Origin: Arenicella chitinivorans | GTDB taxonomy: Bacteria > Pseudomonadota > Gammaproteobacteria > Arenicellales > Arenicellaceae | Direction of reading: 5' to 3' | NCBI RefSeq assembly: GCF_014651515.1 | Contig: NZ_BMXA01000001.1 | Location: 62,001 to 126,000, forward strand | DNA length: 64,000 nucleotides | In this document: one piece after another, positions 1 through 64,000 of the stretch | Position numbering within the stretch: position 1 is the first letter of the stretch | Layout: every line of letters starts with the position of its first letter | Translations under genes and position numbers: made by a program | The notes under the pieces: generated by a model | Told to the model about the DNA's origin: nothing | The model's database searches: none | The model's input: the letters and a program-made list of their open reading frames with translations, nothing else

Positions 1-446
1 ATATTGCTATACGGATTATGCGGCAGCCACCGGATGAACTGGTCGGACGGGATTTGGGTGAATTCACCATGGCGGCTTACGCAACACAGGCGCACATAGA
101 TAGATACAATCCAGCCTCTCCGGGTACGCAATCCGGGATGCTGGCATGGGGATCGCCTGAGCGTTGGCGGCCACGCCATGGTTTTGACCACCTCCGCGCG
201 GTTGGCTTCTTCGATAATGTGCCGTTGCAATGCGACCTAGCTAGGCAGGGCGTTGGTGTCGCCAGTTTACCGTGCCTGCTCGGCGACAGCATTCCGGAGC
301 TGGTACGGATATCAGAGCCAATGCGTATGGGGGAGATTTGGGTGGTCTACCATGCCGATCTACGTCAAACCTCGCGGGTGCGGGTAGTGCGTGATTTTCT
401 GTGTGAAAACCTCTCTCAACACATAAGGCGAGTTGCCGTCCCGTGA
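1..446 (+). CDS. LysR-family transcriptional regulator, C-terminal part
   Basis: The window opens inside this gene: the frame is open from base 3 and ends at the TGA at 444-446, leaving about 147 residues. What remains looks like the second half of a LysR effector-binding domain. An IAIRI strand is followed by PPDELVGRDLGEF, where the family usually has a 'pdsLvarrLg' segment, and GVGVASLPCLLGD matches the usual 'G-x-G-I-a-x-L-P' stretch. The DNA-binding helix-turn-helix would lie to the left of the window. Its target cannot be inferred. No neighbouring gene in the window is divergently arranged with it. Confidence 0.75.
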   Translation, partial: IAIRIMRQPPDELVGRDLGEFTMAAYATQAHIDRYNPASPGTQSGMLAWGSPERWRPRHGFDHLRAVGFFDNVPLQCDLARQGVGVASLPCLLGDSIPELVRISEPMRMGEIWVVYHADLRQTSRVRVVRDFLCENLSQHIRRVAVP

Positions 447-485
447 ATCTGAATTGGAGGCCGTAATCACGGTCACATTTGAGCA

Positions 486-827
486 CTATTCGACGAGTGC
501 GCCGCGATAAAAACGCTTTTTCGCTTTGGGCTTGTCCGAGTCTGGACGCGCGATCGACTTCGACTGTGTGTGAGCACGATTCTCTGCGATCTCAACGCCC
601 CGGTAGTAGCGCTTCTTGGGTTGCAGTTGCACATACCACTCGTCTCCGGCACGTCTAAAAAACGCTTCCACTAGCGTGCGAACCATGTTGTCGTCGCTGG
701 ACCAATAGACATTGATCATCGCGCTACTTAAGTCGGCGCTGGAAATTTTTAAATCGTCACCCAGCTCCGGCGGTAAATTGCGTTTAATCTCAAAGAACAA
801 ATTCACCATGTATCGATCTACTTTCAT
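486..827 (-). CDS. hypothetical protein with two K-K-R-[YF]-Y-R-G motifs
   Basis: A 113-residue soluble protein that I do not recognise. It has an N-terminal region with mixed charge (residues 1-65) and then two copies of a short basic motif, KKRYYRG near residue 71 and KKRFYRG near the C-terminus. They are separated by a polar, probably disordered linker rich in Ser, Lys and Asp. There is no signal peptide, membrane segment or cysteine pair. The two motifs may bind nucleic acid or another acidic partner, but that is inference. It is convergent with the LysR fragment and divergent from katG. The composition is similar to its neighbours and the frame is clean. Confidence 0.55.
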   Translation of the reverse strand: MKVDRYMVNLFFEIKRNLPPELGDDLKISSADLSSAMINVYWSSDDNMVRTLVEAFFRRAGDEWYVQLQPKKRYYRGVEIAENRAHTQSKSIARPDSDKPKAKKRFYRGALVE

Positions 828-1181
828 ATCTACAACTCAACCAATGACCCTAGACACCAACCTACCCGGTGTTCGAATAGCAAATTAAGTGCCAACTGGA
901 CGTATGTTTATAAAAGTGCTTTGTAAACAAGATGTTAATCAACGTTTGCGCAAATGAGTGTAAAACACCGCACCGCGTTGCTTGCGTCTTTTTTGGGCAA
1001 GCTGCACTCAACGAGTGCGCTCAAAATCGGTAATCCATCTTTAGGCCTGGCGTGACCTGACACGTTGTGATTGAGAAATCCGATGATTGTTATCTAAATA
1101 ATGAATCGAATTACAGATACTAATCTAAAAAATTTGTTCTATAGTTTCATTGCAAACCTTCAACACGCAATGGAGCGACAC
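828..1181. other. intergenic region between two divergent genes
   Basis: About 350 bases with no convincing gene. It must hold the promoters of the minus-strand hypothetical gene and of katG. I see no clear sigma70 pair and no obvious OxyR-like repeat by eye. In-frame starts upstream of base 1182 exist for katG (ATG at 1101 and 1170), but the Shine-Dalgarno GGAG at 1172-1175 favours 1182. Confidence 0.4.
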
Positions 1182-3395
1182 ATGTTTAAACCCTATAAAT
1201 CTCTGTTCACGGCACTTTCTTTGTCGTTGACGATGCTGGCCGCATCTCAAAACGCGTATGCGACCGGTCCGGCTAAGTCCCCACAATTTTGGTGGCCGGA
1301 AAAATTAGACCTCACACCGCTACGCCAACATTCCGTTGAATCGAATCCGTATGGCGCCGATTTTGACTACGCGGCGGAATTTGCCACGATTGACCTCGAC
1401 CAACTGAAGAAGGAGATCGAAGCGGTGATGACCGACTCACAAGACTGGTGGCCTGCGGACTACGGCCACTATGGTCCATTTTTCATCCGCATGGCTTGGC
1501 ACAGTGCGGGAACCTATCGTGTACTTGATGGGCGCGGTGGTGCCGGCGGTGGCCAACAGCGTTTTGAACCGTTGAACAGCTGGCCGGACAACGTCAATTT
1601 GGATAAAGCACGTCGTTTGTTGTGGCCAATCAAGCAAAAATATGGGCGCAAGCTGTCGTGGGCAGACTTGATGGTGTTGACCGGTAATGTGGCGTTGGAA
1701 TCAATGGGCTTTACGACGTTTGGATTCGCAGGTGGCCGCACCGATGACTGGGAACCTGATTTGGTTTACTGGGGACCGGAAACCAAGTTTCTGGATGACA
1801 AGCGCTACTCCAAAGGACGTCAGCTCGAAAAGCCGCTGGCCGCGGTGCAGATGGGATTGATTTACGTCAACCCGGAAGGCCCTAACGGTAACCACGATCC
1901 AATTTCTGCGGCGCAGGACATCCGGGAGACGTTTGGCCGGATGGCGATGAACGATGAAGAAACGGTCGCCTTGATCGCCGGTGGTCACACGTTTGGTAAA
2001 GCCCATGGTGCCGTGAAAGCTGATTGTGTGGGCGCAGAGCCGTCTGCAGCCGAGATCGAAGAGCAGGGTTTTGGTTGGAAAAACAAGTGTGGTACTGGTA
2101 AAGGCGCTGATACCATGACCAGCGGGCTGGAGGGAGCATGGTCCGCAAATCCGATAGCGTGGAGTTCGCAGTATTTAGATAACCTGTTTGCGTTTGAATG
2201 GGTGCAAGCTAAGAGTCCTGCTGGCGCAGTACAGTGGATCCCAGCGGATGGCCAAGCGTCGATGCTGGTGCCAGACGCGCATGACAAGACCAAGCGACAC
2301 GCGCCGATCATGTTCACAACAGATCTCTCGCTTAAAATGGATCCAAGCTATCGTGAGATCGCTCAACGATTCCAAAAGGATCCGAAAGCGTTCGAACTTG
2401 CCTTTGCTAAAGCGTGGTTCAAGCTAACGCATCGCGACATGGGGCCGCGTGCGCGGTATGTTGGCTCCGAAGTGCCAACCGAAGCGTTGATTTGGCAGGA
2501 CCCAATTCCTGCCACAGACCATCCTTTGGTGAATGCGAGTCAAGTAGCTGACATCAAAGCAGACATACTGAAGTCAGGCCTCAGCGTATCGGAGTTGGTG
2601 CGCACAGCTTGGGCGTCGGCAGCCAGCTATCGCGGTACAGACATGCGCGGTGGTACCGATGGTGGGCGCCTGCGTCTCGCGCCACAGAAAGACTGGGCCG
2701 TAAATAATCCGCAGGAACTGTCAAAAGTGTTGTCGACGTTGAGTGAGATTCGGTCTGATTTCAATAAACGTGGTAATGGCGGAACGCAAATCTCAATGGC
2801 CGACATGATCGTACTGGCAGGTGCAGCCGCAATCGAAAAGGCCGCGGAGCAGGCTGGCACGACGGTTTCCGTACCATTTTTGCCCGGCCGAGGTGATGCA
2901 ACAGTGGAGCAAACTGACGTAGCATCATTTGCGCTCCTGGAGCCAGCAGCCGATGGGTTCCGCAACTACTATGGCGCTTCGAGTGCCTTGTCGCCGGCTG
3001 AGATGCTAGTTGATCGCGCTAATCTACTGACCTTAACTGTGCCTGAAATGACGGTCTTAGTGGGAGGCTTGCGAGCGCTAAATGCCAACACACAGGCGTC
3101 TCAATTGGGTGTGCTGACAGATCGTCCTGGTGCGCTGAGTAACGACTTCTTTGTGAACTTGCTTGATATGGGGACAGCGTGGCAAAAGTCCGATAAAACC
3201 AACGGCGTTTACGACGGCGTCGATCGCAAAACTGGCGAACTGCGTTGGCAAGCTACCCCGGTGGATCTCGTGTTTGGCTCAAATTCTGAGCTCAGAGCGA
3301 TTGCGGAGGTATACGGTGCTGGCGATGCAGATAATCAGTTCACTAAGGACTTCGTAAGTGCATGGACCAAAGTAATGAATCTTGGAAGATTCTAG
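1182..3395 (+). CDS. katG: catalase-peroxidase with an export signal
   Basis: Bifunctional haem catalase-peroxidase, which removes hydrogen peroxide. With the start at ATG 1182 (GGAG six bases upstream) the protein is 737 residues, the usual KatG length plus a leader. Residues 1-28 form a signal peptide (basic start, long Leu/Ser/Ala core, ending near NAYA), so the enzyme is probably periplasmic, like E. coli KatP. The distal triad Arg103, Trp106 and His107 lies in [11 protein letters not shown]. The Met-Tyr-Trp crosslink partners are Tyr228 and Met254. The proximal haem ligand His269 lies in [10 protein letters not shown]. The C-terminal, non-catalytic half is complete. The gene is followed by a strong terminator and is probably monocistronic. 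Confidence 0.95.
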
Positions 3396-3422
3396 GCCTA
3401 CGAAATAAGTCTATAAAAATTG

Positions 3423-3457
3423 CGGCCCTTTCTTGTAGCAGACGAGAAAGGGCCGTT
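3423..3457 (+). terminator. Rho-independent terminator after katG
   Basis: A perfect 11-bp stem, CGGCCCTTTCT pairing with AGAAAGGGCCG around an 11-base loop, is followed by TTTCACTTT. It lies about 30 bases after the katG stop codon and insulates katG from the roadblock/BLUF locus. Confidence 0.85.
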
Positions 3458-3612
3458 TCACTTTATAGGTGCGTTCAATGATTGGGTTAGAAAAAAATCG
3501 CGTACGTGTCTTTTTCTCGACAAACCCCGTTAAGTTGGTGTATGTTGATCGTCTGGTAGTGAGGGCTGCCAATCTACAATTTTGAGAAAAAGTCATACCT
3601 TGGGGGGTATCT

Positions 3613-3972
3613 ATGGCAAACATTGAATCAAGTCTTAAGGAACTTTTAGCCATTGACGGCGCATTGGGCGCTTGTATCGTGGATTACAAATCCGGCATGT
3701 CGCTCGGCCACAGTGGCGGCGGTGTGGATTTAGAACTCGCGGCCGCAGGCAACTCTGAAGTGGTTAAAGCCAAAATGGCGACCATGAAGTCTCTGGGTAT
3801 TAAGGGTGAGATTGAAGACATTTTGATCACGCTGAAAGACCAGCTTCACATTATTCGTCCAACGGCAAGTCATAACGGTTTATTCATTTATCTTGTTCTG
3901 GATCGAAACAAATCTAACCTGGCCCTAGCTCGCCGCAAAGTCCACTCGATTGAAGAGGACTTAGAAGTTTAG
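3613..3972 (+). CDS. roadblock/LC7-type small protein A, module 1
   Basis: A 119-residue protein with the roadblock/LC7 pattern: an amphipathic first helix, then IDGALGACIVDYKSGMSLG (strand-turn-strand around a DY-x-x-G turn), a helix, and a C-terminal 'IYLVLDR...NLALARRKV' strand and helix. Such proteins dimerise and commonly act as scaffolds or activators of Ras-like GTPases (MglB, CvnB). The start is ATG 3613 behind a GGGGGG Shine-Dalgarno. By eye it is about 75% identical over its whole length to the gene at 6046-6405, so the two arose by duplication. It is followed by a hairpin-bearing gap of about 220 bases and then the first BLUF gene. The family call is by pattern; the GTPase partnership is inferred from the neighbouring module. 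Confidence 0.8.
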   Translation: MANIESSLKELLAIDGALGACIVDYKSGMSLGHSGGGVDLELAAAGNSEVVKAKMATMKSLGIKGEIEDILITLKDQLHIIRPTASHNGLFIYLVLDRNKSNLALARRKVHSIEEDLEV

Positions 3973-4099
3973 CAATACACGAGTAGGGGTGTTGCTGATG
4001 ATTGCCGGTGCAACAAAGTGCACCTTGGCTTAGGGAAACTGACTCGATCCCCAAAGCTAACGCGAAGTCTGTAACACACTCCGAATTATTTCTACTACT

Positions 4100-4118
4100 G
4101 AACCTGTTTTACAGGTTC
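4100..4118 (+). repeat. perfect hairpin between roadblock A and BLUF 1
   Basis: GAACCTG, loop TTTTA, CAGGTTC: a 7-bp perfect stem in the 218-base gap between the first roadblock gene and the first BLUF gene. No T-run follows, so it may be an RNA stability element or a weak attenuator rather than a terminator. A different hairpin occupies the equivalent gap in module 2. Confidence 0.5.
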
Positions 4119-4190
4119 ATGTAACTAAGTGATTAGTATTACGCCATGACCATCCGACAACGACGGCGTGATTCAGAAGGGGAAACAAAA

Positions 4191-4934
4191 GTGAGATGTA
4201 TTACATATATTAGTAAGGTAACGTGTCGACGTAACGGGGCTACTATTCCAGTTGGGCTGTCAGAAATTTATCGTATTTCAAGAGCGAGAAATACACAGAA
4301 CCAGATCACAGGCATGCTGACCTACCGTGGTGGATACTATCTGGGAGTACTTGAAGGCAGCACCACTAAACTGGATGAACTGCTGGTGAAATTAAACTGC
4401 GACAAACGCCATGAGAACTTCACTGTGTTGGTTGATACGGTGGCGAGAAAACGCTACTTCTCCGATTGGCATATGAAGCTTGCCGAGTCACTGAGTCTTG
4501 ACGCTGGTTTCACCAAGTTCATGGCGGATCAGTCGAATCAGGTTGCGCAGTTAACTGCGGGTCAATTGACGCTACTTAATCAGTTCTATGACGTGTCTGA
4601 GATTGCCGCTGACCATAAAGCATCGTATCGAGATCGAACTTTGAAGTTAATTCGCTGGCCAGATTTCAGCGTGATTAATCAATCTCCAGAATTGGTCGAA
4701 TTATGCGCACTATTGACTAATCGACCACAGCGATACCAGGACTTATTGGCACTGAACCAAGTATCGAGCAGTGAAAAACTGGACCAATATCTGGATAAAT
4801 TCGATTCGCTTGGCTTGCTGAAAACAGTTACACCACAGGCTGAGAGTGGAGTCGCACCGCTGGAGAAATCGGCGCTTCGTTTTATTTATAAGATGAAACG
4901 TTTTCTGGGTGCGACACAGGGCAGCCGGATATGA
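4191..4934 (+). CDS. BLUF-domain protein with C-terminal winged-helix-like domain, module 1 (Gln-less)
   Basis: The protein is 247 residues if translation starts at GTG 4191, which has AGGGGA seven to eight bases upstream; an ATG 15 codons earlier lacks such a site. Residues 1-100 are a BLUF flavin-binding domain: Tyr6 in ITYIS, Asn34 in RNTQNQITG, an LEG motif at 54-56, and Trp93/Met95 in FSDWHM. The conserved light-switching glutamine (AppA Gln63) is replaced by Gly52 in YYLGVLEG, so the normal BLUF photocycle is not expected. Residues about 150-230 look like a winged-helix segment beginning at RWPDFS. It is a paralogue of 6709-7476, aligning without gaps through the core. Unlike module 2, no GTPase gene follows it. 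Confidence 0.88.
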   Translation: MRCITYISKVTCRRNGATIPVGLSEIYRISRARNTQNQITGMLTYRGGYYLGVLEGSTTKLDELLVKLNCDKRHENFTVLVDTVARKRYFSDWHMKLAESLSLDAGFTKFMADQSNQVAQLTAGQLTLLNQFYDVSEIAADHKASYRDRTLKLIRWPDFSVINQSPELVELCALLTNRPQRYQDLLALNQVSSSEKLDQYLDKFDSLGLLKTVTPQAESGVAPLEKSALRFIYKMKRFLGATQGSRI

Positions 4935-5068
4935 TTGGGATCTATTCATAGCGGCTTGGGCGTCAATGGGTTTCCCAGTTCGCGCTGGATAGAGATGGTT
5001 TGGAATCGGCAAGGCTCAGTTGGTTGTGTGAGCTCTGAGTTCTCAGGGAATAAAGGCGGGTAGGACAA

Positions 5069-5485
5069 ATGAGTAACCTTGATACTGGGTTCAGTGATGA
5101 ACTCAAATCGCGGCTGGAACACATGTTGAAATCATTGTGTATAGCTAGGAAAGAAATATTTCTGGCCAGCGTATGCACGGTAGACGGGTTCAACATTCGG
5201 TCCGTGACATCCAGCGCTAGAACGACTGAAGTGGATAAACTGGCGGCCATGGCCAGCACCATAGTGTCGTTAAGCGCCGCGTCAGCTCAGCAGTTACTGG
5301 CGCTCCCGTCGACTTTTACCACCATTGAAACTGAGGGCGGTAATATCTTATTTTTGCTTACTAAGTTGCTCGACAAGGAATGCGTATTGACGTTAGCCGT
5401 AAACAACCAAATGCAACTTGCTAATGCGCGGTATGAAGCCATGCGGCTGGCAAATGCCATTTCGGAATTGAAAAGCGTGATGTAA
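5069..5485 (+). CDS. roadblock/LC7-type protein B, module 1
   Basis: A 138-residue protein of the second roadblock type in this locus. Residues 30-60 give FLASVCTVDGFNIRS, the strand-'DG'-strand signature, followed by a helix with KLAAMASTIVSLSAASAQQ and a strand with GGNILFLLTK. It is clearly related to 8035-8433, which has the same KLAAM-S-S-T-I-x-x-L-S motif, and only distantly to the roadblock A proteins. It follows BLUF 1 after 134 bases, exactly where module 2 has the GTPase plus roadblock B. It starts at ATG 5069 with AGG six bases upstream. It probably dimerises and partners a Ras-like GTPase. With no GTPase in its own module, it may share the GTPase of module 2 (inference). Confidence 0.78.
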   Translation: MSNLDTGFSDELKSRLEHMLKSLCIARKEIFLASVCTVDGFNIRSVTSSARTTEVDKLAAMASTIVSLSAASAQQLLALPSTFTTIETEGGNILFLLTKLLDKECVLTLAVNNQMQLANARYEAMRLANAISELKSVM

Positions 5486-6045
5486 AGCAGATTTCGGGTC
5501 ACGGGGATAGAGCGAGATCAGCCGATTTGTAGTCGAACCTTGCATGATGCGCCGCTGGCGACGATCCGGGTGACCCATGTTAACGACCTACGGTTGTACT
5601 CCGCGTTAAATACGGCACCGTCCGTGCTTCAACGTGCAGTTATTTAGGTAGGACGCACCGTGATCAGCAACGTTACGTCAGCTCGATTAAATTGCAGCAT
5701 GTCAGTGGCGTGTTCGCCTACGGCTTCGATTCGGTGCCTATAAATTGGTTGATTTGTACGTCTTCCATTGGCCTGTCTATTTTTTCGACACTGGTTGATT
5801 TGTCCAACGCAAAAAGACAATTCGGACATAGTCAAGCTGTCTAGTATTTTGATAATAAGGATTTATGCGAACTATTTGCGTTTTCAAGCTGAAAATACCC
5901 GTGATTGTGTTAAATCACTGTATTTATTGGAGAAAAAACTTTACATAATGTATTTTTGTGTATAATCACGCCGCATAGGCAGGGACCGCCGACTTAGGGT
6001 GGGATTGGATCAAATTTTTATTTCAAATTTAGAGGAACAACTGAT
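5486..6045. other. 560-base gap between the two light-sensing modules
   Basis: No coding region is convincing here; the short open frames start without ribosome sites and have no protein-like composition. The left part probably includes the end of transcription of module 1, although no clean terminator is visible. An 11-base direct repeat, GGTTGATTTGT, occurs at 5747-5757 and 5793-5803. The right end holds the promoter of module 2. Confidence 0.5.
5940..5966 (+). promoter_or_regulatory. putative sigma70 promoter of module 2
   Basis: A perfect TATAAT at 5961-5966 is preceded by TTTACA at 5940-5945. The 15-base spacer is short, so the true -35 contact may be shifted or an activator may assist. 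It lies about 75 bases upstream of the roadblock A start at 6046. Confidence 0.5.
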
Positions 6046-6405
6046 ATGGCAAATATTGACGGTAGCTTGAATGGGTTAATGGAAATCGACGGCGCGATGG
6101 GCGCATGCATCGTGGATTACACAACGGGAATGTCACTGGGCACAATTGGTTCTGGTGTGGATTTGGAGCTGGCTGCAGCAGGTAATACTGAAGTAGTAAA
6201 AGCTAAAATGGATACGATGAAGTCGCTAGGCATTGAGGGTGGAATCGAAGATATTTTGATTACCCTGGATACTCAACTGCATATCATTAAACCATCGCTG
6301 AATAACACTGGCCTGTTCATTTACCTAGTTTTGGACAAAGGCAAATCAAACCTTGCTTTGGCTCGTCGTAAAGTACAGAGCATCGACGACGCGCTAGAAG
6401 TTTAG
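6046..6405 (+). CDS. roadblock/LC7-type small protein A, module 2
   Basis: A 119-residue roadblock/LC7-type protein of the same length as its paralogue at 3613-3972, with identical core motifs (IDGA-x-GACIVDY, GVDLELAAAGN, NLALARRKV). The differences are scattered and mostly conservative, which suggests both copies are under selection. The start is ATG 6046 behind GAGGAAC. It sits first in module 2, downstream of a strong -10 box, and is followed by a hairpin with a short T-run that could let it be made in excess over the receptor and GTPase. Its expected role is a dimeric scaffold or regulator of the GTPase encoded at 7481-8017 (inference from MglB and CvnB relatives). Confidence 0.8.
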   Translation: MANIDGSLNGLMEIDGAMGACIVDYTTGMSLGTIGSGVDLELAAAGNTEVVKAKMDTMKSLGIEGGIEDILITLDTQLHIIKPSLNNTGLFIYLVLDKGKSNLALARRKVQSIDDALEV

Positions 6406-6708
6406 TCGTCTAAACCTGCTCGGCAAGTAACTCGGTGTCACACCGTCAAGCACTTGTCGAGTTCCGGTTAGTACGCCGGAATTTTGAATTCGTCCGCAAC
6501 ACAGCAGAATGCTCGGTTACGATTTACGACCGAACATAATACAGGGTCACTGGTAGGTTAACGCTTGTGTGTGCGGCTAGGGGTAGTGTGTAGATTTCCC
6601 CTGATTTCATACAAATGCATGATTTCGTGAATGCCAGGAGCGGCGAACTGGTCAATGGAAGGCGAGATCATACTATGGCAATAGTTACCTATTCAGGGGG
6701 TGGATCAA
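6406..6708. other. leader region between roadblock A and BLUF 2
   Basis: About 300 bases without a gene. An imperfect stem lies at 6419-6461 (CTCGGCAAGT with ACTTGTCGAG), then the hairpin described separately at 6462-6485. The right end carries the AGGGGG ribosome site at 6695-6700. Gaps of this kind separate roadblock A from BLUF in both modules. Confidence 0.4.
6462..6485 (+). terminator. possible attenuator or partial terminator after roadblock A, module 2
   Basis: TTCCGG and CCGGAA pair around an 8-base loop and are followed by TTTT. The stem is only six base pairs, so partial rather than full termination is more likely. This would fit higher expression of the first gene than of the rest. 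Confidence 0.45.
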
Positions 6709-7476
6709 TTGAAATGTATTATGTACATAAGCCGAGTTCGGGTGCGTAAAGATGGAGTCGTAATTCCTGTCGGTCTGTCTGACATTTACGCACGCTCGCG
6801 AAAACGGAATGCCGAACGCGGTATTTCATCAGTGATGTCGTTTCGAAAGGCGCACTACTTACAAATCATTGAAGGCAAGGTCGATGACGTCGATGCGTTA
6901 TTTGCAAATATCTGTGATGATCCTAGGCATACCGATGTTGAAAAGCTCCTTGATTGTTCAATTTCTGACCGGTTTTTTCCTAAATGGAGTTTCAAACTCT
7001 TGGAGTCCGTTCAAAAGGCACCCGAGTTCATTCGGTTTGTTAATCGGCACAACCGAGAGATTGGAGACTTTGATGCGCACCAAACAGAGCTTCTTCAATT
7101 ATTCTATGATTTGAGTAAACCAAGGGTAACCGCCTGCGATTACTCGGGCAAAGAATTGATGCTGCGCGGCTGGCCCGACTTTTCTGAAATCAGTCAGTCT
7201 CCAACGATCATTGAGCTTTGTGCACGACTCACTAAGCGACCACACACTTACGAGAGCTTGGTTGACGGCGGGGATTTTGGAACGCGTAGACAAATCGACG
7301 TAATCCTACAAAAGCTAGATCGCCTTGAGCTTCTAAACGCATTTGCTTACGAGGAAGATGCGCAACTGGCGACGGCGTCGAGTGGCGCTGCGGCAGTGAC
7401 CACGGCAAATATTGAGGCGTCGCGTTCCAATGGCTTTTATGGGAAAATGCGAGAGTTTCTATTCAAATCAAGGTAA
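6709..7476 (+). CDS. BLUF-domain photoreceptor with C-terminal winged-helix-like domain, module 2
   Basis: A 255-residue blue-light sensor using FAD. The start is probably TTG 6709: AGGGGG at 6695-6700 lies eight bases upstream, and the resulting N-terminus MKCIMYIS aligns residue for residue with MRCITYIS of BLUF 1; an in-frame GTG at 6700 overlaps the ribosome site. The full photoactive set is present: Tyr6, Asn34, Gln52 in HYLQIIEG and Trp93 in FPKWSF. Phe95 replaces the usual Met. Residues about 150-235 form a winged-helix-like segment (RGWPDFSEI..., then [13 protein letters not shown]). The gene is four bases upstream of the GTPase start, so they are almost certainly co-translated. Light probably changes how the tail contacts the roadblock/GTPase partners (inference). 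Confidence 0.9.
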
Positions 7477-7480
7477 CAGC

Positions 7481-8017
7481 ATGGAATATCGAAAGCTCGC
7501 CATCGTAGGCGAAGTCGGCGCGGGTAAGACGCAGCTGGTCAAAACCTTAAGTGAGATCAGTCCACTGGAGACTGAAGCTGAATCCACTATCGACATTGGT
7601 AAAAAATACACCACTGTGGGTATCGATTACGGTCGAATTTCGCTCAGCTCGGACACCGCACTTGGTTTGTACGGAGTCCCTGGTCAATCACGCTACTCAT
7701 TTTTATGGAATTTCGTGAACACCTCGCTCTGGGGGTTATTGATCCTGCTCAAGTACGGTGAGACACCGGATTACGATAATCTGGATGAGTTGTTGACGTT
7801 CTTCGCACCGCATGAACAACGCACCACGTGCGTGGTTGCCGTGACGCACTGCGAAGATGCCGGCGACGGTGGCATGACCGCTTTGAATAGTGAAATCCAG
7901 GCCTTATTAGAACACCATAAAATTGTGGCGCCGATTATCCAAATCGACCCGCGTGACAAGAACTCGGCGATGTCGATTTTGCATATCTTTAATGCAATCA
8001 ATCAATATGCTGCATAA
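7481..8017 (+). CDS. Ras-like small GTPase, CvnD/MglA-like
   Basis: A 178-residue small GTPase. The P-loop GEVGAGKT is at residues 10-17, switch I threonines at 44-45, the G3 motif reads YGVPGQ (65-69) where eukaryotic Ras has D-x-x-G-Q, and the G4-like motif THCED is at 122-126. The 'G-x-P-G-Q' form is typical of bacterial conservon-type GTPases. Translation starts at ATG 7481, just after the BLUF 2 stop, with AAGG overlapping that stop; a start further upstream would overlap BLUF 2. The next gene, roadblock B, follows after 17 bases. It should cycle between GTP and GDP forms, controlled by the roadblock proteins and perhaps by light through BLUF 2. It is the only GTPase of the locus. Confidence 0.88.
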
Positions 8018-8034
8018 CCATTAGAATTTTGACA

Positions 8035-8433
8035 ATGTCTGATAAAACGATCCCCGTAAAACCAGAGTTGCTGGATGAAATCAAGAGGCTCTGTGAAGAG
8101 AACCGCGAAATTGCACTCATCAGTTTATGTACGACAGATGGATTTTCCATCAAGTCATTTGCCACGCGAGAATTGAGCGCTGAAGCTGATAAGTTGGCTG
8201 CCATGAGTAGCACCATTTCGGCCTTAAGTGAGTCTGCTGCTCAACAGGTTCTGAAAGGTGAGTTCAATGTCACTATCGTGGAATCAGGAGAGGGAAATAT
8301 GCTGTTTGTACGGACATCATATTTGGGTTTGCCGTGCGTTGTGACGGTGGCCGCTCGCGTCAATTTGTCTTTAGCCAAGGCGCGATTTGCTACTAAACGC
8401 ATGGCGGAAGTCATCCAAAAAATCGAGGCCTAG
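8035..8433 (+). CDS. roadblock/LC7-type protein B, module 2
   Basis: A 132-residue roadblock protein, paralogue of 5069-5485. Residues 23-48 read as helix, then IALISLCTTDGFSIKS, followed by KLAAMSSTISALSESAAQQ and a strand with EGNMLFVRTSY. ATG 8035 is chosen over the TTG two codons earlier. No strong ribosome site is visible, so coupling to the GTPase stop at 8015-8017 is likely. The gene ends the module and is followed by a clear terminator. Together with roadblock A it gives the locus two distinct roadblock types per module, which could form homo- or heterodimers around the GTPase (inference). Confidence 0.8.
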   Translation: MSDKTIPVKPELLDEIKRLCEENREIALISLCTTDGFSIKSFATRELSAEADKLAAMSSTISALSESAAQQVLKGEFNVTIVESGEGNMLFVRTSYLGLPCVVTVAARVNLSLAKARFATKRMAEVIQKIEA

Positions 8434-8452
8434 TCGCTTCTCTGAAAGGATT

Positions 8453-8481
8453 GAAAGGGTGGCCTATGAGCCGCCCTTTTT
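8453..8481 (+). terminator. terminator of the BLUF/roadblock/GTPase locus
   Basis: AAAGGGTGGC pairs with GCCGCCCTTT, with a small mismatch, around a short loop and is followed by TTTTT. It lies 20 bases after the last roadblock stop codon and also faces the convergent TerB-like gene. Confidence 0.8.
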
Positions 8482-8513
8482 AATGGCATCTGTTCGCGCA
8501 ATCGCCTGAAAGT

Positions 8514-8936
8514 TTAAAACTTAGAGCGATCGTTTTTTATGGTAATTACGTCAACGATTTTTTCGATGTCGGCTTCACTGACTTCAAAAGTATTGGCGTA
8601 CGCACGAAGCAGCAAGTTTTCGGCTTCGTCCAAATAACCATCCGCCATGGCAATGTCGAACATATTCGCCATCGCGATACGTTGTTGTTTTTCGTCTAAA
8701 GAGGCGGCAACCAGCGGGATACAGTCTTCTAGCGGTGTATCGTTCCACACAGCAATCGCGGTGTTCCAGTCATCGGTGGTCTTAAAGCCGTCTAAGCGGT
8801 TAATGATTGCCATCTCGTGTGCGTCCAGTTCACCGTCGATGGCGGTAATCGTAATTGTGGCAAGCAATAGTGCTGCCTTTGGAGGGATCGTTGGTTTCAT
8901 AAAAGCATAGATGGGGGCGTTATCCGAGCATAGCAA
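8514..8936 (-). CDS. TerB-like helical protein
   Basis: A 140-residue, acidic, all-helical protein with the TerB/DjlA-N pattern: AALLLATITITAIDGELDAHEM near residue 16 and AMANMFDIAMADGYLDEAE near residue 95, each a helix with a D-G-x-L/Y-D-x-x-E metal-binding-like turn. TerB domains are found in tellurite-resistance and many envelope-stress contexts; here no other ter gene is present, so the role is open. An alternative start, ATG at 8900, would remove 12 residues and bring the protein closer to the usual TerB length. No strong ribosome site decides between them. It is convergent with the light-sensing locus. Confidence 0.7.
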   Translation of the reverse strand: MLCSDNAPIYAFMKPTIPPKAALLLATITITAIDGELDAHEMAIINRLDGFKTTDDWNTAIAVWNDTPLEDCIPLVAASLDEKQQRIAMANMFDIAMADGYLDEAENLLLRAYANTFEVSEADIEKIVDVITIKNDRSKF

Positions 8937-9012
8937 GTCGAATGTAACTGTTTTTGTAGCCTGCTATTCTATGCTGTTTTATAGTGGAGAGGCGATGTGG
9001 TTTCATTGGCTT

Positions 9013-9912
9013 TTACGCGATCGGCTCGATCACTGCGTATTGCGACAGAAATTTGGTGATGGCCTGAATGGATTCGGGCTCGTCTAGCATGGGGGCATGA
9101 CCAACGCGTGGTACTTCCACTTGGTGCAGGCTTGGATTTAGTTGCTGCATTTTCGTCACACATTCGCGCGTCAGCAGATCAGAAATTGCCCCTCGGATTA
9201 TGAGCATCGGACGATCCTTGATTGTAGTGAACAAGGGCCACATATCCGCCGGCCTGTTTTCATTGTAGTCGTCATTAAAGGCATCAGAAATGTGCGGATC
9301 ATAAGCAAGAACTGGCTTGCCGCTGCTGTCTTCAGTATAGATTCGTGCAGTAAACGCTGCCCAGTCATCGCCCGAAGCATCGGGGAAAGCGATTTGGTTT
9401 ATCAGTTTCGTCTGTGCAATGGCTTCGGGCCAGTTCGTTACCGGTTGAAGTTTTCCCACGTATTTTTTGAGCCGGTTCAACGCGTCGGCAGGTATTTCAG
9501 GACCGATATCGTTCAAAACCAGGGCGGTAACGCGTTGCGGTTGCATGGCCGCCATGACCATGCCAATGATGCCGCCCATGGACGTGCCGATAATTGTGAC
9601 CTTTTCGATCTGTAGATGCGCCAGCAATGTAAACATGTCCTGCGCATAAGTTTGCGGTGTGTAGTTCGCGCTGTTGCTGTCGTAGTCGGATAAGCCTCGA
9701 CCGCGTTGGTCCACCACCACACACCGATAGCGTTCAGATAGATAAGGGATCAACGGTTCGAAGTCAGCGGAGTTGCGAGTGAGTCCATGCATGCACAAGA
9801 CTACCGGACGTGCGTCCGCGCCGTGTGCCAAGACGTAATCGCGTGCGTACAGTTTGAGGCCGTCCTGGCTTGTGTATTCGATTACCTTGAATTCTCGTTT
9901 GCTTAAATCCAT
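9013..9912 (-). CDS. alpha/beta-hydrolase
   Basis: A 299-residue alpha/beta-hydrolase. The oxyanion region VLCMHGLTRNSADF lies near residue 40, the nucleophile elbow is GTSMGG (Ser near 107), the acid is probably the Asp in RGAISDLL, and the catalytic His is in VGHAPML near the end. There is no signal peptide, so it is cytoplasmic. ATG 9912 is used; it begins one base after the stop of the upstream acyl-CoA synthetase, so the two form an operon. In this regulon it could hydrolyse ester oligomers or an acyl product imported by the TonB receptor and symporter. The substrate cannot be read from the sequence. Confidence 0.88.
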   Translation of the reverse strand: MDLSKREFKVIEYTSQDGLKLYARDYVLAHGADARPVVLCMHGLTRNSADFEPLIPYLSERYRCVVVDQRGRGLSDYDSNSANYTPQTYAQDMFTLLAHLQIEKVTIIGTSMGGIIGMVMAAMQPQRVTALVLNDIGPEIPADALNRLKKYVGKLQPVTNWPEAIAQTKLINQIAFPDASGDDWAAFTARIYTEDSSGKPVLAYDPHISDAFNDDYNENRPADMWPLFTTIKDRPMLIIRGAISDLLTRECVTKMQQLNPSLHQVEVPRVGHAPMLDEPESIQAITKFLSQYAVIEPIA

Positions 9913-9913
9913 C

Positions 9914-11476
9914 TTAGTGATATTGATCTTGTGCGTAGCGCGCACGCAGTTCGCGCTTTAGAATTTTACCATTCGGATTACGCGGCAATTCGTCGATAAA
10001 GATAACATCAGTTATTCGTTGTTGCCTACCGAGTTTTTGGTTAGCCCAAGTCATGATTGCAGTCGCATCGTCACGCGTGTCGGCGTTGCGGACTACTAGC
10101 GCAACCGGAGTCTCGCCCCATTTACGACTTGCGGCAGCGATCACGGCGACGTCATTGACCGCAGGGTGCTGAAACAGAACAGCCTCGATATCTTGCGGAT
10201 ATATATTCTGTCCACCGGATAGAATCATATCCTTCTTTCGATCCACGATGTATAGAAAACCCGCATCGTCTAGATAACCAATGTCGCCCGTACGCAGCCA
10301 CAGGCGGCCATGCGGGTCGGTATAGCTGGCATCTCGATTGGCATCCTCGCGATTAAGGTATCCGGGCATGGTGATGCGTCCACGTGACACGATCTCTCCA
10401 CTCTTATTTGCGGGCGCCGGACGGTCTTCGTCGTCAAGAATAAGAATGTCGGTTCCGATCAATGGCTTGCCTACGGAAGACCATCTGCCCTCCGATTGTT
10501 CGGGGTCGATCGTCGTAATCACGCCTTCAGTTAAGCCGTAAAGCTCAATGATGCCGCAATCAAACTGCTTGAATAACGCGCGTTTGACGTCTGCGTGCAA
10601 GGGTGAACCGCAACTCATCATGGATTGCATGCTAGACAGGTCGATCGCGTCAGTTGTCTGTTCGATGGCCTCGACAATACGTTGAAACTGAATGGGCACC
10701 ATGGCGGTATGCGTAATTTGCTGATGCTTGACGGTATCGAGAAATGAGAACGCATCGAAGTGTGTATGTATCACAACGCTGCCGCCGGCAAGCAGGGTGG
10801 TGAGCATCGCTACCCAGGAGATGTTTGAATACAAACCCAGCGTCAATAGGGTTCGACTTTTGCCGTGGTAGCGCAGCGCGATAGCCAGGTCGTAGGCCCA
10901 GTCACGTCGTCCTGCATGGTTGTGTACGATGCCTTTAGGTAGACCAGTTGTGCCCGAGCTGTAGATGATGTTCAGTGGCAACGTTGGGTGTATATCAACA
11001 CTGGGTAAGCTGGTCGGTTGGTTTGCCATCAGATCGGCAAAGGGCGTCCAGCCTTCGTCGGGCTCGTCGCACAACCAAAGCGTCAGGCTTGCGGGCAAAC
11101 GATCGCGGAGGCGATTTAGTCTTTGTGCCTGATCCCGTGTTACGGCAAGGGCGCTAATCTTCGCGTCCATCAGCATGCCGAGTAAGGCATCATCATTTAC
11201 GGAAAGATTGATTGGAACTGAAACCACGCCAGCAGCCATGGCACCGAGCAAGGTGGTTAACATCGGTAGGCCGTTCGACATGACGACGCCAAGCGTTTGC
11301 CCGCCCTCGATTCCGTGTTGCGCTAGACCATGCGCAAACTGGTGTGCCTCGTTGGTAAGTTGTTGCCAGGTCAGGTGTGTTTCGCCGCAACTGGCAGCGA
11401 TGTCCTGGCTGCGCCATTTACCATGTAATGCGAAAATTTCAGGCAGAAACGGCGCCTTTGCGTCAAAAAAGTCCAT
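9914..11476 (-). CDS. acyl-CoA synthetase (AMP-forming)
   Basis: A 520-residue member of the class I adenylate-forming family, which joins a carboxylic acid to CoA through an acyl-AMP. The P-loop-like A3 motif YSSGTTGLPKG is near residue 170, YGLTEG near 310, the hinge region is TGDIGYLDDAGFLYIVDRKK, and the C-terminal catalytic lysine is in NPNGKILK. Start ATG 11476 has AAGAAG eight bases upstream; a GTG three codons earlier is less likely. It overlaps nothing and is followed by the alpha/beta-hydrolase after one base. It lies downstream of the TonB receptor gene, so it may share that operator-controlled promoter or have its own in the 134-base gap. The chain length of its substrate is unknown. 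Confidence 0.92.
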   Translation of the reverse strand: MDFFDAKAPFLPEIFALHGKWRSQDIAASCGETHLTWQQLTNEAHQFAHGLAQHGIEGGQTLGVVMSNGLPMLTTLLGAMAAGVVSVPINLSVNDDALLGMLMDAKISALAVTRDQAQRLNRLRDRLPASLTLWLCDEPDEGWTPFADLMANQPTSLPSVDIHPTLPLNIIYSSGTTGLPKGIVHNHAGRRDWAYDLAIALRYHGKSRTLLTLGLYSNISWVAMLTTLLAGGSVVIHTHFDAFSFLDTVKHQQITHTAMVPIQFQRIVEAIEQTTDAIDLSSMQSMMSCGSPLHADVKRALFKQFDCGIIELYGLTEGVITTIDPEQSEGRWSSVGKPLIGTDILILDDEDRPAPANKSGEIVSRGRITMPGYLNREDANRDASYTDPHGRLWLRTGDIGYLDDAGFLYIVDRKKDMILSGGQNIYPQDIEAVLFQHPAVNDVAVIAAASRKWGETPVALVVRNADTRDDATAIMTWANQKLGRQQRITDVIFIDELPRNPNGKILKRELRARYAQDQYH

Positions 11477-11610
11477 ACTTATCACTTCTTAAGTCAGCCG
11501 GCGTGTCGGGCCGACAGTTCGCTGCTATGCAGCATGATGGAAATTGGGTGACAGCCAGGCTGTGTCCAGGTCGGTTACAACCCGGGTGTCACCGCACAGA
11601 GTGGCTCAGA

Positions 11611-13863
11611 TTAGTAGCGGTAACCGATACTCAAGCTGATGGTGCGTGGGTCACCGTAGTAGCCAACGACCGTGTCTTCGCCGCCAAGGCCTGGTCCAGC
11701 TTCGGTCGTGGCAAAGTTATATCCAGCTAATCGATATTCTTTGTCTCCTAGGTTTTTACCTTGCAGTGAAATCCAAAGTCGATTATTCGGCGAGGTAAAG
11801 GTCAGCCCCGCGTTAAATAGGGTGTAGGCTTCTTCGTCCAGTTGCGAAGGCACCTCAAAGATTTGCGTGTCGCTGCGATAAGCAATATTGCCGGTAACGA
11901 CCATGCCCCAATCTGAGAACACGCGGCTATGGTGTGAGAAACCAAAATTGACTGAAGTGTCGGGTGTGTTCGCGAAACCCCAAAAATCGGCGACATCAGT
12001 CAAGCTGCCAGTGTTTGGGTCCGCGGTGAGAACTTGATCAAACTCGGCGTCCAACAGGCCGGCAGTAAGGTTCGCGGTTAAAGCGTCAGATACGGCATAG
12101 ACAAGCTCGAGTTCGACCCCTTGAATGCTGGAATCCGCTGCGTTTAACACGGTGGAGGCGAAATCCGCACCGCTGTCGATGGTACGTTGAATCGTGACCT
12201 GCTGGTCCTGATAATCCGAATTGAAATACGCGACGTTCGCGCGCAGACGATTGTCGAACAGCTCCGCTTTGTAGCCGATTTCAACCGTGCCAACAGTCTC
12301 CGGGTCGTAGGGGTCAAAACCGGACGCGATCTGGTCGGTTCGCGCACGCATGTCAAAACCGCCTGATTTGAAGCCTTCGCTGTAACTGGCGTAAATCAGG
12401 TTGTCACCAGCAGTGCGGTATTCGAGGCCAACCCGTGGGGAGAATTCAGACCAGTCCTCACTGCCGACCGCATCGGTTCGTACAATGCCCGGTGCAATCG
12501 GCGTCGTATCAAAGTCAACCACTTGACCGAGGAACAACGTGTTCTTCGCGGTCGCGTCTTTTTCATCTTGGGTGTAACGACCGCCTAGCGTCAGTGACCA
12601 ACGGTCATTGAGGGTCCAGTTAGCTTGTGCGTAGGCTGAGCTGCTGGTGGTGTCGACACAGCCCTCGGTGGTCGCAGAAATCGGTAAGGCGCCTCCGGCG
12701 AACTCTTCGAGTAAAGCATGGAATGTTCCGCATGCTTCACCAGTGTAGTAATAAAGACCGCCAACGATATCCAAGTTATCACCGGTGTAACTCAGTTGTA
12801 GCTCCTGTGTTGTTTGATCATCGTCGTAACGCGCGGGGACATCAAAAGAACGCAAGATGGTGTTGTCGAAATCGATATTGGTGTCGGTAAATCCTTCGCG
12901 CGCGGCGGTAATTGAACGCAGCGTTAAGCTATCGTTGATTACCCATTCTGCATGCAATGCGTATCCTTCGCTTTCAACATAGTTCTCGGTCGACATGCCA
13001 GCACGGGTACTGAAAACGTCTTCCAATACAGGCTCACCCGTCAGATCACTTGGCGTTAAGCGATGACCGCCTTTGGCGTTCGAGTTGTCTTCGGTGCGAT
13101 CAGCCGTGAATTTAAACGATAGATTATCCGTTGGGTAAAATTCAGCGGCGATGCGTCCGGCCACCATGTCTTTGTTGTAGTTTTCTTCGCCTAGGTTGAT
13201 GAATTCGCCGAAGCCATCGCGATTAAGTGAGGCAACCGCGCCTCCGATGTACAGTTTTTCGCCCATCAGTGGTGCCGCAGCGGAAATTTTCAGGTCGCGC
13301 TGGTTATAGGAGCCGACTTTAGCTTCGACTGAAAATTGATCAGCATCACGCAGTTTGCGTGTCACGTATTTGAGTGCGCCACCAATCGTGTTTTTGCCAT
13401 ACAGTGTGCCTTGTGGGCCCCGTAGCACCTCAACGCGTTCGACATCGAGAATGTCCAGCACTGCGCCCTGTGGTCGCGCAACGTAAACATCATCAACATA
13501 AACCCCGACTCCAGGTTCAAACCCCCATAACGGATCCTGTTGGCCGACACCGCGGATATAGGCGGTCAAGGTGGTGCTGGTGCCACGGCTTACTTGCAGT
13601 GTCGTATTTGGCAAGCGTTGTTGCAAGTCCGTGATATTTTCTACCCCTGACTCACTCAAGGCCATGCTGTTAAATGCGGATACCGCAACGGGGACGTCTT
13701 GCAAGTTTTCTGAAATGCGACGCGATGTGACGACAATTTCTTCTAATTGAGTGGGTTGAGCTTGTGCGTCGGATTCGGCTTGCGCGTGGCCCATTGCGGG
13801 AACCGATAGGCAAGCCAGTGCCACCATTGTGGGCACAAATCTGGGTGCAGTTAACTTCTGCAT
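11611..13863 (-). CDS. TonB-dependent outer-membrane receptor
   Basis: A 750-residue outer-membrane receptor. A signal peptide (residues 1-27, ending AMGHAQA) is followed by a TonB box, EEIVVTSRR, near residue 42. The plug domain contains the RGxGQQDPLWG and LRGPQGTLYGKNTIGG motifs, and the rest is a beta-barrel ending in an aromatic residue (SIGYRY). Sequence style is that of the large sphingomonad/marine group of receptors used for uptake of carbohydrates, aromatics or lipidic compounds rather than strictly siderophores. Its promoter carries two TTCAAC-type operators, one lying between -35 and -10. It forms a regulon with the SSS symporter, SDR and secreted esterase genes, which suggests import of a product of the esterase. 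Confidence 0.93.
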   Translation of the reverse strand: MQKLTAPRFVPTMVALACLSVPAMGHAQAESDAQAQPTQLEEIVVTSRRISENLQDVPVAVSAFNSMALSESGVENITDLQQRLPNTTLQVSRGTSTTLTAYIRGVGQQDPLWGFEPGVGVYVDDVYVARPQGAVLDILDVERVEVLRGPQGTLYGKNTIGGALKYVTRKLRDADQFSVEAKVGSYNQRDLKISAAAPLMGEKLYIGGAVASLNRDGFGEFINLGEENYNKDMVAGRIAAEFYPTDNLSFKFTADRTEDNSNAKGGHRLTPSDLTGEPVLEDVFSTRAGMSTENYVESEGYALHAEWVINDSLTLRSITAAREGFTDTNIDFDNTILRSFDVPARYDDDQTTQELQLSYTGDNLDIVGGLYYYTGEACGTFHALLEEFAGGALPISATTEGCVDTTSSSAYAQANWTLNDRWSLTLGGRYTQDEKDATAKNTLFLGQVVDFDTTPIAPGIVRTDAVGSEDWSEFSPRVGLEYRTAGDNLIYASYSEGFKSGGFDMRARTDQIASGFDPYDPETVGTVEIGYKAELFDNRLRANVAYFNSDYQDQQVTIQRTIDSGADFASTVLNAADSSIQGVELELVYAVSDALTANLTAGLLDAEFDQVLTADPNTGSLTDVADFWGFANTPDTSVNFGFSHHSRVFSDWGMVVTGNIAYRSDTQIFEVPSQLDEEAYTLFNAGLTFTSPNNRLWISLQGKNLGDKEYRLAGYNFATTEAGPGLGGEDTVVGYYGDPRTISLSIGYRY

Positions 13864-13980
13864 GGTATTTCTCCTCTGGCGATGTCGTGTAAATCACCGG
13901 CAGGGCAGTGACTTACTGATTTTATAAATAGTTTTAAGTTTGTATGACAGTGATTAAATCCAAAATGCAGGCAATAGAAA

Positions 13981-13996
13981 TTCAACAACTGTTGAT
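13981..13996. promoter_or_regulatory. operator 1 of the TTCAAC-N4-GTTGAA family
   Basis: TTCAAC AACT GTTGAT, one mismatch from a perfect inverted repeat. It lies just downstream of the receptor promoter -10 box, 25 bases from operator 2. Confidence 0.7.
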
Positions 13997-13999
13997 TTC

Positions 14000-14028
14000 A
14001 GAATACTCAACGATTGTTGAACTGTCAA
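14000..14028 (-). promoter_or_regulatory. promoter of the TonB-receptor gene
   Basis: Read on the minus strand: TTGACA (14028-14023), 17-base spacer, TATTCT (14005-14000). Operator 2 fills the spacer exactly, which is the geometry expected of a repressor that blocks RNA polymerase. Confidence 0.75.
14006..14021. promoter_or_regulatory. operator 2 of the TTCAAC-N4-GTTGAA family
   Basis: CTCAAC GATT GTTGAA, one mismatch from a perfect repeat, located between the -35 and -10 boxes of the receptor promoter. Confidence 0.75.
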
Positions 14029-14060
14029 CACACGGAGGGTCGATCGCTGTCAGGGGGCGG

Positions 14061-15479
14061 CTATTTACGCGTCACAAGCGTGTAGCAACCGACGAGCAAT
14101 ACGGAAACGCCAATTGCCACCGTGGCCGAAACAGCGGGGTTGGTGACACCCAACAACAGATTCAAGATCAGGTGCATAGCAAGCCCAATCGCGGCGGCCA
14201 TGCCGATTATCCAAGCGGGTAGTGGCCGGGTGAGTAATACGCCAAATAGAATTGGTGCAGCGGATGCCGCGGCCAATCCGTAAACGCCTTTTTGTGCGAA
14301 CAAGCCAATTAGGGGTGGTGGATTTAGGGCCAGTATTAGGGCTACAACGCCAACCAGGATTAACAAGCCACGTGACCACATTAATGCGTTCTTTAGACCG
14401 CCAAAAAGAGGGGTGGCGATGTCATTGATCACCATGGCGGAGAGTGACACCAGAATGCCATCTAGCGTGCTCATTCCAGCGGCCAGCAAGGTTAGGAAGA
14501 TGAAGGTGAGGATGTATTGACCGAGTGCACCTTCAGAAAACCGGTGCAGCAAGTACTCACGAACTACGGCGTCTTGATTGGGTATATCAAGCCCGGCCAA
14601 GCGTGCATAAAAACCCACTGCTAGGATCAGGCTGAAACAAAAGCCGACAACCACGGTGGTGGTTATAAATTTTGCGATATCGTGTTCGCCCCGCAGATAG
14701 AGCACCTTGGTCAGAATGTGTGGCTGTAACATCAGCGCAAAGGTGACGACGAAGCCGCTCAGAAAGACGGAGATGAAATCGTAGTAGAGACGACTCTCGG
14801 GGTTATACACACTGGCGTAATGCTCACTGACCGATTGCAATGAGGACAGAATGCCTTGATCAAAATAATCCATGCCATCGACGAATAAGAGCAGTGCGAT
14901 CATCAGCATCATGACGCCTTGCAAAGTATTGGTATACGCATGCGCATAGGTGCCGCCCATCAAAACGTACGAGAATACAAACAGTAAGATGATGATAAGT
15001 GCCTGCGTTTGAGTCACTGGAAACAGCCCGGTCATCAGGATTGCGCAACCAACTAAAATCAGTACGACGAAGGTGATTGACAGCAAGTTAATGAACGCGA
15101 AAAACAGACGTAATTCTCGGCTCTGATAGCGATGATAAATCCATTCGGGGATGGTTAGGGCTCGGTGCTGCTCACCGAGGCGAAGAAAGCCGCGTGTCAA
15201 GACCAAGAATGCGGCGAGAATCCCGAGTGATGCTGAGACGCCGTAGTGCAGAAAAGCGGAGAGTCCATCCTGGTAGACAAACCCCGGGTTAATAACAAAG
15301 GTTGCCGTGGAGGCAATTGAGGCCGCCAATGTGAAACCGATAACATACGGGCTCATGTCTTTGTTCCCTATTGCAAAGCCTTTCAAATCGCTGGTGCGTC
15401 GCATGCCGACCCAGGATAACCAGAGAACCAGTCCGGCGTAGCTGAAAGTGATTAGGTATTTGAACAATTCGGGTGTCAT
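14061..15479 (-). CDS. sodium/solute symporter, SSS family
   Basis: A 472-residue inner-membrane transporter with about 13 hydrophobic helices and the SSS pattern. GFTLAASIASTATFVINPGF near residue 48 is the TM2 region that binds sodium, the GGTYAHAYTNTLQG motif is near 170, and LTLLAAGMSTLDGILVSLSA near 340 matches the TM8 'STaDs-L' segment. Such carriers move monocarboxylates, amino acids or sugars with sodium. It is divergent from the SDR gene; its promoter has an operator embedded between -35 and -10. The TonB receptor gene lies downstream on the same strand but has its own promoter. A role as the inner-membrane step for the substrate brought in by the receptor is inferred from the shared operators. 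Confidence 0.9.
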   Translation of the reverse strand: MTPELFKYLITFSYAGLVLWLSWVGMRRTSDLKGFAIGNKDMSPYVIGFTLAASIASTATFVINPGFVYQDGLSAFLHYGVSASLGILAAFLVLTRGFLRLGEQHRALTIPEWIYHRYQSRELRLFFAFINLLSITFVVLILVGCAILMTGLFPVTQTQALIIILLFVFSYVLMGGTYAHAYTNTLQGVMMLMIALLLFVDGMDYFDQGILSSLQSVSEHYASVYNPESRLYYDFISVFLSGFVVTFALMLQPHILTKVLYLRGEHDIAKFITTTVVVGFCFSLILAVGFYARLAGLDIPNQDAVVREYLLHRFSEGALGQYILTFIFLTLLAAGMSTLDGILVSLSAMVINDIATPLFGGLKNALMWSRGLLILVGVVALILALNPPPLIGLFAQKGVYGLAAASAAPILFGVLLTRPLPAWIIGMAAAIGLAMHLILNLLLGVTNPAVSATVAIGVSVLLVGCYTLVTRK

Positions 15480-15507
15480 TATGGTGGCCTCTTAAAATTA
15501 TCCGCAA

Positions 15508-15536
15508 ACTATATTCAACGTATGTTGAATTTGCAA
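15508..15536 (-). promoter_or_regulatory. promoter of the SSS symporter gene
   Basis: Read on the minus strand: TTGCAA (15536-15531), 17-base spacer, TATAGT (15513-15508). Operator 3 fills the spacer. The same operator lies about 70 bases upstream of the divergent SDR start and could repress both directions. Confidence 0.7.
15514..15529. promoter_or_regulatory. operator 3, perfect TTCAAC-N4-GTTGAA
   Basis: TTCAAC GTAT GTTGAA, a perfect 6-4-6 inverted repeat, shared by the divergent symporter and SDR genes. Confidence 0.8.
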
Positions 15537-15596
15537 TTGTATTTATGCAATGATTAGCGCCGTTTTAAAATTACAACCGATCAGACAGGGTAAACT

Positions 15597-16343
15597 ATGG
15601 AACTTACACGCAAAGTAATTGTCATCACCGGCGGCGCCGGCGGTTTAGGACTGGAGATGGCCCGCGCCATGCAAGCACACCATGCAAACGTGGTCTTGAT
15701 CGATATTGATCAGCAACGAATCGACCAAGCAATAGCTCAGCTTCCTGGCGCCACGGGCTATGCCGCAAACCTATGTGACGAGGCTCAAGTGGTCGATGTG
15801 TTTCAACGGATTGTTGATGCGTGCGGTGCGGTGGATGCATTGATCAATAATGCAGGGGTAACCAACGACGGTTTGTTACTCAAACAGCGAGAGGGTGATG
15901 TGACCAGTTTGGCGTTGTCTCGTTTCCAGTCAGTGTTAGATGTCAATTTGACCGGCTCATTTCTCTGCGGACGAGAGGCGGCAGCGCACATGGTTAAGGC
16001 TGGGGTCAAAGGCGTGATCGTCAACATCTCCAGTATCAGTCGTGCCGGGAACGTAGGGCAGACCAGCTACTCGGCTACCAAGGCGGCCGTGGTTGCCATG
16101 AGCACCACCTGGTGCAAGGAATTGGCACGCTATGGAATACGTTCGGTCGCGATCGCGCCGGGTTTTGTGCGCACGGAGATGACCGCCAGTATGCCACCAG
16201 AAATTCTGTCACGTATTGAGGCGCAAATCCCAGTGAATAGAATGGCGCAACCAGCTGAAATCGCATCGGGTGTTCTATTCGCGTTGCAAAATGACTATTT
16301 TAACGGACGGGTTTTGGAGATTGATGGTGGCTTACGGTTGTAA
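15597..16343 (+). CDS. SDR-family dehydrogenase/3-oxoacyl reductase-like
   Basis: A 248-residue classical short-chain dehydrogenase/reductase. The Rossmann motif is TGGAGGLG (residues 11-18), Asp near 37 in VLIDID suggests NAD(H) preference, NNAG is near residue 85, and the catalytic Ser, Tyr and Lys appear in NISSIS and YSATKAA. C-terminal IDGGLRL is the usual SDR ending. It resembles FabG and 3-hydroxyacyl dehydrogenases. It is divergent from the symporter, shares operator 3, and is followed by the TetR regulator gene, which has its own promoter. Oxidation of a 3-hydroxyacid or hydroxyacyl intermediate released by the esterase is a reasonable guess. Confidence 0.9.
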   Translation: MELTRKVIVITGGAGGLGLEMARAMQAHHANVVLIDIDQQRIDQAIAQLPGATGYAANLCDEAQVVDVFQRIVDACGAVDALINNAGVTNDGLLLKQREGDVTSLALSRFQSVLDVNLTGSFLCGREAAAHMVKAGVKGVIVNISSISRAGNVGQTSYSATKAAVVAMSTTWCKELARYGIRSVAIAPGFVRTEMTASMPPEILSRIEAQIPVNRMAQPAEIASGVLFALQNDYFNGRVLEIDGGLRL

Positions 16344-16375
16344 ACGGCAGGGGCGCCACTGGCCGCACAGCGAAA

Positions 16376-16404
16376 TTGACGCTAATCTGCGAGGTTCTTA
16401 TAAT
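16376..16404 (+). promoter_or_regulatory. promoter of the TetR regulator gene
   Basis: TTGACG at 16376-16381, a 17-base spacer, and a perfect TATAAT at 16399-16404. No TTCAAC-type operator overlaps it, so the regulator is probably made constitutively. It also rules out translation starts upstream of about 16410. Confidence 0.8.
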
Positions 16405-16438
16405 CAACACAACCTTTCTGCCTTTTAGTGCTAAACCA

Positions 16439-17074
16439 GTGCCCAAATCATCCTCCAAGAGCGAACGAATCCTAGACGCTGCCGAAGCACTGTTTGCCAT
16501 CCATGGTTATGACGGCGTTACCATGCGCCAGATCGCTAGTCGCGCTGACGTTGATGTCGCGCTTGCAAACTACCATTTTGGCCGCAAAATCGACGTGTTT
16601 AATGCTGTCTTTGAGCGCCGTGCCGAATTGCTCAACAGTTCGCGTTTAAGCGCACTTCGCGAGTACCAGCGACAAGCTGGCACCGAGGGACCCAGTGTAG
16701 AGCAGATTGTTGAAGCATTTCTGCGACCATTAAAGATGGCATTGGGCGCGGCGGACGAAGGCTGGACAAACTATCTGGCTCTGATTGCTTATGTGAATAA
16801 CTCGCCGGTCTGGGGCAAGTCCATGATGTCGAGCCTGTTCGATGAGCTGGTTAGTGAGTTTATCGCGGCGCTCAAGCAGGCATTACCGCAGGCGCGGGAA
16901 GAAGATATTTATTGGTGTTATCAAAACCTCTCTGGTGCGCTAACGCTCACGTTTGCGCAGACTGGTCGGATCGACAAATTATCAAATGGCAAGTGTCGTT
17001 CCGACGATTTAGAGGCAGCTTACACTGCTATGATTCCCTTTATGGCTGCTGGATTCACACGCGTATGTGGCTGA
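16439..17074 (+). CDS. TetR-family transcriptional regulator
   Basis: A 211-residue TetR-type repressor. The N-terminal helix-turn-helix runs from residue 9 (SERILDAAEALFAIHGYDGV) through MRQIASRADVDVALANYHFG, the classical TetR recognition helix with 'NYHF'. Residues about 70-205 form a helical ligand domain. GTG 16439 is chosen because the promoter upstream places the transcript start near 16411; the frame extends further left but cannot be translated from that transcript. There is no clear ribosome site. It is the only regulator in the cluster and is the obvious candidate to bind the five TTCAAC-N4-GTTGAA sites. Its ligand may be an acyl-CoA or hydroxyacid (inference). Confidence 0.88.
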   Translation: MPKSSSKSERILDAAEALFAIHGYDGVTMRQIASRADVDVALANYHFGRKIDVFNAVFERRAELLNSSRLSALREYQRQAGTEGPSVEQIVEAFLRPLKMALGAADEGWTNYLALIAYVNNSPVWGKSMMSSLFDELVSEFIAALKQALPQAREEDIYWCYQNLSGALTLTFAQTGRIDKLSNGKCRSDDLEAAYTAMIPFMAAGFTRVCG

Positions 17075-17147
17075 TCGCCGCTTAGCGAACCTCACCCTAT
17101 TTTCGTTTATCGTCAGAGTGCTTTCGTTAGCCCTGGCGCCAGTGCGC

Positions 17148-17177
17148 TTGACATTCTCAACGTTTGTTGAATATCAT
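17148..17177 (+). promoter_or_regulatory. promoter of the secreted esterase gene
   Basis: TTGACA at 17148-17153, an 18-base spacer, and TATCAT at 17172-17177. Operator 4 occupies the spacer and operator 5 lies just downstream over the start of transcription. This repeats the arrangement seen at the TonB receptor gene. Confidence 0.78.
17156..17171. promoter_or_regulatory. operator 4 of the TTCAAC-N4-GTTGAA family
   Basis: CTCAAC GTTT GTTGAA, one mismatch from a perfect inverted repeat, between the -35 and -10 boxes. Confidence 0.75.
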
Positions 17178-17187
17178 TTGTCTGCAA

Positions 17188-17203
17188 TTCAACATTAGTT
17201 GAA
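17188..17203. promoter_or_regulatory. operator 5, perfect TTCAAC-N4-GTTGAA
   Basis: TTCAAC ATTA GTTGAA, a perfect 6-4-6 inverted repeat, 32 bases (about three helical turns) from operator 4. Confidence 0.78.
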
Positions 17204-17323
17204 TTTGTTCGCGCGGTGTTGTTGTCTGTTATTGCCGCCCATCAAACCCCAGGCCGACAACGTCCAATAATCACTTTCGAACACCGTATTCGAACGGCCG
17301 CATATCCACTCGGAGGAACAACG

Positions 17324-19360
17324 ATGTTCTATTCTTATCGGCGGCATCTGGCCGCGATCTTTACTCTATTTGCTTTTTTGCCGCTGACTGTACAAGCTGG
17401 CAGCTGGCAGCAAAATGTCAGCATCGGTGGCTTTAATTCCGTACACATTTATACCCCTGATTCAATTTCCTCGGTCGGCGATGGCCGCGCTCTGATGATC
17501 GTATTACATGGATGTGTGCAGCCAATCAGCGCCTATCTCACCGCCAACCTTGAAACCGCCGCGGAGGATTACGGTATGGTGGTCGCGGTGCCAGACGCAA
17601 TGAATAAAGCTGGGTTCAGTTGTTGGTCGTATTGGCAGGGCGCAATTAATCGAAACTCGGGTGATTACGCCAACGTGATTAGTCTTGCTAACACCATGAG
17701 CGGTGATGCCAGCCGCAACATCGATGCCGATCAAATCTACATTGCAGGTTTGTCTTCGGGCGCCACATTCGCCGCGCAAGCCGCGTGTGTCGCACCGGAT
17801 GTTTTTGCTGGGGTCGCATCCAGTGCCGGACCGACAATTGGTACCAGTTCCAGCGGTGCGATTTCAACGTGTGAATCGGTCAGCAGTAACACGTTTGTGG
17901 CGCGCTGTGAGAACTATGCGGGTGCGGCCTATCAATCCTACTTCAATACCCAATTGGCAGTCGTCGGTCACGGTACCGCCGACACCACAGTCAATACCTG
18001 TTACAACCAGCAAAATGCCAACGGTTATGCTGCCTTGTATGGTGTGACCCAGCAGGCGGGTACGGTGACCCTTAGCGAAGGCAACGGCCAGACGGCCAGC
18101 CTTGCGCTGTGGAGCGCTAATCGTGTTGCCATGCTGTGGCTCGATGATCTAGATCATTCTTGGTCTGGTGGTGCAGGCGCGAGTGGGAGTTATATCGGTG
18201 CGGCGAGTATTAACTTTGCCCACTTTTTGGGTGACTATTTTGCGCAGAACAACTTGCGCGTGAGCCGGAATCAAGCGCCGGAGATTACATCACTGTCGGT
18301 CGCTGCGAGTGGCAATGTCTTATCCATTTCTGGTGCGGCTAGTGACGACACGCAATTGTCGGAAGTGAGCATTGTGATTTCCGAGATAGGGACGACGACG
18401 ACCACGGAAATCCAAAGTCTGTCGGTAAGCTTGAGCGGTGGAAGTGCGTCTTTCTCGCAGCAGTCGATGAGTCTGGTTGATGGGCTCTATGTGGTTGAAG
18501 TCACCGCAGTAGATAATGAAGGAAAGTCCAGTTCGGCGGTCAGTGACACCCAGCGCGTGGGCCCGCCACCACCGGACGCCGCACCGGTCCTGTCTGGTTT
18601 GACGGCGACAGTTGCACAACAATGCGTCACGATCGAGGGGACCGTGACGGATATAAATCAAGATCTCGCCTCGGTAACAGTGAGTTTTAATGCGCAAAGC
18701 ACCGTTGACGCAACGGTAAATGGCACCACATTTACCGCGCAGGCGTGCAATCTACCCGGTGGTTCGGCAATTGCGCAGATTCAAGCCATTGATGTCAGTG
18801 GTTTGTCGACGTCGGCGTCGGTCTCGTATTCGGTCGATGCCGGTGTGAACGGCGATTACAACTTGCATATTCAACAGGGGCACATCAGTTGGGGCAGCGG
18901 TTATGCGCAGTGTTATCTGGCGTTTGGGACTGCTGCATTTACCATGCGTGAATACCCGCAGAGTAATGGTCAGTGTCAGTGGGTTGCGGATGCCGACAGC
19001 AGTTGTGCGGGCCCGCTGCAAGCCTGCAGCACGGGCGGCGCGACGCCAACCGACAGTGACGGTGATGGCGTAGCCGATGCTGCTGATAATTGCCCTAACG
19101 ATGCGAACACTGATCAGGCCGATAACGACCAAGACGGACTTGGCAACGTGTGTGATTCGACTCCCAATGGGCCGGGTACGAGTTGTGAGACGTTCACCAG
19201 CAGCAATTACGCGCATGTACTCGCTGGGCGTGCGACGACCAGTGCGTATCTCGTGTACGCGGTAGGGTCGAACGATTATTTAGGATTGTTCAATACATTT
19301 AGTTACACCACATTGGCTGAAACCAGCGCTGGGTACTTTGAGCAAGGTACGTGTCCTTAG
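17324..19360 (+). CDS. secreted PHB-depolymerase-type esterase with calcium-binding repeats
   Basis: A 678-residue exported protein. The start is ATG 17324 behind CGGAGGAA; the longer frame upstream has no ribosome site. After a signal peptide (residues 1-24, ending VQA) comes a PHB-depolymerase/feruloyl-esterase-like catalytic domain with VLHGC near residue 65, CWSYWQG near 103, the nucleophile Ser144 in GLSSG and a probable catalytic His in LDHSW. Residues about 320-500 are two Ig-like beta-sandwich segments, and residues about 576-605 are aspartate-rich thrombospondin type 3-like repeats (DSDGDGVADAADNCP, DNDQDGLGN), likely calcium-binding. A short cysteine-containing domain ends it. It probably attacks an extracellular polyester such as PHA or an ester-linked polymer. 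Two operators tie it to the import genes. Confidence 0.87.
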   Translation: MFYSYRRHLAAIFTLFAFLPLTVQAGSWQQNVSIGGFNSVHIYTPDSISSVGDGRALMIVLHGCVQPISAYLTANLETAAEDYGMVVAVPDAMNKAGFSCWSYWQGAINRNSGDYANVISLANTMSGDASRNIDADQIYIAGLSSGATFAAQAACVAPDVFAGVASSAGPTIGTSSSGAISTCESVSSNTFVARCENYAGAAYQSYFNTQLAVVGHGTADTTVNTCYNQQNANGYAALYGVTQQAGTVTLSEGNGQTASLALWSANRVAMLWLDDLDHSWSGGAGASGSYIGAASINFAHFLGDYFAQNNLRVSRNQAPEITSLSVAASGNVLSISGAASDDTQLSEVSIVISEIGTTTTTEIQSLSVSLSGGSASFSQQSMSLVDGLYVVEVTAVDNEGKSSSAVSDTQRVGPPPPDAAPVLSGLTATVAQQCVTIEGTVTDINQDLASVTVSFNAQSTVDATVNGTTFTAQACNLPGGSAIAQIQAIDVSGLSTSASVSYSVDAGVNGDYNLHIQQGHISWGSGYAQCYLAFGTAAFTMREYPQSNGQCQWVADADSSCAGPLQACSTGGATPTDSDGDGVADAADNCPNDANTDQADNDQDGLGNVCDSTPNGPGTSCETFTSSNYAHVLAGRATTSAYLVYAVGSNDYLGLFNTFSYTTLAETSAGYFEQGTCP

Positions 19361-19381
19361 CGTGCGTATTTGCGAGTTGGT

Positions 19382-20806
19382 TTAATCATCAGCGTCGACC
19401 GTCGGCAGCTCCATTTCTTCAATCGAAGTGCTTTCATCTACGTCGAATTCCGCCTCGTCAGAGTCAATTTCCTCGGTCTCTGAGGTGGGTATGTCGGTGC
19501 TACTGGTTTCCGCTATATCTGGGTCACTGGCGTCAGGTGAAGGTTCTTCTGGTATCAGGTCTTGTGGTTGCGCGGCGTCGACAATCGAAGATTTTAGTCC
19601 AATGTGATAGGCAGCAAAGCCGGGGTACATGACTTGATTCAGAGCCATTCCAATCACGCGCCCTTCTATGGGGGCAATGATTTTTGTTGTTCGATTACTG
19701 ATCGGGTCGCTCAATAGCCCCAGTACGCTGCCTTTTTTGACTGTGTCGCCAAGTTCAACTTTACTGAACAGGATGCCGCCCTTGCGCGCCCGAATCCAAG
19801 TGGATTGGTAGAATACAGGTTCCTGACTGCGTTTCCAAAACGGTTTCGGCGCCGTCAGGCCCAGCGAATCCATGGCGCTGAGCACGCTTTTAACTCCAGA
19901 CTCAACGGCATCTTTCTGCAGATTATTGGGTGCGCCAGCCTCCAGAGTGACGGCCGGAATGCCTGCCTCGGTGGCCGCGCGGCGTAACGTGCCGGAGGCA
20001 CCTTTGCTCTGTAAAACGACAATGGAACCCATTTTTTCCGCCAGCGCAGCGACCTCGGGAATCATCAGGTTGGCCCGAATTTGCGGTAAATTGGTGCGGC
20101 TGAGTGAGCCGGTGTGCAGGTCAACCAAGAAATCGCAATGCGAAATAATCTCGCTAAAAAACGAGTGAGCGATCCGCGATGCGTAGCTGCCTTTGATACG
20201 TCCAGGAAAGTAGCGATTCAAGTCGCGACGATCTGGCAAGTAGCGGTTCGCACGTTGAAACCCTTGGAGATTGACGATTGGTACTCCGATGACGGCACCG
20301 GTAAGTTTTTCTGGGTCAATTTCATGCACCACGCGCCGCACAATCTCAATACCATTAAGTTCATCGCCGTGAATTGCTGCGGTCAAACACAGGGTAGGAC
20401 CCGGTGTTGTACCATTGACCACCAACACGGGTACCGGTGCCGAAGCATCGACGAACGTAGCCTCAACTTCCCATTTCAGGACAGCTGATTTACCCGGTTT
20501 GACGATTTGTTTAAGGATCGTCAATTCCGCTGGAAGCGGTTCATCTTCAACATTGGGTGCTCGCGTCGCCGGCTCGATACCGTCAGCGTCCTCTGTGCCA
20601 GGTGTCGGTATCGCCTTGGCCGTCGTGCTTGGCGGCACAGCGTTGTCTTGTAACGGCTCGGTGTTATCGGCCACGTCGGTTTGTACAAGAATAGTTTGGT
20701 CGGGGACAGAATCGGTTGCAGCGGATGTTTGCGCGTATGCGTAATCGTTTGCGAATAACCCTAACAGACTGCTTAGAACGAGGGGCTTGGTGAAAACCTG
20801 ATGCAT
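19382..20806 (-). CDS. exported AstE/aspartoacylase-like M14 deacylase
   Basis: A 474-residue protein with a signal peptide (residues 1-26, ending AYAQ) from ATG 20806; the frame extends 14 codons further upstream without need. The core is an M14-type metallodeacylase of the succinylglutamate desuccinylase/aspartoacylase group: zinc ligands His and Glu in HGDELNG and a third His in DLHTGS, with the RRDLNRYFPG arginine motif. The C-terminal domain (KGGILFSKVELGDTVKKG...) resembles a lipoyl-like barrel. The last about 50 residues are very acidic and rich in Asp, Glu, Ser and Thr. In other bacteria such a gene often accompanies the protease/transglutaminase-like/ATP-grasp set found here at 22046-25192. 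It probably removes an acyl or amino-acyl group from a peptide product. Confidence 0.82.
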   Translation of the reverse strand: MHQVFTKPLVLSSLLGLFANDYAYAQTSAATDSVPDQTILVQTDVADNTEPLQDNAVPPSTTAKAIPTPGTEDADGIEPATRAPNVEDEPLPAELTILKQIVKPGKSAVLKWEVEATFVDASAPVPVLVVNGTTPGPTLCLTAAIHGDELNGIEIVRRVVHEIDPEKLTGAVIGVPIVNLQGFQRANRYLPDRRDLNRYFPGRIKGSYASRIAHSFFSEIISHCDFLVDLHTGSLSRTNLPQIRANLMIPEVAALAEKMGSIVVLQSKGASGTLRRAATEAGIPAVTLEAGAPNNLQKDAVESGVKSVLSAMDSLGLTAPKPFWKRSQEPVFYQSTWIRARKGGILFSKVELGDTVKKGSVLGLLSDPISNRTTKIIAPIEGRVIGMALNQVMYPGFAAYHIGLKSSIVDAAQPQDLIPEEPSPDASDPDIAETSSTDIPTSETEEIDSDEAEFDVDESTSIEEMELPTVDADD

Positions 20807-20933
20807 CGTGGATGTGGTGTGTAATCGTATTCTATTGTGTTGCCTCATTATGCCGTACCGGTTGGAAAACTATGTGTCAAATTCGACATACTTCGGTAAT
20901 CTTTACCAAGCGAGACAAGAAGGTTGCCGTGAG

Positions 20934-20957
20934 CTGCTCGATTCTAGGATCGAGCAG
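20934..20957. repeat. perfect inverted repeat upstream of the GST-like gene
   Basis: CTGCTCGAT, six-base loop TCTAGG, ATCGAGCAG. It is a 9-bp perfect stem in the divergent gap between the deacylase and the GST-like gene. No T-run follows on either strand, so it may be a regulator site or RNA hairpin rather than a terminator. Confidence 0.45.
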
Positions 20958-21045
20958 ACGGGTGAATTTAAATTCAACTGGCTGTGAGTGCAGCGCGACG
21001 CGTATACTCATACCTTTTGCGACTTAAATCCTATACCTTGTTGCG

Positions 21046-21963
21046 ATGATCCTACATCACTATGGAGTATCACCATACTCAGAAAAAATCCGTTGCTTGT
21101 TCGGTTATACCGATATGGCTTGGCAGTCTGTGGTTGTGCCACCGCAACCACCGCGGCCGGTGCTTGATCCGCTGGTCGGGGGTTACCGTCGAATTCCTGT
21201 AGCACAGATTGGTGCGGATTTGTTTTGTGATTCCAATTTGATCGCAGAAGAGATTGCCGATCTGGCAAGCAACCCGCAGCTTGCTTTGGTGAACTGTGCC
21301 GCAGAGATTCAATCCTTTGTGCAACATACCGAGCAGGCCGTGTTTATGGCGGTAGTGCAAAGCGTGATTCCTAAATCCGCACTGGGTATGTTGTTGCGTC
21401 GATACTGGCCGTGGCAGATTGTCAGGTTGATGCGAGATCGTGCTCGAGTAGCAAAAACGTCGAAAGCGCCAAGATTGTCAAAAACTGAACGTGTCGCTGC
21501 ACTAAACGCGTTTCGTGATGAGTTGGATGCGCGCGCCGCAGACAATCAATTTCTCTTCGGTGATAAGCCTACCATTGCTGACTTTGCCGCGTATCACGTG
21601 GTGTGGTTTGCAGATCTAACGCGCCCCGAGAAGTACTTACAAGGCAAATCGTCGGCTTTGGCATGGCAGGCTAGAATGCGCGCATTCGGCCACGGTGAGA
21701 AGGCGAAGATTAAACCTGCTCAGGTATGTCAGGCCGCCCGCGAGAGTGAGCCTCGTCGGATACCAACCACCCAGCGTGAACATGATGATATTGGCGCTAG
21801 TGTGGTGATTCGGCCCAATGATTACGCACGCGACGGTGTCACGGGGCAGTTAGTTGGTGTTGATGCCAACCGCTGGATTATTGCGCGTCACACCGATCGA
21901 TTCGGGACCTTGCACGTGCATTTCCCAGCGCGGGGTTATGAGCTATCGATCACGGGTAAGTGA
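21046..21963 (+). CDS. glutathione S-transferase-like protein
   Basis: A 305-residue cytoplasmic protein. The N-terminus ILHHYGVSPYSEKIRCLFGY is the thioredoxin-fold start of a GST (beta1, the S-P-Y/F-S motif, alpha1); YRRIPVAQIG matches the cis-proline loop and CDSNLIAEEIAD the S-N glutathione-binding motif. The C-terminal helical domain contains ADFAAYHVVWFADL, the usual 'aDfa' capping motif. An extra ~70-residue C-terminal part (from about 235) is unlike standard GSTs and contains a beta-rich segment (VVIRPNDYARDGVTGQLVG). Substrate is unknown. It lies between the deacylase and the retropepsin-like gene but shows no clear operon link to either. Confidence 0.8.
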   Translation: MILHHYGVSPYSEKIRCLFGYTDMAWQSVVVPPQPPRPVLDPLVGGYRRIPVAQIGADLFCDSNLIAEEIADLASNPQLALVNCAAEIQSFVQHTEQAVFMAVVQSVIPKSALGMLLRRYWPWQIVRLMRDRARVAKTSKAPRLSKTERVAALNAFRDELDARAADNQFLFGDKPTIADFAAYHVVWFADLTRPEKYLQGKSSALAWQARMRAFGHGEKAKIKPAQVCQAARESEPRRIPTTQREHDDIGASVVIRPNDYARDGVTGQLVGVDANRWIIARHTDRFGTLHVHFPARGYELSITGK

Positions 21964-22045
21964 CCTCAAGCTATTCATTCATAACACTGTTCACGCGTCA
22001 CGAATGTCGCTAACATACATCGAAATCTAAACTGCCCCTTTAATT

Positions 22046-22735
22046 ATGACTAAGTTCCTGCCCGTTTTAGTGCTGACTTTAGCTCTGGCCGCGTGTGTTT
22101 CGACGCCACAGCCCGATACGGAATCCATGACTAGACACGATGAACTCAAGCAGCGCCTCGAGAGCATGGAAGCCAGTTTGGCCGGAAAATTTGAAGCCAG
22201 CTGTGATGCGCGACTGGCAGAGCTCGGTACGCAGATAAAGCAATTTGAAAAAGTAAAAGAAACAACCAAGGTGGTGGAGCGCTGCACCACCGCTAAACCC
22301 GTCGCGGTAGCAGCTGGCTCGACTAAGTTGATACTCGGTGAGGTTGAAAAAATAACACTTGCCAAAGAAAGCATGACGCTCACTGCGCGTGTGGATACCG
22401 GTGCAGATACGTCGTCGTTGGGTGTTTACCACCTGCAGCCATTTGAGCGAAATGGCGATGACTGGATCCGTTTTAGTTTAAATAAAAAGAAGGACGCAGA
22501 GACCATTGAGTATCCCGTATTTGATCAGGTGCGTGTCAAAGCAAGTAACTCAATTACAGAAGAGCGCTATGAAATTAAATTGGATATTCGGGTAGGCGGT
22601 CAGGTGTATCGAAAGCAGTTATTTAATCTGTCGGATCGAACTAATCTGGACTACCAGGTATTACTCGGACGTAGTTTTTTGCGGGACATCGCCGTGGTTG
22701 ATGTGAGTCAAAAAATGTTGCTGGGAGGAAAATAA
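22046..22735 (+). CDS. lipoprotein retropepsin-like protease (RimB/'Zn_protease' family)
   Basis: A 229-residue lipoprotein (lipobox LALAAC, Cys17) with a coiled-coil-like segment at residues 35-75 and then the PF05618-type domain: TLTARVDTGADTSS, the D-T-G-A hallmark of aspartic retropepsins, followed by LLGRSFLRDI, the second strand-turn element. The family was once described as an ATP-dependent zinc protease and is linked to RimK-like ATP-grasp ligases (RimB). It is three bases upstream of the transglutaminase-like gene and the ATP-grasp ligase follows, forming a conserved three-gene operon. It probably trims or removes peptide tags made by the ligase, in or near the periplasm. Confidence 0.85.
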   Translation: MTKFLPVLVLTLALAACVSTPQPDTESMTRHDELKQRLESMEASLAGKFEASCDARLAELGTQIKQFEKVKETTKVVERCTTAKPVAVAAGSTKLILGEVEKITLAKESMTLTARVDTGADTSSLGVYHLQPFERNGDDWIRFSLNKKKDAETIEYPVFDQVRVKASNSITEERYEIKLDIRVGGQVYRKQLFNLSDRTNLDYQVLLGRSFLRDIAVVDVSQKMLLGGK

Positions 22736-22738
22736 CTC

Positions 22739-24238
22739 ATGTCAGCTCGCGCGCCTTTTTTCTTTCTGGTACTCGCGCTCATCGTCGTCGGCTTATCGAC
22801 CATTTATTACCGACACGTTGAAATAGGTGTGCCTCTGACGCCTGGGGAACAGATCACGGTTTGGCAAGTTGAAGCCGAAATTAGTTTTACTGGCAATAAC
22901 GGCGCGGTTAATGCACAGCTGAACCTTCCGCGGGACGCGAATTTCGAACTGATGGAGGAGTTTACCGCATCTCCGGCGTACGGTGTGCATGTTGATCGAG
23001 ACAATTCGAGTGCGAAGGTCACGTGGAGCAAACGGCACGTCAAAGGTCGTCAAACACTGTATTACCAGGCGACCTACAAGGAAGCGCGCTCGGAGCCGAA
23101 ACCGGCGAAACCGATGCCAGTGAGTAACTTTGAACCATGGGAAGAGCCCTATCAAAGTTCGGCGCAGACCTTATTGAATGATGTGTTCCAAAAGTCTGCG
23201 GATACTGGATTGCTAGTGCGACAACTTGAGTCCATGCTTGATTCTGAGGATCAAACTGTCGCGATGTTGCTGTCACGCCACACCAAAACCGACGTGTTTT
23301 TGCATCTGTTGGAAATGGCGGCGGTGCCCAGTCGCCGGGTTGGCGGTCTGGTCCTGGAAGACGGGCGTCGAAACCAATCACTGGTTCCGTTGGTACAAGC
23401 GTACTTCAATGAGCGCTGGCACTTATTTGATCTGCAATCCAATAGTTTGAGTCCGGGTCACCCGGTTTTGATTTGGTTACAGGACTCGCCTGCACTGTTG
23501 GATGTGGTTGGAGGGAATAACTCCAAGATTGTATTTTCCATCAGCAGTGAAACCAAGAGTGCCTTACAGGAAGCAAATGCAAGCTTCGCAGACAACGAGA
23601 GCTTTCATTTTGGTTTATACAATTTACCAATTGCCGAGCAAAACCTGTTTAAAGGCATATTGTTATTGCCGATCGGGGCGTTGGTGGTGGTGTTTTTACG
23701 CGTGATTGTCGGCATTAAATGCAGTGGCACCTTCATGCCTATTTTGATCGCAACTTCTTTCATCCAAACGGAGTTACTGAACGGTGTGGTTGGATTTTTG
23801 CTGATCGTGTCCACCGGTCTGGTGATACGGTCATATCTATCGCACCTCAATTTATTGTTGGTGTCGCGCATATCCGCCGTCGTGATATTGGTGATTGGAA
23901 TAATCGTGTTGTTTACCATCATCGCGTTCAGGCTAGGCTTGACGGAGGCGCTCACTGTGACGTTTTTCCCGATGATTATCATGGCTTGGACCATTGAGAG
24001 AATGTCGATTCTATGGGAAGAAGAAGGCGGTAAGGAAGTGCTGGTTCAGGGCTTCGGTAGCTTGATTGTGGCGGTAATTGCCTATCTCATGATGGACAAC
24101 GCGTTGATTCGTCACTGGGCCTTTAACTTCCTCGGAGTGCATGCGCTGATTATGGCGGCGGTTTTGTTGATGGGACAGTACACCGGTTATCGACTTTTGG
24201 AGTTGCGACGCTTTAAACCCATGACGGATCATTTCTAG
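22739..24238 (+). CDS. inactive transglutaminase-like protein with seven membrane helices
   Basis: A 499-residue membrane protein. One N-terminal membrane segment (residues 5-23) is followed by a periplasmic region of about 270 residues containing a transglutaminase-like fold (LEMAAVPSRRVGGLVLED, RWHLFDLQSNSLSPGHPV) that lacks the usual catalytic Cys, since the nucleophile position falls in the hydrophobic helix before AAVPSRR. About six further hydrophobic helices occupy residues 305-490, ending in a basic tail. This matches the '7TM transglutaminase' family described next to RimK-like ATP-grasp enzymes. It starts at ATG 22739 behind GGGAGGAAAA. It probably binds peptides or cell-wall material rather than crosslinking it. 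The operon partners flank it within seven bases. Confidence 0.83.
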   Translation: MSARAPFFFLVLALIVVGLSTIYYRHVEIGVPLTPGEQITVWQVEAEISFTGNNGAVNAQLNLPRDANFELMEEFTASPAYGVHVDRDNSSAKVTWSKRHVKGRQTLYYQATYKEARSEPKPAKPMPVSNFEPWEEPYQSSAQTLLNDVFQKSADTGLLVRQLESMLDSEDQTVAMLLSRHTKTDVFLHLLEMAAVPSRRVGGLVLEDGRRNQSLVPLVQAYFNERWHLFDLQSNSLSPGHPVLIWLQDSPALLDVVGGNNSKIVFSISSETKSALQEANASFADNESFHFGLYNLPIAEQNLFKGILLLPIGALVVVFLRVIVGIKCSGTFMPILIATSFIQTELLNGVVGFLLIVSTGLVIRSYLSHLNLLLVSRISAVVILVIGIIVLFTIIAFRLGLTEALTVTFFPMIIMAWTIERMSILWEEEGGKEVLVQGFGSLIVAVIAYLMMDNALIRHWAFNFLGVHALIMAAVLLMGQYTGYRLLELRRFKPMTDHF

Positions 24239-24244
24239 GCCAAT

Positions 24245-25192
24245 ATGTTTAACCTCGCGAATCCATTTAAGCTGCGACGTCTTGGTGTGATGGGGATGAA
24301 CCAACGTAATTTTGCGTACATCTCACGTTACAACGACCGCAGCCTATTTCCGAATGTTGACGATAAACTGAAGACCAAAACATTGGCTTTAGAATACGGA
24401 ATCGCAGTGCCCGATTTGCTGGGTGTGGTGCAGTATCAGCACGATGTGGAGTTGGTCTTCGAGATTTTGCAAAAACACCAAGGGTTCTGCATTAAGCCGG
24501 CCAAAGGCAGCGGCGGCAAAGGCATTCTGGTCATTTTGCACTCGGATGAAAACGGTTATAAAAAGGCCAGCGGTGATTATGTCAGTCGCGACTATATCGT
24601 GCGTCATGTCTCAAACATCTTGGCCGGGCTCTTCAGTTTGGGTGGTGCTGCGGATGTGGCCGTGGTCGAAGCATTGATTGAATTTGACCCGGTGTTCGAT
24701 GGTCTAAGCCACGAAGGGGTGCCGGATATTCGCTTGGTGGTGTTCAGAGGTTACCCGGTGATGTCGATGTTGCGGCTGGCAACGCATGCGAGTGATGGTA
24801 AAGCCAATCTACACCAGGGCGCCGTCGGTGTGGGGCTTAGTATCGCTACAGGTGTGGCCCGATCTGCGGTGCAGTTCGATCGTCCGGTAACACGCCACCC
24901 GGATACGGATAGAGACCTGTCAGATATCGTTATCGAGAGCTGGGACCGATTGTTACATCTGTCGGCGGGTTGCTATGAAATGTGTGGGCTTGGATATTTG
25001 GGCGCCGATATCGTATTGGATAAGAATCGCGGCCCGTTAGTTCTGGAATTGAATGCGCGTCCTGGGTTGGCAATTCAAATGGCAAATCGTCTGGGCTTGC
25101 TACCTCGCTTGAAGCAAATCGAGGCACTCAAGTATCGACGTACGCCAACCGTGGCGCAGCGCGTCGACTACGTCAAAACCCATTTCCAGTGA
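24245..25192 (+). CDS. ATP-grasp alpha-L-glutamate ligase-like protein
   Basis: A 315-residue ATP-grasp enzyme related to RimK. GMNQRNFAYISRYNDRSLFP opens the N-domain, FCIKPAKGSGGKGILVI near residue 80 is the ATP-binding strand-loop, and VLELNARPGLAIQMANR near 265 is the Mg-binding 'E-L-N-A-R-P-G' end. Such enzymes join an amino acid to a carboxylate with ATP. It has no signal, so it acts in the cytoplasm. It is the third gene of the protease/7TM-transglutaminase/ATP-grasp operon; a 20-base gap separates it from the beta-helix gene, which could be co-transcribed. The substrate peptide or metabolite is unknown, and the operon is known only as a predicted peptide-modification system. Confidence 0.87.
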   Translation: MFNLANPFKLRRLGVMGMNQRNFAYISRYNDRSLFPNVDDKLKTKTLALEYGIAVPDLLGVVQYQHDVELVFEILQKHQGFCIKPAKGSGGKGILVILHSDENGYKKASGDYVSRDYIVRHVSNILAGLFSLGGAADVAVVEALIEFDPVFDGLSHEGVPDIRLVVFRGYPVMSMLRLATHASDGKANLHQGAVGVGLSIATGVARSAVQFDRPVTRHPDTDRDLSDIVIESWDRLLHLSAGCYEMCGLGYLGADIVLDKNRGPLVLELNARPGLAIQMANRLGLLPRLKQIEALKYRRTPTVAQRVDYVKTHFQ

Positions 25193-25212
25193 TACGAACT
25201 GAGAGGCAGACC

Positions 25213-26415
25213 ATGACTTGGTTCAACTCGATCTGGCTGGTGTTGTGTTTTACCAGCATCGTGCATCAAGCGAGTGCCGCCACGATCCAGGTACAGAATC
25301 CCGCGGAATTATCAGCGGCGCTGATAAACACAAATTCGGGCGATATCATTCGTTTAGCACCTGGCAATTATGGCGTATTGACGCTTAAAGACCGTGTCTT
25401 CACACAATTTGTGACGCTCGAGTCGAGTAATAAATCGAACCCAGCAGTGTTCTCGCATATCGAGATTGAGGCGTCACGTCATTTGCGTATAGACGCGCTT
25501 AAGGTGGTGGCTGAATCGCGTGAAGGTATTGGTATTTTTGCTAGCAGCGATGTCGACATTCTAAATTCGCAGATTCACGGCAAGAATCAATTCAACCGGC
25601 AAGCACCGGTCTACACTCAGGTCAGCACGCTGTATGGAATCAATGTTGGTGAAGATTCATCTGACATAGTGGTTGAAGGCAACTCGGTATCCGATGTGCG
25701 AAGCGCGGCGTATATATTTTTCGGCGTACGTGAGATCGCTGTCGACGCTAACCGTTGTGACTGGGTGGCGGCCGACTGTTTCAAGTTTGGTGGAGTGGAT
25801 CAGGCCAGTGTCACTAACAACTTTGGTGCCCAGCATATCTATGCAGCACCAAGTGCCCATGTGGATTTTATGCAAGGGCAAGGACCAGTAAGTAATGCGG
25901 TTTTTCGGGGAAATGTTGCGATGATGGGTAGTCGTTCGTTTCAAGGTCTATTTTTTGACGATGCTGACTTCGAAAACCTGCTGTTCGAGGATAATTTGAT
26001 TTACACCGCGCACAACCGCGGCATTTCGGTATCGGCGGGACGTGGTATTCGCGCGCGCTACAATACTGTATTGCGGGCTGCCGGGTCACAAAAGGCGACC
26101 TATATTGCGCTGCCAAGCGGGAGTGACAAAGCCTTTAATTTCGAGGCGAATAATACGTTCTCAGATGAGGAGCGGTTTCCAGCCACCAATATCGTGGCGC
26201 AATGGGATAAGCCACAGGCGGCAGCACATTATTCTCGCTATTACCAAAATGCCATGCATGGTGCTTTTGCGCAAATAGCGGACTTTACCCCGGTGGCCGG
26301 ATCCGTTGCGGATGGTCAGGTCGGCGCATTTCGTCGTATCCGCGCTTTACTGCAAGGCAATGACCGCAGGTCTGACGCCGTGTTGCCGCCATTTAGTTTA
26401 TTACTGGATGATTGA
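25213..26415 (+). CDS. exported right-handed beta-helix protein, PL6/chondroitinase B-like
   Basis: A 400-residue exported protein starting at ATG 25213 (GAGAGG just upstream), with a signal peptide ending near HQASA. The mature N-terminus IQVQNPAELSAALINTNSGD followed by IIRLAPGNYG is the usual entry of a polysaccharide lyase family 6/chondroitinase B beta-helix ('a.eL..Al..a.pGDtI.la.G.Y'). Repeating short strands with asparagine turns continue to about residue 330. I do not see the PL6 catalytic Lys/Arg pair with certainty, so lyase activity is unproven. It follows the ATP-grasp gene closely and may belong to that operon. A cell-wall or extracellular glycan substrate is possible. Confidence 0.7.
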   Translation: MTWFNSIWLVLCFTSIVHQASAATIQVQNPAELSAALINTNSGDIIRLAPGNYGVLTLKDRVFTQFVTLESSNKSNPAVFSHIEIEASRHLRIDALKVVAESREGIGIFASSDVDILNSQIHGKNQFNRQAPVYTQVSTLYGINVGEDSSDIVVEGNSVSDVRSAAYIFFGVREIAVDANRCDWVAADCFKFGGVDQASVTNNFGAQHIYAAPSAHVDFMQGQGPVSNAVFRGNVAMMGSRSFQGLFFDDADFENLLFEDNLIYTAHNRGISVSAGRGIRARYNTVLRAAGSQKATYIALPSGSDKAFNFEANNTFSDEERFPATNIVAQWDKPQAAAHYSRYYQNAMHGAFAQIADFTPVAGSVADGQVGAFRRIRALLQGNDRRSDAVLPPFSLLLDD

Positions 26416-26418
26416 ATC

Positions 26419-27234
26419 TCATGTGGTCGGCTTGTCAGTCGACTGTTTGATGAGCGGCCACAATAGTTGTTCAGCGGTTGATGTGTCGGGTAGGTTTTCG
26501 ACGCCGAACTCGTCCGGATAACGCCGGGTAATTTTTGCCGTGCCGAACAGCACATCCCAAAGAAACAGCAGGTTTCCGTAGTTGCCTTTGTAGTGCGTGA
26601 CACCATCGGCAGCATGTTTTCCGTGGTGAGCGCTGTGAGTGGCTGGCGTGGAAATAATTCGTTCAAGCAACCACATCAGTGGTGACAAACCGCGTATCTG
26701 ATACAGTGAACGATCCCATCGTACGTCACTGTGTGCAGCAAATATAACGGTCATCTTAATGACCAGGTAGATGGCATAGACGTGCGCACCACCGAAGTAC
26801 AACAACGCGCCGGAGAACCAAAGTCCAGGCATTAATAGGTAGTAGAAGACGTTGTTGCGATACACCACTCGGATTGATAGGTACGCCGCATTGTGATGCG
26901 GCCGATGCAGATTATACAGCCAGGGAACGGTGTGTGAGAGGCGATGCCACCAATATTGGAGCATGTCGTCGAAGATTAAAAACAACCCAAAGACTGCCAG
27001 CCAATGCCAGTTCGCGATTGCGTTGTGCCAGTCAGGTGCTAGTAGCGCGGCAACGCCCATGCCGCCTGCGATTGCCAAAGGTTGGGTAATGAACATCAAT
27101 ACGCCGGTGCTGATCGACTCCACCAATGCGTCCGAACGGGTCTGTCCAGGTTTGTGAAAAAACTGAGTAAGAGCGATCTCGAGCAGAATAAATCCGCTAA
27201 AGATTGCCACGATAATCACGAGTTCCGGTTTCAT
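26419..27234 (-). CDS. sterol desaturase/fatty acid hydroxylase family membrane protein
   Basis: A 271-residue di-iron membrane enzyme with four to five hydrophobic helices. The metal-binding histidine clusters are HRLSH and HRPHH near residues 100-115, HSDVRWD, and HSAHHGKH near residue 200, the arrangement of the fatty acid hydroxylase superfamily. ATG 27234 is preferred over the ATG 11 codons upstream. It probably hydroxylates or desaturates a lipid in the inner membrane. It is convergent with the beta-helix gene (three bases between stops) and divergent from the Crp-type regulator, so the latter may control it. Confidence 0.85.
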   Translation of the reverse strand: MKPELVIIVAIFSGFILLEIALTQFFHKPGQTRSDALVESISTGVLMFITQPLAIAGGMGVAALLAPDWHNAIANWHWLAVFGLFLIFDDMLQYWWHRLSHTVPWLYNLHRPHHNAAYLSIRVVYRNNVFYYLLMPGLWFSGALLYFGGAHVYAIYLVIKMTVIFAAHSDVRWDRSLYQIRGLSPLMWLLERIISTPATHSAHHGKHAADGVTHYKGNYGNLLFLWDVLFGTAKITRRYPDEFGVENLPDTSTAEQLLWPLIKQSTDKPTT

Positions 27235-27292
27235 AGCCACGCTGCCAATGATCGATTGACCTTGCACGTTAGCAGTGAATTCGGCAGCATAA

Positions 27293-27308
27293 TGCTAACT
27301 ATTTAGCA
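27293..27308. promoter_or_regulatory. perfect palindrome upstream of the Crp/Fnr-type gene
   Basis: TGCTAA CTAT TTAGCA, a 6-4-6 inverted repeat, lies 13 bases before the regulator start and in the short gap shared with the divergent fatty acid hydroxylase gene. It fits an autoregulatory site, though it does not match the FNR (TTGAT) or CRP (TGTGA) half-sites. Confidence 0.6.
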
Positions 27309-27320
27309 ATTGGGTGTTCG

Positions 27321-27992
27321 ATGGATCTATTGCGCATTAATACGCCAAACTTTCTTTCACAGCTCAGCCCACCCGTGGTGGAGAAGGTCAAGGCTGCCGG
27401 TCGATTAGTGCAGTATCAAGATGGTCAGTTGGTGCATAGCAGAGGCACCACATTGCCGGGAATTTCCATTGTCGCCGACGGTGTGGCCCATGTTGGAGTC
27501 TATGGGCGTGATGGCAGATTTGTGATGACAGCGATCTTGGGTGCAGGCGAATGCTTCGGAGAATTTACCCTTTTTACTGACTTGCCGAGAACACATGACG
27601 TGTACGCTGGCCGAGATACGTCGGTGTATCAGCTGACGGGACATAGCTTCATGCAGTTGTATGCACAACATGCTGAAATCTCGCAGGCTTTGCTGACCAC
27701 AACCTTACTGCGTTCCCATTTGTTGCTGGAGATGCTGGATGCCATTCGTCGCTTACCTTTGCCGCAACGTACGGCTCGCATTCTGCTCACTATGGCCAAG
27801 ACTTCCGGTCAGCACCGCAACTTCGTTTGTCGGCAGGAAGAGTTAGCGTACACGATTGGCGTCTCGAGAGTCTCGATTGGCAAGGCGTTACACACGCTGC
27901 AGTCGTTGGGGTTTGTTAGCCTGGGTTATCGTTATATCGAGCTGCTTGACCTGGATGCGATGCGAGCTTGGTTAGACGCGACATGTGATTGA
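27321..27992 (+). CDS. Crp/Fnr-family transcriptional regulator
   Basis: A 223-residue regulator with a cyclic-nucleotide-binding-like beta-roll (GVAHVGVYGRDGRFVMTAIL, then GECFGEFTLFTD near residue 75) and a C-terminal winged helix (FVCRQEELAYTIGVSRVSIG near residue 170). It has no N-terminal cysteine cluster, so it does not look like an oxygen-sensing FNR. The arginine-serine pair that binds cAMP in CRP is not seen: TDLPRTHDVYAG takes its place, so the ligand may differ. It sits 13 bases from a palindrome and is divergent from the fatty acid hydroxylase gene, its most likely target besides itself. Confidence 0.88.
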   Translation: MDLLRINTPNFLSQLSPPVVEKVKAAGRLVQYQDGQLVHSRGTTLPGISIVADGVAHVGVYGRDGRFVMTAILGAGECFGEFTLFTDLPRTHDVYAGRDTSVYQLTGHSFMQLYAQHAEISQALLTTTLLRSHLLLEMLDAIRRLPLPQRTARILLTMAKTSGQHRNFVCRQEELAYTIGVSRVSIGKALHTLQSLGFVSLGYRYIELLDLDAMRAWLDATCD

Positions 27993-28160
27993 TCTGCGAA
28001 TTATTCTCTGCGATCAGTATGACAAACCGTGGCAAATTCTGCACAATGGGTGATGTGGTCGCTAGATCGGTTCCATGGTATGGACCACGAGTGACGCTAT
28101 TTCTCGCCAGCAACGTCGTTGGTTCATCCAATATCGAGACTTATCTTAGGAAATTCCTGC

Positions 28161-29567
28161 GTGTCATTTAATGAAATGAAGTCGGGCGACCGTGTGCGAG
28201 AGCCCTATAAAGATGTATTGCGGTGGATCGAAAGTACCGATCCCGCCGTGTTGTTGCAAAAGCACCGTGAAGCTGAAACTCTGTTTCGACAAATCGGAAT
28301 TACATTTGCTGTCTATGGTGAAGGCGGTGATACGGAACGTTTAATTCCGTTCGATATCATGCCGCGTATTTTTACTGCCAACGAGTGGTCTAAATTGGAG
28401 CGCGGCATCAAGCAGCGAGCACGTGCCTTGAACGCGTTCTTGTGGGATGTTTATCATCGCGGCGAAATTGTCCGATCGGGCCGCATCCCGGCTAAACTGG
28501 TTTATCAGAATGACGCGTACGAACGAGCGGTGGTGGGCATTTCGCCTTCGCATAAAGTGTTTTCGCACGTGGTTGGCGTGGACATGGTGCGGACTGGCCC
28601 AGATGAGTTCTACGTGTTAGAAGACAATTGCCGAACGCCGTCGGGCGTGTCGTATATGCTGGAGAATCGCGAAATCATGATGCGGCTATTTCCGGCCTTG
28701 TTTCGCAGCAATCGCATTATGCCGGTCGACAACTACCCCAGCCTGCTCAGAAAAACCTTGAAATCAGTGGCACCACCCAAATGTGAGCAGGAGCCAACGG
28801 TCGTGGTGTTAACGCCGGGATCGGCTAATTCCGCGTACTTTGAGCATTCCTTTTTGGCAGACCAGATGGGTGTCGAGTTAGTGGAAGGCCGAGATTTATT
28901 TGTCAAAGGCGATTTTGTGTATATGCGTACCACACGCGGACCGCGCCGGGTGGACGTCATTTATCGGCGCATCGATGACAGTTTTATTGATCCGCTGTGC
29001 TTTCGCCCGGAGTCAATGCTGGGCGTCCCCGGCTTGATGAACGCGTATCGTGCTGGTGGTGTACAGATTTGCTCAGCGCCTGGTGCAGGTGTAGCGGACG
29101 ACAAAGCCGTATACACCTATGTACCGGAAATGATTCGTTTTTATCTGGGTGAGGAGCCGCTATTGAACAATGTGCGAACCTGGCGTTGCTCAGAGCCCGA
29201 TGATCTTAACTACGTTTTAGCCAACTTACCTGAGCTGGTGGTAAAAGAAGTTCATGGTTCGGGTGGCTATGGAATGTTGGTCGGCCCGGCTGCCAGCAAA
29301 AAAGAGATCGAAGCCTACCGTCTGCGGATACTGGCTGATCCTGATGACTTCATCGCCCAGCCAACGTTGGCGCTCTCAACCACGCCAACGTATGTCGACC
29401 AAGAGCTCGCGCCGCGACACGTAGACCTACGACCGTACTGTCTGGTTGGTGAAAAAATCGAGCTGTGTCCAGGTGGTTTGACACGTGTTGCTTTGAAACA
29501 AGGTTCCTTGGTGGTCAACTCGTCGCAAGGCGGTGGTGTTAAAGACACATGGGTATTGTCGAATTAA
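28161..29567 (+). CDS. circularly permuted type 2 ATP-grasp protein
   Basis: A 468-residue protein of the circularly permuted ATP-grasp family (formerly DUF404/DUF407). GTG 28161 with AGGA nine bases upstream is the preferred start, giving the usual 'FNEM...G.R..Y' opening. Landmarks are DVYHRGEIVRSGRIP near residue 110, DMVRTGPDEFYVLEDN near 150, the VKEVHGSGGYGMLVGPAAS loop near 370 and the final TRVAL/SSQGGG segment. It is the first gene of a conserved set with alpha-E, transglutaminase and the Anbu peptidase. It is thought to form amide bonds in an unknown peptide modification. It is cytoplasmic, with no signal. The 168-base gap upstream should hold the promoter. Confidence 0.9.
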   Translation: MSFNEMKSGDRVREPYKDVLRWIESTDPAVLLQKHREAETLFRQIGITFAVYGEGGDTERLIPFDIMPRIFTANEWSKLERGIKQRARALNAFLWDVYHRGEIVRSGRIPAKLVYQNDAYERAVVGISPSHKVFSHVVGVDMVRTGPDEFYVLEDNCRTPSGVSYMLENREIMMRLFPALFRSNRIMPVDNYPSLLRKTLKSVAPPKCEQEPTVVVLTPGSANSAYFEHSFLADQMGVELVEGRDLFVKGDFVYMRTTRGPRRVDVIYRRIDDSFIDPLCFRPESMLGVPGLMNAYRAGGVQICSAPGAGVADDKAVYTYVPEMIRFYLGEEPLLNNVRTWRCSEPDDLNYVLANLPELVVKEVHGSGGYGMLVGPAASKKEIEAYRLRILADPDDFIAQPTLALSTTPTYVDQELAPRHVDLRPYCLVGEKIELCPGGLTRVALKQGSLVVNSSQGGGVKDTWVLSN

Positions 29568-29594
29568 TTGGACTAACAAGATTGGAACAAAAAC

Positions 29595-30545
29595 ATGCTA
29601 AGTCGTAATGCTGAATCGCTATTTTGGACTTCTCGCTATATGGAGCGAGCAGACAACCTTGCACGGCATATGGAAGTCGGCTACCGGATGTCAATGATCC
29701 CTGCGCAGTCGGGTGGCTACGCGTCTGAATGGCATTCGATCCTTACCGCGACCAATACGATTAACCAGTTCAGTCAGGTGTATGCCGAGCAGAGCGAAGA
29801 GAATGTCGTGCAGTTTTTGATCTATGACGACAGTAACCCGAGCAGTATTGTCAGCTGTTTACGTGTGGCTCGAGATAATGCCCGTCAGGTGCGCACTGCA
29901 ATTACCAGCGAAGTCTGGCTTGCCATCAATCAGATGTATCTCGCATTCCGTGAGTTCGAGGCCGACCCGGCAAACCGACTGGCGTTGCCGGAACTGTGTG
30001 ATTGGGTCAAGCGTCAGGCGTCGATGGTACGCGGAGCGTTTATCAACACACAACTCCACAATGATGGCAGTGATTTTTTCAGTCTAGGATATTTTGTTGA
30101 GCGGGCGGACAACACGGCGCGTGCGTTAGACATCAAATATCACATTCTTTTACCTACCACTGAGGTGGTTGGCGGTGGCATTGACAACTACCAGTGGAGT
30201 ACCTTGTTGCGAGCGCTTGGGGCCTATCGTTCGTTCCACTGGGAGTACGGTGGTGATCACTCCCCAGCCAAAGTCGCTGAGTTTCTAATTCTGAATCGCC
30301 GATGTCCTCGCTCGCTCAGTCATTGTGTGCGTCAGACGACAAAACAATTGGATAACTTATGCTCGAGTTATCAAAAGTACTTACCCGCGCAGACGCATGC
30401 ACTGCGTATGCTTGATGACATCTCGTCGACTAGCGTTGACCAGATCATCAGCAACGGACTGCACGAATATTTGCGTGATTTTATTCTGGAGAATAATCAC
30501 CTGGCTGAACGAATCGGCGAATCATTTCTATTCGGGGAGCGATAA
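29595..30545 (+). CDS. alpha-E domain protein (DUF403 family)
   Basis: A 316-residue all-helical protein with the alpha-E signature. It opens MLSRNAESLFWTSRYMERAD, repeats GYFVERADNTARALD near residue 155, and both repeats have the R-x-x-[ED]-R-A-D-x-x-A-R core. Alpha-E proteins are nearly always encoded beside circularly permuted ATP-grasp and transglutaminase-like proteins and are predicted to act with them in peptide-tag synthesis. The start is ATG 29595. Its stop overlaps the transglutaminase ATG by one base, so the two are co-translated. No catalytic residues have been established for the family. Confidence 0.9.
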   Translation: MLSRNAESLFWTSRYMERADNLARHMEVGYRMSMIPAQSGGYASEWHSILTATNTINQFSQVYAEQSEENVVQFLIYDDSNPSSIVSCLRVARDNARQVRTAITSEVWLAINQMYLAFREFEADPANRLALPELCDWVKRQASMVRGAFINTQLHNDGSDFFSLGYFVERADNTARALDIKYHILLPTTEVVGGGIDNYQWSTLLRALGAYRSFHWEYGGDHSPAKVAEFLILNRRCPRSLSHCVRQTTKQLDNLCSSYQKYLPAQTHALRMLDDISSTSVDQIISNGLHEYLRDFILENNHLAERIGESFLFGER

Positions 30546-31357
30546 TGAAGCTGTTTGTGAATCACACCACGACCTATCACTATAGTGAGCCGCAACGCAT
30601 GATCACCCAAAGCCACCGTTTGATTCCAGCCAGCTGTAATGCGCAAAAAATAGTCCGTTGGGAAGTCACAGCAGACGGCGCGGAGTTCGGACGTCAGATT
30701 GTAGATGGTGCTGGCGACACTATTCGCACCATGTCTGTCGACAATCTTGACACCGCACTCGAAATCCACATTCAAGGCGAGGTCGACACGTTCGACACCA
30801 ACGGTGTTTACACCATCCCTGGGGATGTCGTTTCACCGCAGGTCTATCTGCGCGACAGTCCGTTGACCAAGCTTACCCCAGCTTTGGTTGACCTTGCTCG
30901 TGATGTGGTCGTTGAAGAAGGCAATGTATTGAACCTAGCGCACGCATTGATGCGTCACACGCATACCGCGATAGAGTACACGACTGGTGCAACGAAAATG
31001 GCCACGACGGCGGCGGCGGCATTGGCGTTAGGCAAAGGCGTGTGCCAGGATTATGCACATTGTCTTCTAGCCATTGCTCGGCAGCACCAGATCCCTGCGC
31101 GATATGTTACCGGTTACCTGTTAACCGATACAGACGGTTATCGCCACGATGCCAGTCATGCTTGGGTGGAGCTTAATATTGTTGATCTGGGCTGGGTAGG
31201 TTTTGACCCGACCAACAACTGTTGTCCCGACGCGCGTTACATCCGAGTGGGTTCCGGTATCGACGCGCAGGATGCCGCGCTGATTCGAGGCATTTCACGT
31301 GGCGTCGGACAAGAAACGATGCAAACGTCAGTGAATATTCAGCACGCTCAACAATAG
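30545..31357 (+). CDS. transglutaminase-like cysteine protease
   Basis: A 270-residue protein. The N-terminal beta-domain (LFVNHTTTYHYSEPQRMIT, then HRLIPA) matches the bacterial transglutaminase N-terminal family. The core contains the catalytic Cys in GKGVCQDYAHCLLAIAR near residue 165, His in HDASHAWVEL near 205 and Asp in GFDPTNNC near 225. All three are intact, unlike the membrane homologue at 22739-24238. No signal peptide is present, so it acts in the cytoplasm, probably as a peptidase or amidase on the product of the ATP-grasp/alpha-E pair. It sits between alpha-E and the Anbu-type peptidase gene. Confidence 0.9.
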   Translation: MKLFVNHTTTYHYSEPQRMITQSHRLIPASCNAQKIVRWEVTADGAEFGRQIVDGAGDTIRTMSVDNLDTALEIHIQGEVDTFDTNGVYTIPGDVVSPQVYLRDSPLTKLTPALVDLARDVVVEEGNVLNLAHALMRHTHTAIEYTTGATKMATTAAAALALGKGVCQDYAHCLLAIARQHQIPARYVTGYLLTDTDGYRHDASHAWVELNIVDLGWVGFDPTNNCCPDARYIRVGSGIDAQDAALIRGISRGVGQETMQTSVNIQHAQQ

Positions 31358-31421
31358 CTTTCCAAATGCGATCAGTTAGCTTAATGTGCGTGTTTACTCC
31401 AACCACTATTTAAAAGCGTAA

Positions 31422-32147
31422 ATGACCTATTGTGTCGGTTTGATGGTAGACGAAGGCATGGTGCTGCTGAGTGACACACGCACCAATGCCGGCCTCGATA
31501 ATATCGCAACCTATAAAAAGATGTTTGTGTTTGAAGACCCAGGCAAGCGCGTCATTGTTATTTTGACGGCGGGCAGCTTGTCGACCACACAAACCGTGAT
31601 TGCCAAACTCACGGAGGCCATTGACGACCCGGAAGCGACTCAAGAAACGTCGTTTATGCTCGCACCGAGCCTGCTCCAGTCGGTGGAGATAATCGGCAGT
31701 ATGCTGTCCGAGACCACGGTTGAAATTAATGAGAAACTAACGCGCATGAATCAGTCAGCGGCCGCTTCATTTATTGTGGCAGGCCAGCGTGTTGGTGGTG
31801 ATCCGCGTTTGTTTCTGGTGTATCCCGAAGGCAATTTTATTGAAGCGACGCATGACACACCCTTTTTGCAAATTGGGGAGCACAAATACGGCAAGCCGAT
31901 ATTAGATCGCGTCATTCAGCGTTCCACGAGCCTTGACGATGCACGTAAAGCTGCCTTGCTGTCGATGGACAGCACACTTCGATCGAATTTGTCGGTCGGT
32001 ATGCCGTTGGACTTAGCCGTGATTAAGAATGGTGCGTGTAAGGTGAATCAATATCAGCGTATCGATGCTGGTGACCCGGAGTTCACTAAACTATCGGACG
32101 CTTGGTCGAATGCGTTACGCGACAGTTTCGCTGCCATCAGCACTTGA
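31422..32147 (+). CDS. Anbu, proteasome-like peptidase
   Basis: A 241-residue protein of the Anbu (ancestral beta subunit) group related to HslV and proteasome beta subunits. After removal of the first Met the N-terminal nucleophile is Thr1 (TYCVGLMVDEGMVLLSDTR), Asp17 is in place and a Lys pair at 31-32 supplies the catalytic lysine. The strand-turn VIVILTAGSLSTTQ near residue 45 is typical of the Ntn-hydrolase core. It is the fourth gene of the ATP-grasp/alpha-E/transglutaminase set, 64 bases after the third. Anbu rings are thought to degrade or process tagged peptides, but their substrates are still open. Confidence 0.9.
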   Translation: MTYCVGLMVDEGMVLLSDTRTNAGLDNIATYKKMFVFEDPGKRVIVILTAGSLSTTQTVIAKLTEAIDDPEATQETSFMLAPSLLQSVEIIGSMLSETTVEINEKLTRMNQSAAASFIVAGQRVGGDPRLFLVYPEGNFIEATHDTPFLQIGEHKYGKPILDRVIQRSTSLDDARKAALLSMDSTLRSNLSVGMPLDLAVIKNGACKVNQYQRIDAGDPEFTKLSDAWSNALRDSFAAIST

Positions 32148-32217
32148 GACGTCGAACACACTCGGCATGGACGTCGAGTTCGCTGACGGTGACGAACAAA
32201 GGTGATCGGCTGTCGGT

Positions 32218-33414
32218 CTAAGGGCGATTTCTTCCGAGGCGATCGTGACTTGCTACCCAGTCGCCCGCCAACACGGCGGCGGCCAACGACAGTTCACCAG
32301 CCAATACGGTTGCGGCACATATTTCAGCAAATTTAAGCGCGTTCCCTTTACCATAACAGTCCATGATCTCAAGGCACTCGCGTTGTGACCCTAAACCAGT
32401 TCCGCCACCGTACGTGGCGATAATGACCGAGGGTAACGTGATCGACCAGTAAAGGTCGCCATTCTCTAACAAGTCCACATACACGATGCCCGCGTGCGAC
32501 TCCGCAATATTTGCCGCATCCTGACCGGTGGCTATAAACAGGGCCGCCAGCCCATTGGCTGCATGCAAACCGTTATTTACCGAGCCTGCCAGTAGGGCAC
32601 CGACATTGGAAACCTGACGCGCAGCAAACATATCACGGGTATCAACGCGCATAACCTCGTGTATGAGTTGTTTTGGCAGTACGGCCTCGGCAACCACGCG
32701 TGCACCACGCGAATGCAAGGTGTTGATCTGAGAGTGCTTTTTATCGGTGTCGATTGCACCGGATAGGGTATATCGCACTGGCTTTGGATAATGTCGTTGA
32801 ATCCACTGGCAAGCTGCCAATGTGGCTTTGCCGCACATATTTTGACCCGCAGCATCGCCGGTGGTGTAGTTGAAACGCAGAAAGCGCATACGTGAAACGC
32901 CGTACTGCTCAATGTGTGACAACTTGCCAACCGACGTGGTGGCCTCGGCGGCGTCACGAATCGCGATCATGTTCTGTGCTACCCAATCGCCGAAATCGCA
33001 CGCTTGTTGTGCGTCGTCAAAATGGAATACTGGCGCACGTTGCATATAGCGTTCAATCACGGTTGTGGTTACGCCACCCAGTTCTGACAATACACGCATG
33101 CCGCGACTGTAGCTCGCCACCAAGGTGCCTTCGGTAGTGGCCATTGGAATGTAGAAATCGCCCTGGGCGTGCTGCCCATTAATGCGCAGTGGGCCGGCTA
33201 GGCCAATGGGCACCTGTGCCACGCCAATGTAATTTTCAATATTGCCAGCTAAACTGTCCAGTGGCAGTGATCCATGTGTCACGTGCTTGAGTGAAACCTG
33301 TGTCTGGTCGTACACGAACTGCTGCCGTTCGGCTACGGCTTCCGATGTGTAATCATTGGTTTGCCGGGGAATTTTGGGTGCGGAACTTGAGCTATTCGCG
33401 TTATCGTTACTCAT
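32218..33414 (-). CDS. hydroxymethylglutaryl-CoA reductase
   Basis: A 398-residue HMG-CoA reductase. ENYIGVAQVPIGLAGPL, TTEGTLVAS (catalytic Glu), DAAGQNMCGKAT, DTDKKHSQIN (catalytic Lys), GQDAAN (catalytic Asp), GGGTGLGSQ and the terminal SHDRLGRN (catalytic His) are all present, so the enzyme should be active. It reduces HMG-CoA to mevalonate (or the reverse). No membrane anchor is present. No other mevalonate-pathway gene lies in the window, and most gammaproteobacteria use the MEP pathway, so either the rest of the pathway lies elsewhere or the enzyme serves another purpose. It is convergent with the Anbu gene. Confidence 0.92.
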   Translation of the reverse strand: MSNDNANSSSSAPKIPRQTNDYTSEAVAERQQFVYDQTQVSLKHVTHGSLPLDSLAGNIENYIGVAQVPIGLAGPLRINGQHAQGDFYIPMATTEGTLVASYSRGMRVLSELGGVTTTVIERYMQRAPVFHFDDAQQACDFGDWVAQNMIAIRDAAEATTSVGKLSHIEQYGVSRMRFLRFNYTTGDAAGQNMCGKATLAACQWIQRHYPKPVRYTLSGAIDTDKKHSQINTLHSRGARVVAEAVLPKQLIHEVMRVDTRDMFAARQVSNVGALLAGSVNNGLHAANGLAALFIATGQDAANIAESHAGIVYVDLLENGDLYWSITLPSVIIATYGGGTGLGSQRECLEIMDCYGKGNALKFAEICAATVLAGELSLAAAVLAGDWVASHDRLGRNRP

Positions 33415-33524
33415 TATTGCTCTCGAATTTGTTGTCGTGGACAGTTAGATTAGCAGAGCACTTTAAGCGGTTGTAGCGATGAATGCGCGTTTTTTAACGA
33501 CATTCATGATGTGGTTAATAGACA

Positions 33525-33557
33525 CAAAAAAGCCCCACACCGAAGGGTGTGAGGCTT
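33525..33557 (-). terminator. terminator of the porin gene
   Basis: On the minus strand: AGCCTCACACC, loop CTTC, GGTGTGGGGCT followed by seven T. It lies about 30 bases after the porin stop codon. Confidence 0.88.
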
Positions 33558-33584
33558 GATTGCGCTCATGTATGTCTGGTCAGT

Positions 33585-35048
33585 TTAGAATGCAGCGTTG
33601 ACGCCCAGCATGAGGATGTCTGAGTCTGCCGAGGCGTCACTGGCCGGAATGTCAGGTCGGCCTGGTACGTGTCCGCCAGTCAGGAAGTTGAGAGGCGCGT
33701 AGCCTTCAACTTTGATCAGCTCACCGAACAACTTAACACTGGGTGCCAAACGTGTAGCAATGCCCAGAACCCATTGGTTTTGACGTTCCCATTCTGAGCC
33801 GGCAGGACCTGCTTCAAAATTGCTGAATTCAAACGAGTACGCCGTTGGTTTACCAAATAGTTGGTTACGGTATTGAACGCCGAGGTCCATGCTGGTCACT
33901 TTGCTGGCGGCAAACTCTGGAATCAATGGGTTGAATGTGCCTGGCCACTCGTCTTCAGTCTTGGCGAATTCGGCTTTGACAGTCCAGTCCGGCGAGTTCC
34001 AGCGCGCGTACACATCATAGGCACCGTTCGGTTCTTCACACAGTGCAAAGTGAGTAATCGGAAAGCCCTGACAATATGCCGTACCGCGTTGATAGGAGGC
34101 GCCCAACAACAAACTTTGATCTGAATCGGCACCGAACTCATAACTTGCATTCAATGCGTAATTGTTCAACTTGCTGGGTACCGCAGTGCCGTCGACCGGC
34201 GTATTTGCGGAGCGAAATTGTGAGCCACCTTGGATTGCCATAGCGGAGATGTTCAAACCATCATTTTGGTAGCCGAACGTGGCACCATTTGCGAGTCCCC
34301 CGAAGGCGTGCCAAACGGTTGACGCGGTAAACGGGTTCACGGTGTCAGTCAAACCAAATGGTACTGCCATCTTGCCGATGCTGGCGTACAGCGGTGACTC
34401 GTCAAGATTGCCGAACAACACGTATGCGCGACGTACTTGGGTTTGGTTGCGCGTTAGTGCCGTATTAGTACCGGTGCCAAAACTTTGCTCCGGATCAAAC
34501 AACAGTTCGGCGCTGGCGGTTACCCAGTCCCCCATCGTGGCAGTAAATCCTAACTGGGCAGAGTGAATCGTCGCCTCGGATACGGTGGTGCCAACTTGGT
34601 TGTTGGCGGTTGGGTGACGCATCAGGTAGCCAAATAGGTTTGGTTCGTTGGAACTCTGGTAGTTGGCAATCGCGGTCACAGCACCTTGCAGATTTACCAC
34701 GTTCTTCGACAACGCACCCGACTGGCGCTTATCTAACAGAAGCACTTGCTTGCGATTGATGTTGGTGGTCGGATCTAGGAAGTCATACCCTAATTCAGGG
34801 TCGTATTGCACCAGTGGCTGCGAGCGCTCAGTGGCGCGCGTTGTGGACTTAGCAATCTGCGCGGTCGGCGCTTTCATGCCGACCTTAGCTGCGAGTGCGT
34901 CGTATTTTTCACGCAGCTCCTGATTCTCTTTTTCTAAACGTTCCAAGCGCTCAAGGACCTGAGATAAGTTTACGTCCTGCGCTTGCGCATTGGATGCCAT
35001 CAGTGCAACACCGAGAAGTATCGCGGCAACGCATCGATTTATTTTCAT
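33585..35048 (-). CDS. LbtU-family porin (DUF3573-like)
   Basis: A 487-residue outer-membrane protein. A signal peptide (ending SNAQA) is followed by a coiled-coil segment, LERLERLEKENQELREKYDA (residues about 32-52), then a beta-barrel ending LMLGVNAAF with a terminal Phe. The coil-then-barrel layout and phrases such as GTTVSEATIHSAQLGFTA and YASIGKMAVPFGLTDTVNPF match the DUF3573/LbtU siderophore-porin group. Substrate is uncertain; LbtU takes up legiobactin in Legionella, but many relatives are general phosphate-starvation or iron-related porins. It is monocistronic, between the HMG-CoA reductase and purK. Confidence 0.78.
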   Translation of the reverse strand: MKINRCVAAILLGVALMASNAQAQDVNLSQVLERLERLEKENQELREKYDALAAKVGMKAPTAQIAKSTTRATERSQPLVQYDPELGYDFLDPTTNINRKQVLLLDKRQSGALSKNVVNLQGAVTAIANYQSSNEPNLFGYLMRHPTANNQVGTTVSEATIHSAQLGFTATMGDWVTASAELLFDPEQSFGTGTNTALTRNQTQVRRAYVLFGNLDESPLYASIGKMAVPFGLTDTVNPFTASTVWHAFGGLANGATFGYQNDGLNISAMAIQGGSQFRSANTPVDGTAVPSKLNNYALNASYEFGADSDQSLLLGASYQRGTAYCQGFPITHFALCEEPNGAYDVYARWNSPDWTVKAEFAKTEDEWPGTFNPLIPEFAASKVTSMDLGVQYRNQLFGKPTAYSFEFSNFEAGPAGSEWERQNQWVLGIATRLAPSVKLFGELIKVEGYAPLNFLTGGHVPGRPDIPASDASADSDILMLGVNAAF

Positions 35049-35207
35049 CTTTCAACCTTCAATTTCTGTAATTTATTATTAGCTACCCCACGAGGTAAGC
35101 AATCCAGCGTCTCTCTATGGAGGTGGTCGCGCGGCTTATCATCGTACGCTACGTACTTGGTATGCAATCCGACCATAGTCTCAATGTGACGGAGCAGTTT
35201 GAGTGCT

Positions 35208-36341
35208 TCAATCCTTAATTTGAGTGATTAGTGTTTGCACGAATTCGTTGGGCCAGACTTTCGCCAAAGTGTGTAGCGCAGAGACCAGTGATTTGGAGTC
35301 CGAATATTGCAAATTCAAATGCCCAACTTTGCGTCCAGGACGCGCGGACTTGCGATAGTCGTACAAGGAGAACGGCTCAGGTGCGGCCGACAGGCCGGCA
35401 GGGATCTCGCCCAAGATGTTGAGCATCAGTGTGTGTTTTTGCGTCTGAGTGATACCCAGTGGCTTGCCAGTAATAGCGCGCATATGGTTTTCAAACTGAG
35501 AAGTGACGTCACTGTCCATTGTCCAGTGGCCACTGTTGTGCACGCGTGGTGCTAATTCGTTCACCAGCAAGCCATCAGCCGTTTGGAAGCACTCCATGGC
35601 CATCACGCCCTGGTAGTCCAGATGCTCCATAAGTTTGGTTAAATTGGTTTCCGCTTGCTGCAAGATCGTGTTTGAAAGATTGGCAGCAGGCGCAAAAGAC
35701 GCGATCAGAATACCGCCAATGTGTATGTTCTCAGCGGGCGGATAAAAACGGATTTCACCTTCTGGGGAACGCACTCCGATGAGTGAAATTTCGCGTATAA
35801 AATCGATTTTCTTTTCCACCAACAGCGGCAGTGTCAAGGTGGATTGATCGAGCGATTCCCATTCTTTGGCCGACTCGACCACCCATTGTCCTTTGCCATC
35901 ATAGCCTTCAGACAGGGTTTTGAGCACTAACGGAAAACCAATTTGCTCAACCACGGACGTGAGCGCACTGTGTTCTCGTGCCACGGCGTGTGGTGCGGTG
36001 GGGATGTTCAGTTGGTCCAGTAGTTGACGTTCGTGTTCACGATTCTGACACGCAACCACGCACGCGGTGTTTGGCCGAACCGGAAAAGACTCACTGAGTA
36101 AACTGAGTAAACTGCTGGCGGTATTTTCGGTCTCGACGGTGACCGCAGTTACGTTGGGTAGCGAGTCCAGACACGCCTGCGCTTGGTCGTCAGAGTCGTG
36201 TCGGTGTACTTCACCCAGCCCGCCAACCGGGTCAGCAGATACACCATGCTTGACCACAAAAGTTGAGGAAATGCCGATTTCATTCCCCGCTTCAGCGAGC
36301 ATCTTGGCCAGTTGGCCGCTGCCCAAAATCACCACAGACAT
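35208..36341 (-). CDS. purK: N5-carboxyaminoimidazole ribonucleotide synthase
   Basis: A 377-residue ATP-grasp enzyme of de novo purine synthesis: it turns AIR, bicarbonate and ATP into N5-CAIR. ILGSGQLAKMLAEAG opens the N-domain, VLKTLSEGYDGKGQWVV is the ATP-binding loop, FIREISLIGVRSPEGEI and NELAPRVHNSGHWT (the 'N-E-x-A-P-R-x-H-N-S-G-H' hallmark of PurK) identify it. ATG 36341 is chosen because it starts MSVVILGSG and lies four bases after the purE stop; the frame runs further upstream into purE. It forms an operon with purE. Length is normal. Confidence 0.95.
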   Translation of the reverse strand: MSVVILGSGQLAKMLAEAGNEIGISSTFVVKHGVSADPVGGLGEVHRHDSDDQAQACLDSLPNVTAVTVETENTASSLLSLLSESFPVRPNTACVVACQNREHERQLLDQLNIPTAPHAVAREHSALTSVVEQIGFPLVLKTLSEGYDGKGQWVVESAKEWESLDQSTLTLPLLVEKKIDFIREISLIGVRSPEGEIRFYPPAENIHIGGILIASFAPAANLSNTILQQAETNLTKLMEHLDYQGVMAMECFQTADGLLVNELAPRVHNSGHWTMDSDVTSQFENHMRAITGKPLGITQTQKHTLMLNILGEIPAGLSAAPEPFSLYDYRKSARPGRKVGHLNLQYSDSKSLVSALHTLAKVWPNEFVQTLITQIKD

Positions 36342-36345
36342 AATG

Positions 36346-36822
36346 TTATTCCACGTTGGTCGGTACCGACTCGGTTTGTTTTGCGCGCCATGTTTTGATT
36401 CGCTCACGCAGTTCTTTATCTGAACCGGCGAGAATCTGTGCCGCCATCAGTCCAGCATTGAACGCGCCGGAGGTGCCGATTGCCTGGGTAGCAACCGCGA
36501 CGCCTTTTGGCATTTGCACAATCGACAACAGGCTGTCCAAGCCATTTAAGCTGGCGGATTTGACGGGAACGCCTACGACCGGAATCCACGTCATCGCTGC
36601 GGTCATGCCGGGTAAATGTGCGGCACCACCGGCACCAGCAATAATGACTTCCACGCCATTCGTTTCAGCATTTTCAGCAAACTCAACGAGTCGTTGTGGT
36701 GTGCGATGAGCGGATACCACGCTGCATTCATAAGCCACACCTAAATCATCCAGCGGTTTGGTGGCGAGCTGCATAGTCGGCCAGTCAGACTGGGAGCCCA
36801 TAATGATGTGTACTTTAGCCAT
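36346..36822 (-). CDS. purE: N5-carboxyaminoimidazole ribonucleotide mutase
   Basis: A 158-residue class I PurE, which converts N5-CAIR to [18 protein letters not shown] opens the protein (S-D-W/L motif), [13 protein letters not shown] carries the catalytic His, and [16 protein letters not shown] is the glycine-rich substrate loop. It is the first gene of the purE-purK pair and complete. Confidence 0.96.
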
Positions 36823-36935
36823 AGTTCAGGTGGTTGCCCTTAAACGGGTGCGTCGTATAAAAGGCCATATATGATAGTCAACTCCGCTCTTAAAGACTAC
36901 TGCTTGAGCACAGACTCTGAGAATAAGTGTTGATC

Positions 36936-37283
36936 TTAAAGCTGTGCGTTTTTCGGCTTCTCAAAGAACACATACGGCGTCGAATAATCACTGAACTCAA
37001 AGTAAACTTTACGTTCACCCGGGTCTACTTGACCGTTTAAATTAAGGTCAAGAATTCCGTACCCGAAGCGGTAAGGGCGGGCATCGCTGCCGCGTGTGGA
37101 GACTGCGGTGGATAATTTGTCAATTTCAAGGAAGCGGCGAACTAGTCGATCACCTGCGTAAATCTCAAGCACACCGTCAGTGCCTGTCCAGTTTTGCACT
37201 GCGCGGCCAAATTTGTTCTGGGTTTCCTGTGTGCAAGAGGAGGCGAGCAACAGCGTGAGAAGAATCAGAGAAAGTCGTTTCAT
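36936..37283 (-). CDS. small lipoprotein of unknown function
   Basis: A 115-residue lipoprotein starting at ATG 37283 with lipobox LASSC (Cys19); the longer upstream frame looks non-coding. The mature part has RAVQNWTGTDGVLEIYAGDR and ends with a beta-rich segment, YGILDLNLNGQVDPGERKVY, resembling an EF-hand-like Asp/Asn loop (DLNLNGQVD). It overlaps no other gene and lies between purE and the DUF819 transporter. Likely anchored in the outer membrane, facing the periplasm. I cannot assign a function. Confidence 0.7.
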   Translation of the reverse strand: MKRLSLILLTLLLASSCTQETQNKFGRAVQNWTGTDGVLEIYAGDRLVRRFLEIDKLSTAVSTRGSDARPYRFGYGILDLNLNGQVDPGERKVYFEFSDYSTPYVFFEKPKNAQL

Positions 37284-37389
37284 AGTTGAGTCACCGTGCG
37301 TAAAGGTAAAAATTAAGAGTGGATGCGTGCCCAAGCTGGCAGAACGGGTTTCGATTGTGCCCGCACATCGGCACTGATAGGATACCGCG

Positions 37390-38643
37390 ATGGATACTTC
37401 AAATGTACTTATTACGAACGATGCTGTGGTGCTCGGCTTGCTCCTAGGGATTCTTGCCCTGGTGTTCCGAACCTCACACAGCACGCACCCGAAACTCGTT
37501 AAATTCTACAGCATCGTTCCCATGTTGCTGCTGTGTTACTTCATCCCTTCCTTATTGAACACGTTCAATATTGTGGATGGTGAGCACTCTCAGCTGTATT
37601 ACGTGGCATCGCGATACCTGCTACCCGCTTGTTTGATTTTGCTGACGCTGAGCGTGGACCTGAAAGAAATCGCGCACCTGGGTTTTAAACCCGTGGTCAT
37701 GTTCTTGACCGGTACCGTCGGTGTCATTATTGGTGGTCCGCTGGCGATTCTTATCGTGTCAGCATTCAACCCAGACCTGGTTGGCGGTGCGGGGCCAGAG
37801 GCAGTCTGGCGTGGCATGACCACGGTGGCGGGAAGCTGGATAGGTGGCGGCGCCAACCAGGCCGCGATGTATGAAATTTTCAGTCCGTCAAATACCCTAT
37901 TTGGGATCATGATCACGGTAGACATTATCGTGGCAGAAATTTGGATGGCTTTTTTATTGATCGGTATTCAGCGTAAAGAGCAACTGGATCGATTTTTCAA
38001 AGCGGATTCCAGTTCGGTGCAACGCTTACAAGAAAAAATGGAAGCTTATGGAAAAAGCATCGAGCGCAACCCATCCACTACTGACCTGATGGTTATGGCT
38101 GGCATCGCCTTTGGTGCCACCGCCATCGCGCATGCCGGCGCGGATCTGATTGCCCCGTATCTGGAAGTGCATGCCCCTGGGCTGGCTAAATTTAGTCTGA
38201 CCTCGAAATTCTTCTGGTTGATCGTCATTGCCACGACAATCGGCGTGGTGTTGTCGTTCACTCGCGTTCGGAGCTACGAAGGGGCCGGTGCATCTAAGAT
38301 CGGCGCGATTTTCATTTTCTTGCTGGTGGCGACCATTGGCATGAAGATGGATATCCGAACCCTGGCTGATCACCCTGGTCTATTTCTAGTTGGTGGGATT
38401 TGGATGCTGATCCACGTGGTCTTGTTAGTGGTTGTGGGCCTGATGATCCGAGCCCCGTATTTCTTTCTGGCGATTGGCAGTAAAGCCAATATTGGTGGTG
38501 CGGCGTCTGCGCCAGTATTGGCGGCGGCTTTCCATCCTGCGCTGGCTCCGGTCGGTGTGTTGTTGGCGGTCTTCGGCTATGTACTAGGCACGTACGGCGC
38601 TTGGTTGTGCGGCTTGATTATGCAGGCTGCGGCGCCGGTTTAA
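37390..38643 (+). CDS. DUF819-family membrane protein
   Basis: A 417-residue integral membrane protein with about 11 hydrophobic helices. The DUF819 (YjcL-like) features are the N-terminal NDAVVLGLLLGILALVF helix, LPACLILLTLSVDLKEIAHL, GSWIGGGANQAAMYEIF near residue 150, and KANIGGAASAPVLAAAFHP near 360, which looks like a second copy of the GGxAN/GGAAsAP loop of an inverted-repeat carrier. The substrate is not established. It is divergent from the lipoprotein gene and separated from queF by 34 bases, so the two may be co-transcribed. Confidence 0.85.
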   Translation: MDTSNVLITNDAVVLGLLLGILALVFRTSHSTHPKLVKFYSIVPMLLLCYFIPSLLNTFNIVDGEHSQLYYVASRYLLPACLILLTLSVDLKEIAHLGFKPVVMFLTGTVGVIIGGPLAILIVSAFNPDLVGGAGPEAVWRGMTTVAGSWIGGGANQAAMYEIFSPSNTLFGIMITVDIIVAEIWMAFLLIGIQRKEQLDRFFKADSSSVQRLQEKMEAYGKSIERNPSTTDLMVMAGIAFGATAIAHAGADLIAPYLEVHAPGLAKFSLTSKFFWLIVIATTIGVVLSFTRVRSYEGAGASKIGAIFIFLLVATIGMKMDIRTLADHPGLFLVGGIWMLIHVVLLVVVGLMIRAPYFFLAIGSKANIGGAASAPVLAAAFHPALAPVGVLLAVFGYVLGTYGAWLCGLIMQAAAPV

Positions 38644-38677
38644 ACATTGCACACAGGTTGTCTGTGGAGTAGCAAGC

Positions 38678-39520
38678 ATGGTTGACGATAAAAATGACGC
38701 GTTACAGGCACTGAGCTTGGGTAGGCCAACTGAGTACGTATCCCAATACAGTCCCGAGCTATTGCAGCCCGTACCGCGTAGCCTGAATCGCACACCGCTT
38801 GGGATCACGAGCGCGTTGCCATTCGCTGGTCACGATGTGTGGCAGGCGTTCGAATTGTCTTGGTTAAACCCGCGTGGCAAACCGATGGTGGCGCTGGCGC
38901 AGGTGATCTTCGATGCCGGGTCAATTAACATCGTAGAATCAAAATCCTTCAAGCTGTATCTAAACAGTTTCAACCAGAGCACGTTCGCCTCACAGTCTGA
39001 GGTGGCGGAGGTATTACAGCGCGATCTGGAGGCGGTAGCCGAGGGTTCTGTGCGGCTTACCCTAATGCCAGCACATGATGCTCGTGCGTTCGCGATTGGT
39101 GAACTTCCAGGCACTTGTCTGGATGCACTGGACATTGATGTGCAGACTTACACGGTGGACACCGAACTGCTCCAGTTGTCGAACAGTGCCGCCCGTGTTG
39201 CTGAAACCGTTCACAGCCATCTACTGAAATCGAACTGCTTGATTACCAATCAACCCGATTGGGCGAGTGTGATCATCAAGTACGAGGGCACGCAGGTCGA
39301 TCATGCTGCCTTGCTTCGATATTTGATTTCGTTTCGTCAACACAATGAATTTCATGAGCAATGTGTTGAGCGCATCTTCGTCGATGTTATGGATCGCTGT
39401 GCGCCGCAGCAGCTCGCTGTGCAGGCTTTATACACACGTCGTGGCGGTCTGGATATCAGTCCAATGCGTTACACGCCGGGGTATGCGCCCTTGCCACACC
39501 TGCGCACTGTTCGCCAATAG
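38678..39520 (+). CDS. queF: NADPH-dependent preQ0 reductase
   Basis: A 280-residue bimodular QueF, which reduces 7-cyano-7-deazaguanine (preQ0) to preQ1 in queuosine synthesis. The substrate motif VESKSFKLYLNSFNQ is near residue 88 and the catalytic Cys lies in SNCLITNQPDWASV near residue 186. The usual 'E(S/L)KS-x-K-x-Y-x-x-S/N-x-R/N' segment is intact. No other queuosine gene is nearby. It is followed by an AraC-type regulator on the same strand with a 46-base gap. Confidence 0.95.
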   Translation: MVDDKNDALQALSLGRPTEYVSQYSPELLQPVPRSLNRTPLGITSALPFAGHDVWQAFELSWLNPRGKPMVALAQVIFDAGSINIVESKSFKLYLNSFNQSTFASQSEVAEVLQRDLEAVAEGSVRLTLMPAHDARAFAIGELPGTCLDALDIDVQTYTVDTELLQLSNSAARVAETVHSHLLKSNCLITNQPDWASVIIKYEGTQVDHAALLRYLISFRQHNEFHEQCVERIFVDVMDRCAPQQLAVQALYTRRGGLDISPMRYTPGYAPLPHLRTVRQ

Positions 39521-39566
39521 CCGGTTCATAATCCGCATGCGCATTGGCACCCGAGAGAAGCGTTAA

Positions 39567-40262
39567 GTGGGCTGGCGGGGAGAAGTCCATGTTGATCAGT
39601 GCCTGCTGTTGTATCGCGGAGCGGCCGGCGACAATGCAGTGCATCGGCATGCGTCGGTGCAGATCTGTCAGGCCGAAACGCCCTTGTCGATGCTTGATGC
39701 CAGTGGAAAAACGATTCAGGGCCACGCGTTGCTGGTCCGTCCCGACGCACCACATCAACTCCTGCCAACGTCTACGTTAACCCTGTTACTGGTTGAGCCG
39801 CAGTCCGCATTGGGGCAAATCTGGATGCAAAAAGCCGGTGACGCCGACATCTGCCGATTGCCGGAGTCCGAACGATTGGATTTGTCTCTGTCACTCTCTG
39901 ATTTGAACGCACAGTTGCACCAAGGCCTGAACGTGTCCGAATCGAATCTCGATCCTAGGCTGGCTCACGCGCTGGCGTATTTGCACGGGCAACCATTAAA
40001 TGGGGCGGTGACACGCGCTGCGCAGCACGCCGGAATCTCGGTGTCCCGATTACGCACCTTGGCAAAGCAGCAACTCGGAGTCCCCTTGTCGAAATGGGTA
40101 TTGTGGCAAGCCATCCGGGTGTCCGCCAAACAGGCAATGTCGATGAGTTTGGCGGAGGCGGCGTTGGCAGGAGGGTTCGCCGATCAGGCGCATTTCACCC
40201 GGTCGGCGCGAAAACTGTTTGGACTCACTCCAACTCAGTTATTGCAGGCCGCGTCTGGATAG
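39567..40262 (+). CDS. AraC-family transcriptional regulator
   Basis: A 231-residue protein starting at GTG 39567 (GAGAGAAG upstream). The N-terminal half is a cupin-like sensor: HRHASVQICQAE carries the usual histidines and IQGHALLVRPDAPHQLLP the second cupin motif. Residues about 140-228 are the AraC-type double helix-turn-helix (QHAGISVSRLRTLAKQQLGV, then AEAALAGGFADQAHFTRSAR and LFGLTPTQ). The next gene, for a DUF3703 protein, is a frequent neighbour and a likely target. The ligand is unknown. Confidence 0.9.
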   Translation: MGWRGEVHVDQCLLLYRGAAGDNAVHRHASVQICQAETPLSMLDASGKTIQGHALLVRPDAPHQLLPTSTLTLLLVEPQSALGQIWMQKAGDADICRLPESERLDLSLSLSDLNAQLHQGLNVSESNLDPRLAHALAYLHGQPLNGAVTRAAQHAGISVSRLRTLAKQQLGVPLSKWVLWQAIRVSAKQAMSMSLAEAALAGGFADQAHFTRSARKLFGLTPTQLLQAASG

Positions 40263-40335
40263 GCGATTGGTTCAATACCAAGCTGACAAACCCCAGTAAC
40301 CTTGGCGTTCGTTCAATGACTGTGGGAACTCAAGC

Positions 40336-40764
40336 ATGCAAGCAAAGACACAACACGCCTTCGAGCAAGAAATGGCGCTGGCGCGCCAGGCATATCTGGC
40401 TCAGCAGTACGATGTGAGTTTTGCACGACTTGAACGTGCGCATATACTCGGGCAGCGCTATTTCTTTCCTCATCTCATCACGCACGCCTGGATGTTTCGG
40501 GTCGGTATGCGCACACGGCGATGGCGCGAGGTGATCGGCCAGACACTGCGCCTAGTGGCGGTGGTGCCGGGCTTTCTGTTTGGCTGGGTACCGATCGGGA
40601 ATACCGGTGGTGCCAACGTGTCGGCGTTGCGTCCAATGCCGATTCCAGAGGACCTCAAAGCGGTTGTGCCAAGCCAGAATGCACGACCAGAATACCGTGC
40701 CAGAGTCCTTGTTTGGCTGTTAATTGGGCTGGTGCTATTGATCGCCTTGACGCGTATTGTTTAA
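40336..40764 (+). CDS. DUF3703-family protein
   Basis: A 142-residue protein with the DUF3703 pattern: a helical N-domain (FEQEMALARQAYLAQQYDVS, then LERAHILGQRYFFPHLITH), an amphipathic middle with GNTGGANVSAL, and a membrane segment at the C-terminus (VLVWLLIGLVLLIALTRIV). The conserved AHVLGQ/H-x-H-x-x-M style histidines suggest metal binding, but this is not established. Its stop codon overlaps the end of the convergent ABM monooxygenase gene by four bases. It follows the AraC-family gene, which probably regulates it. Confidence 0.85.
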   Translation: MQAKTQHAFEQEMALARQAYLAQQYDVSFARLERAHILGQRYFFPHLITHAWMFRVGMRTRRWREVIGQTLRLVAVVPGFLFGWVPIGNTGGANVSALRPMPIPEDLKAVVPSQNARPEYRARVLVWLLIGLVLLIALTRIV

Positions 40765-41060
40765 CCTAGTTTGACTGGTTCCGCGGTGTAAGCGCGAATC
40801 TCTGGTGGCGATACCGATAGTCGAGCTACTTGATTGACGAATTCCGATGAAGCCGGCACCGAAAAATGGGTTTTGAGCGCATCCATATTCTCCCATTCCT
40901 CGAAGAACACCACGCGGTGTGGATTTTCGGCATCAATGTTAGCGCTGTGGCTGATGCAGCCGGGCTCGGTACGAGAACGATGTACGTGTTGCAGGCTCAG
41001 ATTCAGAACTTGCTGCACGTGTTCCGCCGTTGTTTCAATGCATCCCCAGACTACAATCAT
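40761..41060 (-). CDS. ABM-type monooxygenase-like protein
   Basis: A 99-residue protein of the antibiotic biosynthesis monooxygenase fold: a beta strand (MIVVWGCIETT), a helix, HRSRTEPGCISHSANID, NPHRVVFFEEWENMDALKTH and a terminal strand. The E-P-G-C-x-x-H/Y-x and F-E-x-W motifs place it with YgiN-like quinol monooxygenases, which are often small dimers. Substrate is not inferable. It is separated from the upstream M28 peptidase gene by a strong hairpin. Confidence 0.85.
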   Translation of the reverse strand: MIVVWGCIETTAEHVQQVLNLSLQHVHRSRTEPGCISHSANIDAENPHRVVFFEEWENMDALKTHFSVPASSEFVNQVARLSVSPPEIRAYTAEPVKLG

Positions 41061-41087
41061 GCTATGCCCCTTTCGTCTTGATTTGCG

Positions 41088-41121
41088 AACCCGAGCGGTG
41101 ATGCGTCACCGCTCGGGTTTG
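41088..41121. terminator. long hairpin between the ABM and M28 peptidase genes
   Basis: AACCCGAGCGGTGA pairs perfectly with TCACCGCTCGGGTT around TGCG. It is a 14-bp stem just after the M28 peptidase stop on the minus strand. The T-run on that side is poor, so termination may be helped by the very stable stem. Confidence 0.7.
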
Positions 41122-41126
41122 GTCAT

Positions 41127-42575
41127 CTACTCTTTGTCTTCGGTCGCTTTAGGGAGGCGAAATTCCGCTTCGCTCTCAGCCGCAATATAGACCAGAGCGG
41201 CGTAAGCGGCCACATTTTGAGCCAATGCTTCAGGGCTGATCTTATCCAGCGTATCATCCGGCGTATGGTGCAGATCGAAGTAATCGGTGCCGTTTTGGTC
41301 CAGACGCACGGTCGGTACACCAGCGGCTGCCAACGGGATGATATCCGGTCCACCACCAGGCGACTTGGCATCGCCACGCACGATCCCCAATCGTTCGATT
41401 TGACGACCGATCCCGTCGATCACTGCGTTGGCGTCTGGGTTGACGTTTGAGCGTAAGCGCCAGATTTTCTCGGCTCCGAAGTCTGATTCGGTGGCGAGTA
41501 CGTGATTGTTCAATTCCGCTGCGTGTTGCGCGGCATACGCTCTGGCGCCGAGCAACCCCACTTCTTCGGCCCCGAATAACACCACGCGAATGGTTCGACG
41601 TGGACGGTGTGGTAAACGTGCGATCAATTCGGCTGCGGCGGTGGTGATTGCCACACCAGCACCATCGTCAACCGCGCCGGTACCAAGGTCCCAACTGTCC
41701 AAGTGGCCGCCGATCAGGACAATTTCGTCGGGTTTATCGCGGCCGACTAGGTCGAATACCACATTGCCGCTGGTGACATCGCCCTGCCAGTCTGAACCTG
41801 AGTGCAGAGAGAGATGCATGGTCTTATTGAGCTCATGCAGACGACGCAAATGATCCGCATCTGGATTGGAAATCGCGATGACTGGAATCGTCGCCCAGTT
41901 GTTGTTGTCTGAGCTCATCATGCCGGTGTGTGGAAAGCGGTGCGAATCCGAACCAACCGAGCGAATTACCAGTGCCGAAGCACCACCGCGCTGGGCGTGT
42001 TGCCAGCCGATTCGACGCTTTTGGTTACTTGGCCCGTAACCTGCTCCCGTTTGGCTTTTAACCATCGGCTCACCATCAATGAACGCAATTTTGCCGTTTA
42101 ATTCACCGTCATTGATGTTCTGAATGTCATGCACGGTACGAAAATAAACGACCGGAGCTTCCAGGTCCTCCGTGCTTGGTGCTGATCCGCCCAGCGCGGT
42201 GCCATATAGCGCTTGTTTGTACGGCTGAGTGAGTGAAATATGCAGATGTCCGCGATCCCAAAATGGCATGGTGAACTCTTCTACTGATACGCGATCGAAA
42301 CTCAATGAATCGCCCAGTTTCTCGGCCCAGTCACGCGCCCGTTTTTCAGCTTCTGAACCAGCCAGTCGTGGTCCGACTTCGGTCGTTAAAGATTCAACAA
42401 TCTCATACCCAAGGTTGCTTTTGAGTGCGGTGTCGATCAGCGCATTGGCTGTCTCTAAAATCGCCGGCTCAATACGACTTGATGTCGAGTTGTCGTCAGT
42501 CTGGGCGTGGATTGCTGTGCTCATACACACGAGCACTCCGCTAATCATCAGGTTGATGGCGGTGGAACATTTCAT
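41127..42575 (-). CDS. exported M28-family metallopeptidase
   Basis: A 482-residue exported aminopeptidase-like protein; ATG 42575 has CGGAG upstream and gives a signal peptide ending STAIHAQ. A PA-like inserted domain occupies about residues 140-250. The M28 core has the zinc ligands in GGHLDSWDLGTGAVDDGAG, the catalytic/metal Glu pair in LFGAEEVGLLG, Asp in TESDFGAE and the last ligand His in DLHHTPDDTL. It probably acts in the periplasm or outside the cell, releasing amino acids from peptides. The upstream MFS gene lies on the same strand 46 bases away. Confidence 0.92.
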   Translation of the reverse strand: MKCSTAINLMISGVLVCMSTAIHAQTDDNSTSSRIEPAILETANALIDTALKSNLGYEIVESLTTEVGPRLAGSEAEKRARDWAEKLGDSLSFDRVSVEEFTMPFWDRGHLHISLTQPYKQALYGTALGGSAPSTEDLEAPVVYFRTVHDIQNINDGELNGKIAFIDGEPMVKSQTGAGYGPSNQKRRIGWQHAQRGGASALVIRSVGSDSHRFPHTGMMSSDNNNWATIPVIAISNPDADHLRRLHELNKTMHLSLHSGSDWQGDVTSGNVVFDLVGRDKPDEIVLIGGHLDSWDLGTGAVDDGAGVAITTAAAELIARLPHRPRRTIRVVLFGAEEVGLLGARAYAAQHAAELNNHVLATESDFGAEKIWRLRSNVNPDANAVIDGIGRQIERLGIVRGDAKSPGGGPDIIPLAAAGVPTVRLDQNGTDYFDLHHTPDDTLDKISPEALAQNVAAYAALVYIAAESEAEFRLPKATEDKE

Positions 42576-42621
42576 TTTGGACTCCGAAAAATGTCGATGA
42601 AAGTGGAACATGTTGCGTTAG

Positions 42622-43851
42622 TTATTCTGTAGCGAGGGCAGTGGCCGTGTTGAGTCGGGTTATTGCCACCAGCGCGATGACTGCCAGTATCGAAGAGACA
42701 ATAAATGGCGCGCCTGGAAAATGCACGGCGGCGTCGGCGGCGGTAAAATACGACAGTGTCGTATTGTAGATTAACGGTGCGGCCAAGGCTGCTAATGCGG
42801 CTAAGCTGCCATTAAAGCCTTGCAGTTCGCCTTGACTATCAACTGGCGTGCGTTGTGACATCATGGCATTGATGCTGGGCATGACCATGCCTTGAATACC
42901 GACTACCAGACACACAACCAGGGTTAAGAGGGCGCTGTTGGTGAACGCATAAAACAGCATTGACAGCGTGGCCGAGCTCAAACCTATAATTGCTGCGCCG
43001 CGTTCGCCCCAGCGGGCCACAACCCGCCCCAGCAATAGCATTTGTACTAACGCCATGGAAATACCAACCAGCGTCAGAGATAAACCAACCATTTTGCTGT
43101 CCCAACCAAACTTGATCGGCGCAAAGTAAGCCCAACTCACCGGGTAGATATTAGTGCTGGTTACCCAGATAAAATAAACCGCGGCAATACCCAACACACC
43201 GGGTACTTGCTTTAAGCTGAGCAGCGCGCCAACCGGGTTAGCACGGCGTAGGGAAAAAGATCGACGCGATGATGCCGGCATGGTTTCAGGAAACGCCACC
43301 AATCCATACACAAAAACGCACGCAGCGAGTGCCGAGGCCACGAAAAAAGGCACTCGAGTGCCGATGTCGCCGAGCAGCCCACCCAGCGCTGGGCCGACCA
43401 TAAAGCCAATCCCAAAAGCAGCACCAACCATGCCAAAACGTTTGGCTCGATCTTGTGCGCTCGAGATATCCGCCATTACTGCGTTGGCCGGGCCGAAGAT
43501 CGCTCCGAGTGCGCCGGCAATAGAACGACCGATAAACAGCCAGAGAATGTTCTGAGCGAAACCCATGAGAAAAAAGTCCACACTGAAGCCAGCCAAAGAC
43601 GCCAAAAAGACCGGTCTGCGGCCAAAGCGATCGCCCAGATTGCCAACCAGTGGGCCCATAAGGAATTGGAATACGGCGTACGAGGCTGCAATTAAACCAC
43701 CAATCCACGTAGCTTCTGATAGCGAAACTTGTTCCAATTCGACGATCAATTCTGGCAGCACTGGCATGATGATGCCGAAGCCAATGGCGTAGGCAAAAAC
43801 CGTCAGTAATACGAAGCGAGTGGCACGCTTTTGCTGGAGGGTATCGATCAC
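42622..43851 (-). CDS. MFS transporter, TetA-like
   Basis: A 409-residue twelve-helix major facilitator. GNLGDRFGRRPVFLASLAGF between TM2 and TM3 is the DHA1 signature, and GAIFGPANAVMADISSAQDR near residue 125 matches motif B/C of drug-proton antiporters in the TCR/TetA group. It is likely an efflux pump of unknown specificity. It may form a unit with the M28 peptidase gene downstream. A 214-codon open frame on the opposite strand inside it is a shadow. Confidence 0.88.
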   Translation of the reverse strand: MIDTLQQKRATRFVLLTVFAYAIGFGIIMPVLPELIVELEQVSLSEATWIGGLIAASYAVFQFLMGPLVGNLGDRFGRRPVFLASLAGFSVDFFLMGFAQNILWLFIGRSIAGALGAIFGPANAVMADISSAQDRAKRFGMVGAAFGIGFMVGPALGGLLGDIGTRVPFFVASALAACVFVYGLVAFPETMPASSRRSFSLRRANPVGALLSLKQVPGVLGIAAVYFIWVTSTNIYPVSWAYFAPIKFGWDSKMVGLSLTLVGISMALVQMLLLGRVVARWGERGAAIIGLSSATLSMLFYAFTNSALLTLVVCLVVGIQGMVMPSINAMMSQRTPVDSQGELQGFNGSLAALAALAAPLIYNTTLSYFTAADAAVHFPGAPFIVSSILAVIALVAITRLNTATALATE

Positions 43852-43982
43852 GTAACTGGAATTGGCCGGTCTTTAACGAATGCGCAGGTGAGCGCTTAGT
43901 GTAAAGGATATTGGTGCAAAACACCGCCACGCATTGTGCTAAAGTTTTTATTCAACGCAGTTAATTTAACCGGGAGTGTGTC

Positions 43983-44198
43983 ATGCCAACAAAGATTATG
44001 TCGGTCAGCCTTGCCATTAGTATGTTTGTCCTGCTCAGCGCTTGCGGAAGCGGTTCGTCAGAACCGTCAACTGAAACACCGCTGGAGCGCATGATTGAAC
44101 CGCAGCTGGATGCCTTGGAAAAAGCCGAAGACGTTGAAGATACGCTGCAAGATGCCGTCAAAGAGCGTGAGAAAGCCATGCGTGAGAACGGTACATGA
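43983..44198 (+). CDS. small lipoprotein
   Basis: A 71-residue lipoprotein: lipobox LLSAC (Cys22), a serine/threonine-rich linker and a helical, charged C-terminal half (ALEKAEDVEDTLQDAVKERE) that could form a coiled coil. It starts at ATG 43983, with GGGAG upstream. Small envelope lipoproteins of this type are common and mostly of unknown function. It is divergent from the MFS gene. Confidence 0.65.
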   Translation: MPTKIMSVSLAISMFVLLSACGSGSSEPSTETPLERMIEPQLDALEKAEDVEDTLQDAVKEREKAMRENGT

Positions 44199-44269
44199 AC
44201 TAGTCACTCACATGGTGGGCCGCTAACGCCTCCGCTAAAACCCGCGTCGCAATCTGGGTTCGTGTGCGC

Positions 44270-45109
44270 TTAGTCAGTTTGGCTGATTTCGGAGAAGCCG
44301 TCGTCGAGTTCGATCGAGAAATCTTCATTCTCGAACTCATCCAGGTTGCGCTTCACATAGAACAGCGATAACCCAATAGCGATTAGTACGCCCAGACCCA
44401 GCCACAACCACCAGTCGTCGAGCACCAGCGCAGCGATCACGCCAGCCGGTAATCCTTGTATTGAGCCTTTGACGATGGCTTGTTTTATCAGTGATTTGCG
44501 CAACAGCTCATCGGTCTCAGCGTCTAGATCAGCCAGCGCCTCGGCGTCTGGTTCGGGGGCGATTGCCTGAATTGATTCTGTCTCATCGAACGTATCAGCC
44601 TGTTCTGCCTGCGCCTGCTCGCGCTCCATGAGTATCCGGCGCAAAGACATCGGTTTGTCTAGCTCGGGCTGCTCAGCTTCGTCCTCGGGTTTGGAGAACT
44701 GACCGGCAACAATCTCGGCAGCACGGTCCACACGTTTATACAGCGACTTAGACGTCACCATTGAACCTCGAACGAAAAAGTGCTGCATGGTGGTGTCGCT
44801 ATCTGGAAAGTGCGACTCAATTGCGGCCCCTCGCAGTCCGGCACGGAACAAGCCATGCAGGAGTTCGTAGGGCAGTTCCTCACCAGCATTGCTTTGGTAC
44901 TCAACCTGAATGTAATCCGGCTGCGCGGTTACTTCTGGTTCAGTCCACTCCACGCCCCATTGGCGAGGCAATTTCATGTCGAACTGATTGGCAAACCGTT
45001 GCGCTTGAGCAAAATTCTCCTCGTTCAGTTTGAGGAACATCAATAAGCAGGTTTTGTGGCTGTCCTCATGATCGAAAAACAGCAATAGTTTATTTTTACT
45101 CTGAGTCAT
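44270..45109 (-). CDS. hypothetical protein with one or two membrane segments
   Basis: A 279-residue protein that I do not recognise. The N-terminal 130 residues look like a small folded domain (LLLFFDHEDSHKTCLLMFLK, FFVRGSMVTSKSLYKRVDRA). An acidic, probably disordered stretch follows (about 135-205). A glycine-containing hydrophobic hairpin (GLPAGVIAALVL, then WWLWLGLGVLIAIGLSLFYV) crosses the inner membrane, and the tail is acidic. It ends close to a small lipoprotein gene on the other strand. It has no visible operon partner. Confidence 0.6.
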   Translation of the reverse strand: MTQSKNKLLLFFDHEDSHKTCLLMFLKLNEENFAQAQRFANQFDMKLPRQWGVEWTEPEVTAQPDYIQVEYQSNAGEELPYELLHGLFRAGLRGAAIESHFPDSDTTMQHFFVRGSMVTSKSLYKRVDRAAEIVAGQFSKPEDEAEQPELDKPMSLRRILMEREQAQAEQADTFDETESIQAIAPEPDAEALADLDAETDELLRKSLIKQAIVKGSIQGLPAGVIAALVLDDWWLWLGLGVLIAIGLSLFYVKRNLDEFENEDFSIELDDGFSEISQTD

Positions 45110-45495
45110 AAATTAATCAAAAACCCCACATCCGAGACTGGCTATCGCAAGTTCTCTTCGCCCAATGTTTTATCAGTGATTCTTTGGCCGCAAGCCACAT
45201 CGTGTGGCGATATTGTTTGCATCAGTTCTGCGACCAGATCGTTTTTTGTGGGTGGATTATCAAAACTGTGAGCAGCAATTGCAAATCGGCACCGCCGGAC
45301 CAGAGATTGTCAATTTTTGTCAGCGTGTCAGACGACTGAAAACCCTAGCCGGACAAGGTCTACTGTCAGAGCGGCATAATCTCAAGTTTTGTAGACAGCC
45401 GTCATATTTATGTCATGCAGAGGCCTAAGAATGGGGACCGGTTGGCCATGATTGTTGGCTGGGTAGAGCTACCTATTGGTAGAGGAAAATAAATC
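45110..45495. other. intergenic region upstream of the kinase operon
   Basis: About 385 bases. It must contain the divergent promoters of the hypothetical membrane protein and the kinase operon. I see no convincing sigma70 pair. A 74-codon open frame at 45204-45428 has no ribosome site and no protein-like features. The right end carries the GAGGAAA ribosome site for the kinase at 45482. Confidence 0.4.
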
Positions 45496-47646
45496 GTGTT
45501 CTCCAAGTTGTTCGGTAAATACCGATTTCTCGTCATTTCCATAGCGCTATTCATTATTTTTGATTTAGGCGTACTGATTCTCAATTTTTATACTTCTGGC
45601 AAGATCGCGGAGCAGACCGAGTTGATCAATCTGGCCGCGCGGCAAAGTACCTTGAGTCAGCAGATGTCGAAAGCCACGCTGTACATCAAGTCACAAAAGT
45701 TACAGCAATGGGTGTATCAGTCTGGTCTGGAAGAGCTGCGCAGTCATTACACCTTGTTTGGTGAAACGCTGAATGCGCTGACACACGGTGGGCAGGCCAC
45801 CTCGACCGAAACCGGCGCGAAAATTCAAGTTGACGCGGTGACGACGGAACGTGGAAGGGCATTGCTCAATCAGGCTAATTTACTCTGGTCTGGATTTGAC
45901 ACGGCGATCAAACCACTGATGAAAGATACGCTGATTACCGACGAAGAGATTCAGCCTGCTTCCGAATTCATCGCGCGCAATAACCTGGTGCTGTTCGACC
46001 TCATGACCCAGCTCACGGATCACTTCAGTCATGAAGCAGAAGCACAAACCACCTTATTGCGGCGCGCACAAGTGGCTGGTATTTCACTTGCAACGATTAA
46101 CTTTTTTGTGATTTTATTTCACTTCCTGAACCAGCTGCGTACCCGTGATCGTCGGCTAGAGCTCAAGCAGCATGAATCCGATCAATTGCTTGCCAGCATC
46201 GATGATGGTGTGTGTCTGGTGGATGCGAACCTGCGAATCGGTCTGCAACACTCTGGCCGGCTGGAAGAAATTTTCGGCACTAATCAGATCGCCGGGCGTA
46301 AATTTGCTGCGTTCTTAAATCGATACGTCACTGAGTCTACGGCGCGCAGTGCGCATGATTTTATCTCGCTGTATTTCAAACAGCATGTGAGCCCGGATTT
46401 GATTGGCGATCTCAATCCACTGAAAGAAGTAAAAGCCTTTGTAGAAACACCGAATGGCAAGCACGAAGAAAAATATCTGAACTTCAGCTTTGCCCCGTTG
46501 GTGCAGGAAGACGGCGAAACCGTGCTACTGGTAACGGTGCAGGACATTACCGACCGCGTTAAGCTGCGCAGTACTCAGGAAGCTTCTGAAACCAAGATGC
46601 ATACACAATTGGCGTTGTTTTCACAGATCTTGCCGATCAACCCTGACGAACTGCGGTTATTTATCGAGCAGGGTATGTCATCACTCACCAAGATGAACCA
46701 GGTTCTCAAAAGTAAGCGTGGTCAGGCTCAGAGTATTGCTCACAGTCTAGCGCAGATCATGCCGCTCGCGCATCGTGTCAAAGGCGATGCACGCAGTATT
46801 GGTTTAACGACGCTGGGCGAGCAGGTACATGCGTTTGAAGAAGACATTGCCGAATTGCTGGAACGAGCGAAATCAGAGTCCGTGAGTGGCCGGGATGTGT
46901 TGCCACTGACCGTGGCGCTCAAGCAAATCATTGAAAACATCGAGCTGCTCAAAAGCTTGTGCGAGCGGCTTCAACAATACGGTATTCGCTACGATCAGGC
47001 CACCAGCAAACAAGACCTTGATGTGCCCGTTGTTGGCACGGTGATGCCACCAGCAATCAATCAACGCTGGCATGGGTTGCAAACCATGGTCAGCGACATC
47101 GCACAAGAGCAGGGCGTGACAGCGCAGCTGGAAGTTCGGGGCTTCGAACACCCGTTACCCCGCGACCTTGAACAATCTTTGTATTCGATGGCGGTGCAAC
47201 TTGTGCGAAACAGCCTGGCACATGGTATTGAATCGGTCGACGGTCGACGCGCGCACTGCAAACCCCGCATCGGTCGGATTCAGGTGTTGCTAAGTGACGA
47301 TGGCCAAGGGAATTATCGTTTTGTGGTTGAAGACGACGGTCGCGGTTTCGATTACGCCGCCATTGAGCGTGCAATCAAAGGGCAGCACGCTGAGTCGGTC
47401 GCAGACCGCACATTATCTAAGGCGGAACTGCTCAAGTTTGTATTTACTGAACCATTCAGCACCAAAGCACACGTCGACACCACCGCTGGCCGTGGTGTGG
47501 GCCTACCGCTGGTGTGGGATTTGGCCAAACAGATTGGTGCCAAAGTTCAGGTGCGCAGTGTGGCCAAGGAGTTCACCCAATTTATTTTCCTGTTCAGTAG
47601 TTCAAGCCAGATCGACGACTCCCCGTTGAACGCCAAGGTGGCCTAG
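45496..47646 (+). CDS. membrane sensor kinase, CheA-like but without a CheW domain
   Basis: A 716-residue protein starting at GTG 45496 (GAGGAAA upstream). A membrane segment at residues 12-32, a periplasmic domain to about 190 with the PilJ/NarX-like AARQSTLSQQMSKATLYIKS helix, and a second membrane segment near 195-212 precede a PAS domain (about 225-350; LLASIDDGVCLVDANLRIG). An Hpt domain follows with the phosphoacceptor His in AHRVKGDARSIGL near residue 428. The HATPase has the N box VRNSLAHGIES, G1 VEDDGRGFD and G2 GRGVGLPLV. No P5/CheW-like domain is present. It starts an operon with CheY- and CheX-type genes. Confidence 0.88.
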   Translation: MFSKLFGKYRFLVISIALFIIFDLGVLILNFYTSGKIAEQTELINLAARQSTLSQQMSKATLYIKSQKLQQWVYQSGLEELRSHYTLFGETLNALTHGGQATSTETGAKIQVDAVTTERGRALLNQANLLWSGFDTAIKPLMKDTLITDEEIQPASEFIARNNLVLFDLMTQLTDHFSHEAEAQTTLLRRAQVAGISLATINFFVILFHFLNQLRTRDRRLELKQHESDQLLASIDDGVCLVDANLRIGLQHSGRLEEIFGTNQIAGRKFAAFLNRYVTESTARSAHDFISLYFKQHVSPDLIGDLNPLKEVKAFVETPNGKHEEKYLNFSFAPLVQEDGETVLLVTVQDITDRVKLRSTQEASETKMHTQLALFSQILPINPDELRLFIEQGMSSLTKMNQVLKSKRGQAQSIAHSLAQIMPLAHRVKGDARSIGLTTLGEQVHAFEEDIAELLERAKSESVSGRDVLPLTVALKQIIENIELLKSLCERLQQYGIRYDQATSKQDLDVPVVGTVMPPAINQRWHGLQTMVSDIAQEQGVTAQLEVRGFEHPLPRDLEQSLYSMAVQLVRNSLAHGIESVDGRRAHCKPRIGRIQVLLSDDGQGNYRFVVEDDGRGFDYAAIERAIKGQHAESVADRTLSKAELLKFVFTEPFSTKAHVDTTAGRGVGLPLVWDLAKQIGAKVQVRSVAKEFTQFIFLFSSSSQIDDSPLNAKVA

Positions 47647-47655
47647 GAGTCGCAC

Positions 47656-48024
47656 ATGAAGCTATTAATAGTTGATGATTCGCTGGTGATCAGAAACAAG
47701 ATCAGCCGCAGTTTGCTCTCGCGTTTTGCCAAAGTCGAACGTGCTGAAAACGGGCGTCAGGCGCTGGAATCCGCGAAAAAAGAGCTACCAGACTTAGTCA
47801 CCATGGACCTCACCATGCCCGAAATGGGCGGTGTTGAATGCATTCGCCACATGGTGACCATCGCCCCTAAAGCCGCGATTCTGGTGGTGTCGGCCTTGTC
47901 TGACAAACACACAGCCATCACCGCGCTCAAGTACGGTGCCAACGGGTTTCTGTGTAAGCCATTTACCGAAAGTGATTTGCAAAGCGCAATCGAACAGGTG
48001 TTAAAAGTAGCGGGGCAACGATGA
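47656..48024 (+). CDS. single-domain response regulator, CheY-like
   Basis: A 122-residue receiver domain without an output domain. The acidic pair is in LLIVDDSLV, the phosphoacceptor Asp near residue 54 in LVTMDLTMPEMGG, Ser/Thr in VVSALSD and the Lys in FLCKPF. It lies nine bases after the kinase gene and overlaps the CheX-like gene by four bases (ATGA-type). It is probably phosphorylated by the upstream kinase and dephosphorylated by the next gene product. With no output domain it must act through protein contacts. Confidence 0.92.
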   Translation: MKLLIVDDSLVIRNKISRSLLSRFAKVERAENGRQALESAKKELPDLVTMDLTMPEMGGVECIRHMVTIAPKAAILVVSALSDKHTAITALKYGANGFLCKPFTESDLQSAIEQVLKVAGQR

Positions 48025-48494
48025 AAGATTTACAACACATCACTACCTTTCTGGATGGTGTATCTCGCTACTTCGCGCACGTCTCCAAGGACCGAAAGTC
48101 ACTTGAACTCGGTACGCCATACCTAGTGCGGAATCACGAACAACTGGGCCTCGATCTCACCGGGGCGATTGCAATTTCAGGCAAAACCAAAGGCTTCGTA
48201 TTTTTTTCGTCGTCGCGTGCCTTGCTTAAGTACCTGTTGCTTAGCCTGGGCGAGTCCGAATTCTCAGATCAGTATATGTCCGACATCGTTGGCGAAGTCG
48301 CCAACACGATTTCCGGCAACGTAAGAAAAACCCTCGGCCCCGAGTTTCATATCTCCACGCCCAAAGTCATCAGCGGCCACCTCGACAACGACAGTCTCAA
48401 GCCCGAACGCCTGAGTTACGTTTTACCCCTAAAGTGGCGCGGCAACACCGCGCAGCTCATCGTAAGCCTCGATTCCATCGACGCCCGAGAATGA
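48021..48494 (+). CDS. CheX-like phosphatase
   Basis: A 157-residue CheC/CheX/FliY-type protein. The D-x-V-G-E-V-A-N-T-I-S-G-N stretch near residues 90-102 carries the Glu and Asn that insert into the CheY active site. GLDLTGAIAISGKTKGFVFF and a C-terminal strand-rich part make up the remainder of the CheX fold. The ATG overlaps the stop of the CheY-like gene, so the two are translationally coupled. Together with the kinase it makes a compact relay with its own phosphatase. Confidence 0.87.
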   Translation: MKDLQHITTFLDGVSRYFAHVSKDRKSLELGTPYLVRNHEQLGLDLTGAIAISGKTKGFVFFSSSRALLKYLLLSLGESEFSDQYMSDIVGEVANTISGNVRKTLGPEFHISTPKVISGHLDNDSLKPERLSYVLPLKWRGNTAQLIVSLDSIDARE

Positions 48495-48526
48495 TTAAAA
48501 ACTAACGAGAATTTTTAAATTCCGCT

Positions 48527-48554
48527 TTTGCACCAGCGCACAACGCTATATAAT
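48527..48554 (+). promoter_or_regulatory. stable-RNA-type promoter of the tRNA-Leu locus
   Basis: TTTGCA at 48527-48532, a 16-base spacer and a perfect TATAAT at 48549-48554 are followed by a GC-rich discriminator (CGCCCCTCC), typical of growth-rate-controlled tRNA promoters. Transcription would begin just before the first tRNA-like unit at 48566, so all three units should be on one precursor. Confidence 0.7.
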
Positions 48555-48565
48555 CGCCCCTCCTT

Positions 48566-48702
48566 GCCCCAGTGGTGGAATTGGTAGACGAAGAACCGAG
48601 TCCGAATGGACGAAGTTCGAGTGCCGCAAAGCGGCCACGCGTAGCGTGTCGAATGATCTCAGGGCAGCGTGAATCACTTCACGTATCCACAATATGCAGT
48701 AT
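48566..48702 (+). repeat. tRNA-Leu-like degenerate unit 1
   Basis: The first 25 bases match a tRNA-Leu acceptor strand and D-arm (GCCCCAG, then GTGGTGGAATTGGTAGAC). The anticodon arm is absent; instead three short hairpins follow (GTCC-GAAT-GGAC, GCCGC-AAA-GCGGC, CACGC-GTA-GCGTG), with a T-arm-like GTTCGAG between the first two. The 3' part reads CAGGGCA instead of a paired acceptor and CCA. It ends with a spacer that is repeated after unit 2. It cannot fold into a normal tRNA. It may be a degenerate tRNA gene, a tRNA-derived small RNA or a processed leader. Confidence 0.6.
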
Positions 48703-48838
48703 GCCCAGGTGGTGGAATTGGTAGACGAAGAACCGAGTCCGAATGGACGAAGTTCAAGTGCCGCAAAGCGGCCACGCGTAGCGTGTCGAACGATCCCAGG
48801 GCAGCGTGATCACTTCACGTATCCACAATATGCAGTAT
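48703..48838 (+). repeat. tRNA-Leu-like degenerate unit 2
   Basis: Nearly identical to unit 1 with a period of 137 bases. Its first 25 bases (GCCCAGG and D-arm) are identical to those of the intact tRNA-Leu that follows, and its T-arm-like part reads GTTCAAG as in that tRNA. The three hairpins are kept unchanged although the acceptor strand differs from unit 1, which hints that the hairpin block is conserved or recently spread. The spacer before the real tRNA repeats that of unit 1. Confidence 0.6.
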
Positions 48839-48925
48839 GCCCAGGTGGTGGAATTGGTAGACACGCTAGCTTCAGGTGCTAGTGGCCTTACGGCCGTGGA
48901 GGTTCAAGTCCTCTCCTGGGCACCA
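48839..48925 (+). tRNA. tRNA-Leu (CAG anticodon)
   Basis: An 87-base tRNA. The acceptor GCCCAGG pairs with CCTGGGC and the CCA end is encoded. The anticodon stem CTAGC/GCTAG frames the loop TTCAGGT, giving anticodon CAG. A long variable arm (GGCC-TTAC-GGCC type) marks class II, and the T-arm is GGAGG-TTCAAGT-CCTCT-type. It is the only intact tRNA of the window and forms the left neighbour of the cassette array. Confidence 0.95.
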
Positions 48926-49301
48926 TTCCAAAAGTCTCAAAATCCCTCTCGAATTTCACGAACTAAAACTCCAGCCTACGCCGGATATCCGGTCATATTT
49001 TTCCAACTAAAAAACTGTAAAAAAAAACAGTATATCCCGTTGATTTACTAAAAATGGGTAACTTTACGCCCCATCTCGCGCACACTTTGCCACTTTTGAT
49101 ATTAAACAAAGCAAAGAAAATCAAAGGCTTAGATATTTTATTGAGAATGTTATTGCGCACTGCTAGGATTGATATTGCGCACGCACACTTTCACACCAAG
49201 GAAAAACGAGGGAGTGAGAAAAAGCATAGGTAAAACAAAGGGATATGAAGTCTTTGCGAAATATCAATTTGGGCGAAATCGAGCGCGCTCAATAATAAGC
49301 T
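48926..49301. other. junction between tRNA-Leu and the cassette array
   Basis: About 375 AT-rich bases with no gene and no trace of an integrase. It contains an ACTGT/ACAGT stem around an A-tract near 49013-49033 and two copies of TATTGCGCAC at 49151 and 49173. CGCACACTTT also occurs twice. These repeats are where an attI site would lie, but no integrase-binding site can be confirmed by eye. Confidence 0.45.
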
Positions 49302-49308
49302 GTTAGGC
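49302..49308 (+). other. left boundary of the cassette array
   Basis: GTTAGGC, a perfect GTTRRRY core as at the crossover point of attI and attC, lies ten bases before the first cassette gene. No matching RYYYAAC box is clear upstream, so it may be an attI-like end rather than a full attC. Confidence 0.5.
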
Positions 49309-49317
49309 AGTTGATAA

Positions 49318-49713
49318 ATGAAATTAGTAAGCTTTCAGCCAAGATTAGAGCTAATACTTATTTTTGAAGTTTTTCAATATGCTCGAAGAGAGACTTATGA
49401 AACAAATAATTTGTTTGATCTATTGGTTCAAGCCAGCATAGGAGCTCTGAAAAGTGAAGAAATTACTTTGGCTGCGACAATAGATACGACAGCAACTGCA
49501 AAGATTGAAAATGGATTAGTAAAGATATCATTCAGTTTCAGAGCTGGGGAACAGCTAGAAGAAACTTTCCTTACAGTTCTTAACCTGTACAAAGAAATTT
49601 ATGAGAATGGGGATGAAATCTCGGCAGATATTAAATTTAATCTTTTTAAGAAAAAGACTCGAGAAATATTGGGAGATTCGGCGTTAAATGGCCATGCAGT
49701 TTTCGATGCCTAA
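49318..49713 (+). CDS. cassette 1: hypothetical protein
   Basis: A 131-residue protein that I do not recognise. It seems a small alpha/beta protein: an N-terminal strand (LVSFQPRLELILIFEVF), two helices, a strand-turn with TIDTTATAKIENGLVKISFS and a C-terminal helical part. There is no signal peptide or membrane segment. It starts ten bases after the GTTAGGC boundary and its stop lies inside the next attC, as is usual for gene cassettes. The AT-rich codon use sets it apart from genes left of 48.5 kb. Confidence 0.6.
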   Translation: MKLVSFQPRLELILIFEVFQYARRETYETNNLFDLLVQASIGALKSEEITLAATIDTTATAKIENGLVKISFSFRAGEQLEETFLTVLNLYKEIYENGDEISADIKFNLFKKKTREILGDSALNGHAVFDA

Positions 49714-49785
49714 CAATCTTGGGCATGTTCGCCCTTCGGGCTGGACTCCCGGCCACGCCGGTCGCCCATGCCAAGGGCGTTATGT
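49708..49785 (+). repeat. attC site 1
   Basis: GCCTAAC (49708-49714) and GTTATGT (49779-49785) frame a 78-base imperfect palindrome with inner arms CTTGGGCATG and CATGCCAAG and a GC-rich apex. This is the classical RYYYAAC...GTTRRRY arrangement. Confidence 0.85.
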
Positions 49786-49790
49786 GTAGT

Positions 49791-50273
49791 ATGAAGATTC
49801 CACCAAGTATGGAGAGTGAATTATCCAAATGGAATAACGGAGCTGGAATAGATCTCGAAGCTTGGCTGTCCTGTATGGGTAATTTTTCATTAGCCACTGC
49901 GTACGTTAGCGTTTTTAATCCTCAGTTTGTGGCTTTCGAAAACTATATTTTTCAAACTAGTGAACCATTAGATGAGCAGGCTATAGAAAACATCCGTGGC
50001 TTCGAAGCACAAGAGGGGGCCACTCCGAAATCCGTTGAATGGGTAATTAATCATCTTCATATTGTCGACATACACCATCGGGGTTGTGATGATATTTCTT
50101 CAGATAAATTGATAGAAATAGGAAATGCGTTAAAAGAAATCTACGAAGCAAAATTGGCATTTTTGTTTCCAGGTAAACCTTGCACAGTAGATTTTTTCAT
50201 TCCTGAAAACAGCGAAGATTACGATGACTATCAGTTGTCTTTCTGGCAAAAAAGCCATGAGAAACACACATAA
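49791..50273 (+). CDS. cassette 2: hypothetical protein
   Basis: A 160-residue protein of unknown function. Start ATG 49791 lies just inside the cassette; an ATG at 49782 overlaps the recombination core. The protein looks like a compact alpha/beta fold with FSLATAYVSVFNPQFVAFEN, a long helix, and a C-terminal acidic loop FFIPENSEDYDDYQL. No signal or membrane segment is seen. It is plus-strand like all cassette genes and is followed at once by attC 2. Confidence 0.6.
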   Translation: MKIPPSMESELSKWNNGAGIDLEAWLSCMGNFSLATAYVSVFNPQFVAFENYIFQTSEPLDEQAIENIRGFEAQEGATPKSVEWVINHLHIVDIHHRGCDDISSDKLIEIGNALKEIYEAKLAFLFPGKPCTVDFFIPENSEDYDDYQLSFWQKSHEKHT

Positions 50274-50342
50274 CAAGAAAGGGTATTACGCCCTACGGGC
50301 TGGACGCGCAATTCTTGCGCGCCTATAGCTTTGGCGTTATGC
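50268..50342 (+). repeat. attC site 2
   Basis: ACATAAC (50268-50274) and GTTATGC (50336-50342), with inner AAAGGGTATTACGCCC and GGCGCGC-type arms. 75 bases long. Confidence 0.82.
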
Positions 50343-50355
50343 ATAAGTGAGCATC

Positions 50356-50790
50356 GTGAAAATATTCCATGCACTTGTATTAATTCTGATTTCGAATAGC
50401 TGCCTCGCCGTGGGATGGAAAGAAATGTCGTCGGAATCTGCTAAAGAGGCCGGCATTGATATACAAGTGCAGAAGGATGGCGGAGTAGATTGCCAGCGTA
50501 TTTCAGCTCGCATCCCCACCAATCTTGTATTCGTTGAACTCGGCGAAAGGCATTTCACGAGCGTGAGCTATCGAAAGATTGAAACTAAAGGTAAAGGATG
50601 GCAGCTTATGCCACAGGGCACCGAGATCCAGGTCGCCACGACACGTGTAAACGAAACCACCGATATCGGTACGCTGTGCTTAAGTAAAGAGGATTTTGTT
50701 TCAGCATATCTATCCATTCTTTACGTTGGGAAGCAAGGAACTCCACCAATGGTTGTGCTCCTGAAACTAAGCGAATACGAGCAACATTAG
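50356..50790 (+). CDS. cassette 3: exported hypothetical protein
   Basis: A 144-residue protein starting at GTG 50356 (a GTG three codons earlier is possible). A signal peptide ends near NSCLA. The mature part is mixed alpha/beta (IDIQVQKDGGVDCQRISARI, then EIQVATTRVNET) with two cysteines, so it probably acts in the periplasm. I do not recognise a family. It lies between attC 2 and attC 3. Confidence 0.6.
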   Translation: MKIFHALVLILISNSCLAVGWKEMSSESAKEAGIDIQVQKDGGVDCQRISARIPTNLVFVELGERHFTSVSYRKIETKGKGWQLMPQGTEIQVATTRVNETTDIGTLCLSKEDFVSAYLSILYVGKQGTPPMVVLLKLSEYEQH

Positions 50791-50795
50791 AAAAT

Positions 50796-50891
50796 GCATA
50801 ACAAAGTAAACCGGCAAGGGCCGCTGCACGGCCGGGACCTCCACTCCGGCGCTTCGCACCTGCGTTGCGGCCCCTGTTTGTGGCGTTAGCA
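50796..50891 (+). repeat. attC site 3
   Basis: GCATAAC (50796-50802) and GTTAGCA (50885-50891), with complementary inner stretches such as CAAGGGCCGC and GCGGCCCCTG. 96 bases long. Confidence 0.83.
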
Positions 50892-50898
50892 TTACATT

Positions 50899-51282
50899 AT
50901 GGAACCACATATACCGTACGAAGAGAGAACGAAAAGGCAACCAGATTTCATAGTGGAATATGAAGTTGATTTAGCCGAGGAAATAAAAAACGCTAAGCCT
51001 GGGCAAGGAATGAGAGTGGATTTCCTTTATGACGGAGACGACCCTCAAGTTGAAGGGGTTCACATGATCTGGCCAGAGATACTTGATGAAAGTGGCCGGG
51101 TTATAACGGATACCACACTTGGCAATATTCCCAAAAAAGGTTATGCCAATATGTGGGTTTTAAGTGACGAGCGTCGAATATATCATCATGAAAGACTTAA
51201 AGTTGGTACAAAGGCAACGTGGTGGCGTGGAGGTCGTGTGGCTTATGTTACAGTGGTTAAAGTCAGTGCGCTCGAGTGCTAA
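50899..51282 (+). CDS. cassette 4: hypothetical protein
   Basis: A 127-residue soluble protein, probably all-beta. It contains MRVDFLYDGDDPQVEGVHMI, GRVITDTTLGNIPKKGYANM and a C-terminal WWRGGRVAYVTVV strand pair. No family was recognised. ATG 50899 lies eight bases after the cassette boundary and the stop lies inside attC 4. Confidence 0.6.
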   Translation: MEPHIPYEERTKRQPDFIVEYEVDLAEEIKNAKPGQGMRVDFLYDGDDPQVEGVHMIWPEILDESGRVITDTTLGNIPKKGYANMWVLSDERRIYHHERLKVGTKATWWRGGRVAYVTVVKVSALEC

Positions 51283-51411
51283 CAAGGCTACCTTGCACGC
51301 ACTTGCTGCGCAAGCGCGGGACAAATTTTCCATGGTCCTTATTTGTGTCTTAACGCTTACGCTAACACAAAATGGTCCATTCCAAATTTGCCGCAAATAG
51401 CGGCGTTAGCT
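51277..51411 (+). repeat. attC site 4
   Basis: TGCTAAC (51277-51283) and GTTAGCT (51405-51411) frame a long, 135-base imperfect palindrome with GCACTTGCTGCGCAAGCGC and a second TTAACGCTTACGCTAAC feature inside. Confidence 0.78.
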
Positions 51412-51428
51412 CTCTTCGAGATAGTAAT

Positions 51429-52046
51429 ATGTCAAAATCATATGACTCAAACGAAATTGAAGTATTAAAAGGATTAGAACCAGTAAGGCGACGACCTTCC
51501 ATGTACTTGGGAGAACTTGACGATCCCAAGTTAAACACCATGTTAGCATTTCAAGCTTTATGCCATGCAGCAGATGAATTTATTGAAGGTAATTGCTCCA
51601 CTGTCAAAATGAATGTTTCTTTAAATAAGCTGGAAGTATGGTATGACGCCGGCATGCCACTTGATCCTCATTCAGCAGTTAACGAATTGCCGGCCGCAAT
51701 TATATTCCTTTCGCTACACATGGGCTGTCACAATCAAAAAAAGAACATTAAGGTTGGTGACGAGCTTTGTAAGTTAGGGCTTGCCACGCTCAATGCAGTT
51801 TGTTCTACACTAGTTGCGAAAATCAGGAATTCAAACCGTATTACTACTATAGAGTTTAAAAAAGGAGTAAGAGTAAACGATCCTATCGTTCAAGAAGATA
51901 AAGGTAGTGATTTCACTCGTATATCGATAGAACTAGATTCGAGCATATTACCAAATACCTACTTCGATTTATCGGGTATTGAGGTCGAAGCTCGTCGAAT
52001 AACCAAGAAATTTAAACTTCCAATAGAGGTGGAGTATAAGAGCTAA
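51429..52046 (+). CDS. cassette 5: mini GyrB-like GHKL protein without ATPase residues
   Basis: A 205-residue protein starting at ATG 51429. Residues 10-27 read EVLKGLEPVRRRPSMYLG, the hallmark N-terminus of GyrB/ParE. Alignment by eye continues through FQALCHAADEFIEGNC, where the GyrB catalytic Glu and Mg-binding Asn are Gln and His; through WYDAGMP, corresponding to DDGRGIP; and through KLGLATLNAVCS, where the ATP-lid glycines of GGLHGVG are missing. It stops after the first GHKL domain, with no transducer, TOPRIM or DNA-binding part. ATP hydrolysis is therefore unlikely. It could be a dimerisation decoy or gyrase modulator, or serve a phage-related purpose (inference). Function is unknown. 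Confidence 0.75.
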   Translation: MSKSYDSNEIEVLKGLEPVRRRPSMYLGELDDPKLNTMLAFQALCHAADEFIEGNCSTVKMNVSLNKLEVWYDAGMPLDPHSAVNELPAAIIFLSLHMGCHNQKKNIKVGDELCKLGLATLNAVCSTLVAKIRNSNRITTIEFKKGVRVNDPIVQEDKGSDFTRISIELDSSILPNTYFDLSGIEVEARRITKKFKLPIEVEYKS

Positions 52047-52153
52047 CAAATTGCTCAAGAGGGGCATTTCGTCTTACCTTCCGTTTTGGGTGGCTGCGCC
52101 ACTGTACCCAAAACTCCAATTCAGCCAAAATGCTCCTTAGCAAGGCGTTACCT
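52041..52153 (+). repeat. attC site 5
   Basis: AGCTAAC (52041-52047) and GTTACCT (52147-52153), the latter departing from GTTRRRY at one position. The inner arms TTTTGGGTGGC and GTACCCAAAA pair well. 113 bases. Confidence 0.75.
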
Positions 52154-52490
52154 ATCGGACCTACCCCCAACAAGTAGATTTTACTGCATGTTTTGGGTTA
52201 TTTAGCTGTCAGATAGGGATTGTTTACTTACGTGGGGAGAGGTTGAAATTGGGCTCTACAACAGAGGAAGTTATGGGGTTCATCTGGCCCTGAAATCCTA
52301 ACCGAAGGAATGTAGGTTAAAGAAAACGTTGCTCTGGTTGCCGATTTTCATGGTCAGCTTCATGAAATAAATTTAGGTAATGGCGCGATATCAAATGAAA
52401 ACACGTAGCATAGTGAAACATTGCCATTCGCTACGCTCACTTCGCGGGCGTCTTTGTTCACTGTGTTATGAGTATTAAAAAAGGAGAATC
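52154..52490. other. gene-free stretch in the array
   Basis: About 340 bases with no credible open frame. The right part includes a degenerate attC-like site (52408-52471). It may be a non-coding cassette or the remains of a decayed one. It ends with a strong ribosome site, AAGGAG, for the lipoprotein gene. Confidence 0.45.
52408..52471 (+). repeat. degenerate attC-like site
   Basis: GCATAGT takes the place of RYYYAAC, and GTTATGA (52465-52471) fits the right core. AGTGAAACA and TGTTCACT pair across a GC-rich apex. 64 bases. Confidence 0.4.
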
Positions 52491-53201
52491 ATGAGAGTAA
52501 TCTATGTAGGGATCGCCTGTTTATTTCTTCAGGCGTGCGCCACTGTCGGGTCTGTTGATCGGCCTAAGAGTTATCATCAAGGAGCGGTAACGAACTTCAA
52601 CGATGGACTCGTTGAGGGCGCTGCGTTTGGGGACGATGGTAAGAAGATAAACGAACTGTTAAATTACCAGGTAACATTGCCCGAGAAAAACAGAATCGCA
52701 ATCCTGAAACTCAGTACCGACAACTATTGGCGGTTTTACTCAAATGATTTTACGCAGCTGAATGATTCATTAGTTCAGAGACTGATCAACAAACTGAGGG
52801 CATCCGACCGGGTTTATGATGCGTCATTTTTGCCTGCAATGCTGGTATCTGAAAAAAGATCGTTGCCGGTATTACGGGAAGCGGCGGCACGATTCCAAGC
52901 TGATTTATTACTTGCTTACAGAAGCTCCTGCCAGTCTTATCAAAAATATAGGTTTATCGATCCTAACGAAAGCAAATCCTATTGCTCGATTGAAGCCGTA
53001 TTACTTGATGTCCGTTCAGGAATCATTGTGAAATCTGTAGTAAGTACTGAGGATTTCACTACTAAGAAGTCGTCCGGCGATACGAACTTTAGCGAAACAA
53101 TCAAAAAAGCTGAATTGGAAGCCGTTGCTAAAGCACTAGGCAATATTGCTAACGAAGTCGTCGCGTTTATGAACAATGTACCAAGAATCACGAAACCATA
53201 A
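52491..53201 (+). CDS. cassette 6: lipoprotein
   Basis: A 236-residue lipoprotein starting at ATG 52491 with a strong AAGGAG ribosome site. The lipobox is FLQAC (Cys16). The mature part is alpha/beta: RIAILKLSTDNYWRFYSND, a helix, FQADLLLAYRSSCQ and a strand with SIEAVLLDVRSGIIVKS. The 'A-D-x-x-L/V' then 'D-x-R-x-G' rhythm recalls outer-membrane-associated lipoproteins of the CsgG/LptE-like type, but I do not place it. The signal and length are complete. It is followed by a weak attC. Confidence 0.68.
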   Translation: MRVIYVGIACLFLQACATVGSVDRPKSYHQGAVTNFNDGLVEGAAFGDDGKKINELLNYQVTLPEKNRIAILKLSTDNYWRFYSNDFTQLNDSLVQRLINKLRASDRVYDASFLPAMLVSEKRSLPVLREAAARFQADLLLAYRSSCQSYQKYRFIDPNESKSYCSIEAVLLDVRSGIIVKSVVSTEDFTTKKSSGDTNFSETIKKAELEAVAKALGNIANEVVAFMNNVPRITKP

Positions 53202-53288
53202 TAAGGCCAGGCAAGAACTCTCTGTCATGTATTCCGCAGACCTTCGTTTCATGGCTTCGCCATCACGTTGCGGCGCTCGGTGTTGACC
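53196..53288 (+). repeat. attC-like site 6
   Basis: The left core is degenerate (CCATAAT) and the right core GTTGACC (53282-53288) fits. Between them is an imperfect palindrome (GCTTCGCC at the centre). Confidence 0.45.
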
Positions 53289-53298
53289 TGAGGTGAAC

Positions 53299-53691
53299 AT
53301 GACGCGTCAAGAATTGCTAGATACCCTTATAGATCTGGAGTTTTTTGCTGAGAAGAAAGAAGAAGTTTTCTCGTATCTGGAAGTTTATCTCCATCTTAAG
53401 GATGTAGAGATGATAAAGAGTCTCTTGAAGGCGGGAGCATCTCCACAAGCTAAAGATGAATTGTCGGATTATCTTCATTATCTATTGTCTGAGTATCGAT
53501 CCTCTAAAACTTTGCATGGACAGAATATACTTATAATTACCGAGGCGCTTTTAAGAGCAGGTGCAAATCCAAACGGTATTTGGTGCAATAATTGGCGAGC
53601 TTATGATTATGCAGTTGAGTATGAGATCACCGAAATGAAGGAGCTATTAGAAAAATATGGTGCAAATACGAAAATTAGAGAATTTATATAG
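53299..53691 (+). CDS. cassette 7: ankyrin-repeat protein
   Basis: A 130-residue protein starting at ATG 53299 (GAGGTGAAC upstream). Three helical repeats end with the ankyrin 'L-L-x-x-G-A-x-x-x' finger: LLKAGASPQAKDE near residue 50, LLRAGANPNG near 95 and LLEKYGANTKI at the end. Ankyrin repeats mediate protein contacts. No enzymatic part is present. The size fits a single-gene cassette; the binding partner is unknown. Confidence 0.75.
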   Translation: MTRQELLDTLIDLEFFAEKKEEVFSYLEVYLHLKDVEMIKSLLKAGASPQAKDELSDYLHYLLSEYRSSKTLHGQNILIITEALLRAGANPNGIWCNNWRAYDYAVEYEITEMKELLEKYGANTKIREFI

Positions 53692-53773
53692 TCAGCCCCA
53701 TAGGAACAAACATTAAATCGTGTCGAGCACATGGACGCGAACTCCCTCGGCCCGCGTTAACAATAAGAGAGCA

Positions 53774-54196
53774 ATGAAGAAACTATTAATACTTTTTAGC
53801 TCAATATTTATGGTATCTACAGCTTTGGCTGGTGATTTTTCAGTCGGTCAAATCTGGAGCTATCAAACAAGAGATCACGAAGCTGAATCGAAGCTTACGA
53901 TTGTCCAGATCGACAGGCGTGAGGGCAAGGAAATTATTCATATTAGTATTGACGGTCTTCGAATTAAGAACCCTCAAGCACCTTCGGGGTATGGCAGTGA
54001 CATTTCACACTTGCCTATTAGTCCTAAAGCATTGAAGGCTAGTGTTACGAAATTAAGTGGACAGGCAGGTATATTGTCAAATTACAAGGAAGGTTACCAA
54101 ATATGGAGAGAGGCCTTTGATTCTGGACAAGGCGGTTTTTTTACAATCTCGGTAGCTGAGTCGGTCGATTATCTGGAACAAGCAATTAACCAATAA
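53774..54196 (+). CDS. cassette 8: exported hypothetical protein
   Basis: A 140-residue protein starting at ATG 53774 (AAGAGAG upstream). The signal peptide ends near STALA. The mature part begins GDFSVGQIWSYQTRDHEAES followed by a strand, resembling the start of small secreted beta proteins. It has no cysteines after the signal. The role is unknown. An attC-like element is weak upstream (GTTAACA near 53756) and moderate downstream. Confidence 0.6.
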   Translation: MKKLLILFSSIFMVSTALAGDFSVGQIWSYQTRDHEAESKLTIVQIDRREGKEIIHISIDGLRIKNPQAPSGYGSDISHLPISPKALKASVTKLSGQAGILSNYKEGYQIWREAFDSGQGGFFTISVAESVDYLEQAINQ

Positions 54197-54197
54197 C

Positions 54198-54278
54198 ACG
54201 TAACAAATTAATCAAAGTCATCTTCGGCTCTCCGCACAGCGCCTGTTACAAAGTCGCTGACCTAAACAATATTTAGGC
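54198..54278 (+). repeat. attC-like site 8
   Basis: ACGTAAC (54198-54204) fits the left core, and TTTAGGC (54272-54278) is a degenerate right core. A CCTAAA-CAATA-TTTAGG palindrome lies at the right end. Confidence 0.5.
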
Positions 54279-54284
54279 ATAAGC

Positions 54285-54488
54285 ATGGAAAAACAATATA
54301 TTTTCTTCAATACATCAAAAGCTTTTTGGTTTTGTGCCGTATGTGGTTTAGGGATGTTTCTCTTTGCGTTGATTTCTCGGGTTTATCTTGAGTTAAACCT
54401 TTGGCAATTTGGAATACCCGCTTTCATACTTAGCGGTGCAGCGATACTTTCGGCATACAGGATAGATCGTAAGATAGAGAACGAGTAG
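54285..54488 (+). CDS. cassette 9: small two-helix membrane protein
   Basis: A 67-residue protein with two hydrophobic helices, FWFCAVCGLGMFLFALISRV and FGIPAFILSGAAILSAY, and a charged C-terminus (RIDRKIENE). ATG 54285 lies just after the attC-like site. It is a small inner-membrane protein of unknown function, a type that is common in integron arrays. Confidence 0.6.
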   Translation: MEKQYIFFNTSKAFWFCAVCGLGMFLFALISRVYLELNLWQFGIPAFILSGAAILSAYRIDRKIENE

Positions 54489-54501
54489 CCACAAATATGA
54501 C

Positions 54502-54605
54502 ATGCTAATGTATGGTTGCAATGCTACGCGTTGCGCAGCCCGCTTCTGTGCTTTAATGACGTAACTCAAACCAATTCGTTTCGGTCCGGACTTGGGACGT
54601 TACAC
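54502..54605 (+). repeat. possible attC-like site 9
   Basis: GCTAATG is a weak left core (54504 onward); GTTACAC (54599-54605) is a fair right core. The internal pairing is poor, so this is a low-confidence call. Confidence 0.35.
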
Positions 54606-54620
54606 AAGATAAAGGACAGC

Positions 54621-55073
54621 ATGAGAACTTCATTATTTATAGTTGCTTTTATTTCAGAGAGTGTTAGCTCTTGTCCTTCCTTAGATGGCACTTGGAGATC
54701 GGATCATAAGCTTACGCTGAACTATACAGCTTCGTATGCGAAAATTCCTGAGCACACACATGAGTTCATAAATCAGATCGTGGGCACCGCCGAGATTACC
54801 TATTCCCAGGGTCTGATGACAATGAAAGATGTGCCCTTTAGGCAAGTTGAAATTAGCGGTAAATCGTACGACTGGAAAGGTGCAAATGAGAGTGTTGCTT
54901 ATGTAAATCTGGGCTGCACTCCTTACTCCGTTGCAATTAAATACACCATGTATAACCAGGAGATTATATCGCTGCTCAATTTCGTTGATAACAATACGTA
55001 TTGGGTCTACATGGGTAGTCCGTTACTCGAAGATGTATCCAATTCCCGAGAGTATTTTGTGAAGGTCAAATAG
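54621..55073 (+). CDS. cassette 10: probably exported hypothetical protein
   Basis: A 150-residue protein starting at ATG 54621 with AAAGGA upstream. The short N-terminal hydrophobic stretch (TSLFIVAFISESVSSC) may be a signal. The mature part, LDGTWRSDHKLTLNYTASY through ITYSQGLMTMKD and SREYFVKVK, reads as a lipocalin-like or small beta-barrel 'G-T-W' protein. The G-x-W near the start is the lipocalin signature motif, but the rest is too short to be certain. Function is unknown. Confidence 0.6.
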   Translation: MRTSLFIVAFISESVSSCPSLDGTWRSDHKLTLNYTASYAKIPEHTHEFINQIVGTAEITYSQGLMTMKDVPFRQVEISGKSYDWKGANESVAYVNLGCTPYSVAIKYTMYNQEIISLLNFVDNNTYWVYMGSPLLEDVSNSREYFVKVK

Positions 55074-55082
55074 TAGTGAAAT

Positions 55083-55375
55083 GCGTAATAAGCCGCTGCG
55101 CTCCACTTCCACTCAGAAGCGCTCTCTACACTATGTGCAGATGGGCTTGACCGTTTCCTTCGCCGTACGGGACTGGTGGCGATGTACTGTCGTTCCTTGG
55201 AAGTGCCGGTGCCGATATTGATTTCAAGTTGGTTCATGTTAAGCTGGCTCTTGCTAGTTATAGGTTTTTAAAACCAGTCTCAAAGCGAGCTACTGCCAAT
55301 GGTCCTCGGCTGTTAACGGAGATGGGCGTCAATTTACCCGTAAGACGAGCATGAAGAAAGGATGTTTATGTATCG
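55083..55375 (-). mobile_element. remnant 1 of an IS110/IS1111-type element
   Basis: The right part (about 55195-55375) matches remnant 2 (59440-59735) closely: the same transposase start on the minus strand, TTTTTAAAAC-type element, AATTTACCCGTAAGACGA and AGAAAGGATGTTTATGT. A segment of about 100 bases present in remnant 2 is missing here, probably lost between short direct repeats. To the left, GCGTAATAAGCC at 55083 looks like the left core of the attC of cassette 10, which the element entered. The transposase is cut after about 15 residues. Confidence 0.6.
55190..55237 (-). pseudogene. transposase N-terminal stub, IS110 family
   Basis: Reads MNQLEINIGTGTSKE from ATG 55237, matching the start of the transposase fragment at 59153-59473, then runs into unrelated sequence. 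The family's first catalytic Asp (VGIDTSK) is changed to Thr-Gly (IGTGTSK), so the copy has decayed as well as been cut. Confidence 0.6.
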
Positions 55376-55521
55376 GAATTAACCAGACAATGTCATCAAA
55401 AATTGCTACTAAGCTGGCTGGATCTCGGTTGCCTGCTTGGTTTGTGCTTTAACACTACGCCGGCACATGCAAATCAAAACTAATCCGGCTTTTATATAGC
55501 TGTAATATGCAAAGGCAAATC

Positions 55522-55869
55522 ATGAAATTATCTAAATACCTACTTTCAGCCCTGTTCTCGATGATGGCAGGCGTTGGAATAGTAAAAATCTTTATGGGTG
55601 AACTACACCCTGTCGCTTTAATTATTTGTATGGCCTATCTCTGTATAGTTGCTGCGTTGAATAGTAAAGGAGGCAAACTAATAAAGTATGTGGCGTACTT
55701 ATTCGCTGGGTTGCTCAGCCTGCTTTTACTGGGTGTTTTACTAGCTGTCGCTATGCCGTTATTCGGAGCAGAATTTGAGTTGGCCTTGTTTTTTGCAAGT
55801 CTTTTAATTGGCGCAATTGGAGTGCTCACAATATTTACAATAAGGAGCGAAAATACCAATAGCGTATAA
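55522..55869 (+). CDS. cassette 11: membrane protein
   Basis: A 115-residue membrane protein starting at ATG 55522 (an ATG five codons upstream is possible). Four hydrophobic helices fill the sequence (YLLSALFSMMAGVGIVKIF, VALIICMAYLCIVAALN, LFAGLLSLLLLGVLLAVAM and FASLLIGAIGVLTIFTI) with a short polar tail. Unknown function. It lies right of IS remnant 1, with about 145 bases of unclear sequence between. Confidence 0.6.
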   Translation: MKLSKYLLSALFSMMAGVGIVKIFMGELHPVALIICMAYLCIVAALNSKGGKLIKYVAYLFAGLLSLLLLGVLLAVAMPLFGAEFELALFFASLLIGAIGVLTIFTIRSENTNSV

Positions 55870-55937
55870 AAAGGCAAACGATCACTGGTTTCGTTGGACA
55901 CTCAACATGTTGCGTGCCTTTGAGGCGGGCGTTATGA
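55862..55937 (+). repeat. attC-like site 11
   Basis: The left core is degenerate (GCGTATA), the right core GTTATGA (55931-55937) fits, and AAAGGCAA pairs with TTGCGTGCCTTT. Confidence 0.45.
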
Positions 55938-56392
55938 CTACTAGACTCCTTACCATTCTAATCACTACGTTGGTGGTTTCAGGTTGTACGGCCAGCAAGA
56001 GAGATGGCTTAGAAGAAATAATCTCGGACCACAGGTGTCGCCCCGAACAGAGAATAGAAGAAATCGAATTTAAATCATTAGGTCAGGCTCTACGCCATAA
56101 ATTAGATTTAAAGTGGTCTACTCAAGCTAATGGTGAAATAGCGGTTCGTGTTGAATACCCTAAGAAGAATAAGCAACTTCCAATACAAGACATCTATTTG
56201 AGTCAGTCTAACGACCGGCTGATTTTGACTGATCTAAATCCCAATGAAAAAATAGGGTTGGTTAGATTTTCTTTACCTAGATCAGAGATTTTAAAGAGCA
56301 GTTTAAATTTAGAATATTATCGTCAAGCCTACTGTTCTTCAGTAATTGACTATTCACTCGAATTAAGGAAGGCAATTGAACAGGAGTCATAA
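55934..56392 (+). CDS. cassette 12: lipoprotein
   Basis: A 152-residue lipoprotein starting at ATG 55934, which overlaps the right core of the preceding attC-like site. Lipobox VVSGC (Cys18). The mature part has DHRCRPEQRIEEIEFKSLGQ, then a strand, and YYRQAYCSSVIDYSLELRK at the end; two cysteines may pair. Unknown function. Its stop lies within the next attC. Confidence 0.6.
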   Translation: MTTRLLTILITTLVVSGCTASKRDGLEEIISDHRCRPEQRIEEIEFKSLGQALRHKLDLKWSTQANGEIAVRVEYPKKNKQLPIQDIYLSQSNDRLILTDLNPNEKIGLVRFSLPRSEILKSSLNLEYYRQAYCSSVIDYSLELRKAIEQES

Positions 56393-56465
56393 CAAGGCGA
56401 AACACTATCAATGCGATCGGACGCGGTTTATGCATCCCAGATTGTGGTGCTAGGTGGGCGTATGA
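56387..56465 (+). repeat. attC-like site 12
   Basis: TCATAAC (56387-56393) is a good left core; the right end reads GGGCGTATGA, i.e. GTTATGA with one T lost. The arms pair weakly. Confidence 0.55.
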
Positions 56466-56746
56466 GTGTCATGGACAAGGCTATGGTTTTAGTGTGGTCA
56501 TTTATCGCACTGCTTCTTGTCGTTCCCGCGGCAAATTTCATCTGGTCTGAGTATTCAGGCAATGGTGGGCTTCTGATTTTTGGGTACCTTTTTGCGGCGA
56601 TGCTGGTTTTAGCTATTCCCTATCTGATTGTAGTTACCTTGTTCGGAGAAAAGATGAACAAAGGCTTCTTCTTATTATCGTCAGCTCCATTTCTGGCTAT
56701 GCTTCTTCTTGGAATATTAGGAGCAGTAATGGGTATTCAAAAGTGA
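56462..56746 (+). CDS. cassette 13: three-helix membrane protein
   Basis: A 94-residue membrane protein from ATG 56462, placed on the damaged right core. Three helices are visible: MVLVWSFIALLLVVPAANFI, LLIFGYLFAAMLVLAIPYLI and FFLLSSAPFLAMLLLGILGA. It ends with GIQK and TGA. The same frame then continues open for 56 codons after the stop (see 56747-56917). Unknown function. Confidence 0.55.
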   Translation: MSVMDKAMVLVWSFIALLLVVPAANFIWSEYSGNGGLLIFGYLFAAMLVLAIPYLIVVTLFGEKMNKGFFLLSSAPFLAMLLLGILGAVMGIQK

Positions 56747-56917
56747 AGCAACTTAACAGAGCGGTCAAGTTCAGAAGAAAAAGAAGGTGTTGTTTCTTTT
56801 CCTTGGTATAGCGACCCTCATCCGCAAGGCTGTGCACAAGTATGGCGACGCGACCTTTTTGAGGAAGGTTGGGAAACATATGAAAGTTACGATGGAGAGT
56901 CACCACTTCAAAACTAG
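56747..56917 (+). pseudogene. start-less coding remnant
   Basis: A 56-codon open stretch in the same frame as cassette 13 after its TGA, ending at TAG 56915-56917. It reads like real protein (WYSDPHPQGCAQVWRRDLF and EEGWETYESYDGESPLQN) but has no start codon or ribosome site. It may be the tail of a lost cassette gene, or of cassette 13 if the TGA is a recent mutation. ACTTAAC just after the TGA could be a degraded attC core. Confidence 0.35.
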
Positions 56918-57020
56918 ACTACTAACCAGTAAGCAAGCGTTTAGTACGCGTCCGTAGTAAACTGGAACATGGATACGGATATTGTTTAACGCAACAGAGT
57001 CAATGGTTGATGGAGAGATC

Positions 57021-58493
57021 ATGATGAAAAATCAAAATTCTATAGTAGCCAGGGCTGCGTTTTTTTTGCTGTGCGCTCTTTTATCTTTGTTACTTACTTC
57101 GCCTATCCAAGCAGCGACTGTTTATAAAAGTAAAGAGATTTTTTACCCGCCAAATCCTAACAATTTGGACTATCGCTATACTGATGGGCTACATAAAATT
57201 GGTCCGCGGCATGCGGTTTTTGTTGCCCAAACGAGTGAAGGCGGTGGTGTTTTTGGATCTTACCGGCAAGAAGCTTTGTATGTCTTTGATGCAGCGACTA
57301 AGAAGGCGTCCAAAGTAGCCAGCCTCCAATCTCCAGGGGAAACGTCTATTCGTGTAACGAGGGCAAATAGTCGTGAAGTTTGGGTCGATGTCATGGGGAA
57401 CCTGTTTTTAGCCAATTCACAAACTGGAAGCGTGAAATTCATCAACTATTTTGGTGTGGAATACGCGGGGAGCCTGGGGCCGTGGCAATCATGTTTAGGG
57501 TTCGGGTCAGAGATCTTTGTGGTCAATAATTTCTCCTACATTTCAGTAAGCGATTATTGTGAAGTTCAACCGGGTGATTCACGTAATTTTATTTTTGACC
57601 ACGGCAGACAAACACTTTCACCAATCACGTACGATTTTCTTCCGGATGGCGAGGAATATTGGGGTAGAGGATTTGTATTCGATAACCCTTTACAGTCTGA
57701 TAAGACTGCAATTGGCGTGTATTTAACGCCAGAAAACGGCGACGCTCCGCAAGTAATGCAATATTGGGAAATAGACCCCGAGTCAAAGAAAACGCGTCTA
57801 TTAAAAGAAGATAGTACGGTCTTTTATTATTCCGCATTTAGTGGCAGCGCTAAGACCTCAAAAGGCATTTTTGTTTGCGCGTACGATAACGTAATTCGAA
57901 TAGCAAATAATTTGAGCGTGGATGTTATGCCAAATTACCCCAACGCAGGCTGTGATTACATCAAGGAATATCAAGACCACCTTATTTGGGAGCCCGATAC
58001 TCGCGACCTATTCGTATTATCAGATGGCACATTGCGGTCTCCCATTTATTTGCAAGACAATAAAAATGCTTCTTTATATTTGGCGTGTGAGACTTGGGGT
58101 AAGCTGTTTTATGAGCGGTTTTCAGGATCATCTTATTCTCCTGCTCCATCAATAAATTACATCGATGAACGATTTAACCGTGTTGAGATTCCACTCGATA
58201 CTGAAACCGGAATCTATTCTTGTTTGAATAATAAGTTGGTGCTTACGTCAAACGGAGGGCAAAGATCAATTTACGACCTTCTGACCAATACCAATACTAA
58301 GGTATTTGGAAGCGGATACCAGAGTGGGTTAACACAGATCGTTGAGCTTGGGAGCAGTTTATTTGTCTTGAAGTCCAGAAGAGAAGAGTCGGAGAACGAT
58401 AATGTGAAAAAGGTCGACTTTTCACTGTATGAATTGATCTTGGCCGACTTGCCAACTATCTCGCCGATTTATGATTTGTTATTGAGCGACTAG
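57021..58493 (+). CDS. cassette 14: large exported hypothetical protein
   Basis: A 490-residue protein starting at ATG 57021 with GGAGAG upstream; the frame extends 13 codons further left without support. The signal peptide ends SPIQAA. The mature part has repeating strands with 'Y-V-F-D-A-A-T-K-K' and 'L-F-L-A-N-S-Q-T-G' turns, suggesting a beta-propeller or similar all-beta repeat fold. Several cysteines are present. At 490 residues it is large for a gene cassette and may have arrived otherwise. The only nearby attC-like core is ACCTAAC at 58519. Unknown function. Confidence 0.62.
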   Translation: MMKNQNSIVARAAFFLLCALLSLLLTSPIQAATVYKSKEIFYPPNPNNLDYRYTDGLHKIGPRHAVFVAQTSEGGGVFGSYRQEALYVFDAATKKASKVASLQSPGETSIRVTRANSREVWVDVMGNLFLANSQTGSVKFINYFGVEYAGSLGPWQSCLGFGSEIFVVNNFSYISVSDYCEVQPGDSRNFIFDHGRQTLSPITYDFLPDGEEYWGRGFVFDNPLQSDKTAIGVYLTPENGDAPQVMQYWEIDPESKKTRLLKEDSTVFYYSAFSGSAKTSKGIFVCAYDNVIRIANNLSVDVMPNYPNAGCDYIKEYQDHLIWEPDTRDLFVLSDGTLRSPIYLQDNKNASLYLACETWGKLFYERFSGSSYSPAPSINYIDERFNRVEIPLDTETGIYSCLNNKLVLTSNGGQRSIYDLLTNTNTKVFGSGYQSGLTQIVELGSSLFVLKSRREESENDNVKKVDFSLYELILADLPTISPIYDLLLSD

Positions 58494-58610
58494 TTTTTAG
58501 CCACGACTTGATTAGGCTTAACCTAACACCGCCGCTGGTTGTGAACGAGTTACTCAACCACGAGCCAGTGAATAGCGAATCGATAATATGAAAAGAATAA
58601 TGAGGAAATT

Positions 58611-59156
58611 ATGAAGTGCCCAAGCTGTAAAACCAATACCTTGCAACCGTGTTTTATCGAGAGTTCATTTAGAGCTCATACCTGTTCAGCTTGTCAGGGA
58701 AACTGGATATTAATTGAAGACTTCGTGGCGTGGAGTGAGCGAAATAATGCTGAACTCGCGAATACCACGGATACCCCGTACGAACTGGAAGATTCCAAGT
58801 CAGCATTGCTATGCCCATTGACTGGTTCGATCATGCTTAAGTACCGAATAAGCGCTGACACAGACCATAAGTTGGATTACAGCCCCCGGGTTGGTGGCGT
58901 GTGGCTAGATAAAGGTGAGTGGGAATATCTGAAGGAGCAGGGTATTGCCAATAAGGTAAATAGTGTTTTTTCTGATCATTGGCAAAAACAGATTCGGGTC
59001 AATGATACGAAGGCAACATTTGCGGCCCTTTATGAGAAAAAATTTGGCAAAGAAGACTATCAGAAAGTCAAAGAACTGCGTAATTGGTTAGAATCAAATC
59101 CTAACAAGGCAGAGCTGAGAGCTTATCTGCTCGCCATGGACCCGTATGGTAGCTAA
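58611..59156 (+). CDS. cassette 15: zinc-ribbon protein (zf-TFIIB type)
   Basis: A 181-residue protein starting at ATG 58611 (GAGGAAAT upstream). The N-terminus MKCPSCKTNTLQPCF followed by HTCSACQGNWI forms a four-cysteine zinc ribbon of the TFIIB-like kind with the usual 'C-x-x-C-x-G-x-W' second knuckle. A second, degraded copy (LLCPLTGSIM, then VGGVWLDKGEWEYL) keeps the G-V-W-L-D-x-G-E motif. The C-terminal part is helical. Such proteins are found in many bacteria; their role is not known. The stop overlaps IS remnant 2. Confidence 0.75.
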   Translation: MKCPSCKTNTLQPCFIESSFRAHTCSACQGNWILIEDFVAWSERNNAELANTTDTPYELEDSKSALLCPLTGSIMLKYRISADTDHKLDYSPRVGGVWLDKGEWEYLKEQGIANKVNSVFSDHWQKQIRVNDTKATFAALYEKKFGKEDYQKVKELRNWLESNPNKAELRAYLLAMDPYGS

Positions 59157-59473
59157 GCGGATAATACATGCGTGCAAAATCTTTGGTAAGGTCTGAGTTT
59201 TTCCGTGCTTTTAGCTAGGTAACCGCCGTGAGCCGCATCACCGATAACAATTGATAAACCAGCCCTATAGGCAGTGATGGCGAAGGGGAATTCCAGCCGA
59301 CCGGTGGCTTCGATCACTACACGATCAGGGTGAGTCAAAAGCAGTTTTTCAATGGCAGAGGTGATGCCGTTGCCATCATTAGAAGCGCAAGAGAATTGGT
59401 TTGAGGAAATAATACCGATATCAAGTTGACCTTTAGAAGTGTCGATGCCGACATTGATTTCAGGTTGGTTCAT
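59153..59473 (-). pseudogene. IS110-family transposase, N-terminal fragment
   Basis: A 106-residue fragment from ATG 59473: the DEDD-type catalytic start VGIDTSKGQLDIGI, then VVIEATGRLEFPFA with the second acidic residue and GDAAHGGYLAKSTEKLRP. A full IS110/IS1111 transposase is about 320-400 residues, so the C-terminal two thirds are missing. The fragment is frame-clean and keeps its catalytic motifs, so truncation is probably recent compared with remnant 1. It is on the minus strand, opposite to the cassettes. Confidence 0.8.
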
Positions 59474-59735
59474 GCTAAGCTACCTCTTGCTTGTTATACG
59501 GGCTTGAGTGCTGCGCACCGCGACGCCACCAGGGCCACATCCCAAAAGCCTATTCGAAGATAAGCTTGAGAGATTGCTAGCGCTCATTCTTGTTATCGGT
59601 TTTTAAAACCCGTCGCAAATCGAGCTACTAACAATGGCCTTCGGCCGTTACCGAAGGTGGGTCTCAATTTACCCGTAAGACGAACATGGAGAAAGGATGT
59701 TTATGTGTCGGAATCAACCATACAAGGCAAAAAAC
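59157..59735 (-). mobile_element. remnant 2 of an IS110/IS1111-type element
   Basis: Contains the truncated transposase, its upstream non-coding region of about 250 bases and the element end near GTGTCGGAATCAACC. On the left, AGCTAAGC follows the cassette 15 coding region; on the right, CATACAAGGC leads into the rest of an attC. Together they would make one attC left core interrupted by the element. This is the behaviour described for the IS1111-attC group, which targets attC sites. The family assignment rests on the transposase start. Confidence 0.7.
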
Positions 59736-59790
59736 TTCACGCCGTCGGCTCGCACGCGTTTTCAACGCGCTCGTTTGAAAGGCGTTAGCC
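59729..59790 (+). repeat. right part of the attC after cassette 15
   Basis: CATACAAGGC, then arms with GCCGTCGGC and CGCGTTTTCAACGCG, and a perfect right core GTTAGCC (59784-59790). The left core has been replaced by the end of the IS remnant. Confidence 0.6.
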
Positions 59791-59808
59791 AAACTCAAGG
59801 AGAGAAAA

Positions 59809-60306
59809 ATGTTTAGTTCCAATATTGGTTTTGTTCATACGGTATGCGCCGTTATAGCCATCTTGATTGGCGCTCTGGTGATTCTTTTAACTAAGGGAAC
59901 TAAGCAGCATAAAATGCTTGGATATGCCTATTTTGCCGCTATGATCTCAATGAATGTCACGGCACTTTTTACTAAATCAATATACTCTTTTGGTCCTTTC
60001 CATTGGATGGCAATCGGGTCTATGACACTTGTGACAGCTGGTATTTTGGTTCCTGTACTTTTCCGAAGGAGTCAAAATTGGTTGAAAATTCACTATGATT
60101 TTATGCTGTGGTCCTATGTCGGACTTATCGCGGCAATGTTTTCAGAGGTTGCGGTAAGAGTTCCAGCAGTGGGCACGGTTATCGGCGGTGGTTCTTTATT
60201 TTGGAGCTTAGTAATTTCGTCGAGTATTGCCACATTTATCATCGGCGGCTATATGATCAATAAAAATCGTAGCCATACTTTTAGTATGAACAAGAAAAAT
60301 GGCTAA
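59809..60306 (+). CDS. cassette 16: DUF2306-like membrane protein
   Basis: A 165-residue protein with four to five hydrophobic helices. GFVHTVCAVIAILIGALVIL, KGTKQHKMLGYAYFAAM and KIHYDFMLWSYVGLIAAM recall the DUF2306 family, which has conserved histidines in 'H-x-x-x-G' and 'H-x-x-x-M-x-x-S'. ATG 59809 has AAGGAG upstream. The stop TAA lies inside attC 16. Function is unknown; the histidines may bind haem or metal. Confidence 0.7.
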   Translation: MFSSNIGFVHTVCAVIAILIGALVILLTKGTKQHKMLGYAYFAAMISMNVTALFTKSIYSFGPFHWMAIGSMTLVTAGILVPVLFRRSQNWLKIHYDFMLWSYVGLIAAMFSEVAVRVPAVGTVIGGGSLFWSLVISSSIATFIIGGYMINKNRSHTFSMNKKNG

Positions 60307-60374
60307 CAAGGCGGTCAATGTCGCCGACGGCTCGACAAACCTGCGCTTTGCTGCAGTTTGCCCATAAGCTAGGT
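60301..60374 (+). repeat. attC site 16
   Basis: GGCTAAC (60301-60307) is a good left core; the right core reads GCTAGGT, one change from GTTAGGT. Inner CAAGGCGG and GCCGACGGC sequences fit the attC pattern. Confidence 0.68.
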
Positions 60375-60391
60375 GTGAGGTTTATCCCTGA

Positions 60392-60889
60392 GTGAAATAC
60401 TTAATTCATACATTAGTCGTCGTCGTAGCTCTGAGTTTAGATTCGTTGAAAGCGGTAGAATTGCCGAGGGGTATCCCCGATGCAGTAGATGGCAACATGC
60501 TAGTCGCCACCATCGCTGATAGGCATGAGTTAAAAGATAATTACCCTAAATTGAACCGTAGCGAATTAGAGGAAATAGATGGTTACTCCGTAGTCCAAAA
60601 AAAGAGTATTTCTGATTTCGTTTTAATCGTAGAAGCCGTAAAAATTATCAAGGAACTCGCGGTAGAGGGCGGTCCTTTAGGAATGTGTTTTAGTCCCCGT
60701 CACTATCTCTCCTACATGTCTGAATATGGTGAAGTGCGCCTAGAAGTATGTTTCGAGTGCTCTAGAGTTCGTATTGACATGGGGGGCTGGGGTAAAACGC
60801 TGTCTGTAAATAAAAGCGGCGCAAGAAAACTAAACGAATTTTATGAAAAAATTGGAGTCGTTGTTCCGAAGATGTACCAAAAAAACTAA
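60392..60889 (+). CDS. cassette 17: exported hypothetical protein
   Basis: A 165-residue protein starting at GTG 60392. A signal peptide ends near LDSLKA. The mature part has VEGGPLGMCFSPRHYLSYMS, a strand with VRLEVCFECSRVRID and a C-terminal helix. The two closely spaced cysteines in CFEC could bind metal or form a disulfide. I do not recognise a family. It lies between attC sites 16 and 17. Confidence 0.6.
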   Translation: MKYLIHTLVVVVALSLDSLKAVELPRGIPDAVDGNMLVATIADRHELKDNYPKLNRSELEEIDGYSVVQKKSISDFVLIVEAVKIIKELAVEGGPLGMCFSPRHYLSYMSEYGEVRLEVCFECSRVRIDMGGWGKTLSVNKSGARKLNEFYEKIGVVVPKMYQKN

Positions 60890-60964
60890 CAAGTTCAAAC
60901 ATGAAAATGCTGCAAGAGGCACGGACACGCAAAAAGATGCACGCTTTTTTTAAAGGTGGTATGT
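60884..60964 (+). repeat. attC site 17
   Basis: AACTAAC (60884-60890) is the left core; GGTATGT (60958-60964) is a degraded GTTATGT right core. AAAAAGATGCACGC and related arms are weakly paired. Confidence 0.55.
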
Positions 60965-60982
60965 GTATTAAGAGAAGTAAGT

Positions 60983-61246
60983 ATGGATAGAGAGTTGGCT
61001 GAAGAAACTAGCTTATTAGCAATGAGGATTTCATCTACGTTGGATAAGCAACTTAAAAAAATCATGGATAATTCTTCGAAGGAAGACTTCGAACAAATGA
61101 GGAAAGGAGTCGGTTTCGTAATGGGTTATTTGTATACAGACATAATGGAACCGCTCTGGAATCAACATCCCGACCTTCGGCCAAAGGAAATGGATGGATC
61201 TTATGAAGTACCTCAGGGTGTAAAAGATGGTTTCAAAAACACATAA
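60983..61246 (+). CDS. cassette 18: small helical protein
   Basis: An 87-residue protein from ATG 60983 (AAGAGAAG upstream). It is mostly helical and charged (ELAEETSLLAMRISSTLDKQ, EDFEQMRKGVGFVMGYLYT) with a C-terminal tail. No family is recognised. It starts 18 bases after the attC end and its stop lies in the next attC. Confidence 0.55.
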   Translation: MDRELAEETSLLAMRISSTLDKQLKKIMDNSSKEDFEQMRKGVGFVMGYLYTDIMEPLWNQHPDLRPKEMDGSYEVPQGVKDGFKNT

Positions 61247-61320
61247 CAAGATGATCTTGTTTGCTGCTAACAAACGCAGCAGGACGCTCCTTAAGTCACG
61301 CCCCAACCTGGGCGTAAGTC
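61241..61320 (+). repeat. attC site 18
   Basis: ACATAAC (61241-61247) and a damaged right core GTAAGTC (61314-61320); GCTGCTAACAAACGCAGCAG and GCGTAAG-type arms lie between. Confidence 0.55.
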
Positions 61321-61332
61321 CAAAAGGAAATC

Positions 61333-62229
61333 ATGCGTAGATTAAGATTTAAAAAGATAGATGCTTTTGCCTCTCAATATTCAGCTGGGAATCCAGCCGC
61401 TGCTGTATACCTTAACTCAGCAGATGACCTTTCTAGTGCAGAAATGCTTCAGGTTGCAAAAGAACTGAAAGGGTTTGTCAGTGAGGTTGGTTATGTCAGT
61501 CCTGGCACGGATACCGACTACGCACTTAGGTTCTTCTCTTCCGAACGTGAAGTAGCCTTCTGTGGTCATGCAACAATAGCGATTCTCAACGATATCGTCG
61601 CCAATAGTGTCGCAATGCAAGACAAGGCAATATTGTCTATTGCGACAAACTCGGATCGCTTGGTGGTTGAGAATCGCTACAAAAGTGAAAAGTGCGTGTA
61701 TATATCGGCGCCGCCTGCCCGGTTTTCCGCAAAAAAAATAGGCGTAACTGATATTGTCACGGCCCTTGATTGTCATGCTAATGATATTGACCCAGTGCAA
61801 CCAATCGAAATTGTAAATGGAGGACTTGAGACTCTTGTTGTTCCTATGGCAGGGCTTGAGTCTATACTTTCCGTGGCGCCGGACCTTCGAACTCTTAACG
61901 AATTTTGTATTCAAATTGGAGTTGATATTATTGTCTTGTATTCGGCAGAGTCAGCTACTCAAGATAGCAAATATCGAACTAGAGTCTTCGCTCCAACTTT
62001 TGGCTATTTAGAAGATCCGGCAACAGGTTCAGGAAATGCAGCTTTTGGCTATTATCTCTTGAAGCACGGTAAATGGGATGGTGAGGTGATGAAAATTGAA
62101 CAAAATAGTTTCCGCGACTTTCCTAATTACGTCCAGCTTTTCTCGAAAGGCGTTAATATAAGTAATTGTCAGGTATGGTTTGGAGGAGGCGCTATTCTAA
62201 AGGTAGACGGGGATTATATTTTGCGTTGA
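61333..62229 (+). CDS. cassette 19: PhzF-family isomerase-like enzyme
   Basis: A 298-residue protein with the diaminopimelate-epimerase-like double-barrel fold of the PhzF family. KIDAFASQYSAGNPAAAVYL opens it, the catalytic Glu lies in FVSEVGYV near residue 50, CGHATIA near 78 and DPATGSGNAAFGYYLL near 235 are the two substrate loops. It is full-length and should be enzymatically active. PhzF itself isomerises a phenazine precursor; most relatives are of unknown specificity. It is one of few recognisable enzymes of the array. The following attC is long and imperfect. Confidence 0.88.
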   Translation: MRRLRFKKIDAFASQYSAGNPAAAVYLNSADDLSSAEMLQVAKELKGFVSEVGYVSPGTDTDYALRFFSSEREVAFCGHATIAILNDIVANSVAMQDKAILSIATNSDRLVVENRYKSEKCVYISAPPARFSAKKIGVTDIVTALDCHANDIDPVQPIEIVNGGLETLVVPMAGLESILSVAPDLRTLNEFCIQIGVDIIVLYSAESATQDSKYRTRVFAPTFGYLEDPATGSGNAAFGYYLLKHGKWDGEVMKIEQNSFRDFPNYVQLFSKGVNISNCQVWFGGGAILKVDGDYILR

Positions 62230-62365
62230 TAGAAACGACACAAAATGGCCATTCAAGCGCTTCCGGTCTGACGTTAAAACCTCCGCGTTTTTTGTGTTGC
62301 TCGCTGCGCTCAAACATTAATACAAAAACACTCCGGCTTGGGCTCAGCTGAAGCAGGCGTTATAA
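62227..62365 (+). repeat. attC-like site 19
   Basis: A right core GTTATAA (62359-62365) and long arms around CGTTTTTTGTGTT and AATACAAAAACAC. The left core is not clear. About 139 bases. Confidence 0.45.
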
Positions 62366-62380
62366 GTGTGAGAGATAATA

Positions 62381-62893
62381 ATGGAAAATATAGTCGATAT
62401 TATAGAAGGTTTGCTCCTTGAGCCTCCTCGAAAATTGGTACCAATACTTGAGAATGGGCATTCCAAACGATCGAGTCCATATGAAGTTCCAGATTTATCT
62501 GATTATGATTTTGACGAGAACAATATGCCTTATGGATCGGTGGCTACAATTACAGCTGAGCATATGTCCGAGCTGGATCCTCGTCACACAGAAGGCGGTG
62601 CTGCAGAGAAAATGGCTTCTCATTTTAAGCAAGAATATCAGTTACTCGTTCAAACACTAACTAACAAGTATAGAGAACCTCAAATTACCGGTACCCTGCG
62701 TGGACATCACTGGGGGCTAGGAATTGCAAGTGAGATCGATAACTTACGTATTGGAGATAGTACAGATTTTTCTCTGTGGATACGCGGGACCTACGAAAAG
62801 AAAAACATATTTTTGGTAAATACGTTTGATGCTGGTGATAGTGAATTCACTGCACAGATATGGGCATACTGTGCATTTGGTCAAAATGACTGA
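62381..62893 (+). CDS. cassette 20: hypothetical protein
   Basis: A 170-residue soluble protein of unknown function. The N-terminal part is acidic (PDLSDYDFDENNMPYGSVAT), a helix follows (KMASHFKQEYQLLVQTLTNK), and the C-terminal part is beta-rich (GTLRGHHWGLGIASEI through FLVNTFDAGDSEFTAQIWAY). The last part resembles small immunity-type proteins in its length and strand pattern, but there is no firm match. ATG 62381 lies 16 bases after the right core of the previous site. Confidence 0.6.
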   Translation: MENIVDIIEGLLLEPPRKLVPILENGHSKRSSPYEVPDLSDYDFDENNMPYGSVATITAEHMSELDPRHTEGGAAEKMASHFKQEYQLLVQTLTNKYREPQITGTLRGHHWGLGIASEIDNLRIGDSTDFSLWIRGTYEKKNIFLVNTFDAGDSEFTAQIWAYCAFGQND

Positions 62894-62980
62894 TAACAAA
62901 TTGTCAAAGTACACTGCGCCGCAAACGCAGCAATTGTGCGGGACGCGCTTGTCAACGCTCCCCTTGGAAAGGCGCTACAC
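62891..62980 (+). repeat. attC site 20
   Basis: TGATAAC (62891-62897) and GCTACAC (62974-62980), one change from GTTACAC. The arms AACAAATTGTC, GACGCGCTTG and CAACGCTCC fit the pattern. Confidence 0.62.
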
Positions 62981-63278
62981 ACCTCGTTAATGCATGAGTA
63001 ATGAGTATAAAAAGGATTATCTGCAAAATTTATACTAAATACTCACAAGCATAGTGATCGCTCGGGTGGAAGTGATATGATGCTTTGCTCACTTAAAAAG
63101 TATATCGAAGCGCTCGGTTGCAAACTCAATATCAATATGTTTAAACCATACGTGCACTATTGAATGAAATATCACAAAGCCATGTACATGTACGCCCGCT
63201 GCGTAGGTTTGGGGGCGCTCGACTGGCATATTAAAACCTACTTCGTTATCGCCGGTACTTGCCGCGCTAGATGATGCA
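62981..63278. other. gene-free stretch in the array
   Basis: About 300 bases with no supported gene; the open frame on the minus strand (63089-63286) has no ribosome site. It may be the remains of a decayed cassette. No attC core is clear inside it. Confidence 0.4.
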
Positions 63279-63452
63279 ATGAACAATAATGGAGAGCATG
63301 GAGTGGCGTTAGCCCTCTTTTTGCTCGCAGGTGTTTTCTATATTTTAGGTTGGGTCGGCTCGGCGTCAGTATTGTCAATACTTGGTGTCGTAATCGAGTT
63401 GGCTGCATGGATATCGCTTTTTAGTAAAGACCGAAATAGGAAACCAGATTAA
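63279..63452 (+). CDS. cassette 21: small membrane protein
   Basis: A 57-residue open frame from ATG 63279 to TAA 63450-63452. Two hydrophobic stretches, VALALFLLAGVFYILGWVG and VLSILGVVIELAAWISLF, precede a basic tail (SKDRNRKPD). A GTG at 63303 with GGAG upstream could be the real start (49 residues). GTTAGCC lies at 63308-63314 inside the first codons; it may be a chance match or an attC right core, which would favour the later start. Unknown function. Confidence 0.5.
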   Translation: MNNNGEHGVALALFLLAGVFYILGWVGSASVLSILGVVIELAAWISLFSKDRNRKPD

Positions 63453-63539
63453 ATAAGGGCGTCGCACTTTAGTGGCATTGAATAGCCCAAATGATATTCT
63501 AATGCTTCACCGTTTTAACAATGTGCGCGATTTAGTTAG

Positions 63540-63908
63540 ATGACCCCAATTTCTCTAGAGCAGATAAAAGATTTTGCCGTGTCGGAACTTGGGCTACTTA
63601 ATCGTGAACCTAACGGAAAAACATGTTTGCTATGTGAGTCTCAATTAGCGGGAGAGGATGGCAAAGAATTCATAGAAGCCTATGCAAACAAGTTCAGTGT
63701 CGATATTTCCCAATTCGATTGGGTTAAGATATTTGGTCCGGAGCAAAGCGCTAATCCACTAGGCCTATTGGTTGGTTTGTTGCAAAAACATGTGCTCCGT
63801 CGAAGCGACCGTGAGTTATGCGGCACTCTTCACGTTACATTAAATCATCTGGTGATGTGTGCCAACAATCAGGCTTGGCAAGATCCACTGAGCCGGCCGA
63901 ACGTGTAA
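63540..63908 (+). CDS. cassette 22: DUF1493-like acidic protein
   Basis: A 122-residue protein. The core DGKEFIEAYANKFSVDISQF followed by DWVKIFGPE resembles the DUF1493 pattern 'E-F-x-E-x-F-x-x-x-F-x-V-D-x-S-x-F-x-x-x-x-y-F-x-P-E'. The N-terminal part (EQIKDFAVSELG) and a C-terminal tail complete it. DUF1493 proteins are small and acidic; some are proposed acyl-carrier-like or immunity-type proteins, but this is unproven. ATG 63540; the stop lies inside the last attC. Confidence 0.6.
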   Translation: MTPISLEQIKDFAVSELGLLNREPNGKTCLLCESQLAGEDGKEFIEAYANKFSVDISQFDWVKIFGPEQSANPLGLLVGLLQKHVLRRSDRELCGTLHVTLNHLVMCANNQAWQDPLSRPNV

Positions 63909-63977
63909 CAAGAATTAACACAAACGGTCTCATCGCTCGGACACTTGCTACGCAGTAGCCTTCATTGGTGTTACATG
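63904..63977 (+). repeat. attC site 22
   Basis: GTGTAAC (63904-63910) and GTTACAT (63971-63977) frame a 74-base site with CTTGCTACGCAGTAGC at the apex. A well-kept attC close to the right edge, showing that the array continues outside the window. Confidence 0.8.
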
Positions 63978-64000
63978 TCTAAACTCAACAAAGAAAATAT
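63976..64000 (+). CDS. cassette 23: start of a gene cut by the window edge
   Basis: ATG 63976 follows the attC right core directly and the frame stays open to the edge (MSKLNKEN...). Too short to identify. Confidence 0.4.

What the first reader, a model, noticed from the sequence alone, without database searches (positions are those of the whole stretch)
3613..8433. Tandem BLUF/roadblock/GTPase modules: a conservon-like light-signalling system
The sequence shows two tandem modules in the order roadblock A, BLUF plus winged-helix-like tail, (GTPase), roadblock B. Module 2 has a Ras-like GTPase with a YGVPGQ G3 motif, four bases downstream of the BLUF gene. Actinobacterial conservons combine a sensor kinase, a roadblock protein, a winged-helix (DUF742) protein and a GTPase. 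Here a BLUF photoreceptor with a winged-helix-like tail seems to replace the kinase and DUF742 parts. I know of no described BLUF-GTPase signalling system of this form, so it may be undescribed. The idea that blue light controls the GTPase cycle is inference.
Basis: partly seen in the sequence, partly recalled or inferred. Interest (0 to 1): 0.9.

Follow-up and report, generated by a model that had tools for sequence, protein, structure and literature searches.

The report
Blue-light receptor wired to bacterial GTPase
A marine bacterium (Arenicella) carries a gene set in which a blue-light sensor has taken the place of the usual sensor in a little-studied bacterial Ras-like GTPase switch; the same four-gene unit recurs in Psychrobacter and other bacteria, so natural light control of a small GTPase is a testable prospect.

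Summary
In detail: 3613-8433 carries roadblock A (RbA), a BLUF protein with a tail, and roadblock B (RbB), twice; module 2 also has a Ras-like GTPase, the only close homologue in this Arenicella genome. The unit is widespread: 45 of 79 loci found through RbA have a BLUF gene beside the GTPase (Psychrobacter, Arenicella, Gilvimarinus, Zhongshania and others). The best relative is not the actinobacterial conservon but the beta/gamma-proteobacterial 'Group 3 MglA' system, in which a receiver-like/winged-helix protein sits beside an MglA GTPase and one or two MglB roadblocks. The BLUF tail is homologous to that protein's C-terminus (profile E 4e-14), while the N-termini are unrelated: BLUF replaces the receiver-like input. 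Tyr, Asn, Gln and Trp of the BLUF photocycle are kept in module 2 and in Arenicella and Psychrobacter homologues. Module 1 has Gly for the essential Gln and no GTPase: probably blind. A Cellvibrionales-centred branch has Cys for the Tyr. RbA, missed by Pfam, is predicted to fold as MglB. No description of such a system was found in the open-licence papers searched. Light control of the GTPase and its output (type IV pili or transcription) remain inference.

The parts
3422..3456 (+). Terminator-like hairpin (15 pairs, 8 G-C) between katG and module 1
   Evidence: a consensus match only, but the longest stem found; suggests that katG is transcribed apart
3613..3972 (+). RbA1: divergent roadblock protein, 119 aa, module 1
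   Evidence: 75% identical to RbA2, whose model has the MglB fold
4146..4934 (+). BLUF1 + Group 3 tail, 262 aa; Gly in place of the photoactive Gln (HYLGVLEG-type), probably light-blind
   Evidence: Pfam BLUF 73.6 bits; residues; sister to the G005 Gln-to-Gly copy, SH-aLRT 98
5069..5485 (+). RbB1: Robl_LC7 (MglB-like) protein, 138 aa
   Evidence: Pfam Robl_LC7 24.9 bits, over cut-off
6046..6405 (+). RbA2: divergent roadblock protein, 119 aa, module 2
   Evidence: AlphaFold pLDDT 92; MglB Z 17.3, rmsd 1.5 over 114 residues
6700..7476 (+). BLUF2 + Group 3 tail, 258 aa; Tyr, Asn, Gln, Trp present, candidate photoreceptor
   Evidence: Pfam BLUF 73.4 bits; residues; model pLDDT 87, BLUF structures at Z 15; tail homology
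7481..8017 (+). MglA-family Ras-like GTPase, 178 aa; G1 GEVGAGKT, G2 TTVGIDYG, G3 YGVPGQ, G4 THCED, G5 DPR
   Evidence: Pfam Ras 22.7 and ATP_bind_1 33.6 bits; motifs; tree
8035..8433 (+). RbB2: MglB-like roadblock, 132 aa, with the Asp-Gly pair (TTDGF)
   Evidence: Robl_LC7 18.7 bits, E 0.0015; 40% identical to RbB1; alignment

Best explanation
The locus is a Group 3 MglA-type GTPase switch whose input domain has been exchanged for a blue-light sensor. Shown here by sequence: the GTPase, an MglB-type roadblock (RbB), a second divergent roadblock (RbA) and a protein made of BLUF plus the conserved Group 3 C-terminal domain form one conserved unit, and module 2 keeps the residues needed for a BLUF photocycle. 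Inferred: blue light changes the FAD-Tyr-Gln hydrogen bonds in BLUF2. The change passes through the linker helices to the tail and alters its contact with the GTPase or the RbA/RbB dimers. GTP hydrolysis or loading then shifts, and with it the output, most likely surface behaviour through type IV pili, or transcription. Module 1 derives from an older paralogue that had already lost the Gln. In this genome it has also lost its GTPase, so it is either a light-blind partner or competitor for the module 2 GTPase, or decaying. Estimated likelihoods: Group 3-type switch with BLUF input 0.9; module 2 light-responsive 0.75; light changes the GTPase cycle 0.6; pilus output 0.3.
For: Order RbA-BLUF-GTPase-RbB or BLUF-GTPase-RbB-RbA in 45 of 79 loci, many genera, and on an Agarilytica plasmid. 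Tail homologous to the C-terminus of the ~300-aa neighbour in non-BLUF relatives (Prob 98%, E 4e-14) with unrelated N-termini. That kind of neighbour was predicted receiver-like + winged helix in PMC4316618. Mix-and-match architectures: tail alone in Kangiella, separate BLUF and tail genes in Marinicella. GTPase motifs fit Group 3. BLUF-linked GTPases fall in one strongly supported clade, apart from CvnD. Tyr in 31 of 32 and Gln in 31 of 32 BLUFs of RbA-first loci. Predicted folds. An orphan mglB of a Group 3 system affects pilus-dependent motility in Snodgrassella (PMC11112851); the window genome has T2SSE-family ATPases.
Against: No biochemical evidence for flavin binding, photocycle, GTPase activity or contacts. 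Conserved Tyr and Gln could serve a non-light flavin function. A sister branch has Cys for Tyr, so the unit can persist without BLUF photochemistry. Neighbouring genes do not recur across genera and give no hint of the output. The winged-helix nature of the tail rests on homology to a published fold prediction and on predicted secondary structure; the fold search covered only the BLUF part. T2SSE ATPases also serve secretion.
Confidence: 0.7

Rival explanations
1. Light-gated transcription switch: the tail is a DNA-binding winged helix, and the GTPase and roadblocks only tune the BLUF protein's access to DNA.
For: Tail homologous to a C-terminus predicted as winged helix-turn-helix; those authors suggested a role in transcription; tail secondary structure strand-helix-helix-helix-strand.
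Against: The strongest conserved tail motif (WPDF, then LCAxL) lies before and at the first helix and may be a protein contact rather than a DNA contact (inference). No conserved target gene beside the unit.
Confidence: 0.2
2. The BLUF domain serves as a flavin redox or ligand sensor, not as a light sensor; light plays no part.
For: A whole branch has Cys for the photoactive Tyr and keeps the unit; module 1 kept a Gln-less BLUF through at least one species split; katG, or catalase and Dps, lie upstream in two loci.
Against: Tyr, Asn and Gln are kept together in nearly all RbA-first loci across genera, as expected for a photocycle; oxidative-stress neighbours do not recur elsewhere.
Confidence: 0.15
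3. A conservon-like membrane relay, with BLUF-tail standing in for the kinase and DUF742 protein.
For: Same kinds of parts (roadblock, GTPase, small winged-helix-like domain); tail and DUF742 profiles align in register over 53 columns, weakly (E 0.003, Prob 10%).
Against: No kinase in the unit, GTPases outside the CvnD clade, and a closer match to Group 3 systems.
Confidence: 0.05
4. Chance neighbours: BLUF, GTPase and roadblock genes merely happen to adjoin.
For: None found.
Against: The same unit in dozens of loci and many genera, in two gene orders and on a plasmid.
Confidence: 0.005

Closest known systems
Group 3 MglA/MglB systems of beta/gamma-proteobacteria (Wuichet and Sogaard-Andersen 2014, PMC4316618)
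   Same: Small MglA-family GTPase with the same G-motif deviations, one or two roadblocks, and an adjacent protein with the homologous C-terminal domain
   Different: The adjacent protein begins with a BLUF domain instead of a receiver-like domain; BLUF is not mentioned in that paper
Actinobacterial conservons (CvnA-D; Group 2 MglA)
   Same: Small GTPase plus roadblock plus a small, possibly winged-helix, protein in one cluster
   Different: No histidine kinase, DUF742 homology not shown, different GTPase clade and different phylum
MglA/MglB/RomR polarity module of Myxococcus xanthus (Group 1 MglA)
   Same: Roadblock protein acting on an MglA-family GTPase; a receiver protein supplies input there
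   Different: No intrinsic Arg in G2, different G4 and G5; BLUF instead of a receiver; output unknown here
BLUF photoreceptors such as PixD, BlsA, BlrP1, bPAC and OaPAC
   Same: BLUF fold with Tyr, Asn, Gln, Trp in module 2
   Different: Known ones end in a short helical C-terminus or in EAL or cyclase domains; here BLUF is joined to the Group 3 tail and coupled to a GTPase

Membership tests
Group 3 MglA system | Small GTPase, no Arg in G2, PGQ in G3, G4 without Lys, D-x-R in G5 | tested here: met
   [22 protein letters not shown]; description
Group 3 MglA system | One or two coupled MglB roadblocks | tested here: met
   RbB by Pfam, RbA by predicted fold
Group 3 MglA system | Adjacent protein with the conserved C-terminal (winged-helix-like) domain | tested here: met
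   hhalign of BLUF tails against C-termini of the neighbour in non-BLUF relatives: Prob 98%, E 4e-14
Group 3 MglA system | Receiver-like N-terminus on that protein | tested here: not met
   BLUF instead; N-termini unrelated (Prob 0.1)
Group 3 MglA system | GTPase inside the published Group 3 clade | not tested
   Reference sequences of Groups 1, 4 and 5 were not at hand; separated from CvnD only
Actinobacterial conservon | CvnA histidine kinase in the cluster | tested here: not met
   No kinase among the seven genes or in homologous units
Actinobacterial conservon | CvnC (DUF742) protein | tested here: inconclusive
   No Pfam match; hhalign against 9 DUF742 sequences E 0.003, Prob 10%
Actinobacterial conservon | CvnD-clade GTPase | tested here: not met
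   Actinobacterial rows form their own clade, SH-aLRT 100
BLUF photoreceptor, module 2 | BLUF domain with photocycle Tyr, Asn, Gln, Trp | tested here: met
BLUF photoreceptor, module 1 | Photocycle Gln | tested here: not met
   Gly at that position
BLUF photoreceptor | Flavin binding and light-induced red shift | not testable with these tools
   Needs purified protein
Roadblock/LC7 superfamily | Roadblock fold of RbA | tested here: met
   Predicted model: MglB Z 17.3, rmsd 1.5, 114 aligned

The most novel reading that the evidence does not exclude
A natural, widespread blue-light-gated Ras-like GTPase switch in bacteria: the Group 3 MglA machine has a plug-in input domain. BLUF was plugged in, one branch then turned the BLUF fold into a Cys-bearing non-light sensor, and in Arenicella a blind paralogue without its own GTPase sits beside the light-sensing module.
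Probability: 0.55. Interest if true: 0.85.

Novelty: new variant of a known kind. Interest (0 to 1): 0.74.

Why it matters
Group 3 MglA systems have conserved neighbours but, in the papers read here, no known input signal. A version with a light sensor supplies a signal that can be switched on and off at will, so input, GTPase cycle and output become directly testable in culturable Psychrobacter. It would also add small GTPases to the known outputs of BLUF receptors and offer a natural starting part for light-controlled GTPase tools.

Tried and rejected
Conservon membership: no kinase, DUF742 link not shown, GTPase outside CvnD. Oxidative-stress regulon (katG here; catalase and Dps on the Agarilytica plasmid): other loci have unrelated neighbours and a hairpin follows katG. 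GTPase pseudogene in the module 1 gap: a G3-like trace in frame, p about 0.02-0.2 depending on the query, not claimed. RNA families in window 1-12000: none. RbA against Pfam, NCBIfam and PDB by sequence: nothing; solved by fold. The structure comparison of BLUF2 filled up with BLUF domains, so the tail's fold was not tested independently. Literature searches for BLUF with roadblock, MglA or Ras-like found no description; most subscription journals are not covered. The Acinetobacter plasmid GTPase row in the second tree was cut wrongly by my script and is ignored.
Full report
Observation. The window lies in an Arenicella-group genome (its congeners in the named collection are Arenicella MAGs). 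Pfam finds BLUF twice (about 74 bits), Robl_LC7 in RbB1 (above cut-off) and RbB2 (below cut-off), and Ras in the GTPase. RbA matches no relevant family in Pfam or NCBIfam. Its AlphaFold model from 45 sequences (pLDDT 92) aligns with Myxococcus MglB at Z 17.3, rmsd 1.5 over 114 residues. The genome holds two BLUF domains, one close GTPase homologue and a third, orphan RbA elsewhere.

Recurrence. In 7 of 17 congeners a GTPase homologue lies in the order RbA-BLUF-GTPase-RbB, 8 loci in all. A scan of 84,980 species genomes with the RbA profile gave 79 loci. Of these, 45 have a BLUF gene directly before the GTPase, in two orders: RbA-BLUF-GTPase-RbB (Psychrobacter, Arenicella, Wenzhouxiangella and others) and BLUF-GTPase-RbB-RbA (Gilvimarinus, Zhongshania, Oceanobacter, Parathalassolituus and others). 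Three Marinicella loci have BLUF and tail as separate genes. Near-copies within Psychrobacter are counted singly, so the number of independent lineages is smaller. The 79 are the best-scoring of 328 loci, so the share with BLUF describes the nearest relatives, not the whole family. The unit also lies on an Agarilytica plasmid, where the annotators name only BLUF and roadblock and call RbA and the GTPase hypothetical.

What BLUF replaces. In other beta- and gammaproteobacteria the RbA-GTPase-RbB set stands beside a protein of about 300 aa without Pfam matches. Its C-terminus is homologous to the BLUF tail (hhalign Prob 98%, E 4e-14), while the N-termini are unrelated (Prob 0.1). This fits the Group 3 MglA systems of PMC4316618: a protein with a receiver-like N-terminus and a winged-helix-like C-terminus, an MglA homologue and one or two MglB homologues. 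The GTPase motifs fit as well: no Arg finger in G2, YGVPGQ in G3, no Lys in G4, D-P-R in G5. Kangiella has the tail alone. Marinicella meishanensis has a full receiver-type protein plus separate BLUF and tail genes. The tail is therefore the constant part and the input the variable part. In the GTPase tree all BLUF-linked rows lie in one clade (SH-aLRT 100) with a few BLUF-less relatives; actinobacterial CvnD rows form a separate clade.

Can it see light? Aligned to bPAC, BLUF2 has Tyr, Asn, Gln and Trp. So do the RbA-first homologues, with two exceptions: one long-branch locus with Cys for Tyr and no Gln (L095), and one with His for Trp (L067). BLUF1 has Gly for the Gln, as does the G005 homologue with which it forms a clade (SH-aLRT 98). 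Since that homologue keeps a GTPase, the simplest reading is that the Gln was lost first and the GTPase later, in the window's lineage. Thirteen loci of the RbA-last branch carry Cys in place of the Tyr. So the unit exists in light-capable and probably light-incapable forms.

Mechanism. Shown: parts, conservation, homologies, predicted folds. From established knowledge: BLUF photochemistry depends on the Tyr-Gln-flavin network, and the roadblock protein MglB acts on MglA as GAP. Inferred: BLUF2 passes a light signal through linker and tail to the GTPase or the roadblocks. RbB, with the Asp-Gly pair described for MglB of Groups 2-5, is the likely GAP; RbA may be a second, MglC-like partner. The output is unknown. 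An orphan mglB of a Group 3 system changes pilus-dependent motility in Snodgrassella (PMC11112851), and this genome has T2SSE-family ATPases, so pili are a first guess. Transcription through the tail is the main alternative.

Known or new. In the open-licence library no paper was found that couples BLUF with MglA-type GTPases or roadblocks. The Group 3 paper does not mention BLUF. A 2013 tree includes a divergent Psychrobacter BLUF without mentioning a GTPase (PMC3554667). I file it as a new variant of a known kind: BLUF-input Group 3 MglA systems. It is not filed as a plain member, because the receiver-like N-terminus was tested and is absent.

Noticed in passing
L071, L073, L077, L079, L080, L082, L084, L090, L103, L106, L113, L118, L120 (RbA-last loci) and L095: The BLUF-fold domain has Cys in place of the photoactive Tyr in every one of these loci, while the GTPase unit is kept; perhaps a non-light sensor.
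   Followed up: partly
window 4935-5068: An in-frame stretch after the BLUF1 stop (LGVNGFPSSRWIEMVWN) resembles the GTPase G3 region ([17 protein letters not shown]); possible gene remnant, p about 0.02-0.2 depending on the query.
   Followed up: partly
window 1101-3395 and L139:1-4413: katG lies upstream of module 1; catalase, Dps and dihydrolipoyl dehydrogenase lie upstream of the Agarilytica plasmid unit. Not seen next to the other loci checked.
   Followed up: partly
G000:C1:761869-762222 (L040, L145): Orphan third RbA with a two-component pair (histidine kinase, OmpR-type regulator) on one side and TerC on the other.
   Followed up: partly
L136:3264-5578: Marinicella meishanensis has a receiver-type Group 3 protein plus separate BLUF and tail genes before one GTPase.
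   Followed up: partly
L064:4540-5004, L066:4634-5026: Kangiella: a tail-only protein beside the GTPase, no sensor domain; downstream of a large efflux-pump-like ORF.
   Followed up: no
L156, L162, L163, L164: Further Arenicella genomes carry BLUF proteins with a recognisable tail but no GTPase or roadblock within 1.5 kb.
   Followed up: no
L143:7414-8028: A separate canonical BLUF gene (205 aa) is divergently placed next to the Gln-to-Gly module of G005.
   Followed up: no
L089:624-5864: Psychrobacter sp. NZS113 has two complete tandem BLUF-GTPase units.
   Followed up: no
plasmids collection, hits H3-H20: RbA homologues (about 50-60% identity) occur on Streptomyces, Deinococcus and other records, named hypothetical or not annotated: a widespread roadblock branch that Pfam does not catch.
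   Followed up: partly
L092, L095: Loci labelled Eubacteriales and Verrucomicrobiales; the L092 GTPase sits among Psychrobacter sequences with zero branch length, probably a mis-binned MAG contig.
   Followed up: no
window 8514-8936 (-): TerB-like protein downstream of module 2, on the opposite strand.
   Followed up: no

Follow-up and report, generated by a model that had tools for sequence, protein, structure and literature searches.

What becomes of a BLUF protein that has lost its photoactive glutamine? The question is raised by a 64,000-nucleotide stretch of Arenicella chitinivorans DNA, here called the window, which carries two BLUF genes. The original prediction, made from the sequence alone, was that the upstream protein, BLUF1 (4191..4934, + strand), has Gly at the position of AppA Gln63 while its paralog BLUF2 (6700..7476, +) has Gln. 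It offered three roles for BLUF1: a flavin-binding but light-blind domain, a redox sensor, or a decoy acting with BLUF2.

The BLUF1 open reading frame is real, with a GTG start at 4191 and AGGGG upstream; a longer reading is possible from an in-frame ATG at 4146. The protein consists of a Gly-type BLUF domain, spanning residues 1 to about 98-100, and a C-terminal domain at about 145-213. Its first part scored 73.6 bits with the Pfam BLUF profile (PF04940), for which the cut-off is 25. An AlphaFold2 model based on the family alignment (mean pLDDT 79, mostly 80-95 over the BLUF domain) predicted a BLUF fold with Z of 14-15 to OaPAC, PixD and AppA, covering about 95 residues at 1.3-1.6 Å, and Z of 12-13 to Tll0078 and BlsA. 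Both the profile match and the predicted fold place BLUF1 in the BLUF domain family. The matches in these structure comparisons were taken up by the BLUF part and not by the C-terminal domain, for which no sequence relatives were found in the PDB.

Alignments to PDB chains placed GYYLGVLEG of BLUF1 opposite GVFFQWLEG of AppA, with Gly52 at Gln63, and the codons agree: GGA (4344..4346, +) replaces CAA/CAG in BLUF1, and BLUF2 has CAA. The central claim of the original prediction was therefore confirmed, as was the retention of Tyr6, Asn34 and Trp93, which stand at AppA Tyr21, Asn45 and Trp104. For BLUF2 the Gln itself was correct, but its number is 52 only when counted from an in-frame TTG at 6709 and becomes 55 from the GTG at 6700. 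Misalignment at position 52 was ruled out by the PDB alignments and by the LEG motif just after it, which fixes the register. A single-base sequencing error, which the original prediction had itself considered, was also ruled out, since GGA is two base changes away from CAA or CAG and Gly is also found in a second species. BLUF1 thus has several features of a canonical photoreceptor, namely Tyr6, the flavin-holding Asn34, and Trp93 and Met95, but it should not be called a canonical BLUF photoreceptor because the defining Gln is missing. BLUF2 (Pfam BLUF, 73.4 bits) has Phe at the position of AppA Met106 and Ser in place of a nearly invariant Gly, so that, despite the Gln, a light response of BLUF2 cannot be taken for granted.

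The second species is another member of Arenicella (genome G005), which contains the closest homologue of BLUF1 among about 100-110 related genomes. This homologue is 42% identical and has Gly encoded by GGC, contrary to the Gln that the original prediction had considered possible in orthologues. A tree built from 50 long BLUF proteins recovered the two Gly-types as sisters with 99/99 support, and their separate branches are long, at 0.71 and 0.86 changes per column. Gln is found in every other long BLUF protein of Arenicella and in the Psychrobacter loci fetched, and both genomes with a Gly-type also contain a Gln-type. Across a sample of 134 distinct general BLUF domains, position 52 was Gln in 131, His in 3 and Gly in none; the sample was drawn mostly from classes and phyla and partly from best-scoring matches, in which rarer residues may be under-counted. 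The Gly-type is known from two sequences only, and the identities and counts given here hold for the genomes examined. His stands at the Gln position in three short BLUF proteins (L013, L028 and L255), and in L028 the flavin-holding Asn is replaced as well, by Tyr.

Apart from the lost Gln, the flavin pocket is little altered. We compared 17 positions that we take to match the pocket or core residues of AppA. Both Gly-types keep Y6, S8, N34, L43, Y50, D71, R73, W93 and M95, and the only unusual residues of the pair among the 17 positions were at the Gln52 site and, additionally in G005, Asn for His74. The BLUF domains of the two Gly-types are 55% identical, compared with 36% for their C-terminal domains, so the domain that lacks the key residue is the better conserved one. 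The BLUF domain of BLUF1 is 34-52% identical to its Gln-type relatives. Cys12 is common to the Gly pair only and is not known as a flavin contact. This pattern of conservation supports part of the light-blind proposal, pointing to a retained and probably flavin-binding pocket without the canonical light switch.

The genes around BLUF1 and BLUF2 suggest what such a domain might control. The window contains two tandem cassettes of unequal content, one without a GTPase (3613-5485) and one with a GTPase (6046-8433). The first comprises protein A (3613..3972, +; 119 aa, from a highly conserved family, with 71-82% identity to members encoded ahead of BLUF genes), BLUF1 and a roadblock/LC7 protein B (5069..5485, +; Pfam Robl_LC7, 24.9 bits against a cut-off of 23). 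The second comprises a protein A that is 75% identical to the first copy (6046..6405, +), BLUF2, a Ras-like GTPase (7484..8017, +) with a GEVGAGKT P-loop and a GVPGQ motif, scoring 22.2 bits against the Ras cut-off of 21.6, and a roadblock-type protein B (8029..8433, +), assigned by the family alignment with a Robl_LC7 match below cut-off (E 0.0015). Protein A, a BLUF protein with a C-terminal 'WPDF' domain, the Ras-like GTPase and roadblock-type protein B form a four-gene set whose order is shared by Arenicella, many Psychrobacter loci and some other gammaproteobacteria. These loci were found by a contig search with protein A as query, and the coverage of Psychrobacter is limited to them; a contig search with BLUF1 alone gave no match. 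We found no published description of a BLUF-GTPase-roadblock operon in the open-access literature, searched for BLUF together with roadblock, GTPase, Psychrobacter or Arenicella.

The interval between BLUF1 and protein B in cassette 1 is 134 bases long and contains no GTPase gene. A tblastn search over 3401-6100 gave no real match to a GTPase remnant, and no second GTPase of this family was found elsewhere in the genome, leaving the cassette 2 copy as the only one. G005 has a complete Gly cassette, GTPase included, and carries its Gln cassette, with a GTPase of its own, on another contig. The B proteins of the two Gly cassettes are 50% identical, compared with 35-47% to others (35-45% for the cassette 1 copy), so the BLUF protein and protein B of the Gly cassette seem to have diverged together. 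Protein A is weakly suggested to be roadblock-like by similarity to LAMTOR5 in 5 of 11 family members (best E 0.00067), with no match for the cassette 1 copy. Proteins A and B did not match each other when their profiles were compared, and searches of the PDB returned no sequence relatives for protein A and none for the GTPase at E 0.01.

Several arrangements depart from the four-gene order. Elsewhere in the A. chitinivorans genome, a lone third protein A (L270:6834-7226, at about 761,870 of G000:C1) adjoins a response regulator/histidine kinase pair and a TerC-like gene, with no BLUF, GTPase or roadblock B gene alongside. In a Marinicella locus (L121), two distinct open reading frames upstream of the GTPase encode the BLUF domain (145 aa) and the C-terminal domain (114 aa), as though a single protein had been divided or the fusion had never taken place. 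The C-terminal 'WP.F' domain also occurs without BLUF in other Arenicella proteins, at L059:1495-2850 (-) and in similar proteins of 450-463 aa in four genomes (G008, G011, G015 and G016), which may serve as further inputs to switches of this kind. A contig labelled Eubacteriales (L083) carries a BLUF cassette nearly identical to that of Psychrobacter glacincola and is probably misbinned.

BLUF1 is not the only sensor of this kind that lacks a photoactive residue. Related cassettes, with genes for the GTPase, B and A and a sensor gene upstream, were found in Zhongshania, Gilvimarinus, Oceanobacter, Parathalassolituus and other gammaproteobacteria. Their sensors are full-length homologues of BLUF1 by profile comparison (244 columns, E 2.4e-34), and most exceed the Pfam BLUF cut-off. 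The photoactive Tyr is replaced by Cys in 12 of 41 rows and the Gln by Asn, Leu or Ile in 5 of 41, counts that are not independent, as the rows are related to each other. Sensors with Cys for Tyr, some of them also with Asn, Leu or Ile for Gln, are those of L110, L120, L125, L133, L136, L111, L107, L146, L128, L140 and L124. One sensor in which Cys replaces Tyr and Asn replaces Gln was predicted to adopt a BLUF fold, with Z of 15.8 to AppA. The Gly clade and the Cys-type group are apart in the tree. Provided that their common ancestor possessed both Tyr and Gln, which the other BLUF proteins make likely, photoactive residues were thus lost on at least two separate occasions. We tentatively propose, at somewhat less than an even chance, that this is a BLUF-GTPase-roadblock switch whose light-sensing inputs have on more than one occasion become light-independent flavin (or apo) inputs by loss of Gln or Tyr with the fold kept. 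BLUF1 would then be a member of a family of blind BLUF proteins that keeps its pocket, maybe with redox or constitutive signalling.

For BLUF1 itself, the explanation we favour, with a probability slightly better than even, is that it is an old and selectively kept BLUF-type input paralog for a Ras-like GTPase/roadblock switch, probably flavin-binding, without the reversible 10-15 nm red shift that canonical BLUF photoreceptors show in blue light, and giving a light-independent signal. Without Gln, the BLUF hydrogen-bond switch that makes up the red-shifted state would not form, while flavin would still be bound in the otherwise intact pocket. Removal of Gln stops formation of the signalling state in BLUF (PMC3915823), and AppA Gln63Leu is photoinactive (PMC4780082). 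The original prediction was in agreement with these mutants in calling Gln essential, but it left out of account that substitutions at this site can mimic the lit state, as recounted for AppA Q63E and Slr1694 Q50A in PMC6695109. BLUF1 may thus give the switch a fixed state, its output possibly being that of a lit-mimic, beside the Gln paralog. In G005, the Gly-type would act on its own GTPase; in A. chitinivorans, BLUF1 would act via protein B on the shared cassette 2 GTPase, or without a GTPase. Several points weigh against this explanation. The Gly-type is represented by just two sequences, and LOV receptors that lack their Gln are still able to signal (PMC9098866). BlsA Q51A protein is insoluble (PMC6695109), so loss of Gln could disturb flavin binding itself, and the loss of the GTPase from cassette 1 could be early decay.

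The same facts bear on the alternatives. That cassette 1 is a decaying relic, having lost its Gln and its GTPase, is suggested by a GTPase gone without remnant and a fast-evolving protein B; we regard this as very improbable, given that all three cassette 1 reading frames are open, that Gly lies on a branch common with G005, whose whole cassette is intact, and that the pocket has kept its residues across a deep split. The single GTPase also bears on the suggestion that BLUF1 is a decoy or dimer partner modulating BLUF2 and that GTPase. BLUF proteins are known to form dimers and larger oligomers, the cassettes are in tandem, and the only GTPase of the family is in the BLUF2 cassette, which is circumstantial support for this part of the original prediction. 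We nevertheless consider it quite unlikely, since in G005 the Gly-type comes with a GTPase of its own and is not on the contig of the Gln-type, and since the C-terminal domain of BLUF1 resembles that of BLUF2 (42% identity) little more than those of the other Arenicella proteins compared (33-41%).

Two further readings turn on the chemistry of the flavin. As a redox sensor, BLUF1 would have a flavin potential or radical stability shifted by the absence of Gln, and its Tyr/Trp/Met pocket would report flavin reduction to the switch. The retention of Tyr, Trp and Met though Gln is gone would fit, as would the neutral flavin semiquinone that exists for a few nanoseconds in Slr1694 Q50A (an unpublished result cited in PMC3915823); immediately upstream, at 1101-3395, is a gene for a KatG catalase-peroxidase, perhaps by coincidence. 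We found neither a redox partner nor a redox-specific residue, Cys12 not being known to touch the flavin, and judge this reading unlikely, though not negligible. BLUF1 might instead still sense light non-canonically, through flavin photoreduction or with water in place of Gln. Signalling persists in natural LOV receptors without Gln, with water as its probable route (PMC9098866); absence of the Gln is therefore no proof of light-blindness, and the electron donor Tyr6 is present in both Gly-types. In BLUF, however, Gln is the switch itself, and its removal prevents the signalling state (PMC3915823), which leaves light sensing of this kind a small chance.

The favoured explanation, a light-independent input to a GTPase/roadblock switch, sets BLUF1 beside several known systems. 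Small Ras-like GTPases next to roadblock proteins are also found in MglA-MglB and in the Cvn conservons, the latter likewise encoding a sensor. The putative switch resembles these modules in its parts; in an MglA/MglB-type pairing, the cassette 2 GTPase is just over the Ras cut-off and its B below the Robl_LC7 cut-off, while the cassette 1 B is over it and has no GTPase. The sensor here is a BLUF protein, in contrast to the histidine kinase or RomR/Frz of those modules, and the operon hints at a path by which blue light could act on a bacterial Ras-like switch, of which the open-access literature searched held no description. A survey of blue-light sensors recognised BLUF by its Tyr-Gln pair with a search pattern ending in Q (PMC4844311), so natural BLUF proteins without Gln fall outside such counts.

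AppA, Slr1694/PixD, Tll0078, OaPAC and BlsA share with BLUF1 the BLUF fold and the pocket Tyr, Asn, Trp and Met; unlike them, BLUF1 has Gly for the photoactive Gln, another C-terminal domain and linkage to GTPase/roadblock genes. The Gln-less LOV receptors (PMC9098866) are, like BLUF1, natural members of a flavin-photoreceptor family without the key Gln, but LOV forms a Cys adduct and still signals, whereas BLUF forms none. A natural Gln-to-Gly BLUF protein with Tyr, Trp and Met kept offers a test of what Gln does in signalling, and the pairing of Gln- and Gly-type cassettes in one genome is a ready-made control. In AppA Q63E, AppA Gln63Leu and Slr1694 Q50A the same residue is replaced, and the proteins are photoinactive or locked in a pseudo-lit state; those mutants were engineered, whereas Gly52 of BLUF1 is natural and kept across two species.
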